Assembly: GCF_005771425.1 (NCBI RefSeq)
Contig: NZ_VBTZ01000001.1
Location: 1-64,000, forward strand
Direction of reading: 5' to 3'
Length of the DNA: 64,000 bases
Source of the DNA: Methylocystis sp. B8
GTDB lineage: Bacteria; Pseudomonadota; Alphaproteobacteria; Rhizobiales; Beijerinckiaceae
In this document: positions 1-64,000 of the stretch, piece by piece
Numbering within the stretch: position 1 is the stretch's first letter
How the letters are laid out: each line of letters begins with the position of its first letter
The notes under the pieces: generated by a model
Database searches by the model: none
What the model saw: the letters and a program-made list of their open reading frames with translations, nothing else
Told to the model about the DNA's origin: nothing
Program-made: the position numbers and the translations under genes

Positions 1-3000
1 CGTAACCGCCGAAGGGGCTGGCCCAGATCGACCAGCGAGGTTCGTAAAGTGCGGAAGCATTTGGTTGGGGCGAACGCGATAGGTCCACGTGAGAAAGCGA
101 GATTTTCTTCGACGCGGCTGACTGATCTGTCGTGTAACTCGCAATGAAGCCGCTTGCGTCGCCTATTTGGCCTTGGCCGCGATTTGGTTCCTGGAGATCA
201 AGCATTTGATACAGGAAGTGGTCCAGTGAGCGATATCCGATCTGTTGCGCGCCTGTCGCTGGTTCGCCCGCCGAACTCGCCAAAGCGTTTGTCAGACCAG
301 TTCCAGTAAGGCTGTAGAGGTTGATAAAACTTGGCGCCAAGGGAAGGCCCGCGTTGAACCAAGCGTTGATCACATTTGCAACGCCGCGTTGATTCCGCGG
401 AAGGGCGTTGATCCCGCCTGGACCGTCGCCGCCGAGATTAGCAGTGAGGCTCAAGAAGACGTCGTTTGACGTATAATTGAGACTAGTAATGAAATTCGCG
501 GGAGCGTTGGCAGTGACGAGTCCGGAGAATTTGGACCCGGCGAATCCTCCGTCGGCATGTAGGATAGTATAGTTCTTAACTATGTAAGTGCCTCTTGCAA
601 AAGTCGCGAGCACCGTCCCCGCGAGCGACGCCGCGCCCGTCACATTGGCGCGGTCGGCGGCGACTGGCGAGACCTCTACGAGGTACTGGCTGCCGGCGCC
701 CAGCGTAAGGTCGCCAACCACCGTGATCAAGCCGATCGAATTGCCTGGCGACAATTCACCGTTGATCGTCGCCGAAGGTAGAATTCCGTTGCCGCCGATC
801 ACGGCTCCTTGCCCCACCGTCAATCCGCTAGAGGACGCGATCGAACCATTTACGACCAACTTACCGTCGGTCACCGATGTCGCGCCGGTATAAGTGTTGA
901 TGTTTGAGAGAACAGTCGTTCCGGCGCCGGTTTTTTCGATGGCGCCGGTCCCTGAAATAACGCCGCTGACAGTGGACGTGCCAGAGTTGTCCAACGCAAA
1001 TGTGCCGTTGTTGACGATGGTGCTTACGATACTGCCGGTGACGTTCAGCCGACCGGCGTTGATCGTCGTCAGTCCCGTATAGGTATTGTTGCCCGCCAGC
1101 GTGAACGTGCCGGCGCCCTCCTTGGTGAGGCCGCCGGTCCCGGAGATCGAGCCGGAGAACGTCGTGCTCGTACCGTCGCCGCCGGTCGTAAGCGTGGCCG
1201 AACCGAGCGTGACATTGCCTGCGCCGGCGAGCGAGCCGATCGTCTGATTGAGATTGTTGAGGTCGAAGGTGGCGGCGGACGCCACCGAAAACGTGCTCAA
1301 TGGTGAAAATGCGTCAATTTGCCCGGCCCGCAGCGTGCCGCCGGTCACCGCGATCGGGCCCGTATTATTCGCGACCAATGTGAGCATGCCCGCGCCGCTC
1401 TTGGTTAGGCCGCCCACCCCGGAAATGCTCGTGGCAAAGACGACATTGTTGCCATTGGTATCGAATGTCGCGCCGCCGATGCCCATGGCCGCTAGGCGGG
1501 AAGAAATATCAGTTGTGTTTCCGGTCGCCCATTGCAGGCCGCCGCCGTTGAGCGTGATCGTTCCAGATGGGCCGAAATTGTTCGCCGAAGCGAAATTGAT
1601 CAACCCGCCGGTGACCGTCGTGCCGCCGGTGTAAGCGTTGCTCCCAGTGAGCGTGAACGTGCCGGTTCCCGTCTTGGAAATCTGTCCGTTGCCCGAGGCA
1701 ACCCCTGAAAAGGTGGTGCTGCTGTTATCGCCGCCCGTTGTGAGGGTCGCTGATCCGAGAAGGACATTGCCTGCGCCGGCCAGCGAACCGATCGTCTGAT
1801 TGAGACTGTTGAGGTCGAAGGTGGCGGCGGACGCCACCGAAAACGCGCTCAATGGTGAAAATGCGTTAGTTGCTCCGGCCCTCAGCGTGCCTTGGTTGAC
1901 AGCCGTCGCGCCGCTATAGGAGCTGCTCCCGTTGAGCGTCAGCGTTCCAGCTCCGGTTTTGGTCAAAGCGCCTTGTCCGTTTAGCTGGCCGGAGAGGCTG
2001 GCGTCGAAGCCATTAGAGTCGAGGATGCCGCTGCCAGCTAACGCGATATTGCGAGCCGAATTGAACGCGGCGCCGAACTGGAGCGTGCCTCCATCAAAGG
2101 TCAATCCACCTGCTGCATCGCCGAGATTGTTATCGGCATTGACCTTCAGCACGCCGCGATTGATGAAAGTTCCGCCCAAATACGTATTGGCGCCGGACAA
2201 TGTCAAAGCGCCGACGCCGGTCTTGGTCAAGCCGCCGGCGCCACTCAACTGTCCGGAGACGGTCGTATTGAAGCCGTTGGTGTCGATCGTGCCGCCGCCA
2301 GCTAGCGTGATATTGCGAGCCGTGTTGAACGCGGCGCCGAACAGGAGCGTGCCGCCGCTGAAGGTCAATCCGCCTGTTGCATCGCCGAGATTGTTATCGG
2401 CATTGACCTTGAGAATGCCGTCATTGAGAAAAGTTCCGCCCAAATACGTATTGGCGCCGGATAATGTCAAAGTGCCCGCGCCGGCTTTTGCGAGGCCGCC
2501 GCTGCCGGAGAAGACGCCGCTCCACGTGGCGCCGAAGCCGTTAGTGTCAATCGTCGAAACGCCGCTCGTCAGTGTGGCGTTCACATTTGTCGTTAGCGCC
2601 GACTCGATAACCTTGATGGAGCCGCCGCCAAGATTGAATTGATAATGCGGGTTGGGATTGCTGTAGGCGGCCTGCAGGCTGCTGCCGCCGATCTCGAGCG
2701 TGCCGCCACTGAGATTGTATATACTCGTGCTGGTGCTTTCTCCGGTAAGATAGAGTTTTGAATCGTTGTGGATGCGTAGGGTTCCCCCCGTCTGCTCGAT
2801 TTTGCCGTTCGATTGAGCGCTGTAACCGATAATGAGTTGGCCATTGAGTATGCCACCGTTGCCGTCGCTTCTCGTGGATATGTCAACGACGCCACCGCTG
2901 ATGGCGAGCGTGCCGGTGCTGCTCTGGCTGCCACTAGTCTTACGGCCTATATTGACGATGGAGGCGATCAGTTCGCCGCCGCTGATCGCGTAAGTGCCGG

Positions 3001-3775
3001 TACCCCCCTGGTTGCCGATGTTCAACGCAGCGCAATGCGCTGTCGTCCCGCAAAGAGGGATGACTTTTACCGTGCCGCCGGTCTGATTGACCGTGCCATT
3101 ACCTTCGAAACTACCCACCTGAAGGGTGGTCCCGATAGTAAGCGTGCCGCCGGAGACATTGAGCGCGCCGACGTTGGGAACCCCGCCGGTTTTGTTCTCG
3201 CCCACCGAAAGATAGGCGAATGATGTGTTCCCGCTGGTCTGCGCCATCGCCCCTTGGGCGATGTAAGACTCCCCCAGGGAGAACGTGGCGTTATCGATCG
3301 TGAGCGTTCCAGTTCCCGTCTTGAAAAAGCGCCCGTAAGTTGACTCATAACCCTGATGGGTCATTCCAATCGTGCCGGAGAATGACGTGCTGCTGTTATT
3401 GCCTCCGACGATGAGACTCGATGTTCCGAGCGTGAGCGCGCCGCCGCCACTCAGAGAGCCGATCATCTGCAGGGCGCTCGAGAGGTCCAGGCTCGCTCCA
3501 GGGGCGACGATAAGGTCCGTGGTCGAAGCTATCGTCTGACCTACCGATACAACCAGAGCGCCGGATGTAACGTTGATCGGGTTGGCGCTGGCGGCGATCG
3601 CCGCATTGAGTTGGCTTTGCGTGCTAACGTCCGCGCCAAACGCGCCCGAGGCGTTCAGTGACAACACTGCGGCTGTGAGCGCAGTCGTAGGGACGAGCCG
3701 CGACCGAAACCGCATTACGCGGGTGCGTTCGGGTGACAAAAACGCTTCTGAGGACTGGAATGTCTGTTGCTGCAT
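1..3775 (-). CDS. Autotransporter (type Va) passenger with PATR repeats, 3' end outside window
   Basis: An open frame of 1258 codons runs from an ATG at 3775 leftwards off the window edge, so the protein is incomplete at its C-terminus. After a signal-like N-terminus (hydrophobic stretch ending near GAFGA) the passenger is rich in Gly, Thr, Ser and Asn and repeats the autotransporter-associated motif GTFTLAGNNTYTG and variants (GAGTLTLSGANTYLGG, GTGTLTI), typical of parallel beta-helix passengers. The last visible residues (YEPRWSIWASPFGGY) look like the start of the outer-membrane beta-barrel domain. A second in-frame ATG lies at 3715. The expected product is a surface-anchored or released adhesin-like protein; substrate unknown. 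Open plus-strand frames here are antisense shadows. Confidence 0.88.
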   Translation of the reverse strand, partial: MQQQTFQSSEAFLSPERTRVMRFRSRLVPTTALTAAVLSLNASGAFGADVSTQSQLNAAIAASANPINVTSGALVVSVGQTIASTTDLIVAPGASLDLSSALQMIGSLSGGGALTLGTSSLIVGGNNSSTSFSGTIGMTHQGYESTYGRFFKTGTGTLTIDNATFSLGESYIAQGAMAQTSGNTSFAYLSVGENKTGGVPNVGALNVSGGTLTIGTTLQVGSFEGNGTVNQTGGTVKVIPLCGTTAHCAALNIGNQGGTGTYAISGGELIASIVNIGRKTSGSQSSTGTLAISGGVVDISTRSDGNGGILNGQLIIGYSAQSNGKIEQTGGTLRIHNDSKLYLTGESTSTSIYNLSGGTLEIGGSSLQAAYSNPNPHYQFNLGGGSIKVIESALTTNVNATLTSGVSTIDTNGFGATWSGVFSGSGGLAKAGAGTLTLSGANTYLGGTFLNDGILKVNADNNLGDATGGLTFSGGTLLFGAAFNTARNITLAGGGTIDTNGFNTTVSGQLSGAGGLTKTGVGALTLSGANTYLGGTFINRGVLKVNADNNLGDAAGGLTFDGGTLQFGAAFNSARNIALAGSGILDSNGFDASLSGQLNGQGALTKTGAGTLTLNGSSSYSGATAVNQGTLRAGATNAFSPLSAFSVASAATFDLNSLNQTIGSLAGAGNVLLGSATLTTGGDNSSTTFSGVASGNGQISKTGTGTFTLTGSNAYTGGTTVTGGLINFASANNFGPSGTITLNGGGLQWATGNTTDISSRLAAMGIGGATFDTNGNNVVFATSISGVGGLTKSGAGMLTLVANNTGPIAVTGGTLRAGQIDAFSPLSTFSVASAATFDLNNLNQTIGSLAGAGNVTLGSATLTTGGDGTSTTFSGSISGTGGLTKEGAGTFTLAGNNTYTGLTTINAGRLNVTGSIVSTIVNNGTFALDNSGTSTVSGVISGTGAIEKTGAGTTVLSNINTYTGATSVTDGKLVVNGSIASSSGLTVGQGAVIGGNGILPSATINGELSPGNSIGLITVVGDLTLGAGSQYLVEVSPVAADRANVTGAASLAGTVLATFARGTYIVKNYTILHADGGFAGSKFSGLVTANAPANFITSLNYTSNDVFLSLTANLGGDGPGGINALPRNQRGVANVINAWFNAGLPLAPSFINLYSLTGTGLTNALASSAGEPATGAQQIGYRSLDHFLYQMLDLQEPNRGQGQIGDASGFIASYTTDQSAASKKISLSHVDLSRSPQPNASALYEPRWSIWASPFGGY
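1931..2590 (-). repeat. 264-bp tandem repeats inside the autotransporter passenger
   Basis: Two near-identical units of 264 bp (88 codons) lie side by side, with a third, diverged copy beginning near 2459. Matching landmarks fall at 1951, 2215 and 2479, exactly 264 apart. A separate block near 1237 is repeated almost exactly 552 bp away near 1789 (184 codons). All offsets are multiples of three, so copy-number change would keep the passenger in frame. Confidence 0.85.
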
Positions 3776-4042
3776 CTTGTGGCGGGGTTACAAGCATAAT
3801 ACTTTGAAAGTAAGAAACTCGCCGTTCTTGCTCTAAAGAAATTTATTGTGTTGCATAATTTCAACACATGTGAGCGTCATACGTCGTGAATGCCGCTCAA
3901 CCATCGATGAATATTGCTTTTTTCGAATATTACATTTTAAGCTGCAATAAACTGCGTCAAACCGCAGTCGTCTCCCGAAATTTACTGAAAGTCTATTGCT
4001 TTAGGGGTCGACAGGCTGCTTGCGTTGCGTGATAAGGCGGCC
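3776..4042. other. AT-rich intergenic region between divergent genes
   Basis: This 267-bp gap separates the autotransporter (minus) from the RluC-like gene (plus) and is clearly more AT-rich than its surroundings, as expected for a divergent promoter region. A perfect inverted repeat with 7-bp arms (TGTGTTG / CAACACA) and an 8-nt spacer lies at 3847-3868, about 70-90 bp upstream of the autotransporter start, and could be an operator. I could not assign -35/-10 boxes with confidence. Confidence 0.4.
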
Positions 4043-5107
4043 ATGCAAGCTTCAAAATCGCCCGTAACCCTGTCGGGCGTTTCCATCGCCGTCGTCACCG
4101 AAGACGAGGCGGGGATGCGAGTCGATCGCTGGTTCAAGCGTCGCTATCCGACGCTCGCACTGTCGCACCTAGCAAAAATCTGCCGCAAGGGCGAGGTGCG
4201 CGTCGACGGCAAGCGCGTCGAAACGTCGACGCGGCTCGAAGAGGGGCAAAAGATTCGGGTGCCGCCATTGAAGATCGAGGCGCCCGCGGCGCCGTCGGTC
4301 CGACGTGTGCGACCGGAAGAGGCGCAGGCGCTGAAGGCGATGGTCCTCTTCGAGGACAAAGACATTCTCGCGCTCAATAAGCCCTATGGCCTTGCGACGC
4401 AGGGCGGCTCAGGCCAGACGCGGCATATTGACGGCATGCTGGAATCCCTCGCGCAAGGCGATACGCGGCCAGTCCTCGTGCATCGCCTCGATCGCGACAC
4501 CTCTGGCGTGCTGCTCGTCGCCAAGAACCGGCGGATGGCCGCTGAACTTGGCGAAATTTTCCGTTCTCGGCAGGCGAAGAAAATCTATTGGGCGCTCGTC
4601 GAGGGCGTGCCGAAGCCGGCGCAGGGACGGATTTCGCTCTATCTGGCGAAAGGCGCCGGCATGGAAAAATCCAGAGGCGGCGCCAGGGAACTCGAGAAAA
4701 TGCGCATCGCCAAGCATGGCGAGTCCGACGCGCAGCATTCGCTGACTTATTACGCCATCGTCGACAAGGTCGCGCCGCGCTGCGCCTGGCTGTCAATGAA
4801 GCCGCTCACCGGGCGCACCCATCAGCTGCGCGCTCACGCGGAGGCGATCGGCCATCCGATTTTCGGCGATCCCAAATATGGCCATCGCCCCGAGGATGAG
4901 GTACGCCGTCGCGATCCGCTGCGGGCGATGCCCGAGGGGCTCGACCGCAAGCTCCACCTTCTCTCCCGCCGTCTTGTATTGCCGCATCCTAAGGGGGGAA
5001 CTCTGGATGTGACCGCGCCGCTGCCCGACCATATGAAAAAGAGCTGGGAGCTTTTCGGCTTCGACGTGAAGCGTCACGATCCGATCGAAGACGCTCCGGA
5101 CGTTTAA
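4043..5107 (+). CDS. rluC: RluA-family 23S rRNA pseudouridine synthase (RluC-like)
   Basis: 354 residues. An S4-like RNA-binding domain (about residues 20-85) precedes the catalytic domain, which has the RluA-family signature HRLDRDTSGVLLVAKN with the catalytic Asp and the later TGRTHQLRAHA motif. The family isomerises uridines in 23S rRNA; the S4 domain and length fit RluC. The ATG at 4043, preceded by AAGG, is a better start than the in-frame TTG at 4025. It precedes the ATP12-like gene on the same strand with an 83-bp gap. RluC versus another RluA-type paralogue is not certain; a second paralogue (RluD-like) lies at 32435-33460. Confidence 0.85.
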   Translation: MQASKSPVTLSGVSIAVVTEDEAGMRVDRWFKRRYPTLALSHLAKICRKGEVRVDGKRVETSTRLEEGQKIRVPPLKIEAPAAPSVRRVRPEEAQALKAMVLFEDKDILALNKPYGLATQGGSGQTRHIDGMLESLAQGDTRPVLVHRLDRDTSGVLLVAKNRRMAAELGEIFRSRQAKKIYWALVEGVPKPAQGRISLYLAKGAGMEKSRGGARELEKMRIAKHGESDAQHSLTYYAIVDKVAPRCAWLSMKPLTGRTHQLRAHAEAIGHPIFGDPKYGHRPEDEVRRRDPLRAMPEGLDRKLHLLSRRLVLPHPKGGTLDVTAPLPDHMKKSWELFGFDVKRHDPIEDAPDV

Positions 5108-5190
5108 GGGCGCCTTTCAGAGCGCGTCATGCCCGCGCTTGTGGCGGCATCGACGCTCACAGATCGGGGTCTCGCGCCAGGGTTTGATTA

Positions 5191-6003
5191 ATGTCAAAAG
5201 AGCCGACCGGCCTGGACGCTGATTTTTTCGTCTCTCCCGCGGAGCGCGATCCGATAAAAGCGACGCGCGAACCGGCGCGCGCCCTGCCGAAACGCTTCTA
5301 CAAAGAGGCGGTCGCGGGGCCGGCCGAAGGCGGCTACGGCGTCTTTCTCGATGGCCGGCCGGTCAACACGCCAGCGCGGCGTCCCCTGGTTGCGCCCGCG
5401 CAGCCGCTGGCGGAGGCGATCGCCGCCGAATGGGCGCGCCAAGGCGAAACAATCGATCCCGCAACAATGCCGCTCACGAAGCTGATGAATACAGCGCTTG
5501 ACGGGATCGCCGCGCAAATGGCTGAGGTCGAAGCCGAGGTCGCCAAATATGTCGCCTCCGACCTTATCTGCTACCGCGCCGGAGAGCCTGAGGGCCTGGC
5601 GGCCGCCCAAGCCGCTGCTTGGGATCCGCTCATCGCCTTCGCCCGGGACAAGCTCGGCGCGAAGCTCGCGCTCGCGGAGGGCGTCATGTTCATCGAACAG
5701 CCGCAGGAGGCGCTCGACGCTATCGCGCGGGCTTTGCGCGAATATGTGGGGGAGGGCGCCGGCGCGCCGCTCAGGCTCGCGGCGCTAAACGTCATGACCA
5801 CGCTCACAGGGTCAGCGATCATTGCGCTTGCAACCGCGCTTCACCGGATAGATGCGCGCTCGGCCTGGGATGCCGCCAACGTCGACGAAGACTGGCAGAT
5901 GCGCGCTTGGGGCGCAGATGATGAAGCCATGGCCCGACGGTTGGCGCGTTTTCGGGAGTTTGAGGCGGCGGCGACTCTGTCGCGCCATTCCACGCCCGAC
6001 TGA
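5191..6003 (+). CDS. ATP12 family F1-ATPase assembly chaperone
   Basis: 270 residues matching the ATP12 (AtpAF2-type) family. The N-terminal region contains KRFYKEA and a segment with [15 protein letters not shown], typical of the family; the middle has the conserved [10 protein letters not shown] and DLICYRA segments, and the C-terminus carries the conserved [10 protein letters not shown] stretch. In mitochondria ATP12 protects the free alpha subunit before F1 assembly; in alphaproteobacteria the homologue is widespread and presumed to act similarly in the cytoplasm. It lies between the RluC-like gene and the nuo operon, with a 185-bp gap before nuoA that probably holds the nuo promoter. Confidence 0.88.
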
Positions 6004-6188
6004 CCAACGCGCAATTTAAAGGCGCCGTCGCTCAAGACTGCGGCCAATTTGCCGCTGGCCCGCTTCCTCTCTTGCTTTGCACAATGGCCTTTGTTACGGA
6101 ACGCGCGGCCTGGAGTCGTTCTAAGGAATACCGCCAAGGAAACGCTCCCGCGACCGGCCCTCGCCCCGCCGAAGTCGGACAAGACTCG

Positions 6189-6551
6189 ATGCCCCTGCTC
6201 GAACAATATCTGCCGCTGGTGATCTTCATCGCGCTATCGGCCGTGATCGCTGGCGCACTGCTCGTTGCTCCCTTCTTGCTCGCTTTTAAGGCGCCGGACC
6301 CGGAAAAGATGTCCGCCTATGAATGCGGCTTCAATCCGTTCAATGACGCGCGCATGAAATTCGACGTGCGCTTTTATCTCGTCTCTCTTCTGTTCATCGT
6401 CTTCGATCTCGAAGTGGCCTTTCTCTTTCCCTGGGCGGTGGCCTTTAAGGAAGCGGGCGCCTTCGGCTTCTGGTCGATGATGGTCTTCCTTGGCGTGCTC
6501 ACCGTCGGCTTCGTCTACGAGTGGCGCAAGGGAGCTTTGGAATGGGATTGA
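6189..6551 (+). CDS. nuoA: NADH-quinone oxidoreductase subunit A
   Basis: 120-residue membrane subunit of complex I with three predicted transmembrane segments. The conserved Cys-containing loop ([11 protein letters not shown]) and the [12 protein letters not shown] segment identify NuoA. The frame is open for a further 39 codons upstream, but the ATG at 6189 gives the usual family length and starts just before the first membrane helix. It is the first gene of the nuo operon, and its stop overlaps the start of nuoB. It forms part of the membrane arm near the quinone site. Confidence 0.95.
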
Positions 6552-7132
6552 TCGAAAAGGAAAGCGCGCGCCAGACTCTGATCGCGCCGCAGCCTAGGGG
6601 ACTGATCGACCCCCGCACCGGCAAACCGGTCGGCTCGGACGATCCGTTCTTTCTTCATCTCAACGACGAACTTGCCGACAAGGGTTTTTTCGTCACCGCG
6701 ACGGACGACGTCATCAACTGGGCGCGCACCGGCTCGCTCATGTGGATGACTTTCGGCCTCGCCTGCTGCGCCGTCGAGATGATTCAGGCGGCGATGCCGC
6801 GCTATGATCTGGAGCGCTTCGGTTTCGCGCCGCGCGCGAGCCCGCGCCAGTCCGACTGCATCATCATCGCGGGCACGTTGACGAACAAGATGGCGCCGGC
6901 GCTGCGCAAGGTCTACGACCAGATGCCGGAGCCCCGTTACGTGATCTCGATGGGCTCCTGCGCCAATGGCGGCGGCTACTACCACTATTCCTATTCGGTA
7001 GTGCGCGGCTGCGATCGCATCATTCCGGTCGACATCTATGTGCCGGGATGCCCGCCTTCGGCGGAGGCGCTCGTTTACGGCATGCTGCTGTTGCAGAAGA
7101 AAATCCGGCGCACGGGCACGATCGAGCGCTAG
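6542..7132 (+). CDS. nuoB: NADH-quinone oxidoreductase subunit B (N2 cluster)
   Basis: 196 residues. NuoB holds the terminal 4Fe-4S cluster N2 that passes electrons to quinone. The ligand cysteines are visible: the tandem Cys pair in FGLACCAVE, the Cys in MGSCANGG and the Cys in VPGCPPSAE. The ATG at 6542 lies within the end of nuoA (10-bp overlap) behind a GGGAG ribosome-binding site; an upstream in-frame GTG at 6521 is less likely. Translation is probably coupled to nuoA. Confidence 0.96.
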
Positions 7133-7159
7133 CGACGTAACTGAGGGATTGTCCGCCTT

Positions 7160-7266
7160 CGTCGTTCGAGACGCCCGCTTGCGCGGGCTCCTCAGGATGA
7201 GGGCGGGTTCGGGTCAAGCAATTCCATCATGAGGCGGCGGCGCAGCCGCCGTCTCAAAGGACGAGG
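7160..7266. repeat. Dispersed palindromic repeat (TTCGAGACG...CTCAGGATGAG family)
   Basis: The nuoB-nuoC gap contains the motif TTCGTCGTTCGAGACG followed by CTCCTCAGGATGAGG, then GTCTCAAAGGACGAGG in the opposite orientation. The same signature recurs at 27746-27932 and 32251-32413. It is an extragenic palindromic repeat family, here transcribed within the nuo mRNA. Confidence 0.7.
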
Positions 7267-7293
7267 GAATTGCGGCACGCCAAGGAATTTAGA

Positions 7294-7896
7294 ATGTCGG
7301 CTGAGTTGGAAGCTCTCGGCGCCAAAATCAGTGGCGCGCTTTCGGGCGCGGTGAACAATGTGAAGGTCGCCTATGGCGAGCTTACGCTGACCGTGCACCG
7401 AACACGTTGGCTCGAGGTCGCCGAATATCTGCGCGACAATCCCGACTGCCTCTTCGCTTGCTTCATCGACATCACCGCGGCGGATTACCCGGAGCGCGCC
7501 GAGCGTTTCGAGGTCGTCGCCCATCTGTTGTCGCCAAAGCATAACCGCCGCATACGCATCAAGACGCCGGCGTCGGAAGAAACGCCTGTCGCGTCGCTCA
7601 CCCCGCTCTATCCCGGCGCGGACTGGTTTGAGCGCGAGACCTACGATCTCTTCGGCGTGATTTTTTCGGGCCATCCCGATCTGCGCCGCATCATGACCGA
7701 CTATGGCTTCGACGGCCATCCGCTGCGCAAGGATTTCCCGATGACGGGCTTCGTCGAGGTGCGTTACGACGACGAGCAGAAGCGCGTCGTCTATGAGCCG
7801 GTTCGGCTGAGCCAGGAATACCGCAACTTCGATTTCCTCTCGCCCTGGGAAGGCGTGCATTACGATCTTCCCGGCGACGAAAAGGCGAGCATGTGA
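7294..7896 (+). CDS. nuoC: NADH-quinone oxidoreductase subunit C (30 kDa)
   Basis: 200 residues. The signature of the 30-kDa subunit is clear: [20 protein letters not shown] followed by [14 protein letters not shown]. NuoC is a peripheral-arm subunit without cofactors that packs against NuoD and NuoB. The ATG at 7294, with AAGGA upstream, is preferred over an in-frame TTG at 7270. Here nuoC and nuoD are separate genes, as usual in alphaproteobacteria, and the nuoC stop overlaps the nuoD start by 4 bp. Confidence 0.95.
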
Positions 7897-9128
7897 GCGC
7901 GTCGCAGATGAACGATCAAACCACCGCGCCAGCGAAACCCGAATCGCAGGGCCTGCGCAACTTCAACATCAACTTCGGACCGCAGCATCCGGCCGCGCAT
8001 GGCGTGCTGCGCCTCATCCTGGAGTTGGACGGCGAGGTCGTCGAGCGCGTCGATCCGCATGTGGGCTTCCTGCATCGCGGCACCGAAAAGCTCATGGAGG
8101 CGCGGACCTATCTGCAGAACGTGCCCTATTTCGATCGGCTCGATTATTGCGCGCCGATGAATCAGGAGCATGCGTTCTGTCTCGCCATCGAGCGTCTGCT
8201 GGGCGTCGAAGTTCCGCGTCGCGGTCAACTCATTCGCGTGCTTTACGCGGAAATAGGTCGTCTCCTTTCGCATCTGCTCAACGTCACCTCGCAGGCGATG
8301 GACGTCGGCGCGCTCACCCCGCCGTTATGGGGCTATGAAGAGCGCGAGAAGCTGATGGTGTTCTATGAGCGCGCCTCAGGCGCGCGCATGCACGCCAATT
8401 ATTTCCGGCCCGGCGGCGTCGCGCGCGACCTGCCGGACCAACTCGTCGAAGACATCGGCGCCTTTTGCGATCCGTTCCTCAAGGTCGTCGACGATCTCGA
8501 CGAACTCTTCATCGGCAATCGCATCTTCAAGCAACGCAACGTCGACATCGGCGTCATCTCTCTCGAAGACGCCTGGAAATGGGGCTTCTCAGGCGTGATG
8601 GTGCGCGGCTCGGGAGCGGCGTGGGATCTGCGCAAGGCGCAGCCTTACGAATGCTATGAGGAGATGGAGTTCGACATTCCGGTCGGCAAGCATGGCGATT
8701 GTTACGACCGCGCCGTGATCCGCATGGAGGAGATGCGGCAATCGACCTCGATCATGAAGCAGTGCATCGAGAAGCTGATGCGCGCCGAAAATCGCGGCCC
8801 TGTGATGACGCAAAATCACAAGATCACGCCGCCGTCGCGCCGCGAGATGAAGCGCTCGATGGAAGCCTTGATCCATCACTTCAAACTCTTCACCGAAGGT
8901 TTTCACGTGCCGGAAGGCGAGGTCTACGCCGCGGTTGAGGCGCCCAAAGGCGAATTCGGCGTCTATCTCGTCTCGGACGGCGGCGACAAGCCCTATCGCT
9001 GCAAGATTCGCGCGCCGGGATTCGCGCATTTGTCCGCCATGGATTTTCTCTGCAAGAACCACATGCTCGCCGACGTCTCTGCGATCCTTGGTTCGCTCGA
9101 CATCGTGTTCGGGGAGGTCGATCGCTAA
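7893..9128 (+). CDS. nuoD: NADH-quinone oxidoreductase subunit D (49 kDa)
   Basis: 411 residues from a GTG at 7893 that overlaps the nuoC stop; an ATG at 7908 is an alternative. The conserved [14 protein letters not shown] segment near the N-terminus and the C-terminal DIVFGEVDR identify the 49-kDa subunit, which together with NuoB forms the quinone-binding cavity. It is evolutionarily related to the large subunit of NiFe hydrogenases but lacks the metal-ligand cysteines. The stop overlaps the nuoE start by one base. Confidence 0.95.
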
Positions 9129-9742
9129 TGTCCACCCGTCGTCTCGCCGAAGATCAACCCGCGAGCTTCGAGTTCACGCCCGAAAACAGGGCGTGGCTCG
9201 AAACGCAGATCGCCAAATATCCCGATGGCCGCCAGGCGTCCATGGTCGTGCCGGCGCTGTGGCAGGCGCAAAAGCAGAATGATAATTGGCTGCCGCAGGC
9301 GGCGATCGAGAAAGTCGCGGATGCGCTCGGCATGGCGAAGATTCGCGTGCTTGAGATCGCGACCTTCTATTCGATGTTCAATCTGGAGCCGGTCGGCAAA
9401 TATTTCGTCCAGCTTTGCGGCACGACGCCGTGTCTACTCGCCGGCTCGGATGAGATCATTGAAGTGCTGCAACGCCGTGTCGGTCCTCAGCGGCGCGTGA
9501 CCGATGACGGTCTGTTCTCCTGGATCGAAGTCGAGTGTCTCGGGGCCTGCTGCAACGCGCCGATGGTGCAGATCAACGATGACTATTACGAGGATCTGAC
9601 GGCCGAGAACTTCGAGAAGCTCCTCGACAATCTCGCCGCTGGTCGCCCTGTGAAGACCGGCTCGCAGATCGGGCGCATCTCTTCGGAGCCGGTCGGTAAG
9701 CTCACGAGCCTGACGTCGTTTTACGGCGACGGCGCGAAGTAG
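9128..9742 (+). CDS. nuoE: NADH-quinone oxidoreductase subunit E (24 kDa, 2Fe-2S)
   Basis: 204 residues. Thioredoxin-like 2Fe-2S subunit of the NADH-oxidising module. The four cluster cysteines are visible in CGTTPC (first pair) and ECLGACC (second pair). An N-terminal helical region precedes the ferredoxin fold. The ATG overlaps the nuoD stop (TAATG). NuoE works with NuoF and NuoG in electron entry from NADH. Confidence 0.95.
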
Positions 9743-9761
9743 CGAAGGGAAGAGAAGAACC

Positions 9762-11066
<1,305 letters not shown>

Positions 11067-11100
11067 TGATCGAATTCGTCGAGACTTCGGAGAGAGCGAA

Positions 11101-13161
11101 GTGACCAAGATTCTCGTCGATGGCGTCGAAGTGGACGTGCCGGGCGATTTCACGCTGTTGCAGGCCTGTGAGCAGGCTGGCGTGGAGGTCCCGCGCTTTT
11201 GCTATCACGAGCGCCTGTCGATCGCCGGCAATTGCCGCATGTGCCTTGTCGAGGTGAAGGGCGGGCCGCCGAAGCCACAGGCGTCTTGCGCCATGTCGGT
11301 GAAGGATTTGCGGCCCGGTCCGAACGGCGCGCCGCCGGAAGTTCTCACCAAGTCGCCGATGGTGAAAAAGGCGCGCGAAGGGGTGATGGAGTTTCTGCTC
11401 ATCAACCATCCGCTGGACTGCCCGATCTGCGATCAGGGCGGCGAATGCGATCTGCAGGATCAGGCGTTGGTCTTCGGCGTCGACAGTTCGCGCTATCGCG
11501 AAAACAAGCGCGCGGTCGAGGACAAATATATCGGCGTGCTGGTCAAGACCGAAATGACGCGCTGCATCCATTGCACGCGCTGCGTTCGCTTCACCGCGGA
11601 AGTCGCCGGCACTGGGGATATGGGCGCCATCGGTCGCGGCGAGGATATGGAGATCACCACCTATCTCGAAAGCGCCATGAGCTCAGAGTTGCAGGGGAAT
11701 GTCGCGGATCTTTGTCCCGTCGGCGCCCTGCTTCCTAAACCGCAGAATTTCCGCGCCCGCCCGTGGGAATATCAAAAGACCGAGACGATCGACGTCATGG
11801 ACGCGCTTGGCTCCGCGATCCGCGTCGACTCGCGCGGTCGCGAAGTCATGCGCATTCTGCCGCGCGTCAATGATCTTGTGAATGAGGAGTGGATCTCCGA
11901 CAAGACTCGCCAGATCGTCGACGGCCTGAAGACGCAGCGTCTTGATCGCCCCTATATTCGCGAGAACGGACGGCTGCGTCCCGCTTCATGGCAGGAGGCG
12001 CTCGCCGCCGTCGCCGCAAAAACGAAGGCGACGTCCGCGTCGCGCATCGGCGCGCTCGTCGGGGATCTTGCCGCGGTCGAAGAGACCTTCGCGCTGAAGC
12101 TTCTCGCCGAGCAGCTTGGAACGCCGAACGTCGATTGCCGTCAGGACGACGCCAAACTCGACCCGAAGTTCGGGCGCGCGTCTTATCTCTTCAATGCGAC
12201 TGTCGCAGGGATTGAGCAGGCCGGCGCGGCGCTCATCATCGGCGCCAATCCGCGTAAGGAAGCGCCCGTTCTCAACGCGCGTATCCGCAAGCGGTGGCTC
12301 AGAGGCGATTTCAAAATTTCGCTTGTCGGCGAGCGGCCCGATCTCACCTACGGTTACGATTATCTCGGCGCAGGTCCCGAGTCGCTTTTGCAGTTCATCC
12401 GGTCCGCGAAGCCAGTGGAGAAGCTGCTCGTCATCGTCGGACAGGGCGCCTTGGCGCGTGACGACGGAGAGGCGGCTCTCACCCTTGCCGCTCAGGCCGC
12501 GCAAAGCCTCGGCGGACTCAGCGAGGGCTGGAATGGATTTTCGGTCCTGCATACGGCGGCCGCCCGCGTCGGCGCGCTCGATCTCGGCTTCACGCCAGGC
12601 GCCGGCGGGTTGGACGCCCGCGCCATGGCGAAGACAGGCGCGCTTGACCTCATCTTCAATCTTGGCGCCGACGAACTTGCGATCGAGCCCGGCGCCTTTG
12701 TGGTTTACATCGGCGCGCATGGCGACCGCGGCGCGCATCGCGCCGACGTGATCCTGCCCGGCGCGGCCTATACGGAAAAGTCCGGCCTTTACGTCAACAC
12801 CGAAGGCCGCGTGCAGCGCGCCTTCCGCGTTGTGTTCCCGCCCGGAGAAGCGCGCGAGGATTGGGCGGTGTTACGCGCGCTCTCGGGCGCGCTCGGCAAT
12901 CCGCTGCCCTTCGACTCGCTCGCGGCGTTGCGCCGGCGACTCGTCGAAGCGCATCCGCATTTTGCGCAAGTGGATGAGATTGCGAAAGGCGAGCCCGCGC
13001 AGGTCGTTGCTCTCGCCAATCATCCTGCCGTGGCGATGAAGGACCCCTTCGTTCCGGCGATCCAGAATTTTTACTTCACAAATCCGATCGCCCGCGCCTC
13101 GGCGGTCATGGCGGAATGTTCGGCTGTGGCGCAAGGCCGGCTGGCTCAAGCGGCGGAATAG
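11101..13161 (+). CDS. nuoG: NADH-quinone oxidoreductase subunit G (75 kDa)
   Basis: 686 residues. The N-terminal ferredoxin domain has [15 protein letters not shown], then the His/Cys 4Fe-4S motif [15 protein letters not shown] and a further 4Fe-4S motif CIHCTRC. The C-terminal two thirds are the molybdopterin-oxidoreductase-like domain without cofactor. The GTG at 11101, behind GGAGAGAG, starts just before the ferredoxin domain and is preferred to the open frame reaching 11020, which would overlap nuoF. Electrons pass from NuoF/NuoE through its iron-sulfur chain towards NuoI and NuoB. Confidence 0.94.
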
Positions 13162-13172
13162 GAGCTTTGGAC

Positions 13173-14222
13173 GTGAGCGACGGTTGGACGAGCGCCATTT
13201 CGGATTTCTTTATCGCCTATCCGCTTCTTCTCGCGGCCGTGAAGAGCGTTCTGCTCGCGGTCGCGCTGCTCATCTATGTGGCTTACGTCATTCTTGCGGA
13301 CCGCAAGATTTGGGCGGCAGTGCAATTGCGTCGCGGACCGAATGTCGTCGGACCTTGGGGTCTTCTGCAGAGCTTCGCGGACTTCATCAAATTCGCGCTC
13401 AAGGAGCCCGTTATTCCGGATGTCGCCAACAAGGGCATTTTCCTGTTTGCGCCCTTCATCATGGCGACGCTCTCGATCGCCGCTTGGGCCGTCATCCCGG
13501 TCGCTGACGGTTGGGCGGTCGGCGACATCAATGTCGGCATACTTTACATTTTCGCGCTGTCTTCGCTCGGCGTTTACGGCGTCATCATGGGCGGTTGGGC
13601 GTCGAACTCGAAATATCCTTTCCTTTCGGCGCTGCGCTCCGCGGCGCAGATGGTCTCCTACGAAGTCTCGATCGGCTTCGTCATCATCACCGTGCTGCTC
13701 TGCGCCGGTTCTCTCAATCTGACCGACATCGTCAATGCGCAGGATACTTCCTACGGCATGGCAGGCTGGTATTGGCTGCGCCTATTTCCGATGTTCATCA
13801 TCTTCTTCGTCTCGGCGCTTGCTGAAACCAATCGTCCGCCGTTCGATCTCGTCGAGGCGGAGTCGGAGCTCGTCGCCGGATTCATGATCGAATATTCGGC
13901 GACGCCGTATGTGCTCTTCATGCTCGCTGAATATGTGGCGATCGTCACCATGTGCGCGCTGCTGACGATCCTGTTCTTCGGCGGCTGGCTGCCGCCGATC
14001 AAAATTGCGCCCTTCACCTATGTGCCGGGCGTGATCTGGTTCATCCTGAAGGTGAGCTTCTTCTTCTTCTTCTTCGCCATGGTGAAGGCATTCGTGCCGC
14101 GCTATCGCTACGATCAGCTGATGCGCCTCGGCTGGAAAGTCTTCCTGCCGATCTCCCTCGCCATGGTCATCATCGTCGCCGCCGTGCTGCAATTCTGGCC
14201 GGCGGGACCGGCAGGCGTTTGA
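13173..14222 (+). CDS. nuoH: NADH-quinone oxidoreductase subunit H
   Basis: 349 residues with about eight to nine transmembrane segments. Family motifs include the [16 protein letters not shown] loop, [10 protein letters not shown](V)EAESELVAG and a C-terminal [13 protein letters not shown]. NuoH connects the membrane arm to the quinone cavity. The GTG at 13173 follows TAGGAGC overlapping the nuoG stop; the longer upstream frame overlaps nuoG and lacks family similarity. Confidence 0.95.
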
Positions 14223-14229
14223 GGCCGTC

Positions 14230-14718
14230 ATGAAACTCGATCAAGCCGCCAAGTCGCTCTTCCTTTCGGAGTTCGTCGGCGCATTCCTGCTGTCGATGCG
14301 CTACTTCTTTAAGCCGAAGGCGACGATCAACTATCCGCATGAGAAGAATCCGCAATCGCCGCGCTACCGTGGCGAGCATGCGCTGCGACGTTATCCCAAT
14401 GGCGAGGAGCGCTGCATCGCCTGCAAGCTTTGCGAGGCGATCTGCCCCGCGCAGGCGATCACCATCGAAGCCGGTCCGCGCCGCAACGACGACACCCGCC
14501 GCACGACGCGCTACGACATCGACATGGTGAAGTGCATCTATTGCGGCTACTGCCAGGAAGCCTGTCCGGTCGACGCCATCGTCGAGGGGCCGAATTCCGA
14601 ATTCTCGGTCGAAACCCGAGAGGAGCTGTACTACACCAAGGAGCGTCTGCTTGAGAACGGCGATCGCTGGGAGCGCGAGATCGCGCGCAACATCGCGCTC
14701 GATTCGCCCTATCGCTGA
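14230..14718 (+). CDS. nuoI: NADH-quinone oxidoreductase subunit I (2x 4Fe-4S)
   Basis: 162 residues. Two ferredoxin-type 4Fe-4S motifs, [12 protein letters not shown] and [12 protein letters not shown], hold clusters N6a and N6b, which link NuoG to NuoB. The first 35 residues form an amphipathic membrane-associated helix typical of NuoI. Length and motif spacing match the alphaproteobacterial and mitochondrial (TYKY) form. The gene starts 8 bp after nuoH. Confidence 0.96.
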
Positions 14719-14773
14719 CGTGAGCCAATTGAGCTTGCGATGCGTCGCGCGCTCATGAGAAGAGGATAAGGAC

Positions 14774-15376
14774 GTGGCGGCCGTATTTTTCTACCTATTC
14801 GCGACGATTATGATCGCCTCGGCCGGCGTCGTGATCTTCGCGCGCAACCCGGTGCACTCCGTGCTCTTTCTCATCCTCGCCTTCTGCAACGGCGCCGGAC
14901 TGTTTTTGCTTGCCGGCGCCGAGTTCTTGGCGATGATCCTCATCGTCGTCTATGTCGGCGCGGTCGCCGTGTTGTTCCTGTTCGTCGTCATGATGCTCGA
15001 CGTCGACTTCGCCGAATTGAAGCAGGGCTTCATCAAATATCTTCCGGTTGGCGTCGGGGTTGGCGTCGTCGTGCTCGCTGAATTGGGCATGGTGGCGATC
15101 GGGTGGCGTTCGGCGCCCTCGGCCGCCGACGCCGTTGCAAACCCGCTCATACCGCAAATGAGCAACACTGCGGCGCTCGGCCAGATCCTTTACACGAAAT
15201 ATGTGATCTTCTTTCAGGCCTCGGCGCTCGTGCTGCTTACCGCCATGATCGGCGCCATCGTGCTCACGCTCCATCACAAGCCCAACATCAAGCGGCAGAA
15301 GATCGAGGAGCAGAATGCGCGCACGCGCGAGAATGTGATCGAGATCAAAAAAGTTCCGTTCCGGACCGGCGTCTAA
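14774..15376 (+). CDS. nuoJ: NADH-quinone oxidoreductase subunit J
   Basis: 200 residues, five predicted transmembrane segments, GTG start at 14774 after a GGATAAGGA-like ribosome-binding site. The segment [16 protein letters not shown] and the conserved [20 protein letters not shown] (third helix with the pi-bulge region) identify NuoJ. The C-terminal tail is basic and cytoplasmic. Part of the proton-pumping membrane arm. Confidence 0.94.
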
Positions 15377-15386
15377 CGAGGACCCC

Positions 15387-15698
15387 ATGCTGACCATCGG
15401 CCTTACGCATTACCTCGTCGTCGCGGCGATCCTGTTCACGCTCGGCGTCGCCGGCATCATCCTGAACCGCAAGAACATCATCGTCATCCTGATGTCGGTT
15501 GAGCTGATTCTGCTTTCGGTCAATCTAAACTTCGTCGCCTTCTCGCAGTCGCTTGGCGATCTCACCGGTCAGGTGTTCGCGCTCTTCGTGCTCACCGTGG
15601 CGGCGGCGGAGGCGGCGATCGGCCTCGCCATCCTCGTCGCCTTCTATCGCAACCGCGGCACGATCGCGGTTGAAGACATCAATTCCTTGAAGGGCTGA
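15387..15698 (+). CDS. nuoK: NADH-quinone oxidoreductase subunit K
   Basis: 103 residues, three transmembrane helices. [17 protein letters not shown] carries the conserved Glu in helix 2, and [20 protein letters not shown] holds the second conserved Glu, both part of the proton path. It is a small antiporter-related (MrpC-like) subunit. The gene begins 10 bp after nuoJ and is followed by nuoL after 7 bp. Confidence 0.96.
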
Positions 15699-15705
15699 CC
15701 CCAGG

Positions 15706-17724
15706 ATGATTTACGCCATCGTCTTTCTTCCGCTTGTCGGCTTTCTGATTGCAGGGGCGCTTGGACCCTGGATCGGCGCGCGCGCGTCGGAACTCGTCAC
15801 GACGGGCCTCTTGATGGTCTGCGCCGTCCTGTCGTGGATCGTCTTCTTCGACGTCGCGCTTGGTCACGATCATGGCTATGCGCCGATCGTCGGCAATTGG
15901 ATGACCGTTGGCGCGCTCAAGATCGATTGGGCGCTTCGGGTCGACACGCTGACGGCAGTGATGCTCGTCGTCGTCAATACGGTGTCGAGCCTCGTGCATC
16001 TTTACTCGATTGGTTACATGCACGAGGATCCGGATCGTCCGCGTTTCTTCGCCTATCTGTCGCTCTTTACCTTCGCCATGTTGATGCTGGTGACGGCCGA
16101 TAATCTGGTGCAGATGTTCTTCGGCTGGGAGGGCGTCGGCCTCGCCTCTTATCTGCTGATCGGCTTCTGGTATCAAAAGCCCTCGGCGAACGCCGCGGCG
16201 ATCAAGGCGTTTGTCGTCAACCGCGTCGGCGACTTCGGCTTTGCGCTCGGGATTTTCCTCGTCTTCCAGCTCACCAAGTCGCTTGGTTTTGAGGAGGTCT
16301 TCGCCGCCGTCCCCGGCCTCGCCGGCAAGACCATCCATGTCTTCGGCATGGATGTCGACGCGCTGACGATGGCGGCCCTGCTTCTCTTCGTCGGCGCCAT
16401 GGGCAAGTCGGCGCAGTTCTTCCTGCACACATGGTTGCCGGACGCGATGGAGGGCCCGACGCCGGTCTCCGCGCTCATCCATGCGGCGACGATGGTGACC
16501 GCCGGCGTGTTCATGGTCGCGCGGCTTTCGCCGATCTTCGAATATGCGCCTACTGCGCTCGAATTCGTCACCATCATCGGCGCGGTGACCGCCTTTTTCG
16601 CCGCGACGGTCGGTCTTGTCCAAAATGACATCAAGCGCGTCATCGCCTATTCGACCTGTTCGCAGCTCGGATACATGTTCGTCGCGGAAGGCGTCGGCGC
16701 TTACTCGCTCGGCATCTTCCATCTCTTCACCCATGCCTTCTTTAAGGCGCTGCTGTTTCTTGGCGCGGGCTCGGTCATCCATGCGATGCATCACGAGCAG
16801 GACATGCGTAACATGGGCGGTCTGCGCAAAGACATCCCCTTCACCTTCGCGATGATGACCATCGGCACGCTAGCGCTGACCGGTTTCCCGTTCACGGCGG
16901 GCTATTTCTCCAAGGACGGCATCATCGAAGCGGCCTTTGCCGCTGGCGAGCATCGCACGACGGCGATGATCGGCTTTGTCGCGACCGTCGTCGCCGCCGG
17001 ACTGACCTCATACTATTCCTGGCGTCTGGTCTTCATGACCTTCTTCGGCCATCGCCCGGCCCATTCCGTCGCGGTCAATCATTCGCACGACGAACCGTCG
17101 ACCGATGACCATGCTCACGGGCATGACGATCACGGACACGACGATCACGGCCATCATGCGCCGCATGAATCGCCGCTTGTGATGCTCATTCCGCTGGCGG
17201 TGCTCGCCATCGGCGCGTTAGGCGCGGGCTATGTCTTTGAGCCTGATTTCGCCGGTCACGCCTATGACGAATTCTGGAAGGGCGCGCTCTTTACCGGCGA
17301 ACACAATGAGATCCTGCATGAGATGCACGCCATCCCCGCTTGGGCGGGCTTCGCGCCGACCGCGATGATGGTTTTGGGCTTCCTCGTGTCGCTCTACGTC
17401 TATGTGCTGAAGCCCGGCACCGCGCAGGCGCTGGCGAGGATCTTCCCGCGCCTTTACCAGTTCCTGCTCAACAAATGGTATTTTGACGAGCTCTACGACT
17501 TCCTGTTCGTTCGTCCGGCTTTCGCCATTGGCCGGCTGTTCTGGAAGGGCGGCGACGGCGCGATCATTGACGGCCTGGGGCCTGATGGAGTCGCCGCGCG
17601 AGTGGCCGATGGCGCGCGACTCGCGGTGCGTTTGCAGACCGGCTACGTCTATCACTACGCCTTCGCCATGCTCATCGGCGTCGCCGCCGTCGTCACTTAT
17701 TTCGTCGCCGGAGGGCTGCGCTGA
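15706..17724 (+). CDS. nuoL: NADH-quinone oxidoreductase subunit L, with His-rich loop
   Basis: 672 residues, antiporter-like (MrpA/ND5) subunit with about 16 membrane helices. Conserved segments include [19 protein letters not shown], the [20 protein letters not shown] channel motif and a long C-terminal lateral helix region. Residues about 459-489 (DNA 17080-17172) form a loop with roughly a dozen His alternating with Asp and Gly, inserted between membrane segments; such loops can bind divalent metals, but no function is shown here. The stop overlaps the nuoM start by one base. Confidence 0.95.
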
Positions 17725-19232
17725 TGTTCGGTTTCGGCATTCTCTCCGGGGTCACTTTTCTGCCGCTCGTCGGCGTCGCCTTCCTGCTCACGCAGAAGGG
17801 CGACGATGAAACGAGTCTGAAAAATATCCGCTGGGCGACGCTTGCGACCACGATCGCGACCTTCGTGTTGTCGCTTGTCGTCTGGTCGAGGTTCGATACG
17901 GCAAGCGCGGCGTTCCAGTTCGTCGAGGAGAAAAACTGGCTGGGTTCCGGCCTCGTCTACAAGATGGGCGTCGACGGCTTTTCGATGCCCTTCGTTCTGC
18001 TGACGACCTTCCTGATGCCCTTCGCCATTCTCGCTTCATGGGAATCGGTCGAGAAGCGCGTCAAGGAATATATGATCGCCTTCCTCGTGCTTGAGACGCT
18101 GATGGTCGGCGTCTTCTGCGCGCTCGACCTCGTGCTGTTCTATCTCTTCTTCGAGGGCGGCCTTATTCCGATGTTCCTCATCATCGGCATCTGGGGCGGC
18201 AAGCGGCGCGTCTATGCGAGCTTCAAGTTCTTTCTCTATACGCTCGTCGGCTCGCTTCTCATGCTGGTCGCCATCCTCGCCATGTATGGCAAGGCGGGCA
18301 CGACCGACATCGCCGTGCTGCTGAAGACGGACTTCCCCAAGGAGATGCAGACTTGGCTCTGGCTCGCCTTCTTCGCGTCCTTCGCTGTGAAGATGCCGAT
18401 GTGGCCGGTGCACACCTGGCTCCCTGACGCGCATGTTGAAGCGCCGACTGCCGGTTCCGTGATCCTTGCGGCGATTCTCCTGAAGATGGGCGGCTATGGC
18501 TTTATTCGCTTCTCGCTGCCGATGTTTCCGGACGCTTCGACCTATTTCGCGCCGTTCGTTTACGCGCTTTCGGTGATCGCGATCGTCTATACTTCGCTCG
18601 TTGCGCTGGTTCAGGAAGACATCAAGAAGCTCATCGCCTATTCGTCTGTGGCGCATATGGGCTACGTCACGATGGGGCTCTTCACGCTCAATGCCCAGGG
18701 CATGCAGGGCGCGATCTTCCAGATGATCTCGCACGGCTTTGTCTCCGGCGCGCTGTTCCTTTGCGTCGGCGTCATCTACGATCGCATGCATACGCGCGAG
18801 ATCGCGGCCTATGGCGGCCTCGTGAACCGCATGCCGATCTACGCCTTCGTCTTCATGTTGTTCACCATGGCCAATGTCGGCTTGCCTGGAACGACGGGCT
18901 TCATCGGCGAATTCCTGTCGCTGACTGGAGCGTTCCAGGCGAATAGCTGGGTCGCGCTGATCGCGACGAGCGGCGTCGTCTTGTCTGCGGCTTACGCGCT
19001 TTATCTCTATCGCCGCGTGATCTTCGGCGCCTTGGAGAAGGCGAGCCTTAAGAGCATCACCGATCTGACGCCGCGCGAGATTGCGATCTTCGCGCCGCTC
19101 GTGCTGATCACGATCTACTACGGCGTGCAGCCGCAGCCGATTCTGAGCGCGACGCAGGCTTCGGTCGATAATCTCATCCAGACCCATACGGCGCTCATCG
19201 ACGCGATTAAGCTCGCGGCCGCCGGACATTGA
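17724..19232 (+). CDS. nuoM: NADH-quinone oxidoreductase subunit M
   Basis: 502 residues, antiporter-like (MrpD/ND4) subunit with about 14 membrane helices. The conserved helix-5 Glu lies in [20 protein letters not shown], and the channel motif is [20 protein letters not shown]. It is one of three proton-pumping modules of the membrane arm. Overlaps nuoL by one base (TGATG), implying coupled translation. Confidence 0.95.
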
Positions 19233-19245
19233 TGGATCGCTGACG

Positions 19246-20679
19246 ATGCCCTTCTTCGTTCAACTCGCGCATCATTTTCTACCCGAGACCATTCTCGCGG
19301 TCGGCGTGATGGTTCTCATCCTGATCGGCGCTTGGCGCGGCGAACGCGGGTTCGGCCTCGTCGACGAAATGGCGGTCGGCATTTTGGCTCTCGCTCTGGT
19401 CGCGATTGCGTTGTCGAGCACGCCCGACACGAGCGTTTTCGATGGCGCCTACATCGACGACGGTTTTTCGCGTTTCATGAAGGCGCTGACCCTCATTGGC
19501 GCGATCGCGTCTATTTTGATGTCGGTCGACTGGCTGCAGCGCAGCGGACTCGAGAAATTCGAATATCCGGTGCTGATTATCCTTTCGACTCTCGGCATGC
19601 TGCTGCTGATTTCGGCGGATAATCTTATCGCGCTCTATCTCGGCCTCGAGCTGATGTCGCTCGCGCTCTACGTGATGGCCGCCTTTGCGCGCGACGATGG
19701 ACAATCGTCGGAAGCGGGCCTGAAGTATTTCGTCCTCGGCGCGCTTTCTTCTGGCATGATGCTTTATGGCGCGTCGCTGCTCTATGGCTTCGCGGGTACA
19801 GTATCCTTCGCCGGAATCGCCGCAGTCGTTTCGACCTCGGCGCCGATCGGCGTGATCTTTGGGCTTGTCTTTGTTCTGGCGGCGCTCGCCTTCAAAATGT
19901 CGGCGGCGCCTTTCCATATGTGGACGCCCGACGTTTATCAGGGCGCGCCGACTCCGGTCACCGCCTTCTTCGCTTCGGCCGCGAAAATGGCGGCGGTGGC
20001 GATCACCGCACGCATCGTCGTCACCGCTTTCCCTGGCGTGAAGGATCAATGGCGTCAGATCGTTGTCTTCATTTCCATCGCGTCGATGCTGCTTGGCTCC
20101 TTCGCCGCGATCGGGCAGGAGAACATCAAGCGGCTGATGGCCTATTCCTCCATCGGCCACATGGGCTTTGCGCTGATTGGTCTCGCCGCTGGCGATGAGG
20201 CCGGCGTGCGCGGCGTCGCGATCTATCTGACGATCTATCTCATCATGACGCTTGGGACGTTCGCCGCCATTCTCGCCATGCGCGTCCAGGGCCGGTATGT
20301 CGAGAATGTTTCCGATCTCGCCGGCCTGTCGCGCACCAACGGTTGGATGGCTTTCTTCCTGGCGATGCTGATGTTCTCGCTTGCCGGCATTCCGCCGCTC
20401 GCGGGCTTTTTCGCCAAATATTACGTGCTTCTCGCCGCAGTCGACGCCGGGCTCTTCGGCCTTGCGGTGATCGGCGTTTTGGCGAGCGCGGTTGCAGCCT
20501 ACTACTATTTGCGGGTCGTCAAGGTCATGTATTTTGACGAGCCGGCGCCGGCTTTTGATCGCGCGCCGATGGCGGTGCGCGCCGTGCTCGCCGTCTCGAC
20601 TCTGGCGCTGCTTGGATTTTGGGTCTATCCCACGCCGGTCATGGATGCGGCGGCAGCGGCGGCCAAATCGCTTTTCTAG
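19246..20679 (+). CDS. nuoN: NADH-quinone oxidoreductase subunit N
   Basis: 477 residues, antiporter-like (ND2) subunit with about 14 membrane helices. The conserved Glu of helix 5 is in LYLGLELMSLALYVMAAF, and the channel motif is FHMWTPDVYQGAPTPVTAF. It ends the nuo gene set; all fourteen subunits nuoA to nuoN are present and intact in this window. birA follows after 15 bp on the same strand, the usual alphaproteobacterial arrangement. Confidence 0.95.
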   Translation: MPFFVQLAHHFLPETILAVGVMVLILIGAWRGERGFGLVDEMAVGILALALVAIALSSTPDTSVFDGAYIDDGFSRFMKALTLIGAIASILMSVDWLQRSGLEKFEYPVLIILSTLGMLLLISADNLIALYLGLELMSLALYVMAAFARDDGQSSEAGLKYFVLGALSSGMMLYGASLLYGFAGTVSFAGIAAVVSTSAPIGVIFGLVFVLAALAFKMSAAPFHMWTPDVYQGAPTPVTAFFASAAKMAAVAITARIVVTAFPGVKDQWRQIVVFISIASMLLGSFAAIGQENIKRLMAYSSIGHMGFALIGLAAGDEAGVRGVAIYLTIYLIMTLGTFAAILAMRVQGRYVENVSDLAGLSRTNGWMAFFLAMLMFSLAGIPPLAGFFAKYYVLLAAVDAGLFGLAVIGVLASAVAAYYYLRVVKVMYFDEPAPAFDRAPMAVRAVLAVSTLALLGFWVYPTPVMDAAAAAAKSLF

Positions 20680-20694
20680 GAAGGAAATCTGCGC

Positions 20695-21498
20695 GTGGAG
20701 TTGGGATTATTGGCGCGCGCCCGCGGCGTGCGCCTCCTCGCGCTGGAGAGCGTCGATTCAACGAATGACGAAGCCCGCCGCCTGATCGAGGCGGGCGAAC
20801 GTGGGCCTCTTTGGGTCGTCGCCGCGCGGCAGACCCGCGGCCACGGCCGACTTGGGCGTGAATGGATTTCGCCCGCTGACAATCTTCATGCAAGCTTTGT
20901 TCTGAGCGATTTCGGCGAGACCGCCATCGCGCCGCAGCTTGGCTTCGTCGCGGGCGTCGCGGCGCTGCGCGCTTTGCGCGCAGCGATGGGCGAGGCCGCC
21001 CGCTTTGCGCTGAAATGGCCCAATGATCTCCTGCTCGACGGCGCCAAGCTCGGCGGAATATTGCTCGAGAATGTCGGCGCGCCGACTGGCGATGCGCGTG
21101 CGCCACGCGCCTCGGTTGCGATCATCGGCATCGGCGTCAATTGCGTTGAAGCGCCGCGCGATCTGCCCTTTGAGGCGCGCGCGCTGACGTCAATCGGGCC
21201 AAACGCGCCCAACGCGGCGAAACTTTTCACGCATCTTTCCGACGCGCTTGTCGAAACGCTCGATCTCTGGGCCGGGGGCGAGGGCTTCGCGCGCATTCGC
21301 GACGCATGGCTCAAGGATGCCGCCTATCTCGGCGCCAACATCCGCGTCGAGCTTCCGCGCGAGACCGTCGAGGGACGCTTCGAGACGCTCGATGCGACGG
21401 GCCGGCTCGTGCTGGCGACGCGTGAGGGCGAGCGGGTCATCGAGGCTGGCGACGTGTCGCTCGGGCCGCGGCAGACCGCGGCGGGAGGCGTCGCATGA
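20695..21498 (+). CDS. birA: Biotin--[acetyl-CoA-carboxylase] ligase
   Basis: 267 residues, GTG start. The ligase motif QTRGHGRLGREWISP (biotinoyl-AMP site), KWPNDLLL with the catalytic Lys, and GIGVNCVEAP are all present. There is no N-terminal helix-turn-helix, so this is a monofunctional ligase that biotinylates carrier domains such as AccB, not the BirA repressor type. It overlaps the rnj start by 4 bp (ATGA). Confidence 0.93.
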   Translation: MELGLLARARGVRLLALESVDSTNDEARRLIEAGERGPLWVVAARQTRGHGRLGREWISPADNLHASFVLSDFGETAIAPQLGFVAGVAALRALRAAMGEAARFALKWPNDLLLDGAKLGGILLENVGAPTGDARAPRASVAIIGIGVNCVEAPRDLPFEARALTSIGPNAPNAAKLFTHLSDALVETLDLWAGGEGFARIRDAWLKDAAYLGANIRVELPRETVEGRFETLDATGRLVLATREGERVIEAGDVSLGPRQTAAGGVA

Positions 21499-23165
21499 CG
21501 ACGCCGGAAACCGACCTCGTGTTCCTGCCGCTCGGCGGCTTGGGCGAAATCGGCATGAATATGGCGCTTTACGGCTGCGGGCCGCCGCAGAAGCGCAAAT
21601 GGCTGATGGTGGATTGCGGTCTCGGATTTCCTGGGCCGGAGCTTCCCGGCGTCGACCTTGTCTTTCCCGATATTGCCTTCGTCGAAAAGATCGCGCGCGA
21701 TCTCGTCGGCATCTGCATCACTCACGCGCATGAGGATCATATCGGCGGTCTCGCGACATTGTGGCCCCGGCTCAACTGCAAGGTCTTCGCCACGCCTTTC
21801 GCTGCGGGGCTGCTCGAAGTGCGGCGGCTCAACGAACCCGGCGCGCCGAAGATCGACATCGCCTTGACGCACGCCGGCGCGAAGCTCGATCTCGATCCAT
21901 TTCAAGTTGAATATGTCGCCGTCGCGCATTCGATTCCCGAAGCCAATGCCCTCGCGATCCGTACGCCGCTTGGCCTGCTGATCCACACCGGCGACTGGAA
22001 GATCGATCCGGAGCCTGGAGTTGGAACGCGCATTGACGAAGCGCGGCTCCGGGCGCTCGGCGATGAAGGCGTCGCGGCTCTCATTTGCGATTCGACCAAC
22101 ATTCTGCGCGAGGGCGACAGTTTCTCGGAAGCCGATGTCGCGCGCACGCTGCGCACGCTGATCGCCGAAGCGCCGGGCCGCGTGCTGGTGACGACCTTCG
22201 CTTCCAATGTCGCGCGGCTGCGCGCCATCGCTGAGGCGGCGCATGCCTGCGGTCGCACCGTCGTCGTTGCGGGGAGGGCGATGGATCGCGCCATTCAGGT
22301 TGCGCGGGATTGCGGCTATCTCGATGGGCTCCCCGGATTTCACGCGCCGGAATTGCTGCCGACGCTGCCGCGCGACAAGACAGTGGTCATCGCGACCGGC
22401 AGCCAGGGCGAAACGCGCGCCGCGATGGCCCGCGCCGCAGCGAATGATCACCCAGCCCTTAAGCTCGTCGCCGGCGATCGGGTGATCTTTTCTTCGCGCG
22501 TCATCCCGGGAAATGCGCGCGACGTTTTTCGCGTCATCAACAATCTTTGCGATATCGGCGTCGAGGTCATCACCGACCACGACCACCTCGTGCATTGCTC
22601 AGGCCATCCGCGCCGCGGCGAGGTCGCGCAAATGTACGAATGGGTCCGGCCACAGATCGCGGTGCCGGCGCATGGCGAGGCGCATCATCTGACAGAGCAT
22701 GTGGCCTTCGCCAAGACGCATGGCGTGTCGCAGGTCGTCTCGGCGCGCAATGGAAACATCGTGCGGCTGGCGCCGGGCGCACCGAGCGTGATCGGCGAGG
22801 CGCCGCATGGGCGCCTTTACAAGGATGGCGATGTCGTCATCACCGAAGATGATGGCGCCGTGCGCGACCGCGCGCGCCTTTCTTTCGCCGGCGTTATTTC
22901 CATCGCGCTGGCCGTTGACCGCAAGGGCGAACTTGTCGGCGATCCGGATGTCGTTTTCTCCGGGGTGCCAAAGCGCGGCAAATTCGGCGAAGACATGGGC
23001 GAAGTCATCGATGAGGCGCTCTTCGCCGCATTCGACGGGTTGTCGCGCCCGCGACGCCGCGACGCGGATGCGGTGTCAACCGCGATCGAACGCGCCGTTC
23101 GCGGGGCCGTCTCGTCGGTCTGGGGCAAGAAGCCCACGGTGCATGTGATGGTCGTCGCGACGTAG
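21495..23165 (+). CDS. rnj: Ribonuclease J
   Basis: 556 residues. Metallo-beta-lactamase / beta-CASP nuclease: the zinc motif THAHEDHIGG, a second metal-ligand region (HSIPEANALAIRT) and the beta-CASP motifs (ATGSQGE near the middle, HCSGHPRRGE with PAHGEAHH towards the C-terminal part of the core) are visible. RNase J is a 5' exonuclease and endonuclease acting in rRNA maturation and mRNA decay. It closes the nuo-birA-rnj transcription unit; the downstream repeat at 23171-23300 separates it from an acquired cassette. Confidence 0.93.
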   Translation: MTTPETDLVFLPLGGLGEIGMNMALYGCGPPQKRKWLMVDCGLGFPGPELPGVDLVFPDIAFVEKIARDLVGICITHAHEDHIGGLATLWPRLNCKVFATPFAAGLLEVRRLNEPGAPKIDIALTHAGAKLDLDPFQVEYVAVAHSIPEANALAIRTPLGLLIHTGDWKIDPEPGVGTRIDEARLRALGDEGVAALICDSTNILREGDSFSEADVARTLRTLIAEAPGRVLVTTFASNVARLRAIAEAAHACGRTVVVAGRAMDRAIQVARDCGYLDGLPGFHAPELLPTLPRDKTVVIATGSQGETRAAMARAAANDHPALKLVAGDRVIFSSRVIPGNARDVFRVINNLCDIGVEVITDHDHLVHCSGHPRRGEVAQMYEWVRPQIAVPAHGEAHHLTEHVAFAKTHGVSQVVSARNGNIVRLAPGAPSVIGEAPHGRLYKDGDVVITEDDGAVRDRARLSFAGVISIALAVDRKGELVGDPDVVFSGVPKRGKFGEDMGEVIDEALFAAFDGLSRPRRRDADAVSTAIERAVRGAVSSVWGKKPTVHVMVVAT

Positions 23166-23170
23166 CGCGT

Positions 23171-23300
23171 CATACCTCCCCCTTGCGGGGAGGTCGCGCC
23201 GCTAGCGGCGCGGGTGGGGGGATGCGCCAGCATCTCACAGTATTCACCCCACCCCGAACTGCTTCGCAGTTCGACCCTCCCCGTCAAGGGGAGGGAGAGC
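23171..23300. repeat. Extragenic palindromic repeat (CCTCCCC...GGGGAGG type)
   Basis: Two hairpin blocks occupy the rnj-methyltransferase gap: ACCTCCCCCTTGCGGGGAGGT with an adjacent CGCCGCTAGCGGCG stem, and CGAACTGCTTCGCAGTTCG followed by CCTCCCCGTCAAGGGGAGG. This is a common alphaproteobacterial extragenic repeat, and the strong stems may also act as a terminator after rnj. Confidence 0.65.
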
Positions 23301-23385
23301 GCCTTTCCAACTTACGTTCGGCTTACCCAGCTTTCGCCGCCGATCGCTTCCGCGTTATGCTCGCCTAACGAGACGAATCGCGGAC

Positions 23386-24612
23386 ATGGCCGATAAGCCC
23401 AGCTACTATGAATTCTTCGCCGGCGGCGGCATGGCCCGCGCCGGGCTTGGCGGCGGCTGGCGCTGTCTTTTCGCCAATGATTTCGATCGCAAGAAAGCTG
23501 AGAGCTACCGCGCCAATTGGGGCGGCGAAGAGCTGCACGTCGGCGACGTGCGCGAGATATCCACAGCACAATTGCCGGGCCAGGCCGATCTTGTCTGGGC
23601 GTCCTTCCCCTGTCAGGACCTGTCGCTCGCTGGCGCCGGCGCGGGCCTAAAAGGCGAAAGATCGGGGACGTTCTGGCCGTTCTGGGATTTGATGAAGGCG
23701 CTGCGCAAAGAGGGACGCGCGCCGTCGCTCATCGTTCTCGAAAATGTCTGCGGCGCGCTCACCTCTCACGGCGGCAAGGATTTTGTGAAAATCTGCGAGG
23801 CGTTGGCGCTCGAGGGCTACAGATTCGGCGCGCTGGTCATCGATGCGTCGCTGTTCGTTCCGCAATCGCGTCCGCGGTTATTCATTATCGCGACGGGGGA
23901 GGATGTGATTCTTCCCGAGTCTCTCCTCCGTCATTGCGAGCGAAGCGAAGCAATCCAGAGCCATGAAGGTGGACCTGGATTGCTTCGTCGCTTCGCTCCT
24001 CGCAATGACGGCGATGAACTCTTTCACACACGCGCGCTTGTTTCTGCCCACAAGACTTTACCGATAGCGTTACGCAATAGCTGGCTCTGGTGGAATCTGC
24101 CGTCGCCGTCGCCGCGCAACACATCGTTGATCGACATAATCGAAGACGCTCCGACTGATGTCGACTGGCACAGCGGCGCCGAGACGAAGGCGCTCATCGC
24201 CATGATGAGCGAGGTCAATCTCGCAAAAATCGCCGAAGCGAAACGCGCCGGCCGCAAAATGGTTGGAACGCTCTATCGCCGCACGCGCTATCAAAATGGC
24301 AAAAAAATCCAGCGCGCCGAGGCGCGCTTCGACAATATCGCCGGCTGTTTGCGGACGCCGGCCGGCGGCTCCAGTCGGCAATATGTGCTGGTAGTCAATA
24401 AGGGCAGGGTGCGCTCGCGATTGATGTCGGCGCGCGAGACGGCGCGGCTGATGGGACTGCCGGATGATTACATTTTGCCGGAGAACTACAACGAGGCCTA
24501 CCATTTAACGGGTGACGGCGTCGTTGTTTCGGTAGTGCAGTACATATCAGAGCATATCCTTAAGCCTTTATTCCTCGTTCCAAATGTCAAGAAAAGCAGA
24601 GATGCAGCATGA
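23386..24612 (+). CDS. C5-cytosine-specific DNA methyltransferase
   Basis: 408 residues with the ordered m5C-methyltransferase motifs: I (EFFAGGGMARAGL), IV with catalytic Cys (FPCQDLSLAG), VI (LENVCGAL), VIII (QSRPRLFIIA), IX (RLMGLPDDY) and X (GDGVVVSVVQYI). It methylates C5 of cytosine in an unknown target and is the protective partner of the nuclease encoded next, whose ATG overlaps its stop. About 28 residues beginning RHCERSEAIQ and ending LRRFAPRNDG, just after motif VIII, are the translation of an inserted palindromic repeat (23930-24009). The frame stays open through it. Whether activity is kept is unknown. Confidence 0.92.
   Translation: MADKPSYYEFFAGGGMARAGLGGGWRCLFANDFDRKKAESYRANWGGEELHVGDVREISTAQLPGQADLVWASFPCQDLSLAGAGAGLKGERSGTFWPFWDLMKALRKEGRAPSLIVLENVCGALTSHGGKDFVKICEALALEGYRFGALVIDASLFVPQSRPRLFIIATGEDVILPESLLRHCERSEAIQSHEGGPGLLRRFAPRNDGDELFHTRALVSAHKTLPIALRNSWLWWNLPSPSPRNTSLIDIIEDAPTDVDWHSGAETKALIAMMSEVNLAKIAEAKRAGRKMVGTLYRRTRYQNGKKIQRAEARFDNIAGCLRTPAGGSSRQYVLVVNKGRVRSRLMSARETARLMGLPDDYILPENYNEAYHLTGDGVVVSVVQYISEHILKPLFLVPNVKKSRDAA
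23930..24009. repeat. Palindromic repeat inserted in frame in the methyltransferase gene
   Basis: Arms GTCATTGCGAGCGAAGCGAA...CCAG (23930-23958) and CTGGATTGCTTCGTCGCTTC...GAC (23975-24009) form a near-perfect inverted repeat separated by 16 nt. The sequence is a widely seen intergenic palindrome of alpha- and other proteobacteria. Here it lies within coding DNA and is translated as an internal peptide between motif VIII and the target-recognition region. Confidence 0.85.
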
Positions 24613-25466
24613 CAATTACGCCATGCAAGAAGAACCCAGAGCTGAAGCGGCGCATTGAGGAATTTGCAGAAATCCTGAAGACAAAAGCTCATCTTCTCGC
24701 CAACTACGGCTTGTCGGAAAACGATTTTTATAACTCTGGTTTGTTTCGAGGCTCCATTGAACGAATCCGTGGACAGTTCTCTGCAACGATGCGCGAGAAA
24801 CGAGAATTCGTGCGGCGTGTTTTGAGCTATATGGAAGATAACAAATTCATAAAATCCTTTGAGTCATCGGGCGGTCGAAATCGATATGACTACACAGTTG
24901 AACTCCCAAGCGGCAAAACTGCTGTCATCGAACTAAAGGGAGGATTGGATGGAAACAATACGAATATATTTGAGCGCCCCGCTCACGCGAATGAATTGAT
25001 CGTTTGGAGCGTCAGCACCAATCAAGGAGGCGATCCTCGCAGAAACGTTTGGTCTGGTTTGCATACCCGTCTAAGCGCGGAGATGATTTCAAATAACAAA
25101 CGGGTAGATGGACTCATTGTATGGGACTGGGTTTGTGGAACGCTTGGTCGCAAATGCCCGAAGCTTGAGTGCGATCCTTTGAGAAAAACGGTGATCGCGC
25201 AGTTTGAGTTGCCGCCTCCTTGTATCTATCTGTTGCCAGCGACAATTCCCGAGGTTCGGAACAATCCGACACCAACAGCACAGACGTTAAGTAGTGTCGA
25301 GATTCTGGAGGCATTTCATCGCTGTTTTAAGGGTGCCTCAGATGAGGTGAATTATGTAGATTTTGAGGTCGCTTATCGTGGGGCAGATACCGTTCGCAGA
25401 ACGACGGTACGACGAGGCGGAAATATCGTGCAACAATCAGAATTCACGCCGATTCAACGAAGGTAG
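24609..25466 (+). CDS. Putative type II restriction endonuclease, PD-(D/E)XK-like
   Basis: 285 residues, not recognised by family name. A plausible PD-(D/E)XK core is visible: Asp in RYDYTVELPSGKT followed by IELKGG (E-L-K), near residues 95-115. An upstream helical region with many charged residues resembles a DNA-contact domain. The gene overlaps the m5C methyltransferase stop by 4 bp and precedes vsr, the usual context of a type II restriction enzyme. Codon and base use are distinctly more AT-rich than neighbouring genes, a sign of transfer. No specificity can be inferred. Confidence 0.68.
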   Translation: MTITPCKKNPELKRRIEEFAEILKTKAHLLANYGLSENDFYNSGLFRGSIERIRGQFSATMREKREFVRRVLSYMEDNKFIKSFESSGGRNRYDYTVELPSGKTAVIELKGGLDGNNTNIFERPAHANELIVWSVSTNQGGDPRRNVWSGLHTRLSAEMISNNKRVDGLIVWDWVCGTLGRKCPKLECDPLRKTVIAQFELPPPCIYLLPATIPEVRNNPTPTAQTLSSVEILEAFHRCFKGASDEVNYVDFEVAYRGADTVRRTTVRRGGNIVQQSEFTPIQRR

Positions 25467-25472
25467 CGCGCG

Positions 25473-25874
25473 GTGAAAGAAACGCGCGCCCAGCGCTCCG
25501 CCATCATGCGCGCGGTGAAGGGGCGCGACACGTCTCCCGAAATCGCCGTGCGGACGATGTTAAGAAAGTTCGCGCCGGGCTATCGGCTGCATCGCAAGGA
25601 CGTTCCGGGCAATCCCGACATCGCCTTCATCGGCCGCAAGCAGGCGATCTTCGTTCATGGCTGCTTCTGGCACGGGCACGACTGTCCGCGCGGCGCGCGC
25701 ATGCCCAAGGCCAACGCCGACTACTGGCGCACGAAGATCGCCAAAAATGTCGCGCGCGACGCCGCGCATCAGACGGCGCTCGCGGCCCAAGGCTGGCGCG
25801 CGCTCACGATCTGGGAATGCGAATTGAAGGACCGCGCCGCGGTGGAAAAAAAGCTGCGCGCGTTCTTAGGATAG
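25473..25874 (+). CDS. vsr: Very short patch repair endonuclease (Vsr)
   Basis: 133 residues, GTG start at 25473. Vsr signature: MRAVKGRDTSPEIAVRTMLR near the N-terminus, the catalytic Asp in NPDIAFIGRKQAIFVHGCFW and the zinc/catalytic region CFWHGHDC. Vsr nicks T:G mismatches that arise when 5-methylcytosine deaminates, so it commonly accompanies m5C methyltransferases. It lies 6 bp after the restriction gene and returns to the high-GC composition of the host, unlike the nuclease gene. Confidence 0.93.
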   Translation: MKETRAQRSAIMRAVKGRDTSPEIAVRTMLRKFAPGYRLHRKDVPGNPDIAFIGRKQAIFVHGCFWHGHDCPRGARMPKANADYWRTKIAKNVARDAAHQTALAAQGWRALTIWECELKDRAAVEKKLRAFLG

Positions 25875-25893
25875 GTCGCGGTCTTGATTTTTC

Positions 25894-25977
25894 CGTCATG
25901 GCCGGGCCTGGCCCGGCTATCCACGAAAGCAGTTTGTCGTCCCAACGTGGATGCTCGGCTCAAGGCCGGGCATGACG
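25894..25977. repeat. Extragenic palindromic repeat (GTCATGGCCGGGC type)
   Basis: CGTCATGGCCGGGCCTGGCC at the left and the inverted GGCCGGGCATGACG at the right, with an internal TATCCACG / CGTGGATG pair, form a two-stem palindrome filling the gap between convergent vsr and efp. It probably also serves as a bidirectional transcription stop. Confidence 0.7.
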
Positions 25978-25990
25978 ATTCAGGTTGCTT

Positions 25991-26560
25991 TCAATCCTTG
26001 GCGCGCTCGACATAGGCGCCGTCCTCGGTCTGGATGACGACGCGGGTGCCGGGCTGAATATGCGGCGGCACCATGACGCGCGCGCCATTCGCCAGCTTCG
26101 CCGGCTTGTAGGAAGAAGAAGCGGTCTGGCCTTTCATCGCCGGCTCGGTCTCGACGATCTCCAGCGTGACGCGCGGCGGCAACTGAATTCCAACAGGCGC
26201 GCCGTTGAACATTGAGAGGATGCAGACCATGCCCTCCTGCAGCCATTGCGCCTGATCGCCGATCGTGTCGCCGGACACGGCGACCTGCTCATAGCTCGCC
26301 TGATTCATGAAGTGATAGCCGTCATCGTCATTGTAGAGATAGCTGAAATCCTGATCCTCGACGAAGGCGCGCTCCACCTGCTCGGTAGTCTTGTAGCGGT
26401 CAGAAACTTTCACGCCGTCGGAGAGGCGGCGCATGTCGATCTGCGTCGTCGGCGTGCCCTTGCCGGGGAAAAAACTTTCGGCCGTCAGGACGACATAAAG
26501 CTGCCCGTCATCTCTCTCGATGATATTGCCTTTGCGAATTGAACTGGCGATGACTTTCAC
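25991..26560 (-). CDS. efp: Elongation factor P
   Basis: 189 residues, the usual three-domain beta-barrel factor. The N-terminal KOW-like domain has the loop PGKGTP whose Lys is the site of beta-lysylation; domains II ([15 protein letters not shown]) and III (the C-terminal [18 protein letters not shown]) are present. EF-P relieves ribosome stalling at polyproline stretches. It is divergent from epmA, whose product modifies that Lys, and the 97-bp gap between them likely holds both promoters. Confidence 0.96.
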
Positions 26561-26657
26561 GTCGGTATCCCTTATTGCCGGCCTGGTTTATGAACGGCGG
26601 TAAGACCATATTTCGGGCGCGCCGGCAATCCGGGGCCCAGCCCCGTGGGGAGGCCTT

Positions 26658-27701
26658 ATGGCGCGCGCGTCACACTGGTGGGCTCGGGATGTCTATGCCG
26701 ACCGCAAGCCCTTTCTTAAGGCGCGCACGGTGATCACGGCCGCGGCTCGGCGCTTCTTTTTGGCGGAGGGCTTTGCCGAGGTCGAGACGGCGGCGCTTCA
26801 GCTGTCGGGTGGCAACGAAACCCATCTTTCGGCCTTCCCCACGGTATTGATTGGCTCGGGCGACGAGCGCAGCCGCCTCTATCTCCATACTTCCCCGGAG
26901 TTTTCCTGCAAAAAGCTGCTCGCGGCCGGCGAAGAGCGGATTTTCACGCTCGCGCGGGTCTTTCGAAATCGCGAGCGCTCGGCCCTGCACCACCCGGAAT
27001 TCACCATGCTGGAGTGGTATCGCGCCGACGCGCCAACCCTGCGGCTTATGGAGGACTGCGCTGGACTGCTGACGAGCGCGGCCAAGGCGGCGGGGGCGAC
27101 CGATTTCGCTTGGCGGGATCGGGTCTGCGATCCTTTCGCCGAACCAGAGATCATCAGCGTCTGCGAGGCCTTTGCGACCCACGCCAGCATCGATCTCGAA
27201 GCGCTGCTCGACGATCGCGACGGGCTGGCGCGCGCCGCCGACCGCGACGGCATACGCGTCGCTCATGATGACAGCTGGTCGGATCTCTTCAGCAAGATCA
27301 TGTCCGAAAAGATCGAGCATCTGCTCGGACGCGAGCGGCCGACAATCCTGACCGACTATCCGCTAAGCGAGGCGGCGCTGGCCCGCGCCAACGTCGACGA
27401 CCCGCGCTTCGCCGACCGTTTCGAACTTTATGTCTGCGGCGTCGAGCTCGCCAATGGATTCGCCGAACTGACCGACGCTGCTGAGCAACGCCGGCGATTT
27501 GAAACGCGGATGCAGGAAAAGCTTCGCATCTACGGCGAGACCTATCCGATCGACGAGGATTTCTTGGCGGCGCTCGCGGAAATGCCGCCAGCCTGCGGCG
27601 TCGCGCTTGGCTTCGACCGACTGGTGATGCTGGCGACTGGGGCCGACCGCATCGAACAGGTGCTGTGGACGCCCGTGGCCGAGCGCGGAACGGCGCTGTA
27701 G
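26658..27701 (+). CDS. epmA: EF-P--(R)-beta-lysine ligase
   Basis: 347 residues, a class II lysyl-tRNA synthetase-like catalytic domain lacking the anticodon-binding domain. Motif 2 is in RVFRNRERSALHHPEFTMLE and motif 3 in CGVALGFDRLVMLATG. EpmA (PoxA/GenX) attaches (R)-beta-lysine to the EF-P lysine. No epmB (lysine 2,3-aminomutase) is in the window, so its substrate supply must be encoded elsewhere. Divergently paired with efp. Confidence 0.93.
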   Translation: MARASHWWARDVYADRKPFLKARTVITAAARRFFLAEGFAEVETAALQLSGGNETHLSAFPTVLIGSGDERSRLYLHTSPEFSCKKLLAAGEERIFTLARVFRNRERSALHHPEFTMLEWYRADAPTLRLMEDCAGLLTSAAKAAGATDFAWRDRVCDPFAEPEIISVCEAFATHASIDLEALLDDRDGLARAADRDGIRVAHDDSWSDLFSKIMSEKIEHLLGRERPTILTDYPLSEAALARANVDDPRFADRFELYVCGVELANGFAELTDAAEQRRRFETRMQEKLRIYGETYPIDEDFLAALAEMPPACGVALGFDRLVMLATGADRIEQVLWTPVAERGTAL

Positions 27702-27745
27702 ATCCCCCCGAAGCGCTCCAGGAGAATCGGGTGAAGAATCGTTTT

Positions 27746-27932
27746 TCCTCACCCTCATCCTGAGGAGCCGCCCGCAAGTCGGGTCTACCAGACTTGCGAA
27801 TTTAATGTCGATCTCGGGCAAGCCCGAGATCGATGGCGGCGTCTCGAAGGACGAGGTGAGGAAAAATACGCGAAACTGGGTTTCCTCGTCCTTCGAGACG
27901 GCCTCTTCGAAGCCTCCTCAGGATGAGGAAAC
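27746..27932. repeat. Dispersed palindromic repeat, double copy
   Basis: The 392-bp epmA-typA gap is largely filled by this repeat: CCCTCATCCTGAGGAGCCG and GCGTCTCGAAGGACGAGGTG, then the inverted TCGTCCTTCGAGACGGCC and CCTCCTCAGGATGAGG. It contains an inner GATCTCGGGCAAGCCCGAGATC hairpin-like stem (partly shared with 32251-32413). Downstream to 28093 I see only the short leader of typA. Confidence 0.75.
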
Positions 27933-28093
27933 CCTTCACCCGATCGCTCCCCGGAGGGAGCCAGTTTAGCTTCCAAAATCGACCGCTTTGGGGTAGAAGA
28001 CGCTGCATCGCAACAACAGCCAGCGTCTTTTAGTTCCGGCCGCCCATCGGCGGCCGCAGAGGCGGTTGTTTTACCTGGGCCGGCCCTTTCACC

Positions 28094-29914
28094 ATGCAGC
28101 TGCGCAATATCGCCATCATCGCCCACGTCGACCATGGCAAGACCACGCTCGTTGACCGGCTGCTCCAGCAGTCGGGCGCCTTCCGTGAGAACCAGCGCGT
28201 CGCCGAGCGCGTCATGGATTCGAACGATCTCGAAAAGGAGCGCGGCATCACCATCATGGCCAAGGCGACGTCGATCGCCTGGAAGGATGTGCGCATCAAT
28301 ATCGTCGATACGCCCGGCCACGCCGATTTCGGCGGCGAGGTGGAGCGCATTCTCTCCATGGTCGATGGCGCGATCGTTCTGGTCGACGCGGCCGAAGGCC
28401 CGATGCCGCAGACGAAATTCGTCGTCGGCAAGGCCTTGAAGATCGGCCTGAAGCCGATAGTCTGCGTTAACAAGGTGGATAAGCCCGACGCGCGCGTGAC
28501 CGAAGTCGTCAACGAGGTCTTCGACCTTTTCGCGGCGCTCGACGCCACCGACGAGCAACTCGACTTTCCGATCATCTACGGCTCCGCCAAGCAGGGCTGG
28601 ATGGCCGAGGAGCCGACCGGCCCGCAGGACGGCATGGCGCCGCTGTTTGATCTCGTGCTGAAGCATGTGCCGGAGCCCAAAGTCGAAGAGGGCGGCTTCC
28701 GTATGCTCGGCACGCTCTTGGAGGCGAACCCCTATCTCGGCCGCATCATCACCGGCCGCGTGTTCTCCGGCTCGGTGAAGCCGAACCAGCCGGTGAAGGT
28801 GCTGGACCGCACCGGCAAGATCGTCGAACAGGGCCGCGTGTCGAAAATTCTCGCCTTCCGAGGCATTGAGCGCCAGCCGATCGACGAAGCGGAAGCCGGC
28901 GACATCGTCGCCATCGCCGGCCTCGAAAAATTCAACGTCGCTGATACGCTGTGCGCGCTCGACGTGAACGAGCCGCTGCAGGCGCAGCCGATCGATCCGC
29001 CGACGCTCTCCATGACCTTCCTCGTCAACGACAGCCCGCTTGCCGGGACGGAGGGCGACAAGGTCACGAGCCGCATGATCCGCGCGCGTCTCTTCAAGGA
29101 GGCCGAGGGCAATGTCGCGCTGCGCGTCGAGGATGCGCCGATGGGCGACGCCTATATCGTCTCGGGCCGCGGCGAGTTGCAGCTCGGCATCCTCATCGAG
29201 ACGATGCGCCGCGAAGGTTTTGAGCTTGGCGTGTCGCGTCCGAAGGTCGTCTACAAGAAGGACGAGAACGGCGACATCCTCGAGCCGATCGAAGAAGTCG
29301 TCATCGACGTCGACGAAGAGCATAGCGGCGTCGTCGTGCAGAAGATGAATGAGCGCAAGGCCGAGATGATCGAGATGAAGCCTTCTGGCGGCAATCGCCT
29401 GCGGCTCGTCTTCTACGCGCCGACGCGCGGCCTCATCGGCTATCAGGGCGAGCTTTTGACCGATACGCGCGGCACGGCGATCATGAACCGGCTGTTCCAT
29501 GAATATGCGCCCTATCGGGGCGACATTCAGGGACGCCGCAACGGCGTGCTGATCTCGAACGATCAGGGCGAGGCCGTCGCCTACGCGATGTGGAAGCTGG
29601 AAGATCGCGGGCCGATGATGATCGAGCCGGGCTGCAAGGTCTATCGCGGCATGATCGTCGGCGAGCACACGCGCGACAATGATCTCGAGATCAATGTGCT
29701 GAAGGGCAAGCAGCTCACCAATATCCGCACGCAGTCGAAGGACGAGGCGGTGCGCTTGACGCCGCCGATCCAGATGACGTTAGAGAAGGCGCTTGCCTAT
29801 ATCGAGGACGACGAGCGCGTCGAAGTGACGCCGAAGTCGATCCGCCTGCGCAAGGTATTTCTCGACCCCAACGACCGCAAGAAGGCGAAGGGCAAGGCCG
29901 CACTGGTGGAGTGA
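28094..29914 (+). CDS. typA: Translational GTPase TypA/BipA
   Basis: 606 residues. GTPase motifs: G1 [11 protein letters not shown]2 region with RGITI, G3 [11 protein letters not shown] and G4 [12 protein letters not shown]-like domains follow and the C-terminal domain specific to BipA ends in a Lys-rich tail. TypA binds the ribosome and aids 50S assembly and stress adaptation. The start is the ATG at 28094. The serine hydrolase gene follows after 3 bp, suggesting co-transcription. Confidence 0.95.
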
Positions 29915-29917
29915 GGC

Positions 29918-31087
29918 GTGCGGACGGCGCGCACCCGACCGATCGCTTTGATTTGGAAGGCGGTCGTCGTAATGCTGATCTTACGCGCCGGCGATGCGCT
30001 CGCTCGCGACCTTTCACCGGCGAAGATCGAAAGCGCATTGGAGATTTCGCCGCCGGGCGCAAGCCCGCGCCGACTCAATCTCAAGGAAGCGATGCGCGCC
30101 CTGCATGTGCCCGCGCTTAGTGTGGCGCTAATCGACGGCAATCGGATTGCCTGGACGAAGACTTGGGGCGATGCGACGTCCCAGACTATGTTTCAGGCGG
30201 CATCGCTGTCAAAGCTCGTGACCGCGGTGGGGGCGCTGCGGCTCGTCGAGCGAGGCGCACTCGCGCTCGACCGCGACGTTAACGATGATCTTACCATCTG
30301 GAACGCGCAGCAAAGCGCGCTGACCAAAAATCATCCGGTCACGCTGCGGTGGCTCCTGAGCATGCGTGCGGGCGTGAACGTGCCAGGCTATCCGGGGTAT
30401 CCGCCTGGGGCGCCGACGCCCGACCTTGCGCAAATCCTCAGCGGCGCACCGCCTGCGACGTCGCCAGCCGTTAGAGTCGTCGATGTGCCGGGCCGCGCCT
30501 ACGCCTATTCCGGCGGCGGTTATGAAATCGTTCAGGCGCTCGTCGAGGCGAAGAGCGGCAAGTCGTTTGAAGCCGCGATGCGCGAACTTGTTTTCGGTCC
30601 GGCGAAGATGACTGAAAGCAGCTTCGCGCAGCCGCCGTCGCCATCGATTGTTTCGCGAGCCGCTCGCGGGCATTTCGCCGACGGCGCCGAACTGCCCGGT
30701 GGGTGGCGCGTCGTTCCAGCGCTCGCGGCCGGAGGACTATGGTCGACGCCAAACGATCTTGCAAAGCTGCTTGTCGAACTCTCTCGCGCCCATCGCGGAG
30801 AAGGCAATCCTTTGCTCAGTCGAAAGACCGCGTTGGAAATGATGACGCCGCAAAACGGAGGGCCTTACGGGCTCGGCGGCGCCGTCGCAGGTTCGGGGAA
30901 ACGCTTTGTGTTGATGAAACGCGGACAGAATGTCGGCTATCAATCTTACATGCTGGTCTTCCCCGAAACTGGCCAGGGAATCGTCGTTATGACGAATTCA
31001 GACAATGGCACGACCTTGGCGACCGCGGTCATCTACAGGGCGGCCGCTGCCTACCGCTGGCCGGCGCTTGACAAGCTCGAAGATTGA
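29918..31087 (+). CDS. Serine hydrolase, class C beta-lactamase / penicillin-binding-like
   Basis: 389 residues. An N-terminal hydrophobic segment ending near DALA looks like a signal peptide, so the enzyme is probably periplasmic. The beta-lactamase-family nucleophile motif SLSK lies near residue 97, the Tyr motif is in AYSGGGYEI and the C-terminal region has the GQNVGYQSYMLVFP stretch of the third motif. Such enzymes are esterases, D-amino peptidases or DD-peptidases; the substrate is unknown. GTG start at 29918, 3 bp after typA; an ATG at 29972 would begin within the signal region. Confidence 0.82.
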   Translation: MRTARTRPIALIWKAVVVMLILRAGDALARDLSPAKIESALEISPPGASPRRLNLKEAMRALHVPALSVALIDGNRIAWTKTWGDATSQTMFQAASLSKLVTAVGALRLVERGALALDRDVNDDLTIWNAQQSALTKNHPVTLRWLLSMRAGVNVPGYPGYPPGAPTPDLAQILSGAPPATSPAVRVVDVPGRAYAYSGGGYEIVQALVEAKSGKSFEAAMRELVFGPAKMTESSFAQPPSPSIVSRAARGHFADGAELPGGWRVVPALAAGGLWSTPNDLAKLLVELSRAHRGEGNPLLSRKTALEMMTPQNGGPYGLGGAVAGSGKRFVLMKRGQNVGYQSYMLVFPETGQGIVVMTNSDNGTTLATAVIYRAAAAYRWPALDKLED

Positions 31088-31113
31088 GCGTCGGTCTCGC
31101 TCAAAGAAAGGAT

Positions 31114-32133
31114 CTACTGCAAGCCCACCTGATCCACGACGCCGCGCGGGCAGCCGGGATCGGTTGTCGGCGCTGCGGCGATGAGTTCGGCGAGCTTGCT
31201 GTCCGGTTTGATGTCGCCGTTCAATCCGATGGTCATTTCGACAATCAGATTTCGGCCGGCGTCTCTCTTGCAGGCGACGCGCACCCGATCGGCGGCGCCG
31301 TCGCCGAATGTTTCGTTGAAGGCGGCCTTGAGCTGGTCGCGCGTAATTTCCTCGCCGATATGCGATGAAAAAAGCTCCTGGACCTTGGAGGCGTTGAGCT
31401 GCGACATCAGCGCCAGCGCGCGCGCGAAATAGGCGTCCGCCTCGCCTCCCGGAAAACACGTGCCGTGCTTGATCCACTCGTGCCGTTCGAGGAGCGACAT
31501 CACGCCGGGCATGACTTCCGACAGCGCGTTCCTTGTCGCGTCGGTAAGTTCAGGCTCGGGCAAACCGTTCCACCTGTCGTCCTTATCGGCCGCGATAATG
31601 TGGCGATCGACCTTGCAGTATTGTTTTTTCGGCCAGAGTCCGTGCAGCGTGAAATGCGTCGCGTCGAAACGGTCGGGCCGTTGCGTCTCGCATTCCACCT
31701 TGTCGGGCTTTGCTTCGCAAAAGGCCGGCTGCCAGCTGACGGCAAGGATGTAGTCGGGCTTTTGCGCCGCCTGCCCGCCCTCTTGCTCTTGCTCGCCGCC
31801 GCGTCCTTGCCCGCCGTCAGCCCCTGGCTGGCCGCCGCCTTCAGCCAGCGTCGCCTCGCCGCATCCGACCGCAACCCACCGGCGCGCAGGATGAGCGTCG
31901 GGCACGTCGATGAGATAATGCGTCGCGTCCGGCTTGTTCTTGGCGAAAATAGAGTAACGCCCGCTCGGCTCAACGCTGACATTGCCCGGATTGGCGCCGG
32001 TTCTGATGGACTGAACCGCTGGACAAGATTGATGAGCGACGAAGGTTCCGGACGCAGGCGTCTCGGCTATTGCGCCTGAGGCGATGAGCAATAGGGACGA
32101 ACAAAGCAAGGATTGAAGTGCCAATCTGCGCAA
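31114..32133 (-). CDS. Secreted ribonuclease T2 family protein
   Basis: 339 residues from a TTG at 32133 that follows GGAG by 8 nt and starts a clear signal peptide (RRLALQSLLCSSLLLIASGA). The frame is open further upstream, but that DNA is repeat sequence. Residues about 25-110 form an extra N-terminal domain; a Gly/Gln/Glu-rich linker follows (about residues 95-125). The RNase T2 catalytic motifs are FTLHGLWP and EWIKHGTCF, each with the catalytic His. RNase T2 cleaves single-stranded RNA to 3'-phosphates in the periplasm or outside the cell. Convergent with the serine hydrolase. Confidence 0.88.
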   Translation of the reverse strand: MRRLALQSLLCSSLLLIASGAIAETPASGTFVAHQSCPAVQSIRTGANPGNVSVEPSGRYSIFAKNKPDATHYLIDVPDAHPARRWVAVGCGEATLAEGGGQPGADGGQGRGGEQEQEGGQAAQKPDYILAVSWQPAFCEAKPDKVECETQRPDRFDATHFTLHGLWPKKQYCKVDRHIIAADKDDRWNGLPEPELTDATRNALSEVMPGVMSLLERHEWIKHGTCFPGGEADAYFARALALMSQLNASKVQELFSSHIGEEITRDQLKAAFNETFGDGAADRVRVACKRDAGRNLIVEMTIGLNGDIKPDSKLAELIAAAPTTDPGCPRGVVDQVGLQ

Positions 32134-32250
32134 GGCGACAACTCCAAAAATAGGAACACGCGGGATGGTAGTCGCGGCGGCTTGTGTGAGCAAGCACAAG
32201 CCCTCTCGCAATTGACGGTCCGGGGAAGTTCGGAGGCGCTTTCCAAAGCA

Positions 32251-32413
32251 ACCTCGTCCTGAGGAGCCCTCGAAGAGGGCGTCTCGAAGGACGAGCTTGC
32301 ATCGCCCTCGTGCTTCGAGACGGCTGCCTCCGATCTCGGGCTTGCCCGAGATCGACATTTGATGCGCAAGTCGGGTAGACCGCGACTTGCGAGAGCCTCC
32401 TCAGCATGAGGGC
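32251..32413. repeat. Dispersed palindromic repeat, same family as 7160 and 27746
   Basis: The 301-bp gap between RNase T2 and rluD carries CCTCGTCCTGAGGAGCCC, GGCGTCTCGAAGGACGAG, an inverted TGCTTCGAGACGGC and CCTCCTCAGCATGAGGGC, plus the inner GATCTCGGGCTTGCCCGAG stem also present near 27815. No gene is apparent in the gap. Confidence 0.75.
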
Positions 32414-32434
32414 TTAGATTGTCGGCATGAGGGC

Positions 32435-33460
32435 TTACGCTTCCGCGCCCAACGCCTCCCGCAGCGCCGCCAAGTCCTCGGGCAGCTCGCTCTCAAACAG
32501 CATCTCTTCGCCAGTGATCGGATGTTCGAATCCGAGCGTCGCGGCGTGCAGCGCCTGCCGGCCCAGATTTTCGACAATCTCTCGCGCGGGCGGCGCAAGT
32601 TTCGCGACCTTGGTCTTAAAACCCGCGCCATAAGTTTTATCGCCGATCAGCGGATGGCCGACATGGGCCATATGCACGCGGATCTGATGCGTGCGGCCGG
32701 TCTCGAGTTGGCAGCGCAGCAGCGAAGCGACGCCGTAATCCTCAACCTTCTCCCAATGCGTCACCGCCTCGCGGCCGCGCGACTGCGGAACCACCGCCAT
32801 TTTTTCGCGCTGCGTGGAATGGCGGCCGAGCGGCGCTTCGACCGTTCCATGCGCGCGGTCGGGAACGCCCCAGACGAAGGCGAGATATTCGCGCGTTAAA
32901 TGCAACGTGCGGCCGTGATCGGCGAAGAGCCGCGAGAGGCCGTGATGCGCGGCGTCAGTCTTGGCGACGACGAGTAGCCCGCTCGTATCCTTGTCGAGCC
33001 GATGCACGATGCCGGGCTTCTTCACCCCGCCGACGCCGGAAAGAGTGTCGCCGCAATGGGCGATCAGCGCATTAACGAGCGTTCCGCTCTCATGCGCGCT
33101 CGCCGGATGCACGACGAGTCCGGCCGGCTTGTCGATGACGAGAAGATGCGCGTCCTCATAGACGATGTTGAGCGCGATATCCTCGCCCTGCGGCTCGGCC
33201 GGCGCCGGCGGCGGCACGTCGAGCGCGACTTTGTCTCCGGCGCCGAGCTTCTTCGCCGCATCGCGCGTCGTGACGCCGTCGATCGCGGCGCGCCCGTCCT
33301 CGATCAGCGCCTTAATGCGGTTGCGGGAGAGGTGCGCGGCGGCGATCTCCGGCTGTTCGGCGAGAAAGCGGTCGAGTCGCGCGCCGGCGTGCTGCGGCGC
33401 CACAAGAAACTCGAAGCGTTCGGCGGATGCGTCAATTTGAGGCGGAGCCTTGACCGTCAT
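32435..33460 (-). CDS. rluD: 23S rRNA pseudouridine synthase RluD
   Basis: 341 residues. N-terminal S4 domain (ARLDRFLAEQPEI to about residue 80) and RluA-type catalytic domain with PGIVHRLDKDTSGLLVVAKT, then GRTHQIRVHMAHVGHPLIGD. Length and motif variants match RluD, which makes pseudouridines in helix 69 of 23S rRNA and is important for ribosome function. Divergent from the flavoprotein gene at 33590 with 129 bp between. Confidence 0.92.
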   Translation of the reverse strand: MTVKAPPQIDASAERFEFLVAPQHAGARLDRFLAEQPEIAAAHLSRNRIKALIEDGRAAIDGVTTRDAAKKLGAGDKVALDVPPPAPAEPQGEDIALNIVYEDAHLLVIDKPAGLVVHPASAHESGTLVNALIAHCGDTLSGVGGVKKPGIVHRLDKDTSGLLVVAKTDAAHHGLSRLFADHGRTLHLTREYLAFVWGVPDRAHGTVEAPLGRHSTQREKMAVVPQSRGREAVTHWEKVEDYGVASLLRCQLETGRTHQIRVHMAHVGHPLIGDKTYGAGFKTKVAKLAPPAREIVENLGRQALHAATLGFEHPITGEEMLFESELPEDLAALREALGAEA

Positions 33461-33589
33461 TCAGCTTTTTTTCCGCGCGTCCACGCGCGCATGATATGGG
33501 AGCCACGGAAACGCAGGCGTGGCGCGAGCGGAGGCCCGAACCTCCGCCATTCAGCGCAATGAATAACGCCGCCCAAGGGAGGCTCTTCC

Positions 33590-34906
33590 ATTAGCGACGC
33601 CGAGGCTCCGTTCTGCGCTGTCATCGGCGCGGGCCCCGCCGGACTTTTCGCCGCCGACGCTCTCGCGCGCGCCGGCGCGCACGTTGTCATCTATGAGCAT
33701 AAAGCGAGCCCCGCGCGCAAATTTCTGATGGCCGGGCGGGGCGGCCTCAATATCACCCACAGCGAAGGCCTGGAGCGCTTCATCTCACGCTACGGCGCGG
33801 CGGCCGCGCGACTCGCGCCTTTCATCCGCGCCTGGCCGCCGCAGGCGCTGCGCGACTTCTGCGCCGAGCTCGGCGAAGCGACCTTCGTCGGGTCCAGTGG
33901 CCGCGTCTTTCCTGCAAGCTTTAAGGCCTCCCCGCTGCTGCGCGCCTGGCTGGCGCGCCTGTCGCGTCTCGGCGTCGCGATCGCGACGCGGCACGCCTTC
34001 GCAGGCTTCGCCGAATCGGGAGCGCTTCGCCTGATGGGGCCGGATGGCGAATTTACCCGCAAGGTCGACGCGCTAGTGCTGGCGCTCGGCGGCGCTTCCT
34101 GGCCGCGGCTCGGCTCCGACGGCGCCTGGGCGGCGCGGCTCGGCGCCGAAGGCGTGCGCGTCACGCCGCTCGCCGCCGCCAATAGCGGCGCGTTGATCCA
34201 GTGGAGCGCGATCTTTCGCAGCGATTTCGAAGGTCAGCCGATCAAGACGGCGCTGCTGCGCCACGGCGCGTCTTCGGCTCGCGGCGACGTCGTCATCACG
34301 CGCAGGGGACTCGAAGGCGGGCCGGTTTACGCGCTTTCATCGAAGCTGCGGGAAGCCACGGAGAAGCGCGGCGAGACGACGCTGTCTATTGATCTGCGCC
34401 CCGACACGACTCTTGAATGTCTGACGCGAAAGCTGTCGCGGCGCGCGCAGAAGCAGTCGCACGCCAATTTTCTGCGCAAGGCGGGATTCTCGAAAGTCGA
34501 GATCGGTCTCTTGCGAGAGGCGCGGCGGGACGGATTGCCGCGCGACGCCGAAACACTCGCCGCTCTGATTAAGAATGCGCCGCTTACCGTCACAGGAGTC
34601 GCAGGACTCGAGCGCGCGATCTCGACTGCCGGAGGCGTCTCCTTCGACGAACTCGACGACAATCTGATGCTCAAGAAATTGCCGGGCGTTTTCGTCGCGG
34701 GCGAGATGCTCGATTATGATGCGCCGACCGGCGGCTATCTGTTGCAGGCGGCCTTCGCCACCGGACTGGCGGCAGGGCGTGGCGCGGCCCGCTATCTCGG
34801 ACTTTCGCCCGATCAACCGGTTGGGCCCGAGTATCACGCCGACTTGTCGCCGCGCCAGGAGCCGAATGGGCGCCCGCCGGAAGCATCGAATAAATACAGC
34901 GTATAG
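33590..34906 (+). CDS. FAD-dependent oxidoreductase, HI0933/BaiN-like, apparent ATT start
   Basis: 438 residues if started at 33590. The Rossmann FAD motif (VIGAGPAGLFAADALARAGA) lies upstream of the first ATG (33728), so the gene must begin earlier. Between an in-frame stop at 33560-33562 and that motif there is no ATG, GTG, TTG or CTG; an ATT at 33590 sits 7 nt after a GGGAGG ribosome-binding site. Other family segments are RKFLMAGRGGLNITHSEG and PTGGYLLQAAFATGLAAGR near the C-terminus. The family are flavin reductases with diverse or unknown substrates. A sequencing error cannot be excluded, but the site is otherwise well placed. Confidence 0.8.
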   Translation: MSDAEAPFCAVIGAGPAGLFAADALARAGAHVVIYEHKASPARKFLMAGRGGLNITHSEGLERFISRYGAAAARLAPFIRAWPPQALRDFCAELGEATFVGSSGRVFPASFKASPLLRAWLARLSRLGVAIATRHAFAGFAESGALRLMGPDGEFTRKVDALVLALGGASWPRLGSDGAWAARLGAEGVRVTPLAAANSGALIQWSAIFRSDFEGQPIKTALLRHGASSARGDVVITRRGLEGGPVYALSSKLREATEKRGETTLSIDLRPDTTLECLTRKLSRRAQKQSHANFLRKAGFSKVEIGLLREARRDGLPRDAETLAALIKNAPLTVTGVAGLERAISTAGGVSFDELDDNLMLKKLPGVFVAGEMLDYDAPTGGYLLQAAFATGLAAGRGAARYLGLSPDQPVGPEYHADLSPRQEPNGRPPEASNKYSV

Positions 34907-34940
34907 ATTTCAGATTTCCCCCTTCAGGCCAAGGCGCATT

Positions 34941-35756
34941 ATGCTGCCCACCATGCTGCCGTCGCCCTTCTGGTCGGAACTCTCGCTACGCGACATGCGC
35001 GCGCATGACATGTCGCGCGTCATCGCCGTGGTGCCGGTCGCGGCGGTGGAGCAGCACGGGCCGCATCTGCCGCTCGGCGTCGACGCCATGATCATGGAAG
35101 GATGCATCGATCAAGTCGCAGCGCGATTGCCCGAAGACCTCGAAACCGTGTTTCTGCCGGTCCAGAACGTTGGCGTGTCGACCGAGCACCGCGACTTCCC
35201 CGGAACGCTGACGCTGACGAATGAGACGGCGTCGCGTGTCCTCAGCGAGGTCGCCGAGAGCGTCCTGCGCACGGGCGTCAGGAAGCTGGTGCTCCTTAAT
35301 TCGCATGGCGGCAATTCGGCGCTCGTCTCGCAGACGGCATTCGACCTTCGCGCCCGTTTCGGCGCGCTGGCGGTCATCGCCTCCTGGGCGCGCTTCGGCT
35401 ATCCCGACGGACTGTTTTCAGAAACGGAACTTCGCCACGGCGTTCATGGCGGCGAGATTGAGACGTCGCTGATGCTCGCCTTCAGGCCCGAACTCGTAGA
35501 TATGGCGCGCGCCAAAAACTTTCCCCCGGCGACAATCGATTTCGAGCGCGATTTCGCCTGGCTGCGCGCTGACCGGCCCGCCGGCTTCGGCTGGATGGCG
35601 CAGGACCTTTCTCCCGCTGGCGCGATGGGCGACGCTTCAAAAGCCAGCGCCGAAAAGGGCGAGGCGGTGGCCGACTATTGGGCGACCGCCTTCATCGAAC
35701 TGCTGCGCGACGTCGAGGCGTTCGACCTTACGCGTCTGAAAAGCATGGACGATTGA
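34941..35756 (+). CDS. Creatininase family protein (metal-dependent amidohydrolase-like)
   Basis: 271 residues. Metal-ligand segments of the creatininase family are visible: EQHGPHLPLGVD near residue 35, LNSHGGNSAL and HGVHGGEIETS. The family includes creatinine amidohydrolase and enzymes acting on cyclic or formamide substrates; the substrate here is unknown. The ATG at 34941 with AAGG upstream gives a typical length; the open frame to 34716 overlaps the flavoprotein gene and is not believable. It follows the flavoprotein on the same strand and is convergent with the OpgD-like gene. Confidence 0.85.
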   Translation: MLPTMLPSPFWSELSLRDMRAHDMSRVIAVVPVAAVEQHGPHLPLGVDAMIMEGCIDQVAARLPEDLETVFLPVQNVGVSTEHRDFPGTLTLTNETASRVLSEVAESVLRTGVRKLVLLNSHGGNSALVSQTAFDLRARFGALAVIASWARFGYPDGLFSETELRHGVHGGEIETSLMLAFRPELVDMARAKNFPPATIDFERDFAWLRADRPAGFGWMAQDLSPAGAMGDASKASAEKGEAVADYWATAFIELLRDVEAFDLTRLKSMDD

Positions 35757-35759
35757 GGA

Positions 35760-37328
35760 TCACGCCGCCGGCGCGGTCCAGGGATAGGTCCATGTCTCTG
35801 TGAGCGTGCGTCCATGCGCGCGTAAAAACAGCCGGAGATCGGCGGTATGGCCCGGTTTCACTGACACGTCGAAGAGCGCCCGCAGCCCGCCGATATGCTG
35901 GTTGGCGGCGACGCTCGCGCGCAGCACCCGACCGGCGCTCGTCGTCGCCACCGCTTCGACCTGACTGGGATCGGCGACGTAATATTCGAGATCGCTGCCA
36001 GCGAAATCTACGATGAACCGATGGGACTCGGGGTCAAGGGGTTCAGCCGAGCCAAGCGCTCTCGCCGGCGCCTCGAAGGTGTTGACGACGATGCCGTTGG
36101 GCGCGAGGCGCGGCATGTCGAGCCCGGCGGTGATTCGATAGGCATAGACGAAGGGCGCGCCCGGCTCAGGCGGCTTCGCCGGAGTCCAGCTCGCAACAAT
36201 ATTGTCGTTGGTTTCGTCGTGCGTGGGCAGTTCGATCAGCTCCACGCGGCCTTCACCCCAGTCGCCTATCGGTTCGACGAAATAGCTCGGGCGGTTTTCA
36301 TAGGCGAGGTCCAAATCCTGGTAAGATTCAAAGGTCCTGTCGCGTTGCAGTAGGCCGAAGCCGCGATTGTTGTTGTCAAGAAAGGATGAGATCCGCGCGT
36401 GCGGAGGATTGCTGAGCGGGCGCCAAAGCCATTCGCCGGCGCCATTGTGAATCAGCAGCCCGTCAGAGTCGTGCAGCTCCGTGCGAAAGCCGTCGCGCAC
36501 GCGCCGGTCATTTTCGCCCGTCAAATACATCGACGTCAGCGGCGCAAGACCGAGCTTCGCCCCCGCCCGGCGTGGAAAGAGCGTCGCCTGGATTTCAAGC
36601 GTGCTTTCCTGTCCGGCGAAAAGATCGAACTTGAACGCTCCCGTCGCGGCGTCGCCATCGAGCAGCGCATAGAGCGTCGCGTGATTGCCGCCTTTCTCCG
36701 GCGTTTCGACCCAATATTCCCGGAAGAAGGGAAAACTCTCGCGGTCAGCGCCCGCGTCGACGCAAAGGGCCCGCGCCGACAGGCCATATTTCTGGTCGCG
36801 GCCGAGAAAGCGAAAATAGCTCGCGCCGAGAAAGGAGATCACCTCGTCGTGAATGTGCGGCTCATTGACCGGAAAATGCAGGCGGAAGCCAGCGAAGCCG
36901 GTATTCACGGGGAGCGCCTTCTCGACCTTGAGGCGGCCGTAGTCGAAGAGCGCCGGCGAATAGGGAATGGGCGTCGCGATGCCGTCGCGAATGGTGTTCA
37001 CCGTCACCGGGCGACGATAGAGAAAGCCGAGATGGAACGTCTCCAGCCGGAAGCCGCCATCGGCGCTCGCAAAGACATCATGGTCGCGCCTGAAGCGAAT
37101 CTCTCGCCAGGTATCGAAGTCCATAGCGTCGAACGGATCAGGCAGGCGCGAAGGAACGCTGTTGTCGAATGGCGCGAGCGCAAGGTCGCGCGCCCGCTGC
37201 GCCACGTTGTCGAAGCCGAACCGCGGCGTGGGAACAACGTTGGCCGCCTGCGCCGGGCTCTTGAGCACAAATTGGGCGCCGATTGCAGAGAGGGCCCCGG
37301 CGAATTGGCGCCGTGTTAGTCGTGTCAT
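35760..37328 (-). CDS. opgD: Periplasmic glucan biosynthesis protein, OpgD/MdoG family
   Basis: 522 residues. A twin-arginine-type signal (TRLTRRQFAGALSAIG, cleavage after AQA) suggests Tat export, as in OpgD. The mature part has MdoG-family features: GFDNVAQRARDLA near the N-terminus, the central RRPVTVN, HIHDEVISFLGASYFR and GNHATLYALLDGD segments, and the C-terminal Ig-like beta domain ending in WTYPWTAP. It shapes osmoregulated periplasmic glucans. No opgH glucosyltransferase is adjacent, so the pathway partner must lie elsewhere. Confidence 0.88.
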   Translation of the reverse strand: MTRLTRRQFAGALSAIGAQFVLKSPAQAANVVPTPRFGFDNVAQRARDLALAPFDNSVPSRLPDPFDAMDFDTWREIRFRRDHDVFASADGGFRLETFHLGFLYRRPVTVNTIRDGIATPIPYSPALFDYGRLKVEKALPVNTGFAGFRLHFPVNEPHIHDEVISFLGASYFRFLGRDQKYGLSARALCVDAGADRESFPFFREYWVETPEKGGNHATLYALLDGDAATGAFKFDLFAGQESTLEIQATLFPRRAGAKLGLAPLTSMYLTGENDRRVRDGFRTELHDSDGLLIHNGAGEWLWRPLSNPPHARISSFLDNNNRGFGLLQRDRTFESYQDLDLAYENRPSYFVEPIGDWGEGRVELIELPTHDETNDNIVASWTPAKPPEPGAPFVYAYRITAGLDMPRLAPNGIVVNTFEAPARALGSAEPLDPESHRFIVDFAGSDLEYYVADPSQVEAVATTSAGRVLRASVAANQHIGGLRALFDVSVKPGHTADLRLFLRAHGRTLTETWTYPWTAPAA

Positions 37329-37488
37329 TCCCGCATCCGAGCCAGGGTCTTCCGTTCTCTAAAGGGACCGCCTGCTTGCTGCTCTAGCTCTATCGTTTCG
37401 GTTGCGCAAGAAGCGGGCAGCCTCGAGGCGGACGGCGGCGTCACATGCATCACACGTCGAAAAAATAATCGTTTGACGCAAAAACCGC

Positions 37489-37985
37489 TTGTCACCGCGG
37501 CAAAAGCGCGTATCTAAGGTCTTGCCCAAATCGCACGTGCCTGTGGTCGTGTGTCGGTGGGCGGGGATCCGGACAAGAGGCCGGTTAACCGCCAGCATAG
37601 AACCGGCAGCCGGAGGCGAACCGGCGAACTCCGTCTCTGCGGAGGATCGCGACTTAAAGCAACGACGGACCGGGCTTTTTCGTCTCTGTCGACCCTCCAA
37701 AGGTCGGCGTACCGAAGAGGCTTGTCTTTCTTGCCGGGCGTGCGGATCGGGATTTTCCCCTTCCAATCGATGGCTGTCCTAGCGGAAGCGAGCGCGCTTA
37801 GGCGCGCATAATTGCGCATCGGTCAGTCAACGGCGCATCAACCGGCCGTTTGAGCGCTTCGCGCTTGGGCGGCCTTGGACCGCTGAAACCGACGTTCGTC
37901 GCGTCTCCATCGCGCGCGGGCGAACGGAGTGGCGTGTCCGTTGACGCTCAAACGATCTTGGCGCGGTTCGCCGTGCAAGGGGGCC
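37489..37985 (+). ncRNA. Structured leader of ornithine decarboxylase, probable speF RNA
   Basis: This roughly 480-nt stretch has no convincing coding frame. A possible promoter is TTGTCA (37489-37494), 16 bp, TATCTA (37511-37516). The leader has many GC-rich inverted repeats, including a perfect 10-bp long-range pair CGTTTGAGCG (37847-37856) with CGCTCAAACG (37945-37954) just before the start codon. The alphaproteobacterial speF RNA motif is known to occupy long 5' leaders of ornithine decarboxylase genes, which fits position, length and lineage. I could not score the covariance model, so the family name rests on context. Confidence 0.55.
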
Positions 37986-37989
37986 ACAA

Positions 37990-39135
37990 ATGACCGACCG
38001 CATCCTGGAATTTCTCGCCGATCGCCGCCGCACCGGCCGCGACAACGGGCCTTGCCTCGTCGTCGATCTCGACGTTGTGCGCGACAACTATCTCGGATTC
38101 GCCAAGGCGCTGCCCGACACGCGCGTCTTTTATGCGGTGAAGGCCAATCCGGCGCCGGAAGTGCTCTCGCTGCTCGCTTCGCTCGGATCGTGCTTCGACA
38201 CGGCGTCCGTCGTCGAGATCGAGCAGGTGCTCGCCGCCGGCGCGACGCCTGATCGAATCAGCTTCGGCAACACGATCAAGAAGGAGCGCGACGTTGCGCG
38301 CGCCTATGCGCTTGGCGTGCGACTCTTCGCGGTCGACTGCGAGGCGGAAGTCGAGAAGATCGCGCGCGCCGCGCCCGGCTCCAAAGTGTTCTGCCGCATT
38401 CTCTGCGACGGCTCCGGCGCTGAGTGGCCATTGTCGCGCAAATTCGGCTGCGTCCCCGAGATGGCGACGGGCGTGCTGGAACATGCGCACCGACTGGGCC
38501 TTAACGCTTATGGCGTTTCGTTTCATGTCGGCTCGCAGCAGACGAATCCGCGCATGTGGGACGGCGCGCTGAAATCGGCGGCGGATATCTTCCGCGAGCT
38601 CGCGGAGCGCGGAATCAATCTGCAGATGGTCAATCTCGGCGGCGGCTTCCCGACGAAATATCTGAAGAACGTTCCGGCGGTGAAGCAATATGGGAGCGCG
38701 ATCTTCCGCGCGCTGTCAAAGCATTTCGGCAACCGCATTCCGGAGACGATCATTGAGCCAGGCCGCGGCATGGTCGGCAACGCTGGGCTGATCGAGGCGG
38801 AAGTCGTGCTGATCTCAAAGAAGTCCGAGGACGAGAGCGAGATCCGCTGGGTCTATCTCGACATCGGAAAGTTCAATGGCCTCGCCGAGACGACCGACGA
38901 GATGATCCGCTATCCGATCCGGACGCCAGCGGACGGCGCACCGACGAGTCCATGCGTCATCGCCGGCCCGAGCTGCGACAGCGTCGACGTGCTCTACGAG
39001 AAGCAGCCTTATCAGCTGCCAATCTCGCTCGAGATCGGCGCGAAAGTGCTGATCGAGGGAACCGGGGCCTATACGACGACCTATTCGGCGGTAGGCTTCA
39101 ACGGTTTCCCGCCGCTCGAGACGCATGTGATCTAG
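37990..39135 (+). CDS. Ornithine decarboxylase (type III PLP, eukaryotic-like fold)
   Basis: 381 residues. The PLP lysine is in FYAVKANPAPEVL, followed by the HVGSQ, NLGGGFPTKYL and EPGRGMVGNAG (phosphate-binding) motifs; the second-subunit substrate Cys lies in GPSCDSVDVLYE. These are the alanine-racemase-fold ornithine/lysine decarboxylase signatures. It makes putrescine (or cadaverine) from ornithine (lysine) and feeds homospermidine synthesis in alphaproteobacteria. The long structured leader suggests polyamine feedback. Strict ornithine specificity is inferred from the leader type. Confidence 0.9.
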   Translation: MTDRILEFLADRRRTGRDNGPCLVVDLDVVRDNYLGFAKALPDTRVFYAVKANPAPEVLSLLASLGSCFDTASVVEIEQVLAAGATPDRISFGNTIKKERDVARAYALGVRLFAVDCEAEVEKIARAAPGSKVFCRILCDGSGAEWPLSRKFGCVPEMATGVLEHAHRLGLNAYGVSFHVGSQQTNPRMWDGALKSAADIFRELAERGINLQMVNLGGGFPTKYLKNVPAVKQYGSAIFRALSKHFGNRIPETIIEPGRGMVGNAGLIEAEVVLISKKSEDESEIRWVYLDIGKFNGLAETTDEMIRYPIRTPADGAPTSPCVIAGPSCDSVDVLYEKQPYQLPISLEIGAKVLIEGTGAYTTTYSAVGFNGFPPLETHVI

Positions 39136-39147
39136 GCTTTGGTCGCA

Positions 39148-39171
39148 CCTTCTCCCGCAAGCGGGAGAAGG
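39148..39171 (+). terminator. Perfect hairpin after ornithine decarboxylase
   Basis: An 11-bp perfect stem (CCTTCTCCCGC / GCGGGAGAAGG) with a 2-nt loop lies 12 bp after the decarboxylase stop. No T-tract follows, so it may be an extragenic repeat arm rather than a true intrinsic terminator; either way it would fold strongly in the transcript. Confidence 0.45.
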
Positions 39172-39260
39172 ACTCGCCTCACATTACTGTCAGTCCCGTT
39201 CGGCGGGCGCGTCATGCGCCAGGCGCGAGGGTCGCTTGTCCTTCTGGAAGGGAGGAAAAG

Positions 39261-39851
39261 ATGGCCTTTGAACTTGCATGCCAAAATCCCTCCGCCTCGC
39301 GCGTCGCGCCGGGAGCGGTCGCCCTTGCGCCCTTTATGATTCGCGGCGAGGCGGCAAGCGACGCAGCGGCGCGCGAAGACTTGCTGGATGACGCCTTCGG
39401 CCCAGCGCGGTTTCTGAAGACATGCCAGCGGCTGCGCGATGGATCGGCGGCCGCGGCCGGTCTCGCGCTTGTCGCGACCGACGGCGCCGGCGCGCTTATT
39501 GGGACGTTGAGGCTTTGGCCGATTCTTGCGGGCGGGCGCGAGGCCTTGCTGCTTGGCCCCCTCGCTGTCGCGGCAGAGAAACGCTCGCTGGGCGTCGGCG
39601 GCGCGCTCATCCGAGAGTCGCTCGCGCGTGCAGCCGACTGCGGCCATCGCGCCCTGCTTCTCGTCGGCGACGCGCCCTATTACGAGCGCTTCGGTTTCGA
39701 GCGGCGTTTCACTGAGCGCCTAACGATGCCGGGACCGGTCGAGCGCGCCCGCTTTCTGGGCTTGGAGCTTGTCGAAGGCGCGCTATCCGGCGCGCGCGGG
39801 CGAGTCATTCGCGCCGCTGCGCCCGCGATCGATCTGCCGCGGGCCGCTTAG
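39261..39851 (+). CDS. GNAT family N-acetyltransferase
   Basis: 196 residues. The acetyl-CoA binding region (LGPLAVAAEKRSLGVGGALI) and the following APYYERFGFE segment identify a YhbS-like GNAT domain. The ATG at 39261 has an excellent GGGAGGAAAA ribosome-binding site; the frame upstream overlaps the decarboxylase in another frame. The substrate is unknown. The stop merges with the hairpin repeat at 39852-39967. Confidence 0.8.
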   Translation: MAFELACQNPSASRVAPGAVALAPFMIRGEAASDAAAREDLLDDAFGPARFLKTCQRLRDGSAAAAGLALVATDGAGALIGTLRLWPILAGGREALLLGPLAVAAEKRSLGVGGALIRESLARAADCGHRALLLVGDAPYYERFGFERRFTERLTMPGPVERARFLGLELVEGALSGARGRVIRAAAPAIDLPRAA

Positions 39852-39967
39852 AGCGCTTCCCGATCGCATGGAATCACGCGATCGATAAGGAATCGCTCAA
39901 AATTAAAAGATTGGAGCAGGTTCTCGTCGAAAAAGTCTGTCAACTTTTTCGGAACCTGCTCTAGCGC
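39852..39967. repeat. Rhizobiales-type extragenic palindrome / bidirectional hairpin
   Basis: Two stems fill the gap between convergent genes: CGATCGC / GCGATCG (39861-39884) and a long hairpin with outer arms GAGCAGGTTC (39914-39923) and GAACCTGCTC (39952-39961) plus inner CGAAAAAGT / ACTTTTTCG. Similar GAGCAGGTTC-type elements are common between Rhizobiales genes. It may terminate both flanking genes. Confidence 0.7.
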
Positions 39968-40579
39968 TCACCAATAAGCGAGAATGCCGCTCGCGAGCGG
40001 ATAGGACAGGCCGGCGCCAAGCGCGACTCCGGCGGCGACATCGCTCGGATAATGATGCGCCGTCGCGATGCGCGACCAAGCCATCGACAGAATGAGCATT
40101 CCCGCCGCGATCGTCATCGCCGGCCAAGCGATGACGATGGGCGCGAGCACGCCGGTCAGAGTCATCGCGTGGCCGCTGGGGAAGGAGTGATCGTCGAGCG
40201 TCTTCAAGAGCGACGGCAGCCGCGGATCCGCATGGAATGGCCGCTGGCGACCGAAGCGCCGCTTGATGATCGGATAGAGGATATGTAGCAGCGCGGCGTT
40301 CAATAGAGCGAGCGCCGCCACATGCACTCCCTGCCAGCCGAGACCGATCAGGACGGTCGGCGCGATGATCAGATAGATCCAGCCATTGCCGAGCTTGCTG
40401 ATGGCGATTGCAAGAAATCTGCCGATCGATGGACGCGCGGTTCTCGAGAAAAGATGAACCGCCGCGAGGTCAAGTTGGATGAGACGTTGGCTCCACCCTA
40501 AAGCGACGGCGACGTCTGCTTGCGGTTCCGATGACGCGTCTCGCGTCAGCTTCGCCAGCTGGTCCGATGTGAACGCCAT
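39968..40579 (-). CDS. PAP2-family membrane phosphatase
   Basis: 203 residues with about five membrane segments. The three phosphatase motifs are present: KRRFGRQRP, PSGHAMT with its His, and SRIATAHHYPSD with the nucleophile-activating His and Asp. PAP2 enzymes remove phosphate from lipids such as phosphatidic acid, undecaprenyl diphosphate or lipid A; the substrate is unknown. Convergent with the GNAT gene. Confidence 0.85.
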   Translation of the reverse strand: MAFTSDQLAKLTRDASSEPQADVAVALGWSQRLIQLDLAAVHLFSRTARPSIGRFLAIAISKLGNGWIYLIIAPTVLIGLGWQGVHVAALALLNAALLHILYPIIKRRFGRQRPFHADPRLPSLLKTLDDHSFPSGHAMTLTGVLAPIVIAWPAMTIAAGMLILSMAWSRIATAHHYPSDVAAGVALGAGLSYPLASGILAYW

Positions 40580-40687
40580 GACGCAACGTTACGCGGCGGA
40601 CGCTGCGGTTTCGCGACGCCGAGGCTGCGTTTTGGTGACGGCGCCATAGAAGTTGCATGACGGTAATGTGATGTTTTGGTGACGCCG

Positions 40688-41191
40688 CTAGGCGGGCGCA
40701 TGTTTGGCGAAGGCGCTGCGAAAGGCGTTATCGAAGGCGTCGGCGTCGACATCGACGGTTTCGATCTCCACGCCGTCTTCCGCGACGCCTGAAAAACGAT
40801 ATTGCGGATCTGAAAATTCCAAACCTTCTTCGTCCTCGGCGCTTTCGTAAGGCAGTGCGATCTCGACCATCAACTGTCGTTTCAGCGACAGCGCGCGCCC
40901 CACGACTGCATCCATGCGGCCGTCCTCACTGCTCAAATAGCCATCGAGGACGATCATGCAGATGTCGGCGTTTGGCGCTTCGTCCTCCAGCCACTGCAGC
41001 GCCGTCTCGATGCTTTCGCCGATGTCGATCCTGCCTTCCTTGCTGACGACGAACTGCTGCGGCTCTTCGACTCCTGTGTCCGATCGCGCCACGCCGAATG
41101 GCGCGAGCACGCGTCCGCGCGCCAGAGTGGTGACGGCCTTGGCGAAGGCCTCGCCGGCTAGGGCTGCGATGGGGTCAATGGGCGGCGGCAC
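40688..41191 (-). CDS. Hypothetical protein downstream of aminopeptidase P
   Basis: 167 residues, GTG start only 6 bp after the aminopeptidase stop, so probably co-transcribed. I do not recognise a named domain. It is acidic in its C-terminal half, has no signal peptide or membrane segment and contains ESIETALQWLEDEAP followed by a beta-rich stretch (DICMIVLDGYLSS). Likely cytoplasmic. Codon use matches host genes. Confidence 0.65.
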   Translation of the reverse strand: MPPPIDPIAALAGEAFAKAVTTLARGRVLAPFGVARSDTGVEEPQQFVVSKEGRIDIGESIETALQWLEDEAPNADICMIVLDGYLSSEDGRMDAVVGRALSLKRQLMVEIALPYESAEDEEGLEFSDPQYRFSGVAEDGVEIETVDVDADAFDNAFRSAFAKHAPA

Positions 41192-41197
41192 AATGTT

Positions 41198-43012
41198 TCA
41201 CAAGACTCTCGTCGCCTCGCGCAGCCACTTCCGCGTCTTGGCGTCGACAAGCGGCGAGAGCGTCTTGCGCACCTGCGCGTGATAGGCGTTGAGCCAGTCG
41301 ATTTCTTCGCGCGCCAGCAAATTCTTATCGACACAATTCAAATCGAAAGGCGCGAGCGTGATGGTCTCAAACCCGTACATCTCGCGCTCGGCGCCCTTGA
41401 TCTCGCGTTTCTCGACGATGACGAGATTTTCGAGCCTGATTCCATATTCGCCGGCGCGGTAATAGCCGGGCTCGTTCGACAGGATCATGCCGGGCTGCAA
41501 CGGCGTCGCGCCAAGTTTCGAAATGCGCTGCGGCCCCTCATGCACGGAGAGGTAAGAGCCGACGCCGTGTCCCGTGCCGTGATCGAAGTCGAGGCCCGCC
41601 TCCCACAGCGCGCGGCGCGCGAAGGCGTCGAGCTGCGCGCCTGAAACACCCTTGGGGAACAAAGCGCGCGCGATGGCGATATGGCCTTTGAGCACGCGCG
41701 TGAAATGTTCGCGCAATTGTCTCGACGCCAGACCGACGACGAACGTGCGCGTCACGTCAGTCGTGCCGTCCAGATATTGCGCGCCGGAATCTACGAGATA
41801 AACGCCGCGCCCGATCTTGAGATCGCTCTTTTTTGTCACGCGATAATGCGGGATCGCCGCATGTTCGCCGAAGGCGGAGATCGTCGGGAAGGAAATGTCG
41901 CGCAGATCGCCGTTTTCGCGGCGGAAGGTTTCGAGCGCTTCCGCTGCGGAGATTTCGGTCAGCCCGCCCTTTGGCGCGGCTTCCGAGAACCAGGCGAGAA
42001 AGCGCGTCAGCGCCGCGCCGTCGCGAATATGCGCCGCGCGGGCGCCGGCGAGTTCTTTCTCGTTCTTGATCGCCTTGGGCAGCGCCGCCGGATCGTCATT
42101 GACCCGCGGCTTGCCGCCCGCCGCGCGCAAAGTTTCGACGAGCTTCGCCGGCGCCGTCGCCGAATCGAACAGGATTGTCTCGCCACGCTTGCCGGCCTCG
42201 GTGAGATCATCGATGAGGCTTTGCGGCGCCTTCAACGTCAAAAATTTTTCGAGCGCGGCGCGCGTTCTCGGCGCGAGCTTGACGTCGTCGATATAAAGCG
42301 TCGGCGCGCCCTCTTTCGGCAGCCATGCGAAGCACAGCGCGATCGGCGTATGCGCGACATCGGCGCCGCGAATGTTGAAGGCCCAGCAAATCGCATGCGG
42401 ATCGGACATCAACGCCGCGTCGGCGTCTTTGAGCGAAGGGCGCAGCTTCTTGATTTTCGAATTCGCGCTCTCGCCGGCGTAGCGCGAAGGGTGGATCGTC
42501 ACCGCGCCTTTCGGCTCGGCGGGGCGATCTTTCCACAGCGCGTCAATCGGATTGGCGTCGAGCGGAACGAGTTCGATCTTCTTTTCCGCGAGCGCCTTGG
42601 CGAAGCGCTCGATCTGGGCGCTGGTGTGCACCCAGGGATCATAGCCGATGCGCGCGCCGGGACGCGCATGATCGCAAAGCCATTTCACGGGCGTTATCTC
42701 GGCGATGTCGAGCGGCTTGAAGAGCTTGGCGTCGATCTCGCTGCGCACCTGAATGACATAGCGGCCGTCGACGAAGATCGCCGCCGCCTTCTCCAGCACG
42801 ACGGCGAAGCCGGCCGATCCGGTGAAGCCCGTGAGCCAGGCGAGGCGCTCGGCGCATTTGGGCACATATTCGTTTTGATGGGCGTCGGCGCGCGGGACGA
42901 GGAAGCCGTCCAGCCCCTGGCGCTTTAATTCGGCGCGCAGCGCCTTAAGGCGCGCGGCGCTGTCGCCGCGCGAGGTCTCGTCTACGAATGTCTGGAATTT
43001 AGCTTCGAACAT
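41198..43012 (-). CDS. pepP: Xaa-Pro aminopeptidase (M24, aminopeptidase P)
   Basis: 604 residues, the long three-domain form (two creatinase-like N-terminal domains then the pita-bread catalytic domain). Metal ligands are visible: two Asp in YLVDSGAQYLDGTTDVTRTF, His in HGTGHGVGSYLSVHEGP, Glu in SNEPGYYRAGEYGIRLEN and a Glu in the FETITLAPFD region. It removes N-terminal residues preceding proline. It is preceded by prmA and followed closely by the hypothetical gene at 40688 on the same strand. Confidence 0.92.
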   Translation of the reverse strand: MFEAKFQTFVDETSRGDSAARLKALRAELKRQGLDGFLVPRADAHQNEYVPKCAERLAWLTGFTGSAGFAVVLEKAAAIFVDGRYVIQVRSEIDAKLFKPLDIAEITPVKWLCDHARPGARIGYDPWVHTSAQIERFAKALAEKKIELVPLDANPIDALWKDRPAEPKGAVTIHPSRYAGESANSKIKKLRPSLKDADAALMSDPHAICWAFNIRGADVAHTPIALCFAWLPKEGAPTLYIDDVKLAPRTRAALEKFLTLKAPQSLIDDLTEAGKRGETILFDSATAPAKLVETLRAAGGKPRVNDDPAALPKAIKNEKELAGARAAHIRDGAALTRFLAWFSEAAPKGGLTEISAAEALETFRRENGDLRDISFPTISAFGEHAAIPHYRVTKKSDLKIGRGVYLVDSGAQYLDGTTDVTRTFVVGLASRQLREHFTRVLKGHIAIARALFPKGVSGAQLDAFARRALWEAGLDFDHGTGHGVGSYLSVHEGPQRISKLGATPLQPGMILSNEPGYYRAGEYGIRLENLVIVEKREIKGAEREMYGFETITLAPFDLNCVDKNLLAREEIDWLNAYHAQVRKTLSPLVDAKTRKWLREATRVL

Positions 43013-43065
43013 AGTTCGAAGCTAATCGCGCGTTGAGCGTTGGGCAACTGACCGGCGCAGGAGGT

Positions 43066-43980
43066 TCAGACTCCACCCCTTCGGAGCAGCAGCGTCGCCC
43101 AGCCGTCGATGTCGCCCCGCTCGGCAAGGAAAAAGCCCTGGGCGCGATAGGCGTCGAGCACGCCGCGCACGTCGCGCGCGAGCAGTCCCGAGAGCACAAG
43201 CTCAGCGCTCGGCGCGGCGGCGCGGGCGATGTCGGGCGCGAGCAAGCGCAAAGGCTTCGCCAGAATATTGGCGAAGATCAGATCATATTCGCCTAGCAGC
43301 GATGGGTGGCGCAGCCCTGTGGCGACAACCGGACGCACATAGGGGCCGGCGCCATTGGCGCTTGCGTTGGCGCTGGCCGTCGCCACGGCGATGGGATCAA
43401 TATCGCCGCAGGCGACGCGCTGACGAAAGAGAAGCGCGCTGGCGATCGCCAGAACGCCAGTGCCAGTTCCGACATCGAGAATGCGCTCGGGCCGTCGGCG
43501 CTTGGCGATCCTATCGAGCGCCTTGAGGCAGCCGAGCGTCGTGCCGTGATGGCCGGTGCCAAAGGCAAGCGCCGCCTCGATTTCGACGCCAATGTCATTC
43601 ACGCGCCGCCGGCCTCGATCATGCGCGCCATGCACGAGGACGCGGCCGGCGCGCACCGGCGCCAGTCCCGCAAGAGAATTCTCAACCCAATCCTTCTCAT
43701 CGACTGTCGAAAAGCGCGCGGCCTGCGCCGCCTCGGCGCCGGCTGCGGATTCGATCAGCGCATGAATCTGCGCTTCGTCGGGCGCGGTCGCAAAATAGAC
43801 CTCGACCGACCATTGCGGTCCGCCGTCCAGTTCGAAGGCGGCGGCCGCCGTCTCGGTAGGGTCGAAGGTCTCGACGATGAGGTCGGCGACGGCGCGGGCG
43901 CGTTTTTCGTCGCAATCGAGGCGCAGCATATGGCTGGCGTTGTTGGGCGGAAGGCCTTCAAGCATGCGCGCGCTTAGCAC
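43066..43980 (-). CDS. prmA: Ribosomal protein L11 methyltransferase
   Basis: 304 residues. The SAM site is ILDVGTGTGVLAIA and the PrmA-type active-site segment is DLIFANILAKPL; the GTGHHGTTLGCL segment also fits the family. The N-terminal L11-recognition domain is present but weakly conserved, as usual. PrmA trimethylates ribosomal protein L11. The start is uncertain: a GTG at 43980 or internal ATG codons are possible. It diverges from the GTPase gene at 44066 with 85 bp between. Confidence 0.88.
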   Translation of the reverse strand: MLSARMLEGLPPNNASHMLRLDCDEKRARAVADLIVETFDPTETAAAAFELDGGPQWSVEVYFATAPDEAQIHALIESAAGAEAAQAARFSTVDEKDWVENSLAGLAPVRAGRVLVHGAHDRGRRRVNDIGVEIEAALAFGTGHHGTTLGCLKALDRIAKRRRPERILDVGTGTGVLAIASALLFRQRVACGDIDPIAVATASANASANGAGPYVRPVVATGLRHPSLLGEYDLIFANILAKPLRLLAPDIARAAAPSAELVLSGLLARDVRGVLDAYRAQGFFLAERGDIDGWATLLLRRGGV

Positions 43981-44065
43981 GGCGGCGGCGCGCGCGTCAC
44001 CTTTCGCCGCGCGCCTGCGGCCTGTATTGTCGCGCTACAGGCAGGCTCAACAGTTGAAGGCGCGG

Positions 44066-45046
44066 ATGACCGAAAGACTTTCGATTTGTCTGATCGGGCC
44101 AAAGAAGGGCGGCAAGTCGTCGCTGCTCGCCACGCTCGTCGATTGCGTCGCGCAAAGCGCCTTCGGCTATTCGCCGCGGCTGCGGCCCGCGTTGCAGCCG
44201 ATCACCGAGGGGGAATTCTACGCCGAGAGCGCCGAGCCGAAGAAGGCTGATTTGCTGTCGGTCGAGCGGGGCGATTATGAGCGGCTGCGGCGGGACTTCG
44301 CTGAAGGCGGCCTCGCGACCGACACGCTTGACACCTATGAATACCGCTTTCGCCTCACCGTGAATGGCGAAGCGCCGCCCGCGACTGTGTTGCGGGGACC
44401 CTGGCTCTTGGAGATCATTGACTCGGCGGGCGAGATCGCCGTGCCGCCGGATGGCGCCGAAGTGGCGATTTTGAACGACGTCAAGGCAAAGCTCGCCAAG
44501 CAGATGCTTGACTCGGAGGCGATCGTGATCGTGCTGCCGCTGGTGCGGCTTGAAGATTCCGGCTGGTCCGGCAATCTCGCTCGACTGATAGACCGGCTGG
44601 CGCTGGCGCCTGAAAAGAAGCTGAAGCGCCTCGTCGTCGTCTTCTCGCAATATGAACGGTTGTTCGCGCGCCTTGGGCCAAGCGCCTTCACCTACGCCTG
44701 CGATCCTGCGGTGGCGCTGCACGCCTTGCGCAAATCCTTGCGCGCCGTGCAATGGCTCGATCGGCTGCGCGCTTTAGAAAAGCCCAACGGCGGCGGCGTG
44801 TCGGTGCGCTTCACGGTTTGCTCGGCCTACGGCTTCGTCAAGCGCTTCCAGACCCCCAACATCGATCCGCATCAGCCCGGAGAGCGGCGTTTTCGGCGCG
44901 CGGGCCTTGAGGGGGCCCGCGCCTATAATGAATACTGGCGGCCGTTTCTGACCGCTGAGCCGTTTCTCTACGCCGCTCTGGGCCTCGATAGCGCTTTCAC
45001 CTTCTCCTATGCGCAGCTTGACGCGCGCTTAGAGGAGATCGCCTGA
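44066..45046 (+). CDS. P-loop GTPase-like protein of an unassigned cassette
   Basis: 326 residues from the ATG at 44066 (AAGG upstream); the frame open further upstream is antisense to prmA. A Walker A motif (IGPKKGGKSSLLATL) starts near residue 9 and a G3-like DSAGE lies in LLEIIDSAGEIAVPP near residue 118. The G4 position reads VVVFSQYE rather than NKxD, so GTP specificity is doubtful. The fold resembles GTPases of the proposed double-GTPase/GAP1 conflict systems (Kaur and Aravind group), but this is weak motif-level similarity only. It is followed by a partner gene 75 bp downstream. Confidence 0.62.
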   Translation: MTERLSICLIGPKKGGKSSLLATLVDCVAQSAFGYSPRLRPALQPITEGEFYAESAEPKKADLLSVERGDYERLRRDFAEGGLATDTLDTYEYRFRLTVNGEAPPATVLRGPWLLEIIDSAGEIAVPPDGAEVAILNDVKAKLAKQMLDSEAIVIVLPLVRLEDSGWSGNLARLIDRLALAPEKKLKRLVVVFSQYERLFARLGPSAFTYACDPAVALHALRKSLRAVQWLDRLRALEKPNGGGVSVRFTVCSAYGFVKRFQTPNIDPHQPGERRFRRAGLEGARAYNEYWRPFLTAEPFLYAALGLDSAFTFSYAQLDARLEEIA

Positions 45047-45121
45047 AGCGTTTTCGTCAATTCTTGATTAACGCTCTGCGGCTAGGCTGACGCGTGGACT
45101 TTCCGCGCGAAAGGACGGGCG

Positions 45122-45943
45122 ATGCTCAGCGTTGCGCCGAAAGGCGACGAGACAGCCGAAATTTCCCTCGAACGGTTGCATTATGGAAAGCTCGCCTCCG
45201 GCGCGACTCTCAGCGTTCCGGCGACGGAAGGTTATGGCGTGACCTTGCGCAGCCGCAATTTGCGGCCGGCCGACGATCGCTTGCTCTCGCCGCCCCAGCT
45301 GATGGCGCTTCGCCGCCTCGAGCCCGACCTCGTGGATCCTGCCTCGCGCCAGCACGGCGCCTTCCTCGCGCGGGTTTCGCCAGAGCCCAATTCACGCCGG
45401 GCAGTTTTTCTTCGCGCTCGGTTTCGTCCTGAAGATGGCGAAGGCGGCCATGGGCGCCTCTATCAGCAAAGCGCTGTTTGGAGTGTAGCGGCTGCCGATT
45501 GGCGTCGACATCCCGCGGCCCTCCTCGCCATGGCAGGCTCCGAACTTGAAGCGCTTCCAGACCTGGCGACAGAGAACGAGGATATCCGCTACAGCGCCGC
45601 CCCGGCGCGCTACGTCGTACGCTTCCTCGACCCGCAGGACATTTGGCTCGTGCTCGAGGACTCGCTGGAAAAGACCCGCTGGGCGGCGCCCGTTCTCGAA
45701 TTTCTGGCGCGCGGCGCCGAAACCGGCGAAGACGCGACGCTGACCTTCGGCGCCGACGATTTCGCAAGCGAAGCCGCGTTTCTCAACGCCATCGGTCTGG
45801 CGCTGCAATTCTTGCCGGCGAGCTATCCGCGCTGGCGCGAGATCAGCGTCGTCTCCGGCCTGCGTCATGCGCCGCAGGGCCTTTGCTTTCGATATCTTCC
45901 CTCGCTGCGCGCGGCGGCTGGGGCGACCTCAATCGCCGCTTGA
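45122..45943 (+). CDS. Hypothetical partner of the P-loop protein, possibly GAP1-N-like
   Basis: 273 residues, good AAAGGACGGG ribosome-binding site. I do not recognise it with confidence. The N-terminal pattern LERLHYGKLASGATLSV with a later SPPQLMALRRLEPDL faintly recalls the GTPase-associated protein 1 N-terminal domain (a beta-rich domain with a conserved Tyr-Gly turn). No signal peptide or membrane segment. It lies directly after the P-loop gene on the same strand and ends 1 bp from the convergent membrane protein gene, so the three likely form a functional group. Confidence 0.55.
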   Translation: MLSVAPKGDETAEISLERLHYGKLASGATLSVPATEGYGVTLRSRNLRPADDRLLSPPQLMALRRLEPDLVDPASRQHGAFLARVSPEPNSRRAVFLRARFRPEDGEGGHGRLYQQSAVWSVAAADWRRHPAALLAMAGSELEALPDLATENEDIRYSAAPARYVVRFLDPQDIWLVLEDSLEKTRWAAPVLEFLARGAETGEDATLTFGADDFASEAAFLNAIGLALQFLPASYPRWREISVVSGLRHAPQGLCFRYLPSLRAAAGATSIAA

Positions 45944-45944
45944 C

Positions 45945-48152
45945 CTAGGCGGACGAACGCCTGTTGAGCGGCGCCGGTTCGGCGATCAGATAGCGCTCAA
46001 GCGCGCCATAGCGCCGCCGCGGCAGATTCGCGGCGCTGGCGTCCGAATAATAGGCGCGGGGGCCGCTGGCGACGACGCCGTCGGGTCCGTAACGCAGCGC
46101 GCGAACGGCGCGCGGTTTCAGCGCCGCGAAGAGGCGCGACTCAATCTGCGAGACTGTGACATTGTCGACGAGATAGGCGCCTTTGCGGTCGACATGGGCG
46201 ATTTCATCGCGCACCAGACGGTTGAGAATGGCGACGACATTTTCGTGCACATTAGGCGGCAGCGATGAAATCGCTTCCGCTTCGGGATCGATTTCGCTCA
46301 TGTCGCCATGGACCGGACGCCCTGTGCGAAGGATCGCTTTCATGGCGCGGATGTCGACAGGCTCTTCTTCGTCGTCCGAAAGATCGATCGGCGCCGCGAA
46401 CTGACGCCGCTCGCGCGCCTCATAGCCGCGTTTGAAAATCTCGGACAGGAATTTCATGATGAATAGGAAGGCGTCCTGCGCCATCGCCACGCCGATCGCC
46501 ATCGTCGAATCTGGGGTGAAGCTCCAGAAGGCTTCTCGCGCCAGCTCGAATTTGTTGCGCTCCGAACTATGGGCGCGCAAATAGGCGTCGCTCTTTTTCA
46601 AGAGCTCGCGCACCTCGTCCTCTGAGAGGCCGGCCGCCTTGCCGGAGACGACGCAAGCGTCGACGATGGTTTTCGCCGCGTTGAAGCCGTTGGCTGCGGC
46701 GGCCCTATCCGACGCCGGCGCCGCACGGATTTTGGCGACGATCGCCGAAAGCTCGTCGCGTAGGCCGGTTTCGAGCCCGCATTTTTTGTCGAAGCCGACG
46801 CGCGCGGCGATCGTTTCGTCGCGCGCCGAGAGCAGATCACGCGCCTCGCCCTGCGGCTCGCAGGTGAAGTCGCGCGGAACGCTCGCGGGCAGCGCGTTCG
46901 ATTGCCGCGCCGCCGCGAGGATCGGCTCGCACAGGGGTTTCGCTTCACGCACCGCGCGCCACGTCGGCTCCATGCGCAACTGGTCGCGAAGCGCTGCGAG
47001 ATCTCGCAAAGTCGCGTCGAGGTCGAGCGCGGCTTCGCCCTTTGGCATCGGCCGGGCCGAAGCGGCGTTCGCGGCCTCCGCCTTTTGTTTCAGCGTGATC
47101 GTTTGAGCGTTGAGCGCGTCACGACGCTTGATGGCGTTGGCCCGCTCATTCGTCGGCGTAGCGAGGGTCTGCCTGAGCGCCGACATGCGTCGCGTCGCCT
47201 CCGCCGCCTTTTCTTGATGTGCGCGGCAATTGGGTCCGCAGGCGGCGCCCATTCCGTCGAGCCCATGTTCGGCGTCGACCGCGAGCTGCTCTTCCTGGCG
47301 CGCTGTCGCGGCCGCCGACGCCATCTCATCTTGCTTAGCTTTGATGATGACGTCGAGTTCGGCGGCGCTGCGATCAAGCGCGTCGATCTCGCGCCGCGCA
47401 TCGTCGATCTGACGCGTCGCCGCCTGCGCGCTTTCCATTTCCGCGGCCGCTTGGCTTGCGGCCTGCGCGATGATCGCCTGCTGCGCCTCCTGCCTCTTTC
47501 GAATGGCGTCGCGCAGCGCGGGCCCAGCCTGTCGCGCGGTATCGATAACGACGTTGATCGAGTCGAGATAGGTCTTGTAGCTCGGAGTCGCGGCGATGCG
47601 CGCCGATGTCGATTCATAGGCTGCGGCGATTTCCTTTGTCGCCGGCAGAATGACTTCCGTCGCGAGCTCCATTGGCTGCAGTTCGGCGACGATCTTGCGC
47701 GAGGAAAGCTTGAAGATGTTGTTGTAGTAGTAAGTGAACGAGAAGAACGCGGAGATCGAAAAGACGAAGGCGAAGACCAACGCCGTTACGCCCGTCTTGA
47801 TGATCATGCGTTCGCGGGCCATTCGCCGCCGCGCAATGAGCGCCGCGAGATCGACGCCAAGCGACCAGGAGGTCGCCGCGAGCATGGTGAGGACGGCGGT
47901 CGTCGCGATCAGAGTGCCCGCGACGCCGATCACGTCGTCGGGCTCCTTCTGCATGATGTCGATCATGCCGGAGGAGGTCGTGTAGAAGACCCAGGCGAGG
48001 ACGGGCAGGGCGGCCGCCATGCCGACTCGGCCGAGGTTGAGATCGCCGCTCCAGAGACGGACGAGCGGCGAAATCAGCGCATCGAAAAGGCCAAACGCTC
48101 GCGGCGAGGTCGCGGGAGCAGTCATGCGTCCCTGATGGGCGGCGGCGGTCAT
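45945..48152 (-). CDS. Large membrane protein with long coiled coil, unassigned
   Basis: 735 residues. Three hydrophobic segments near residues 40-60, 75-98 and 115-140 are followed by a long Ala/Gln/Glu-rich coiled coil (about 200-370, dense in heptads) and a further hydrophobic segment near 565-590; a conserved-looking C-terminal domain of about 140 residues follows with VHENVVAILNRLVRDEIAHVD. Two Cys-containing patches (GAACGPNC; KPLCEPIL) could make disulfides if periplasmic. No family name is known to me. It converges on the P-loop/partner pair and may be their membrane-bound third component. Confidence 0.6.
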   Translation of the reverse strand: MTAAAHQGRMTAPATSPRAFGLFDALISPLVRLWSGDLNLGRVGMAAALPVLAWVFYTTSSGMIDIMQKEPDDVIGVAGTLIATTAVLTMLAATSWSLGVDLAALIARRRMARERMIIKTGVTALVFAFVFSISAFFSFTYYYNNIFKLSSRKIVAELQPMELATEVILPATKEIAAAYESTSARIAATPSYKTYLDSINVVIDTARQAGPALRDAIRKRQEAQQAIIAQAASQAAAEMESAQAATRQIDDARREIDALDRSAAELDVIIKAKQDEMASAAATARQEEQLAVDAEHGLDGMGAACGPNCRAHQEKAAEATRRMSALRQTLATPTNERANAIKRRDALNAQTITLKQKAEAANAASARPMPKGEAALDLDATLRDLAALRDQLRMEPTWRAVREAKPLCEPILAAARQSNALPASVPRDFTCEPQGEARDLLSARDETIAARVGFDKKCGLETGLRDELSAIVAKIRAAPASDRAAAANGFNAAKTIVDACVVSGKAAGLSEDEVRELLKKSDAYLRAHSSERNKFELAREAFWSFTPDSTMAIGVAMAQDAFLFIMKFLSEIFKRGYEARERRQFAAPIDLSDDEEEPVDIRAMKAILRTGRPVHGDMSEIDPEAEAISSLPPNVHENVVAILNRLVRDEIAHVDRKGAYLVDNVTVSQIESRLFAALKPRAVRALRYGPDGVVASGPRAYYSDASAANLPRRRYGALERYLIAEPAPLNRRSSA

Positions 48153-48203
48153 CGTGCAGTCGCTCTCGACGCTGGAACCAGCCGGCTGCGCATATCCGCT
48201 CCC

Positions 48204-48413
48204 TTAGAAAAGCAATGTCGGGTTGGCGACGTTGCCGGCGAATTGAGACGGATTTGCGCCCCAGCGCAAGGGCGAGCCTCCGCTGCGGCGCAGCGCGTCG
48301 GCGACGCTCCCGGCGAATGCTTGCCGCTCATCGGACTGGGGGTAGTGCGGCGCGTGGCATATTTCGCCGTCGCGGCTTGCCAAAAAAACTTTGAGGGCGC
48401 ACGCTCGGAGCAC
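48204..48413 (-). CDS. Possible small protein upstream of the membrane coiled-coil gene
   Basis: 69 codons from a GTG at 48413 with GAAGGG about 5 nt upstream. Third positions are strongly G/C, as in real genes here, and the peptide has ordinary composition (SRDGEICHAPHYPQ...). It reads in the same direction as the 735-residue membrane protein, whose start lies 51 bp downstream, so it could be its operon leader. No known family; the call rests on codon bias only. Confidence 0.35.
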   Translation of the reverse strand: MLRACALKVFLASRDGEICHAPHYPQSDERQAFAGSVADALRRSGGSPLRWGANPSQFAGNVANPTLLF

Positions 48414-48465
48414 AATTTCCCTTCGAATGCTTATCAGGTTTTTGTCTAAGATATTGGAGAAAACA

Positions 48466-49092
48466 ATGACACGTCTTTTCGTTATAGCGGCAGCTTTGCT
48501 TTCCCTAGCGCTGATTTCTTTCGACCAGCGCGTGTCGCGCGCCGCTGAGGCGCAGCGCGCCGACAATGAAGCTTCAAGCGCATTGCCGAGAATCGAACTC
48601 CACGTCGCCAAGACAAGTTACGACGCCACGACTAGCACTTTAACCTTGGACGGTGTTGGACAGGTCGACGTGTACGACGCGGCCGGAAAAATCCATCACA
48701 CGACGTATGAGGAATTCGCGGCCTTAAGCGCACATCCGGCGAGTCATAGAAAACAACAGGATGAAAACGGGTTCACCATCAGGGGCAAAATTAACGGCGA
48801 AGGCTATGAGCAAAAGGTCGAATCCTTCAGCCATGATCTGAAATCACAAAGCATGTCGCTCAAATTGTCGAGCGGTGTGCAGTTGAAAACCATACGAAGC
48901 CACGCTGACGCGACCACTGTCGTCTTCGGCCCAGTTCCGACGCATATCGTCTGTTGCGACTGCGACTGGAAGTGCTCCGTCGCTTGGATTATCGCCAGTT
49001 ATTGCGCCGCATGCGCCTCGGGCACGGTTGGCGCAAGCTCCTGCTGCCAAGTTTGCGGTCTGCCGGCAGTGGTTGGAGGGACGTGTCCCTAA
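48466..49092 (+). CDS. Secreted protein with ten-cysteine C-terminal domain
   Basis: 208 residues from the ATG at 48466 (GGAG upstream). A signal peptide covers about residues 1-29, ending near RVSRAAEA. The middle is a soluble, Thr/Asp-rich region (about 30-155). The last ~48 residues contain ten cysteines among small residues: a CCDCDWKC cluster, CAAC, CC, QVCG and a terminal CP. The spacing suggests a disulfide-rich or metal-binding peptide, possibly a released bacteriocin-like or toxin-like domain, but no family was recognised. A hairpin terminator follows at once. Confidence 0.65.
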   Translation: MTRLFVIAAALLSLALISFDQRVSRAAEAQRADNEASSALPRIELHVAKTSYDATTSTLTLDGVGQVDVYDAAGKIHHTTYEEFAALSAHPASHRKQQDENGFTIRGKINGEGYEQKVESFSHDLKSQSMSLKLSSGVQLKTIRSHADATTVVFGPVPTHIVCCDCDWKCSVAWIIASYCAACASGTVGASSCCQVCGLPAVVGGTCP

Positions 49093-49137
49093 AAAAGTGG
49101 GGCGCGACGCCGCGCGCCCCGCTTGCCGTCTGTTTTA
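49093..49137 (+). terminator. Intrinsic terminator after the Cys-rich secreted protein
   Basis: Right after the stop, GGGGCGCG (49099-49106) pairs with CGCGCCCC (49113-49120) around a 6-nt loop, preceded by an A-tract and followed by a loose T-rich stretch (TGTTTTAT). Probable rho-independent terminator. Confidence 0.5.
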
Positions 49138-49281
49138 TCGAGGGGTTGGTGCGCCGCGGCGCCGCTTTCCCTCGCTCGAGGATTCGTGCTAGAGCCCGAG
49201 TTTGACTGTCTGCGGCTGGGCCGTTCGGCCGCGACTCGCGCTGACGGGCCTTGATCCCGTCAGGTCTCCAAGGGGTCAGCC

Positions 49282-50433
49282 GTGGCCATTCCGTTCCGCT
49301 ACATCGCAAAAATCGGCGCCTACCTGGTCAAGCAGCACCTCATGGGCGTGCGGCGCTATCCGCTCGTGCTCATGATGGAGCCGCTGTTTCGTTGCAATCT
49401 GGCCTGCGCCGGCTGCGGCAAGATCGATTATCCCGACCATATTCTTAACAAACGGTTATCGGTCGAGGACGCGCTCCGCTCGGTGGATGAGTGCGGCGCG
49501 CCGGTCGTGGTGGTCGCTGGCGGCGAGCCGCTCCTGCACAAGGACCTGCCGCAGATCGTCGAAGGCGTCATCGCCCGGCGTAAATTCGCGATCGTCTGCA
49601 CCAACGCTCTGCTGCTCGCCAAGAAGATCGACCTCTTCAAGCCGAGCCCCTATTTCACCTGGTCCATCCATCTCGATGGCGACAAGGAAATGCATGATCA
49701 CGCGGTCTGTCAGGACGGCGTCTATGATCGCGCCGTCGAGGCGATCAAGCTCGCCAAATCGAAGGGCTTCCGCGTCACCACCAACAGCACCTTCTTTACC
49801 GGCGCCGATCCGGAGCGCATCGCCAAATTCCTCGACGCGACCACGGCGCTCGGCGTCGACGGCATGACGCTTTCGCCGGGCTACGCCTATGAGCGCGCGC
49901 CGGATCAGACTCACTTCCTCAACCGCATACGCACGAAGGAATTGTTCCGCGCGATCCTGCGTCGAGGCCGCGGCGGCAAAGCTTGGGATCTCACCCAGTC
50001 GGCGCTGTTCGTGAATTTCCTCGCCGGCAATGTCAGCTACCGCTGCACGCCCTGGGGCATGCCGCTGCGCACGGTGTTCGGCTGGCAGCGTCCCTGCTAT
50101 CTTCTCGGCGAAGGCTATGCGCCGACCTTCAAGAAGCTGATGGCGGAGACCGATTGGGACTCCTACGGCGTCGGCAATTACGAGAAATGCGCCGACTGCA
50201 TGGTGCATTGCGGCTTCGAGGCCACTGCCGTCGCGGATTCAATCCGCAGGCCGTGGAGGGCGGCCGCCGTCGCGCTCTTTGGCGTGCGCACCGAAGGTCC
50301 GATGGCGCCGGACATCTCGCTCGAAAATCAGCGTCCGGCTGAATATGTCTTCGATGAAAATGTCGCCAAGCTCTCAGAAATCCGCGAGCATGAGGCGCAG
50401 CAACGGGCCGAGCAACGGTCCACAGCGGCTTAG
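49282..50433 (+). CDS. hpnH: Hopanoid biosynthesis radical SAM protein HpnH
   Basis: 383 residues. Radical-SAM cluster motif CNLACAGC near residue 38, with the SPASM-like C-terminal cysteines (CTPWGMPL; NYEKCADCMVHCGFEA). HpnH adds the adenosyl group of SAM to diploptene to give adenosylhopane, the first step of hopanoid side-chain extension. N-terminal YRYIAKIGAYLVKQHLMGVRRYPL-type sequence (shown shortened) is typical. Its 3' end overlaps the convergent hpnG by 60 bp. Confidence 0.95.
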   Translation: MAIPFRYIAKIGAYLVKQHLMGVRRYPLVLMMEPLFRCNLACAGCGKIDYPDHILNKRLSVEDALRSVDECGAPVVVVAGGEPLLHKDLPQIVEGVIARRKFAIVCTNALLLAKKIDLFKPSPYFTWSIHLDGDKEMHDHAVCQDGVYDRAVEAIKLAKSKGFRVTTNSTFFTGADPERIAKFLDATTALGVDGMTLSPGYAYERAPDQTHFLNRIRTKELFRAILRRGRGGKAWDLTQSALFVNFLAGNVSYRCTPWGMPLRTVFGWQRPCYLLGEGYAPTFKKLMAETDWDSYGVGNYEKCADCMVHCGFEATAVADSIRRPWRAAAVALFGVRTEGPMAPDISLENQRPAEYVFDENVAKLSEIREHEAQQRAEQRSTAA

Positions 50434-51105
50434 CGAGACGAAAGCGGCGCGGGAGTCGAGCCCGGCGCGGATCAGTCCCCCAAGTTGATGCGGTCCGCGT
50501 ATGAGTTCGCGGGCGACGCCCAGGGCGTGAATGTCGCCTTCGGGCGTCAGCGCCCTGGCGACAAGCGGCGGCAGTGCGCGCGCCGCTGGATCGCTGATCG
50601 CGCGCAGCGCGACGAACGGCAGGTTGCGCCGCCGCGCGAAGTCTTCGGCAAGATGCGATTCCATGTCGACCGCGACCGCTTGCGCGCCTTCGCGCAGCGC
50701 CGCCTTGGCGGCCGGGTGCATCGCCGGCTCGTCGACCCCAATGATGGCGCCGGGCGTGACTTTGCAGCCGGCGGCGGCGGCGCCTTTCATCAGCGCCGAA
50801 GAGAGACGGGAATGCGTGTCGCGCCGTGCGTCTCCCGCGACGATGGCGTCAGCGACAACGACATGGCCCGGCCGCAGCGCGTAATCGAGCCCGCCTGCGA
50901 GTCCGAAGCTGACGACGGCGGAGAAGTCCGTTCCGCTCAGTTCGTCGAGTTGTTGTCGAAGGCGCGCGGCATTCGCCCCGCTGCATAGAGTCTTGACGCC
51001 CTCATTAGCGGCGCAGGCGGCTTCGCGCTTCATGCCGACGACGACAAGAATCGGCGCGACGGCGCTTAGATCGGCGTTCCTTCTGCGGCCTGCGGCGCGC
51101 GCCAC
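50374..51105 (-). CDS. hpnG: Hopanoid phosphorylase HpnG
   Basis: 243 residues, GTG start at 51105 one base after the shc stop, so coupled to shc. Nucleoside-phosphorylase-like fold: the FGLAGGLDYALRPGHVVVADA and AVDMESHLAEDFARRRNLPF segments are characteristic. HpnG cleaves adenine from adenosylhopane to give ribosylhopane. The C-terminal end overlaps hpnH in antisense (60 bp). Part of the extended-hopanoid pathway with hpnH. Confidence 0.9.
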   Translation of the reverse strand: MARAAGRRRNADLSAVAPILVVVGMKREAACAANEGVKTLCSGANAARLRQQLDELSGTDFSAVVSFGLAGGLDYALRPGHVVVADAIVAGDARRDTHSRLSSALMKGAAAAGCKVTPGAIIGVDEPAMHPAAKAALREGAQAVAVDMESHLAEDFARRRNLPFVALRAISDPAARALPPLVARALTPEGDIHALGVARELIRGPHQLGGLIRAGLDSRAAFVSLSRCGPLLGPLLRLMLADF

Positions 51106-51106
51106 T

Positions 51107-53080
51107 TTAAAGTCCGACCTGCACGCGCTTGCTGTTGGCGCGTTTCAAATTGCGATAGCGCGCCAGAGCCCAGAGCGGGAAAAATTTTCCATAGCCATGG
51201 TAGCGCAGATAGAAGACGCGCGGAAAACCTGTCGCGGTAAAACGCGCCTCGTTCCATAGACCGCCCTCGTTCTGCGTCGATTGCAGATAAGCGATCCCCC
51301 TCGCGACGGCTGGATGGTCGACTTCGCCCGCCGCCATGAACCCGAGCAGCGCCCAGGCCGTTTGTGAGGCTGTCGAGGGAGCCTTTTCATAGCCCTTGTA
51401 ATCGAGCTTGTAACTTGAAAGGTCCTCGCCCCAGCCGCCGTCCTCATTTTGGATCGCGACGAGCCAAGCGACGGCGCGACGATAGGCGTCATGCTCATGC
51501 GGCAGGCCTACGGCGTTCAGCGCGCAGAGGGTGGACCAGGTTCCATAGATGTAATTTGCGCCCCAGCGGCCGAACCAGCTGCCGTCCTTTTCCTGCTCTT
51601 TGATGAGATAGTCGACGCCGCGCTTGAGACATTCGCTTGTATCAATCGTGTCGCCGAGCTGCGCGAGCATGGAGACGCAGCGCGCGGATACGTCGGCGGT
51701 CGGCGGATCGAGCAACGCGCCGTGATCGGCGAAGGGGATGTGGTTGAGATAGTGATAGGTGTTGTCGGCGTCGAAGGCGCCCCAGCCGCCGTCCCTCGAC
51801 TGCATGCCGATGATCCATTCCTTCGCGCGGGCGATGCGTTCGTCGTAGGGGCGCGACGCGTCATTCGCGGTTAGCCGATCCATCGCCGTCACGACGACCG
51901 CCGTGTCGTCGACGTCGGGATAATAAGCGTTGGCGTATTGGAAGGCCCAGCCGCCCGGCCGAACGTCGGGCCGCGTCGCCGCCCAGTCGCCTTTGACGTC
52001 GAGCACCTGTAAAGGCGCAAGCCATTCGCAAGCTGCGCGCGCAATTTCGCGTGCGTCTTCGTCGCCTGTTTCGAGCAAAGCGTGCGCCGTCAGACATGTA
52101 TCCCACACCGGCGAGACGCAGGGCTGGCAATAGGCTTCCATGTCATTCACGACGAGCAGCCGCTCGATCGATTCGCGCGCCTGCTTCTTGCGCTCGTCGT
52201 CCTCTGGCGCGCCGAGCACGTCATACATCAGCAGGCTATTGACCATCGATGGAAAGATGCCGCCCAGTCCGTCGAAGCCATTCAAGCGTTCCGTCGTCCA
52301 TTCTATGGCGAGCTCGATTGAACGGTCGCGCGGCCCCTTGGGCATGTATGGTTCGATCACACGCAGCAGCTTGTCGATTTCGCCAAAAATATGCGCCCAG
52401 GGCCAGGTCTGATGTTCGCCCTTGGGCCACACCTTCACCTCTTCGGGCGGCGTCGTGAAGAGTTCGCGAATGTGGACGTTCTTCGGATTCTTCGCGCGAG
52501 GCTTTTTCGTCATCAGCACCAAGAGCGGCACAAGAACGGTGCGGCCCCAGTAGGAAATCTTGTCGAGGTGGAAAGGAAACCATCTCGGCAGCAGCATGAT
52601 TTCGACGGGCATCACCGGCACGCCGCGCCACGGAATTTCGCCATAGAGCGCCAGCAGCGAGCGCGTGAAGACGTTGGTCTTGGCCGCGCCGCCGTAAGCG
52701 AGGATCGCTGCGCGTGCGCGCGCCATATGCGGCGCGTCGATGTCGTCGCCGATCATCTTCAGCGCAAAATACGCCTTCACGCTGGCGCTGATATTGAAGG
52801 GCCCGTCCTGAAAAAGCGGCCAGCCGCCGTGATCGCCCTGACAGCGCCGCAGATAAACGCCGATCTTGCGTTCGAGCTCAGCGTCGACGGGCTCGGCGCG
52901 GAAATGGCGCATCAGCACATATTCGGCCGGAATGGTGGTGTCGGCTTCGAGCTCGAAGCAGAAATGTCCGTCGCCCTTGCCGAGCGACAACAGTGCGCGC
53001 TTGGCGCTCTGGATGCTTGATTCAAGCGTCTCGGTCGAAACGGCGGTGAAATTATCGTCAATGCGCGCGGCGGCGTTCAT
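51107..53080 (-). CDS. shc: Squalene-hopene cyclase
   Basis: 657 residues from the ATG at 53080 (AAAAGGAAATT upstream); the frame to 53143 overlaps the regulator gene and is unlikely. The catalytic DVDDTAVV motif and several QW repeats (for example GDHGGWPLFQDG, QSRDGGWGAFDADN, QNEDGGWGEDL, QSTQNEGGLWNEARFTATGF in shortened form) are present. It cyclises squalene to hopene/diplopterol at the membrane. Preceded by an XRE regulator and followed by hpnG. Confidence 0.96.
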   Translation of the reverse strand: MNAAARIDDNFTAVSTETLESSIQSAKRALLSLGKGDGHFCFELEADTTIPAEYVLMRHFRAEPVDAELERKIGVYLRRCQGDHGGWPLFQDGPFNISASVKAYFALKMIGDDIDAPHMARARAAILAYGGAAKTNVFTRSLLALYGEIPWRGVPVMPVEIMLLPRWFPFHLDKISYWGRTVLVPLLVLMTKKPRAKNPKNVHIRELFTTPPEEVKVWPKGEHQTWPWAHIFGEIDKLLRVIEPYMPKGPRDRSIELAIEWTTERLNGFDGLGGIFPSMVNSLLMYDVLGAPEDDERKKQARESIERLLVVNDMEAYCQPCVSPVWDTCLTAHALLETGDEDAREIARAACEWLAPLQVLDVKGDWAATRPDVRPGGWAFQYANAYYPDVDDTAVVVTAMDRLTANDASRPYDERIARAKEWIIGMQSRDGGWGAFDADNTYHYLNHIPFADHGALLDPPTADVSARCVSMLAQLGDTIDTSECLKRGVDYLIKEQEKDGSWFGRWGANYIYGTWSTLCALNAVGLPHEHDAYRRAVAWLVAIQNEDGGWGEDLSSYKLDYKGYEKAPSTASQTAWALLGFMAAGEVDHPAVARGIAYLQSTQNEGGLWNEARFTATGFPRVFYLRYHGYGKFFPLWALARYRNLKRANSKRVQVGL

Positions 53081-53105
53081 TGCAATTTCCTTTTGGTGTT
53101 TCCGA

Positions 53106-53399
53106 TCAGGCGACGCTGAGCGTCGGGGCTTTGGCCGACTCACGATGCGGCTTCACGACGATCTCGACGTCTTGTCCCAGCGCGACGAGAAATCGCAGCA
53201 GCCGCTCCAGCGAAAACTGCCGAAAGTCGCCATGCAGCAGCTTCGATACGTCCGGCTGCTTCACGCCGAAAAGTTCGGCGGCCTGGACCTGTTTCAAACC
53301 GCGCTCCTTCAGCAGCGCGTCGATCTTGCGAACGAGCTGCGCCTTGAGGAGATGGTCATCGGCAGGCGCCGTTTTCGCGACGGTCGAGTCTTCGATCAT
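53106..53399 (-). CDS. XRE-family regulator (HigA/MqsA-antitoxin-like) at head of shc
   Basis: 97 residues from the ATG at 53399; an upstream GTG at 53444 lies too near the presumed promoter. A helix-turn-helix is in QVQAAELFGVKQPDVSKLL followed by HGDFRQFSLERLLRFL, the HTH_37/XRE type often found as antitoxin-like regulators. It ends 26 bp before shc and could be transcribed with it. No toxin gene lies next to it on either side. Its likely operator is the palindrome at 53451-53468. Confidence 0.8.
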   Translation of the reverse strand: MIEDSTVAKTAPADDHLLKAQLVRKIDALLKERGLKQVQAAELFGVKQPDVSKLLHGDFRQFSLERLLRFLVALGQDVEIVVKPHRESAKAPTLSVA

Positions 53400-53448
53400 G
53401 ATTTTGGGTTGAGGAAAGGTGAGAGCGCAATTGCGCCGACGCACATTG

Positions 53449-53475
53449 CGTATAGTGAATTGACTATATCGTCAA
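53449..53475 (-). promoter_or_regulatory. Promoter with palindromic operator for the XRE/shc unit
   Basis: On the minus strand a -35-like TTGACG (53475-53470) and a -10-like TATACG (53454-53449) flank a perfect palindrome TATAGTGAATTGACTATA (53451-53468, arms TATAGT/ACTATA). The overlap of dyad and core promoter is the classic layout of an autoregulated XRE repressor. Confidence 0.6.
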
Positions 53476-53651
53476 GCCGCTTGGCGTCGATCGCCTGCGA
53501 AAGGAGAGGGATGCTTGTTGCGCAGTTTGAGGGTCACGCGCTTGACAGCTCATTGTGCAATTATTGGAAAAGCGGGCGATTTTCGCACGATCGAAACGAA
53601 GTCTTAACCATCCGCCGCCGATGGTCCTTCGAGCGACTTGGAGGAGAGAAT

Positions 53652-54359
53652 ATGGCTACGAAAACGGAAGGCGAACGCGCGCTGGCCGACCTCGAGGCTG
53701 GTAAGTTCTCGTTTGAGATGGTCGACGCCATCAGGGCTCATGTGAGCAATCTCGAGACCGAGATACAGCGCGTCAGCGGGATGCATGAGCGCGCCGTCAA
53801 TCAGTTCAGGCAGCAGGAATATACGATCTCGCGGCTTGAAGCCGAGCTCCGCAAGCTGAATGCGAACATCTACGCCCTTCTGAAGGCGAATGCGCTGACC
53901 GAGATCGCCGTTCGCGAAGCGAAGCGCGGGGCCGTAAAGTTCGTCGAATTTCTCCCCGTCGCGGGCAAGTATGCCGAAGAGGGTTTGACGGAGACGCTGG
54001 CCTATCTCCGAACCGTCGATTTCAAGGCGAAGTTCGAGAAGCTGCAGGCGCATCCGATGACTGAGAAGACGCTGCGCGAGATCGAGCGCCTCGCCGCGAA
54101 GTTTGTCGAATATCTCCCCGTCGCGCGCAGGCATGCCGAGGAAGGTTTGAAGAAGGCCCAGTCCTATCTCTCGACCGTCGATCTTAAGGCCGAGTTCGAG
54201 AAGCTGAAGGCGCAACCGCTGACCGACAAGACGCTCCGCGAGAGCCAGCGGCTGCTTCTCAAGGCTCGCGAGAACCTGCCGGTCGCAAGGAAGCAGGTCG
54301 CTGCGGCGGCGGAAAAGGCGTCGGCTTACATCGCGGACCTGCACAAGAAGGTCGCGTAA
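53652..54359 (+). CDS. Coiled-coil repeat protein in the hopanoid cluster
   Basis: 235 residues from the ATG at 53652 with a strong GGAGGAGA ribosome-binding site. After a coiled-coil N-terminus (ETEIQRVSGMHERAVNQF) there are two clear tandem repeats of about 54 residues and a third shorter one, sharing FVEFLPVA..YAEEGL / YLPVARRHAEEGL and TVDFKAKFEKLQAHP / TVDLKAEFEKLKAQP. The protein is Lys/Glu/Ala-rich, without signal peptide or membrane helix. It may be a phasin- or scaffold-like protein. Its position, on the opposite strand between shc and hpnE, suggests but does not prove a membrane-lipid role. Confidence 0.7.
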   Translation: MATKTEGERALADLEAGKFSFEMVDAIRAHVSNLETEIQRVSGMHERAVNQFRQQEYTISRLEAELRKLNANIYALLKANALTEIAVREAKRGAVKFVEFLPVAGKYAEEGLTETLAYLRTVDFKAKFEKLQAHPMTEKTLREIERLAAKFVEYLPVARRHAEEGLKKAQSYLSTVDLKAEFEKLKAQPLTDKTLRESQRLLLKARENLPVARKQVAAAAEKASAYIADLHKKVA

Positions 54360-54365
54360 TTCCGA

Positions 54366-54396
54366 CGAGCGGGCAGGCGCAAACTGCGTCCGCTCG
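54366..54396. terminator. Hairpin between convergent coiled-coil gene and hpnE
   Basis: CGAGCGG (54366-54372) pairs with CCGCTCG (54390-54396) across a 17-nt loop in the short gap between two convergent genes. Possible bidirectional terminator; no T-tract. Confidence 0.35.
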
Positions 54397-54406
54397 CCGG
54401 CCGCCC

Positions 54407-55651
54407 TCAGGCGCCCGCCAGCTTGGCCGCCTTGTAGCCGGACCGTATCGAGCCTTCGATCGTCGCGGGAAGACCCGTATTCGTCCAGTCGCCGGCAAGC
54501 CACAGATTGTCCCAGGATGTCTTCGCGCCCGGCCGGCGCTTTTCTTGCGCCGGCGTCGCGGCGAAAGTCGCGCGCTTTTCCTTGACGATCTGCCAGGGCG
54601 GCAACGGTTCGAGCGGCAGGCCAGTCGCTGCTGAAACTTCCGCCCAGAGTTTTACCGCAAGCTCTTCGCGCGCGTCGTCGATCAGGCGGTCGGCGCCGCT
54701 GATCGTGACCGACAGGCGATCGTCGAAAGCGAACAGCCATTCGGTGAGCGTGCCGATCATGCCGAGGAGCAGCGGCTGGCCCGGCGGCGGCGCGATCTTG
54801 AAATGCGCGTTGACGATTGCGCGAAAATCGTCGGGCGCAACGAGACCGGGCAGAAGCTCCTGCGCGATCCACGGCGGCGTCGCGAGGATGACCGCGTCGC
54901 CCTCTTGCAGCGTTTCCTCACTATCGCCGAAGCGCAGCGCAGCGACGCGAGAGTCGTCGAAAGCGATTTCGCGCAAACGCGCGCCGAAGCGCGGCTCGAC
55001 GCCCTTGGCGCGAAGCGTGCGCAGCGCCGGCTCGATGAAGGCGTCGCCGAGTCCGCCTTTCGCCACCATCGGTCGGCAGGCGTCGCCGCCGGCGGCGAGA
55101 CTCTCGCGCAGCACGGCGCCCGCGAGCTTAGCGGAGGCCTCTTCAGGCTCGGTATTCAGTGCGGAGAGCAGAACCGGGCGCCAAAGCTTCTCCCACAACA
55201 CACCGTTACAACGCATGGTTTCGCCGATGGTCGCGCCGTCCTTCGCAAAGAGAAGTTTTGCGGCGTCAAGATAATCGAGCGGCCCCGTGCCAGGCACGCG
55301 GCGGTCGGCGACGAATATCCACCAGGGAATGCGTGAGGCGTTGGGACGCAGCGTCCATCGCTCGCCCGTGCGCGCATCGAGAAAATCAAACGCGCATTCG
55401 TTCGGGCTAACGAGCGCGTCGCTCGCGCCGACGCGCTTGGCGTAATCGCGCGCCGCCGCATTGCCGGAAAGCAGCAAATGATTGCCGTTGTCGATCGTCA
55501 GGCCGAGCGAGGAGTCGAAATAGGAGCGGCAGCGTCCGCCGGCCATGCGCGCGGCTTCGTAAAGCGCGACGCGGCGTCCGGCGTCCGCGAGACGCAGCGC
55601 GCAAGCAAGCCCGGCGAGGCCCGCCCCGACGACATGGATCGTTTCGCTCAC
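54407..55651 (-). CDS. hpnE: Hydroxysqualene dehydroxylase HpnE
   Basis: 414 residues. FAD-dependent amine-oxidase/desaturase fold: Rossmann VVGAGLAGLACALRLADAG, the second GGRCRSYFDSSLG region and the C-terminal LAGDWTNTGLPATIEGS. HpnE converts hydroxysqualene to squalene in the HpnCDE route. The ATG overlaps the hpnD stop by 4 bp. It ends the hpnBCDE operon and is convergent with the coiled-coil gene. Confidence 0.93.
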   Translation of the reverse strand: MSETIHVVGAGLAGLACALRLADAGRRVALYEAARMAGGRCRSYFDSSLGLTIDNGNHLLLSGNAAARDYAKRVGASDALVSPNECAFDFLDARTGERWTLRPNASRIPWWIFVADRRVPGTGPLDYLDAAKLLFAKDGATIGETMRCNGVLWEKLWRPVLLSALNTEPEEASAKLAGAVLRESLAAGGDACRPMVAKGGLGDAFIEPALRTLRAKGVEPRFGARLREIAFDDSRVAALRFGDSEETLQEGDAVILATPPWIAQELLPGLVAPDDFRAIVNAHFKIAPPPGQPLLLGMIGTLTEWLFAFDDRLSVTISGADRLIDDAREELAVKLWAEVSAATGLPLEPLPPWQIVKEKRATFAATPAQEKRRPGAKTSWDNLWLAGDWTNTGLPATIEGSIRSGYKAAKLAGA

Positions 55652-56523
55652 GTGAAGGCGTGTCGCAAAAAGGCGCTGATGACCTTGAGACGCGACGCCC
55701 TTACCGGCGCGCGGGGCGGCGAGAACCCACGAGCTGAAAGATTGTCGAGGATCGAGCGATAGCCGGCGGCCATGATATAGGGCGCTTTCACCGCACGCTT
55801 CGGCAGCCCCGCCATCACCAGATCCGCCTGATCATAATGTTCGCGCGCGCGCGCGACGACCGGCGCGCAAACGTCTTCGAGCGAGGGATGCGACAGCACG
55901 GCATGCGGCGCAAAGGTCGTCACGCCGGCGGATTCGAGCGCCTCGCGGGGCAGATACAGCCGGCCGCGCGCGGCGTCCTCGTCGAGATCGCGCAAGATGT
56001 TGGTAAGCTGCAACGCCCGGCCGAGATGATAGGCGAGAAGCTTTGGGCCGGTCGGCAATTCGTAATCGACGCTCGGCTCCGTCTCCGCAAGGCCGAAAGC
56101 GCGCACCGACAGCCGTCCGACGGCGCTCGCGACCCGGTCGCAATAAAGTTCGAGCTTATCCCATTCCGGCGCGCAAATATCCTCCTCGACATCCATGGCC
56201 ATGCCATCGATCACCGATTCGAAGTCGTTGCGGTCGAGCCGGAAGCGGCGCACGGGTTCGGCGAGAAAACTGACGCGCGCGCGGATGCGGCCGGCGTAAA
56301 GCTCGTCAAGATCGGCGCGCCACTGGTCGAGCGCCGCCCGCCGAACGGCGCGGTCGCCTTCGTCGTCGGCAATGTCGTCGACGGCGCGGCAGAAGGCGTA
56401 AATCGCGAACATGGCGTCGCGGCGCGCAGGTTCGAGGATGCGCATTGCGAGATAGAAGGAGCTCTTGGTCGCGATGGCGCGCGTGCGCAGCGTCGCGGCG
56501 TCGGCGAGCGCATCCATCGTCAT
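55648..56523 (-). CDS. hpnD: Presqualene diphosphate synthase HpnD
   Basis: 291 residues from the ATG at 56523 that overlaps the hpnC stop by 4 bp; a longer open frame to 57051 is only a hpnC shadow. Squalene/phytoene-synthase fold with the first Asp-rich motif CRAVDDIADDEGD and the second NILRDLDEDAARGRLYLP. HpnD joins two farnesyl diphosphates to presqualene diphosphate, the first squalene-making step. Coupled to hpnC and hpnE by overlaps. Confidence 0.93.
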   Translation of the reverse strand: MTMDALADAATLRTRAIATKSSFYLAMRILEPARRDAMFAIYAFCRAVDDIADDEGDRAVRRAALDQWRADLDELYAGRIRARVSFLAEPVRRFRLDRNDFESVIDGMAMDVEEDICAPEWDKLELYCDRVASAVGRLSVRAFGLAETEPSVDYELPTGPKLLAYHLGRALQLTNILRDLDEDAARGRLYLPREALESAGVTTFAPHAVLSHPSLEDVCAPVVARAREHYDQADLVMAGLPKRAVKAPYIMAAGYRSILDNLSARGFSPPRAPVRASRLKVISAFLRHAFT

Positions 56524-57410
56524 TGGCCAGTCCTCGTGACCGTCTCGGAAACTGGGCGGCGCGGGCGTGAAATGCGGCGAAGAAGCGCGCCGAGCGCGCC
56601 CATCGCGCCCTTCAGCGCGAAGCCGAACTTGCCGTCGTGGACGTTGTCGCGGAGCGGATCGGCGACCGCGAGCCGCGCGACGAGATGTTCGGCGAGAGTC
56701 TGGATGGCGCCGACTTCCATTGCGAGCCGCGTGTCGTCGATCAGATCGGCGAAGGGACGCGACTGATCCAGAAGGCGCGCGGTTTTCTCGTTCAGGTCGC
56801 GGATCGTCGCGAGGAGCGGCGGCGGCGATGATTCCTGCGCCAGCATCTCTACGGAGGCGCCATGCGCAGCAAACGAGTCCTGCGTCAGATAGACGCGGTC
56901 GAGATTGCGGTAGTCTTTGCCGCAGTCCTGCAGGTGATTGATGACTTGTAGGGCGGCGCAGAGCGCGTCGTTGGCCGCCCAGACTCGGCCGGCGTCCTCG
57001 CCATGTACGTCGCAGACAAAGCGTCCGACCGGCATGGCCGAATAGCGGCAATAGTCGATGAGATCATTCCAGTCGCGGTAGCGCAGTTGCGTCACGTCGC
57101 GCTTGAAGGCGGCGATGAGGTCACGCGCATGCTGCGGATCGAGGCCGCGCTCCTGGCATGTCTCGCGCAGTCGGCGCGCGACCTCGGCGTCCTCTTCCGC
57201 TTTTCCCATCAGCGCATCATCGAGCGCGTCGAGCCGATCAAGCTTCTCTTGCGCGCCGAGTGTGGCGTGATCGGCGATATCGTCGGCGGCGCGAACGAAT
57301 TCATAGAAGGCGAGGATCGGCGCGCGGTGGCGCGGCGCGATGAGAAAGGACGCGACGGGAAAATTCTCGTCGTGATGGGTCTTTCCCGAACTCGTCTGCG
57401 CAAGGTCCAT
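56520..57410 (-). CDS. hpnC: Hydroxysqualene synthase HpnC
   Basis: 296 residues from the ATG at 57410; the frame is open upstream but basic and unlike the family. Squalene-synthase fold with FVRAADDIADHATLG (first Asp-rich motif) and NHLQDCGKDYRNLDRVYL (second). HpnC converts presqualene diphosphate to hydroxysqualene. Start choice is not helped by a clear ribosome-binding site. hpnB precedes it by about 40 bp on the same strand. Confidence 0.9.
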   Translation of the reverse strand: MDLAQTSSGKTHHDENFPVASFLIAPRHRAPILAFYEFVRAADDIADHATLGAQEKLDRLDALDDALMGKAEEDAEVARRLRETCQERGLDPQHARDLIAAFKRDVTQLRYRDWNDLIDYCRYSAMPVGRFVCDVHGEDAGRVWAANDALCAALQVINHLQDCGKDYRNLDRVYLTQDSFAAHGASVEMLAQESSPPPLLATIRDLNEKTARLLDQSRPFADLIDDTRLAMEVGAIQTLAEHLVARLAVADPLRDNVHDGKFGFALKGAMGALGALLRRISRPRRPVSETVTRTGQ

Positions 57411-57450
57411 ATGACGCCGTTTTGCCGCTCCACGGCGCTTACGCGCCCTT

Positions 57451-58671
57451 TCAAACCTCGATTTCGCGGCTTGTCTCGATCTCGCCGGACGTTTCGAATC
57501 GTTGCGCCGCCTTTTGCGCTTGCGGCGCCTGATAGCGGCCTTTCCATTCGCCGCCGCGGCCGCAAAGGTGCCGCCAGGCCGATTCAACCGTGAACCAGGT
57601 ATAGCATGCCGCGACGCCTGGCAAAGCAAAGGCGCGCAAAGGCGACAGGCCATAAAAGCGCAGCGTCGGCATGTAGGCCTGCGCCATTAACAGCCAAGAG
57701 ACGAGCGCCGTCTCGCGCGCTGGCGACTCGCCGAAAAGCGTCAGATAGGGCGGCGCCAGATAGGCCCCCGCCATGCCGAACAGCGCGCCAGCGAGACGCC
57801 AAGGGGAATAGCTCAACTGGGCGTAAGCCGAGCGCACCACCATACGGGAAATGTCGGCGAGGCGCGGATAAGCGCGAAGGCTGTGAACGTCTTCGGTCAG
57901 GCCCAGCCAGATCGGCCCTTGCGCCTTCATCAACGCGCCCAGCGCGCAATCGTCGATAAGCGCGCCGCGGATGGCGCGAAAACCGCCCGCAGCCGCGAGC
58001 GCCTTAGGGCGCACCAGCATCACCCCGCCCGCGGCGCCCGCCATCGGATGCTCGGGATCGTTGACGTGGCGGAACGGGTAGAGCTTCTGAAAATAGAAAA
58101 TGAAGGCCGGGACGAGCCAGCGCTCCGCGACGCTTTCGCAGCGGAGTTTGACCATGAGCGACGTCAGAACGGCGCGGCGTTCCTTTGCTCCTGAAACGAG
58201 ACGCGCGAGCACATGCGGCGAAAATTCGATGTCCGCATCGCAAAACAACACGAAGTCGGGGTCGATCGGCAGCTTCCGCACGTGATCGAACCCGTGCTGC
58301 ATGGCCGCGAGCTTCCCCGTCCAGCCCGCATCTGGCCCGCGCGTGGAGAGAACTGTCAGGCGGCTTGAAGCGTCATGCGCCTCCGCGCAGCGTCTGGCCG
58401 CTTCGCCTGTGCCGTCTTCGCTCTCGTCGTCCACGAGAATGATATCGAAGCGGCCGCGGAACTCTTGAGCGAACAGCGACGCCAGACTCTGTTCAATGAC
58501 GTCGATCTCGTTTCGCGCCGGAACGACCGCGACGACGTAGGTCGCCGGAATGGCGGCATTTTGTCCGCCAAGGTTCCGATCATGCTCGGTGAGCCGCCAG
58601 AAGCCGCCGCGCAGCGTAATGAGGTAGAGCCAGAGGAACAGCCCAAAGACGGAGATGAAAGTCGCGAGCAT
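57451..58671 (-). CDS. hpnB: Hopanoid-cluster glycosyltransferase HpnB
   Basis: 406 residues, family 2 glycosyltransferase. An N-terminal membrane segment (FISVFGLFLWLYLITL) is followed by the GT-A domain with VVPARNEIDVIEQSLASLF, VDDESEDGT and FCDADIEF, and two further membrane segments near the C-terminus. It is found in most hpn clusters but its acceptor is not settled. First gene of the hpnBCDE operon. Confidence 0.9.
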   Translation of the reverse strand: MLATFISVFGLFLWLYLITLRGGFWRLTEHDRNLGGQNAAIPATYVVAVVPARNEIDVIEQSLASLFAQEFRGRFDIILVDDESEDGTGEAARRCAEAHDASSRLTVLSTRGPDAGWTGKLAAMQHGFDHVRKLPIDPDFVLFCDADIEFSPHVLARLVSGAKERRAVLTSLMVKLRCESVAERWLVPAFIFYFQKLYPFRHVNDPEHPMAGAAGGVMLVRPKALAAAGGFRAIRGALIDDCALGALMKAQGPIWLGLTEDVHSLRAYPRLADISRMVVRSAYAQLSYSPWRLAGALFGMAGAYLAPPYLTLFGESPARETALVSWLLMAQAYMPTLRFYGLSPLRAFALPGVAACYTWFTVESAWRHLCGRGGEWKGRYQAPQAQKAAQRFETSGEIETSREIEV

Positions 58672-58759
58672 GGGCGAATCGGGGTGGAGGATTCGGCGCA
58701 GGCCGGCGTTCTATCACTCGCGCTCAAGCTAGACTAGCGCGCTCCCCGAATGTTCTCGG

Positions 58760-58966
58760 CTATCGCCTCATCCATCCCGCCTCCGTCTTGACGTAGCTTC
58801 GCTTGACTGCGGCCCAGGCGATGCGGTGCGCCGCTTCCTCCTGCCGAGGGTCGTTGCGATGGGCGTCGAAGGCGTGGTTGAAGGCTTCGCGATAAATATC
58901 CTGCGCGTGCTCAGGAAGGATTTGCTGAAGATTTTCGGGCAGGTCGGCGTTGCTGGCGTAGGGCAT
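58760..58966 (-). CDS. chaB: ChaB family protein
   Basis: 68 residues, ATG at 58966. The ChaB domain is clear: MPYASNADLPENLQ, then LPEHAQDIYREAFNHAF and AAHRIAWAAVKRSYVK. ChaB is a small protein first linked to cation transport regulation (ChaA) in E. coli; its real role is not settled. A longer frame to 59137 overlaps the pyrF remnant and is not believed. It lies 15 bp after the split pyrF. Confidence 0.88.
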   Translation of the reverse strand: MPYASNADLPENLQQILPEHAQDIYREAFNHAFDAHRNDPRQEEAAHRIAWAAVKRSYVKTEAGWMRR

Positions 58967-58980
58967 GCGACGGACCTCGA

Positions 58981-59115
58981 TCAGGCGTTGGTCATCTCGC
59001 TGACGATGGCCTCGGCGGCCGCTGCGGGATGGGCCGCTCGCGTAATCGGCCGGCCCACGACGATATAATCCGCGGAGGCCGCGATCGCCTCTCTCGGCGT
59101 CATCACCCGCTTTTG
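58981..59115 (-). pseudogene. pyrF: 3' fragment of host pyrF
   Basis: Encodes the orotidine-5'-phosphate decarboxylase C-terminus from [14 protein letters not shown] to the stop at 58981, including the phosphate-loop motif VVGRPITRA. Reading upstream it enters the mobile element at the terminal repeat. An ATG at 59223 within the element could give an 80-residue fusion, but that would lack all N-terminal catalytic residues (Asp/Lys). Excision of the element with one copy of CGCTTTTG joins it in frame to the 5' part at 62734-63299. Confidence 0.95.
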
Positions 59116-59140
59116 CGGTATTATGTAGCTGATGCAAGTC
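59116..59140 (+). repeat. Left terminal inverted repeat
   Basis: 25 bp beginning CGGTATTATGTAGC and ending GCAAGTC; perfect reverse complement of 62709-62733. In the orientation of host pyrF it contains an in-frame TAG within 12 nt of the right-end junction. Confidence 0.95.
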
Positions 59141-59286
59141 TCAATCATTTTAGATAGTTGCCTGAATATCTGGTTTAATATCAGCGCGCCGAATGGAACC
59201 AGAACATTCATAGCGACATTCATGCTGGACTCTATCTGATTGTGGGTCTATAAGCTCTGTCGACGCCGTTAGGGGCCGACACACGC

Positions 59287-59808
59287 ATGTCAGATCAGCT
59301 AGACGATATCATCGATGGAGCCTTTCCTTCATTTAAGGAGGCGCTAACGGCGGCATTCGAGGCCGGCCGCGCGGCGGGGCGGCAAGAGGCGTCCGTTGAG
59401 CTTAAGGCGAAATTGGCGGACGCTCTTGGAATCCAGCAAGCGCCAGATCGCAGCTTCGCGAAAAAACTCGTGGGACAATTGGTTGAGACCACGCGTGCGG
59501 CACAAGGCACCGTCAAGCCAAAGATATTGGAAGCCATTCGCTCGCGAGGTGGAGCCACGTTGGGCGATATTCAAGAAGCGACAGGAGTTAAATATAATAC
59601 CGTCAGAGGGACGCTGTGGCAGCTATCACAAGACGAAGTGATCGAGAGGCGCGGCGAAAAATGGTTTATGCGCCCGCAAAAGAATGAACCCGCAGGCACG
59701 CCGTCCGAAAGTGCGCCTACGGGTTCTAAGCCGGAGCCTTCGTTTCACGAGGCTCTTTTCGGGTCCGGAGCGAAAGGCCGTGAAGCCGGTCCGGGGGGTG
59801 AGACATGA
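59287..59808 (+). CDS. Winged-helix DNA-binding protein of the element (A)
   Basis: 173 residues, ATG at 59287. A winged-helix region (SRGGATLGDIQEATGVKYNT then GTLWQLSQDEVIERRGEKWF) occupies about residues 85-130. The N-terminus is a charged helical region with EAGRAAGRQEASVELKAKLA; the C-terminal tail is Pro/Ser/Gly-rich and disordered. It reads like a MarR/PadR-type or replication-control HTH. A sister with similar architecture sits at the other end of the element (62196-62666). Function unknown; a role in regulating transposition is inference. Confidence 0.75.
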   Translation: MSDQLDDIIDGAFPSFKEALTAAFEAGRAAGRQEASVELKAKLADALGIQQAPDRSFAKKLVGQLVETTRAAQGTVKPKILEAIRSRGGATLGDIQEATGVKYNTVRGTLWQLSQDEVIERRGEKWFMRPQKNEPAGTPSESAPTGSKPEPSFHEALFGSGAKGREAGPGGET

Positions 59809-59830
59809 GAAGATAGCTTCTAATGCTCAG

Positions 59831-59863
59831 AACGGTCGCCATTGCGTTGGCGTGGCGACCGTT
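59831..59863 (+). terminator. Perfect 10-bp hairpin before the tRNA-like fold
   Basis: AACGGTCGCC (59831-59840) and GGCGACCGTT (59854-59863) pair fully around a 13-nt loop, 22 bp after the stop of winged-helix gene A. No T-tract follows. It could end that transcript or belong to the downstream RNA. Confidence 0.45.
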
Positions 59864-59867
59864 CACT

Positions 59868-59937
59868 GGGGATAGCAGGTTCGCCGGACGGGACCCTCAT
59901 CAAGTTCAGCCGACGGGTTCGACTCCCGTTATCTCCA
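59868..59937 (+). ncRNA. tRNA/tmRNA-end-like RNA fold
   Basis: A 7-bp acceptor-like stem GGGGATA (59868-59874) with TATCTCC (59930-59936, one G-T pair), and a perfect T-arm ACGGG-TTCGACT-CCCGT (59913-59929) that matches the TTCRANY T-loop rule. The 3' end continues ACCC. Only 38 nt separate the two, too short for normal D and anticodon arms, so this is not a standard tRNA. It resembles the 3' end of tmRNA (ssrA) and could be a captured ssrA/tRNA fragment or attachment-site remnant. Confidence 0.45.
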
Positions 59938-59969
59938 CCCTTTTCCCTAGCAGAATCAGAGAATCCTGT

Positions 59970-60212
59970 CTACATCGCTCCGTCCTTTTCTGGCGGCGCG
60001 AACATGACGCCACATGTCCCATTTTCAGCGACAAAGCGCACCCCGCGCTGCTCCAGAACAGATTGAATTGCCGATAGATTATTCCCTATCGGAACGCTTC
60101 GTCCCTTCTCAAAATTCCGGACCGTCGAAAGCCCGACCTTCGCGGCTATCGCCAAGTCGTCTTGAGAAATATCGAGAAATCCGCGAGCTGCGCGGCACTG
60201 CCCCGGCGTCAT
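59970..60212 (-). CDS. XRE-family regulator of the element
   Basis: 80 residues, ATG at 60212. Helix-turn-helix with ARGFLDISQDDLAIAAKVGL and STVRNFEKGRS, then a short C-terminal dimerisation part ending RGVRFVAENGTCGVMF. It diverges from the transposase gene; the intervening 114 bp hold opposed promoters, so it probably represses both itself and the transposase. Confidence 0.8.
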   Translation of the reverse strand: MTPGQCRAARGFLDISQDDLAIAAKVGLSTVRNFEKGRSVPIGNNLSAIQSVLEQRGVRFVAENGTCGVMFAPPEKDGAM

Positions 60213-60218
60213 GCGATA

Positions 60219-60294
60219 CAGATAGCGCCAGCATCAAAAACCGTCAAGACAAACGAAAATCGTTATTGACACCCAAAATGCTAACACTTATCGT
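60219..60294. promoter_or_regulatory. Divergent promoters between XRE gene and transposase
   Basis: Plus strand: TTGACA (60266-60271), 17 bp, TATCGT (60289-60294) towards the transposase. Minus strand: TTGACG (60247-60242), 17 bp, TATCTG (60224-60219) towards the XRE gene. Both have ideal spacing. Related short motifs ACGAAAATCGTTATTGAC and ACGAAAATCATTTGAC near the plus promoter may be operator half-sites. Confidence 0.6.
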
Positions 60295-60326
60295 CATGTC
60301 TAACGAAAATCATTTGACTGACGCAG

Positions 60327-61280
60327 ATGGCCCAGCACTTCCTCCTTTCCGCCGGCGCCCGAAGCCTCTCACTGGCCAAGGTCGCGCGCATGACGGACGA
60401 AGACGCTCGACACGCTTTCCGGCTGATTCGCTGGGCGTCGACGGAAGGCCAGCCGGTTTGCCCGCGTTGCGGCAGCCTTGGCGTCTACGCACTCAAGTGC
60501 CGCCCGGCCTTTATGTGCAAGGGCTGCGATCACCAGTTTAGCGTCACGTCCGGCACTATCTTTGCCGACCGTAAGCTCCCCGTCCGCGACTACCTCTTGG
60601 CCATCGCAATTTTCGTCAACGAAGTGAAAGGCAAGAACGCGCTGGCGCTCTCGCGCGACTTGGACGTGCAATACAAAACCGCTTTCGTCCTCGCGCACAA
60701 AATCCGCGAATCCCTCGCCGCTGAGGTCGAAACCCTGCAATTGGCCGGAGAGGTCGAAATCGACGGCTGCTATATCGGCGGCCACGTCCGCCCCGCCAAT
60801 TACAAGGAAAACCGCAAGGACCGCCGCAAGCTCGTCAATCAGACGGGCAAGCGACGAGTCGTGGTTGCCATGCGCGAACGCAATGGCCGCACGCTTCCTT
60901 TCGTGTTCAAGTCGGAAGGCGAGTCAGTCGAAACTATCGCCGAGCGCGTCGACGCCGCTGCTACAGTTCATGCCGACGAAGCTGCGCATTGGGACAAGCT
61001 GCACACGATCTTCCTGACGAAGCGTATCAATCATCAGCACGCTTGCAGCGACGGCGAGGCGTGCACAAATCAAGCTGAGAGCTTCTTCTCACGCATCCGT
61101 CGCGCGGAAGCGGGACACTTCCATCATCTTAGCGGCCCGTATCTCGCGGCTTACAGCCGCGAAATGGCGTGGCGCGAAGATCATCGCCGCGTCTCAAATG
61201 GCGAGCAATACCTGATGGCCGCGAACGCCGCCCTCACGCATCCGGTGTCATGCCAGTGGAAGGGGTACTGGCAGCGTTAA
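60327..61280 (+). CDS. IS1595-family transposase
   Basis: 317 residues. N-terminal zinc ribbon with CPRCGSLGVYALKCR and CKGCDHQF, then the ISXO2/IS1595 catalytic domain: first Asp in EIDGCYIGGHVRP, second in TVHADEAAHWDK and the third acidic/Asn position in CTNQAESFFSRIRRAEAGHF. This DDE-type enzyme makes 8-bp target duplications, as seen here. Its 3' end overlaps the convergent cargo pyrF by 47 bp. Probably active or recently so, given intact frame and perfect inverted repeats. Confidence 0.92.
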   Translation: MAQHFLLSAGARSLSLAKVARMTDEDARHAFRLIRWASTEGQPVCPRCGSLGVYALKCRPAFMCKGCDHQFSVTSGTIFADRKLPVRDYLLAIAIFVNEVKGKNALALSRDLDVQYKTAFVLAHKIRESLAAEVETLQLAGEVEIDGCYIGGHVRPANYKENRKDRRKLVNQTGKRRVVVAMRERNGRTLPFVFKSEGESVETIAERVDAAATVHADEAAHWDKLHTIFLTKRINHQHACSDGEACTNQAESFFSRIRRAEAGHFHHLSGPYLAAYSREMAWREDHRRVSNGEQYLMAANAALTHPVSCQWKGYWQR

Positions 61281-62046
61281 TCCCTTCGGCCAACGCTTCT
61301 GCCATTTCTCTAACAATAGCGCGCGCAGCTTCCTTAGGAGATTCAGCATTTAATATCGGGCGTCCTATGACAAGATAATCGGCACCGCTCTCAATCGCTT
61401 CTCTTGGTGTCATTACTCGCTTTTGATCATCCACGGGGCTTCCATCCGGTCTAATGCCCGGAGAAATGACCATGAGACGCCCTCCGGCAACGGCCTTGAT
61501 CGCAGCCGCTTCGACACCAGAAGCGATAACACCGTCTATTCCTGCCTCAAGTGCCTTCTTTGCCCTGTGAACTACTATGTCTTTGACCTTAGTGTTTAGC
61601 GGGTAGCCCATTTCCTCAAGGTCTTTTGCGTCCATGTTAGTCAATACAGTCACAAAGAATAGTTTTAGCTTAGACTCGCCCTTTCCTCGTACCGCGCACT
61701 CAAGTATACTACTAGTGCCGTGAACTGTGAGGAAATCAATTTCTAATTCTGCGGCTCTCCGCACTGCATTTTCAATGGTATTCCCAATGTCATGATACTT
61801 ATAGTCGAGAAATACCTTCTTGCCCAAGCCTTTAAGCTGTCTTGCAAAAGCCCCCCCATCTGCAAGTTGCAGCCCTAGCCCAATCTTATAAAATTCAACC
61901 TCATCCCCTAGCGTTTTTACTAGGGCGCGAGCCTCATCTATCGTGTCGAAATCAAGCGCAACGATTAGACGGCTACGAGCTTCATTGATTTGTTGATCAC
62001 TGACAACATTCATATCGGGTCGAATCAATTCGGCCACGGCTGCCAT
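61234..62046 (-). CDS. pyrF: Cargo orotidine-5'-phosphate decarboxylase (intact pyrF)
   Basis: 270 residues, intact. Catalytic motifs: Asp in RLIVALDFDT, the Lys of FYKIGL and the active-site KVFLDYKYHDIGNTI, DFLTVHG, and the C-terminal [15 protein letters not shown] with VIGRPIL. It makes UMP from OMP, the last step of pyrimidine synthesis. Base composition is clearly more AT-rich than host genes, implying a different origin from the split host copy. The last ~17 residues are extra compared with the host enzyme and overlap the transposase end. It presumably supplies the function lost by insertion. Confidence 0.93.
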   Translation of the reverse strand: MAAVAELIRPDMNVVSDQQINEARSRLIVALDFDTIDEARALVKTLGDEVEFYKIGLGLQLADGGAFARQLKGLGKKVFLDYKYHDIGNTIENAVRRAAELEIDFLTVHGTSSILECAVRGKGESKLKLFFVTVLTNMDAKDLEEMGYPLNTKVKDIVVHRAKKALEAGIDGVIASGVEAAAIKAVAGGRLMVISPGIRPDGSPVDDQKRVMTPREAIESGADYLVIGRPILNAESPKEAARAIVREMAEALAEGINAASTPSTGMTPDA

Positions 62047-62195
62047 CTCTTACGCTCCAGATGACCTGCCCCAGGATGAACGCGGGATACGCTGTATCGA
62101 CGCGATTTTGGGCTGGACGCGCGCGCGACGAGGCAGATTCGAAGCCGAGTTCTGCATTAGCCCGAATCATAAAGCAAGCCTTTACTGCGTTGAAA

Positions 62196-62666
62196 TTACG
62201 GCTCAGACTCGCATCTCTGCAGTATCGTCCAAAAAAGACGCCCATCTTCGTCTGGGGTCCCGACGAGTAAGCCACGGTCTCTTAACCGTCTTAGGGTTCT
62301 CGAAATCCGCTCCGTTGCGTCTGACAGAGCCTTCCTGTCTGCCGGGTCTTGTCCACAATTTTCGAGCGTTTTTCTGGCGATCTCCCTAGATGACAGCGGT
62401 TGAGTTTCCTTCAATGCGTCAAGTATGAGTTTTACGGCAGCGCCATAATTTATGATTGGCGGACGTTTTTGTTTGGGCATTAGCAGGTCGAGATTGGCCT
62501 TACACCCAAGACTCACGAGTATGCGGTCGAGAGCCGCCACGTCGTTATTTATCTCAGCTAAACGGTCACGTATCCGCTCGGCCTCGCCAAATAGCTCTGC
62601 CCGCCTCTTGAGCAAGCCGGAAATCGTGTGCTCATATGTTGTGGTGCGAGCGAATTTGTTTGCCAT
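62196..62666 (-). CDS. Winged-helix DNA-binding protein of the element (B)
   Basis: 156 residues from the ATG at 62666 (an upstream start at 62717 would run into the terminal repeat). A coiled-coil N-terminus (LLKRRAELFGEAERIRDRLA) precedes a winged-helix domain with TQPLSSREIARKTLENCG and ATERISRTLRRLRDRGLLVG. Arrangement resembles protein A at the left end though sequence similarity is low. It may bind the element ends or regulate cargo. Unknown function. Confidence 0.7.
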   Translation of the reverse strand: MANKFARTTTYEHTISGLLKRRAELFGEAERIRDRLAEINNDVAALDRILVSLGCKANLDLLMPKQKRPPIINYGAAVKLILDALKETQPLSSREIARKTLENCGQDPADRKALSDATERISRTLRRLRDRGLLVGTPDEDGRLFWTILQRCESEP

Positions 62667-62708
62667 GCACCTATTGTCGCAAATAGGCGGACTAATCGCC
62701 ATTTCGGC

Positions 62709-62733
62709 GACTTGCATCAGCTACATAATACCG
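62709..62733 (-). repeat. Right terminal inverted repeat
   Basis: Begins GACTTGCATCAGC and ends AATACCG; perfect mirror of the left end. Beyond 25 bp the two ends diverge. Flanked outside by the target copy CGCTTTTG at 62734-62741. Confidence 0.95.
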
Positions 62734-63299
62734 CGCTTTTGGTCTCCGACATCGGCGCCCGCCGGTCGCACCCCCGGCGTCACGAGCAGCATGTCAGAGC
62801 CGACGATGGGACGAACGGTCGCGAGTTCCATCGGCGACAGAACAAGACCATCGACCCGCTCCTCCTTCGCCTGCTTTGCCCGGCGCGCAACCAGTTCGGC
62901 GACGCCGCAGGCATAACCTGCTTCCTTGAGATCGGCGTCGTCATAGGAGGTCATCACGGTCACGGCGAGGAGCTTGAGCGCGCCGTCCGACGCGCCCTGA
63001 CGGGCCGCCGCCATCGTCTGAGGGAAAGCGTGGATAGTGAGAAAATCGACGCCGAACCGGGCGATTTGGCGCGTTGCACGCTCCACGGTGACGCCGATGT
63101 CATGGAGCTTCAAATCGAGAAAGACGCGCTTGCCGGCCGCTTTCAGTTCACGCGCGAAATCTAAGCCGCCCCCCGTATAGGCGAGCTCCATGCCGATCTT
63201 GAAGAAGGAGGCTGTTTCGCCGAGCGCCGTAACCAGCGCGCGCGCCTCGTCGACGCTTTCAACGTCAAGCGCGACGATCAGGCGCTCACGCGCTTTCAC
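62734..63299 (-). pseudogene. pyrF: 5' fragment of host pyrF
   Basis: Starts at a GTG at 63299 overlapping the upstream methyltransferase stop (GTGA). It encodes RLIVALDVES, FFKIGMELAYTGG, KRVFLDLKLHDIGVTVERA (catalytic Asp-Lys-Asp region) and TPGVRPAGADVGDQK, then hits the element; translation through the terminal repeat ends at a TAG (62721). With the fragment at 58981-59107 it reforms a 230-residue enzyme of normal length. Confidence 0.95.
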
Positions 63300-63931
63300 G
63301 CCCTCGGCTTTCCAGCATGGCCGGCTTTGCGGTAGCGCCACACGCGCGCCGGCGGGATGTTGAGCACGATCGGCGGCGATCCCTTGCCGACATATGCGCC
63401 TTTCACGCCATGCGCATGCATGGGCATTGGCGATTTGGTCAGGCCGTATGTGAATTGAATGAAGAGCCCGTCATCGCCCATCAGCTCGAAAGCCTGGTTC
63501 AATAGCTCGACGCGATCGCGCTCGGGCCGATTGAGAAGCGGCAGGCTCGAAACGACCGTCGCGACTTTCCCTGGGACTTTGCCGTCGAGCGTCGCCTTGA
63601 GGCCGTACGCGTCGCCCTGAACAATGTTGACGCCGGGGAAGCGTTCAGAGAGCAGGTGGCAAAACCGGGTCTCATATTCGACGAGCACGAGTCGCTCGGG
63701 CGCAATCCCTCGCGCAAGCAGCGCCTGAGTCACCGGGCCGGTGCCGGGACCGAGTTCGATGATGTGTCCGTCTCTGCCCAGTTCGACGAAGCCCGCCATC
63801 GTTTTGGCCAGCGCGCGTCCGGACGGCGAGACGGCACCGATGAGGCGCGGATTTTCGATCCATTGGCGGATGAAGCGCGCATTGTCCACGAGCTTCGCGC
63901 GCCCATTGGATTTTAGAATTCTGTGCGGCAA
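63296..63931 (-). CDS. SAM-dependent methyltransferase, PmtA-like
   Basis: 211 residues. Class I methyltransferase with SAM motif IIELGPGTGPVTQALL and later VVSSLPLLN and FIQFTYG segments typical of the small phospholipid N-methyltransferases (PmtA) related to rRNA adenine methylases. It probably methylates phosphatidylethanolamine towards phosphatidylcholine, a common rhizobial trait; rRNA or other targets are possible. Its TGA overlaps the host pyrF GTG, so the two were one operon before the insertion. Confidence 0.78.
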   Translation of the reverse strand: MPHRILKSNGRAKLVDNARFIRQWIENPRLIGAVSPSGRALAKTMAGFVELGRDGHIIELGPGTGPVTQALLARGIAPERLVLVEYETRFCHLLSERFPGVNIVQGDAYGLKATLDGKVPGKVATVVSSLPLLNRPERDRVELLNQAFELMGDDGLFIQFTYGLTKSPMPMHAHGVKGAYVGKGSPPIVLNIPPARVWRYRKAGHAGKPRA

Positions 63932-63963
63932 AAGCCCCCTCCCGGCGCGAGAGTAACGCGCAA

Positions 63964-63986
63964 ACGGCCCCGCGATTGGGGGCCGT
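63964..63986. terminator. Hairpin at right edge
   Basis: ACGGCCCC (63964-63971) pairs with GGGGCCGT (63979-63986) around a 7-nt loop, upstream of the methyltransferase gene. It may end a gene lying beyond the window. Confidence 0.4.
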
Positions 63987-64000
63987 CCGGCGGATGATAG

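Follow-up and report, generated by a model that had tools for sequence, protein, structure and literature searches.

A passenger-carrying IS1595 transposon that splits host pyrF and brings a foreign pyrF in Methylocystis sp. B8

A transposon that breaks a conserved biosynthetic gene and carries a complete gene for the same step raises the question of whether the agreement of target and cargo is an accident or belongs to the way in which the element chooses its sites. In the window (the 64,000-nucleotide stretch of Methylocystis sp. B8 DNA analyzed here), an IS1595-family element of 3,618 bp at 59116-62733 splits the host pyrF gene and contains a pyrF of its own.

The element and the gene that it interrupts

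The features of the locus are as follows.

58981..59115, minus strand: host pyrF, C-terminal part (QKRVMTP... through the stop codon), with one duplication copy
59108..59115, no strand: left copy of the 8-bp target duplication, CGCTTTTG; the empty site is found in G036
59116..59140, plus strand: left terminal inverted repeat, 25 bp; score 24.5 against an end profile built from ends that included those of the window
59287..59808, plus strand: left-end ORF, 173 aa; weak DUF3489 match, below cut-off
59868..59940, plus strand: tRNA-like RNA resembling the acceptor and T-arm region of tmRNA (Rfam RF00023, E 9.4e-8)
59970..60212, minus strand: Xre-like small helix-turn-helix protein, 80 aa; weak match, below cut-off
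60327..61280, plus strand: IS1595-family DDE transposase, 317 aa (Pfam, NCBIfam)
61234..62046, minus strand: cargo pyrF, complete, 270 aa (Pfam, NCBIfam)
62196..62717, minus strand: right-end ORF, 173 aa, weakly winged-helix-like, with its own ATG within the terminal repeat
62709..62733, minus strand: right terminal inverted repeat, 25 bp (inverted-repeat match)
62734..62741, no strand: right copy of the target duplication, CGCTTTTG, with 8/8 identity to the left copy
62734..63299, minus strand: N-terminal part of host pyrF with an assumed GTG start, including one duplication copy

The inverted repeats are 100% complementary across 26 nt (59115-59140 and 62709-62734), and the element ends were set at 25 bp because the outermost base of this match belongs to the flanks. 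The transposase matches the Pfam families DDE_Tnp_IS1595 (PF12762; 138.5 bits, 2.4e-40) and Zn_ribbon_IS1595 (PF12760; 40.8 bits, 2.2e-10), both above cut-off, as well as the NCBIfam IS1595 transposase model NF033547 (127.7 bits, cut-off 75). With a transposase that includes a zinc ribbon, terminal repeats and an 8-bp duplication, the window element is a member of the IS1595 family, whose founding paper is reportedly that of Siguier in 2009, and the transposition-unrelated cargo between its ends makes it a tIS. Target specificity is, to our knowledge, no formal criterion of this family, and the membership therefore stands whatever the site choice described below. The cargo gene and the transposase gene overlap by 47 bp at their 3′ ends. 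pyrF sits between the transposase and the right-end ORF, where a sibling element with the same backbone has a different gene, and the left-end ORF is replaced by a P63C-domain ORF in sibling elements of the genomes G018 and G024. Sequences similar to the Xre-like protein and to the right-end ORF occur at 15 and 19 of 54 transposase loci, respectively. The tRNA-like RNA is without the mRNA part of tmRNA, scores under the Rfam gathering threshold and was not called by ARAGORN; four further elements share its structure, with compensated pairs in the acceptor stem.

Removal of the element and one repeat joins 558 + 8 + 127 = 693 bp between the GTG at 63299 and the stop codon at 58981, a figure that is plain arithmetic on coordinates and assumes this GTG as the start. 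The closest congener examined, G036, which shares 95.5% identity with the window across two flanking genes, has an unbroken pyrF and represents the empty site. Both host parts align to the G036 gene and overlap there by the eight bases CAAAAGCG alone; one reference of this alignment included eight element-end bases, which the aligner placed elsewhere. Inside the gene, the two parts are open and gap-free against G036. The first-pass annotation had described, from the letters alone, a 3618-bp IS1595 element with 25-bp repeats and an 8-bp duplication, which agrees base for base, and had placed the break at the QKRVMT codons with 693 bp restored upon excision, for which the uninterrupted gene of G036 supplies the empty site that it had proposed looking for. 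It had also named a further host pyrF elsewhere, together with an inactive cargo pyrF, as evidence against its view. In the genome of the strain itself (3.41 Mb in 26 contigs, 100% complete), pyrF gives three matches, of which one is the cargo and the other two are the parts of the split host gene, and no further intact host pyrF was found.

Origin of the cargo gene and a second insertion

Regarding the cargo, PyrF is full length (Pfam OMPdecase, 2.8e-55) and reaches 254 bits against the NCBIfam pyrF equivalog (cut-off 193). Its G+C content is 48.8% (43.5% at third positions) versus 64.5% (74.9%) in the N-terminal part of the host gene. In the phylogeny that the first-pass annotation had suggested, cargo-type PyrF proteins form one clade with support of 100/100 outside the host clade. 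Its description of a complete, compositionally foreign gene is upheld, and tree and composition together reject a duplicate of the host gene. For cargo-type pyrF, dN is 0.30 and synonymous sites are saturated. At the level of sequence comparison, the foreign origin of the cargo and the constraint on it are both evident; the enzyme presumably works in vivo, and the gene would have arrived before or together with the insertion. Cargo-type pyrF is also present in G320, G180 and G045. No element remnant, terminal repeat or leftover host part was found at these three genes; they were therefore dropped as candidates for third or fourth pyrF insertions, and cargo-type pyrF exists also free of the element. 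A plasmid search returned 17 records with a relative of the transposase (E 1e-40), all below 60% identity, and 42 records with pyrF (E 1e-20), the best of those listed being 47% identical; cargo-type pyrF was absent among the 20 listed of these 42.

Methylocystis rosea SV97 (G006) contains a decayed insertion at the same pyrF base and in the same orientation as the window element. There, dnaK-dnaJ-methyltransferase is followed by a relic of the right-end ORF, the cargo pyrF, a P63C-domain ORF and a decayed terminal repeat, which is joined to CAGAAGCG and to the C-terminal part of host pyrF. Neither the transposase nor the N-terminal part of the host gene is left, the junction to the latter being deleted, and the cargo gene (65% amino acid identity to that of the window) is kept as the sole full-length pyrF, no other having been found. 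In a host tree of 13 taxa, the window strain and G036 lie together on one side of a branch with 100% support, and M. rosea groups with G005 (99%) within a five-taxon group (100%), the other four members of which have pyrF matched across the site. Because this tree separates the two host lineages, the insertions would most simply be independent. The pyrF insertion cases are two in all, the second being decayed. A renewed search for split pyrF in 11 genomes of the family gave matches in eight (G236, G204, G108, G336, G301, G218, G208 and G339); in the first four, at least one pyrF piece begins no more than five bases from the start of a contig, and these splits were accordingly read as assembly breaks. 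Mis-annotation or chance as the source of the window pattern was discounted on account of the empty site in G036 and the second insertion.

Site choice in the transposase clade

The first-pass annotation had spoken of an element that targets and replaces pyrF, and had named copies lacking pyrF or lying at unrelated sites as evidence against its view. Such evidence was found in part. The two closest siblings, with transposases 91-92% identical to that of the window and, on one side of each, a full 100% match to the 25-bp end, have other cargo and no pyrF, and are inserted in a glycosyltransferase gene. The element type is not specific to pyrF; the clade chooses its sites and has several fixed targets, pyrF among them, which accounts for the two siblings. 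Among 36 two-ended elements, which were collected via the transposase independently of the target gene, 23 share just five insertion positions, all within two gene families, a family-2 glycosyltransferase and comM. Target duplications are perfect in 35 of the 36, and dprA is a further target. Since 13 of the 36 elements lie outside the five positions, the site choice of the clade is a strong preference and not absolute. An identical base is often used, in opposite orientations, one target is shared among distant transposases, and two different elements stand in tandem at one site. In the transposase tree, sisters target different genes, which rejects the idea that transposase lineage strictly sets the target; taken together, the target labels show some clustering (25 changes, against a mean of 30.6 after shuffling, with none of 200 shuffles as low). 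No shared DNA motif explaining the choice was found, and no guide-like match between element and target rose above background in 25 targets, where the longest exact match to the element's own interior was 9-12 nt and other interiors gave means of 9.5-10.9. Short split guides in the element RNA are still conceivable.

The cargoes of relatives are mixed and include a methylase with a nuclease domain and an NYN-domain gene. When interiors were compared with 1.5-kb flanks by tblastx in 33 elements including that of the window, a match between cargo and target appeared in the window alone; the other self-matches were those of L073, whose flank has another IS1595 transposase, and L077, with two weak ones (40 and 38 bits). 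The glycosyltransferase, comM and dprA targets are expected to be dispensable, and among the recurrent targets pyrF alone should leave the cell auxotrophic when lost.

Interpretation and comparison with known systems

The most likely reading of the locus is a transposon that is self-complementing and site-choosing, a passenger-carrying IS1595 element from a clade preferring fixed codons, whose pyrF cargo replaces the pyrF that it breaks (probability about 0.72). In the proposed course, the clade would prefer fixed codons of a few conserved genes, and the branch of the window would use the QKR codons of pyrF with a complete foreign pyrF aboard. The cargo would take over orotidine-5′-phosphate decarboxylation, so that a site causing auxotrophy may become a tolerated home. 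The host would then depend on the element unless excision is precise, a dependence that may benefit the element, and decay of the element and of the host remains could make it permanent, as in M. rosea. The chances are about even that the preference for exact codons is programmed and that one branch opened a conditionally essential gene by carrying a working foreign substitute; if so, this would be a target-matched cargo strategy ending in the lasting swap of a core host gene for a transposon-borne homolog.

The proposal of self-complementation made at first pass holds in that the element disrupts pyrF while providing the sole intact pyrF that was found, an event that most simply took place on two occasions at one and the same base. 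Its further term, addiction, fares less well. M. rosea shows the lock-in that it predicts, but the term is weakened because precise excision would restore the host gene at no cost and imprecise loss alone would be costly. That the use of the pyrF site evolved because the element gains from host dependence is accordingly doubtful: the sole intact pyrF of the strain and the lock-in speak for it, but the site-choosing habit is common to relatives without matching cargo, and precise excision is harmless. Less probable again is a tolerated accident, in which a pyrF-carrying element with no fixed site landed in pyrF and was neutral through complementation. The mixed cargoes of siblings and relatives agree with this, as does the survivability that cargo pyrF would give to pyrF insertions, but chance is unlikely because the same base recurs in a second host lineage and fixed codons recur in relatives. 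A single ancestral insertion, suggested by the shared base, orientation, terminal repeat type and related cargo, is the least likely, since it needs precise losses in G036, G005, G024, G004 and G022, in each of which the match to pyrF at the locus spans the site, and since element DNA (76% identical between the window and M. rosea) is more diverged than the flanks (83-86%) and the window host parts are open and gap-free against G036.

In G036, the window species and M. rosea one can follow, as a natural series, the states before, during and after a core metabolic gene is replaced by a foreign one on a transposon. With such recurrent sites, target picking by a small DDE transposase becomes directly testable, and the clade might serve for site-directed insertion. 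Passenger genes in IS1595 elements are nothing new; in the open literature searched, no description was found of fixed-codon targeting by IS1595 or of an element that targets and replaces pyrF, in line with the novelty claimed at first pass, and neither the reuse of exact codons nor rescue of the broken gene is reported there.

Prophages and integrative elements such as e14 in icd insert at the end of a gene and restore it. The window element likewise repairs the function that it breaks, but the integrase there swaps a gene end, whereas here a whole foreign gene lies in a DDE transposon and the host gene remains in two pieces. Tn7-like elements at attTn7 resemble the present clade in having a fixed target beside a conserved gene and different elements in tandem. 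The Tn7 site, however, lies downstream of glmS, which stays intact, whereas pyrF is not spared here, and no TnsABC/TniQ-type protein was recognized among the five main ORFs of the window element. Guidance of the IS110 bridge RNA type finds no counterpart in matches of interior to target beyond background in the 25 elements. No toxin was recognized in the window element, whose 80-aa helix-turn-helix protein has a weak antitoxin-like match below cut-off, and dependence on the element would be metabolic.

Mobile elements disrupt the competence genes comM, comYC and comEC (Croucher et al. 2016, PMC4774983). In that study, the comM-disrupting elements have an integrase like CF65_00446 in common. 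Recurrent comM insertion at an orthologous place is shared with the present clade, in which dprA is hit as well; these hits connect the clade with the antagonism of mobile elements and natural transformation. The difference is that DDE transposons act here instead of integrase-bearing elements and also target a glycosyltransferase gene and pyrF. A further comparison is with the tIS elements MTnSag1 and tISCpe8. According to PMC5704250, passenger-carrying IS1595 elements have terminal repeats of approximately 25 bp and 8-bp duplications, and these two mobilizable members are described as having low integration specificity. The window element shares with them the DDE transposase family, the repeats, the duplications and the passenger genes; unlike them, its clade reuses fixed codons, and its cargo matches the target that it breaks.

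PyrF-carrying elements in host pyrF

The host pyrF gene of the window is interrupted by an IS1595-family transposon with the following coordinates.

59116-62733: whole element (3,618 bp), bounded by perfect repeats of 25 bp
59108-59115 and 62734-62741: the two copies of the target duplication CGCTTTTG

Besides the IS1595 transposase and an 80-aa HTH protein, the main ORFs of the element encode two proteins of 173 aa each, one at the left and one at the right end, and, on the minus strand, the cargo, a complete PyrF. The element splits host pyrF at the QKRVMTP codons, and removal of the element and one repeat leaves 693 bp, in agreement with the first-pass annotation. In the closest congener examined, G036, pyrF is unbroken, and the two host parts of the window overlap there by exactly 8 bases. 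The own genome contains three pyrF matches: the cargo plus the N- and C-terminal parts of the host gene.

A second insertion, at the same base of pyrF, is found in Methylocystis rosea SV97. There dnaK, dnaJ and the methyltransferase are followed by what is left of the right-end ORF, by PyrF, by a P63C-domain ORF and by a decayed terminal repeat, which differs from the degenerate pattern at two positions and abuts CAGAAGCG and the C-terminal part of host pyrF. The transposase and the N-terminal part of host pyrF have been lost from this locus, and the M. rosea SV97 genome yielded no further full pyrF. The host tree (methyltransferase and flanking glycosyltransferase DNA, 13 taxa) joins the window to G036, to which it is 95.5% identical, and places M. 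rosea beside G005 (support 99), in a group completed by G024, G004 and G022 and supported at 100%. Since pyrF at the locus matches to either side of the site in G036, G005, G024, G004 and G022, as it does in all 15 congeners whose locus was fetched, the two insertions are most simply regarded as independent. A pyrF match is present in 36 of 38 congeners, the remaining two genomes being 66% and 64% complete. As separate observations, G036 carries a lone sequence like the terminal repeat with two mismatches (contig C16, 18522-18544, L152), around which no element genes were found, and the sole pyrF match of the one-contig genome G339 (L161 7008-7352) spans approximately the first 40% of the protein.

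The window cargo encodes a full-length PyrF, whose score exceeds the cut-off of the orotidine-5'-phosphate decarboxylase equivalog. Alignment to the solved enzyme 3tr2 revealed that the DxKxxD, PGIR, DQKR and GRPI stretches, catalytic and phosphate-binding parts of the enzyme, are retained. The G+C content of the cargo is 48.8% (43.5% at third positions) versus 64.5% (74.9%) for the N-terminal part of host pyrF. In a PyrF tree of 38 rows, the clade of 16 host genes of the genus excludes the window and M. rosea cargos (65% identical to each other), which group with proteins of G320, G180 and G045 at 100/100 support. Between the two cargos dN is 0.30 with saturated synonymous sites, indicating that the cargo protein is constrained. 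In three further genera, genomes have a cargo-type gene as their sole pyrF match (L109 2010-2756, L110 6000-6749 and L082 8630-9409), and two of these genes lie at the native dnaJ-methyltransferase locus; no element remnants were found, and the genes may mark the end point of the same replacement. Upstream of the window cargo, positions 62125-62211 (minus strand) weakly resemble RNase P, at E 0.046 and well short of the gathering score; similar letters precede the M. rosea cargo, but Rfam has no hit there up to E 0.5.

Insertion sites of related elements

The transposase clade is selective in where it inserts. Scanning of bacterial genomes by transposase similarity, with the target not considered, yielded 54 loci. 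Elements were called two-ended when both ends were recognized by an end profile and at least 7 of 8 duplicated bases agreed; this holds for 36 loci (35 with a perfect duplication), while 13 have a repeat without a confirmed pair and 5 have no repeat. Nine of the 36 interrupt a family-2 glycosyltransferase, and their duplication begins at the H of GG(T/S)S(N/T)H; two more of the 54 loci, each one-ended, are at this site as well. Four others of the 36 lie at the DYP motif of the same glycosyltransferase type. comM is hit at its DEL(P/A)EF motif in 7/36, at a second position in 2/36 and at a third in 1/36, and 13/36 lie outside these positions. At the first glycosyltransferase site (10 cases compared) and at the first site in comM (7 cases), every duplication begins on one and the same base; at the DYP site, two registers occur, offset by one base. 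Both orientations occur at one base (for example L028 versus L029; L053 and L055 versus the remaining comM cases).

When the targets are mapped onto a tree of 50 transposases, 10 changes are required for the first glycosyltransferase site, at least 9 of them forced by well-supported branches, and five for the first comM site; sister transposases target different genes. Three changes could be one gain and two losses. Single labels are hardly or weakly clustered (142/500 and 15/500 shuffles as low), whereas all labels jointly need 25 changes against a shuffled mean of 30.6 (0/200 as low), so transposase lineage has some influence on the target.

Outside the 54 loci, G024 provides a further case, and elements occur at the DYP site in G014, G001 (one end seen) and the own genome, in dprA in G027 and G018, and in comM in G392.

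L138 5845-9190 (contig C12): second own-genome element, IS1595-type, transposase 54-55% identical, DYP site
L140 5455-9187 and L141 4781-8165: dprA elements of two neighbouring species

G027 and G018 are neighbours in the host tree, and their dprA elements may be one shared insertion. dprA and comM are two natural-transformation genes struck by the clade. The DYP site of G027 (L073 1069-9230) is occupied by a tandem of two different IS1595-type elements; target copies flank the pair and separate its members.

The 8-bp core of the targets leans towards A+T; beyond this, no common DNA motif was found across the targets, nor any guide-like match between element and target. Tolerance of insertion alone cannot yield recurrence at one base, and the presence of two or three sites within one gene suggests that selection or gene-level preference also acts.

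A tRNA-like RNA in the elements

Some elements contain a tRNA-like RNA with tmRNA-type ends.

Window 59868-59940 (plus strand): 73 nt, Rfam tmRNA E 9.4e-8, below the gathering score
L113 5566-5641 and L112 5574-5646: relatives, by Rfam
L028 about 5536-5610 and L032 about 5578-5652: relatives, by alignment

ARAGORN called nothing on the window RNA, and no Rfam tmRNA-like match is present in L029, L046 or the M. rosea stretch L081. Across these five elements, all 35 cells of the acceptor stem pair, with two-sided compensation in three of its pairs and G-U as the third pair throughout; the outermost T-stem pair is unpaired in four. Single-sequence folding was no better than that of shuffled sequences (z -0.4 to -1.0, three sequences). 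Eight of 43 element stretches, counting L112 with its assumed end, contain the T-arm core (9 occurrences in 173 kb versus 2 in 346 kb of flanks). A G-U third acceptor pair marks alanine acceptance, and the RNA is possibly an alanylated tRNA mimic that may matter as a side feature of the element.

Cargo exchange and the pyrF site

The transposases closest to that of the window, in G018 and G024 (91-92% identical), belong to elements with the same end sequence and backbone (84% DNA identity over a stretch beginning near the Xre-like gene and including the transposase). Both elements sit in the glycosyltransferase and hold, at the place of pyrF, a 193-aa protein, whose G024 copy has no Pfam family. 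The cargo is thus exchangeable, with pyrF as one of several fixed targets. Among 33 elements tested, only that of the window carries cargo homologous to its own target. Loss of pyrF, from its established role, is expected to cause auxotrophy; among the recurrent targets it should be alone in this, the others presumably being dispensable. The best reading of these sequences is that cargo pyrF would have rendered the pyrF site survivable, with dependence then following as in M. rosea.

Other cargo in relatives includes a Tle1-like phospholipase domain (L028 7033-8313), a DNA methylase with an Mrr-type nuclease domain (L029 6957-8711), an NYN domain (L058 7145-7786) and a dCTP deaminase-like domain (L035 6887-7783); 6 of 10 interior proteins scanned from relatives have no Pfam match.

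Among the entries listed in literature searches, neither fixed-codon targeting by IS1595 elements nor a pyrF-replacing transposon was found. A review ascribes low specificity to the two mobilisable IS1595 elements (PMC5704250), and integrase-bearing elements in comM were described in 2016 (PMC4774983).
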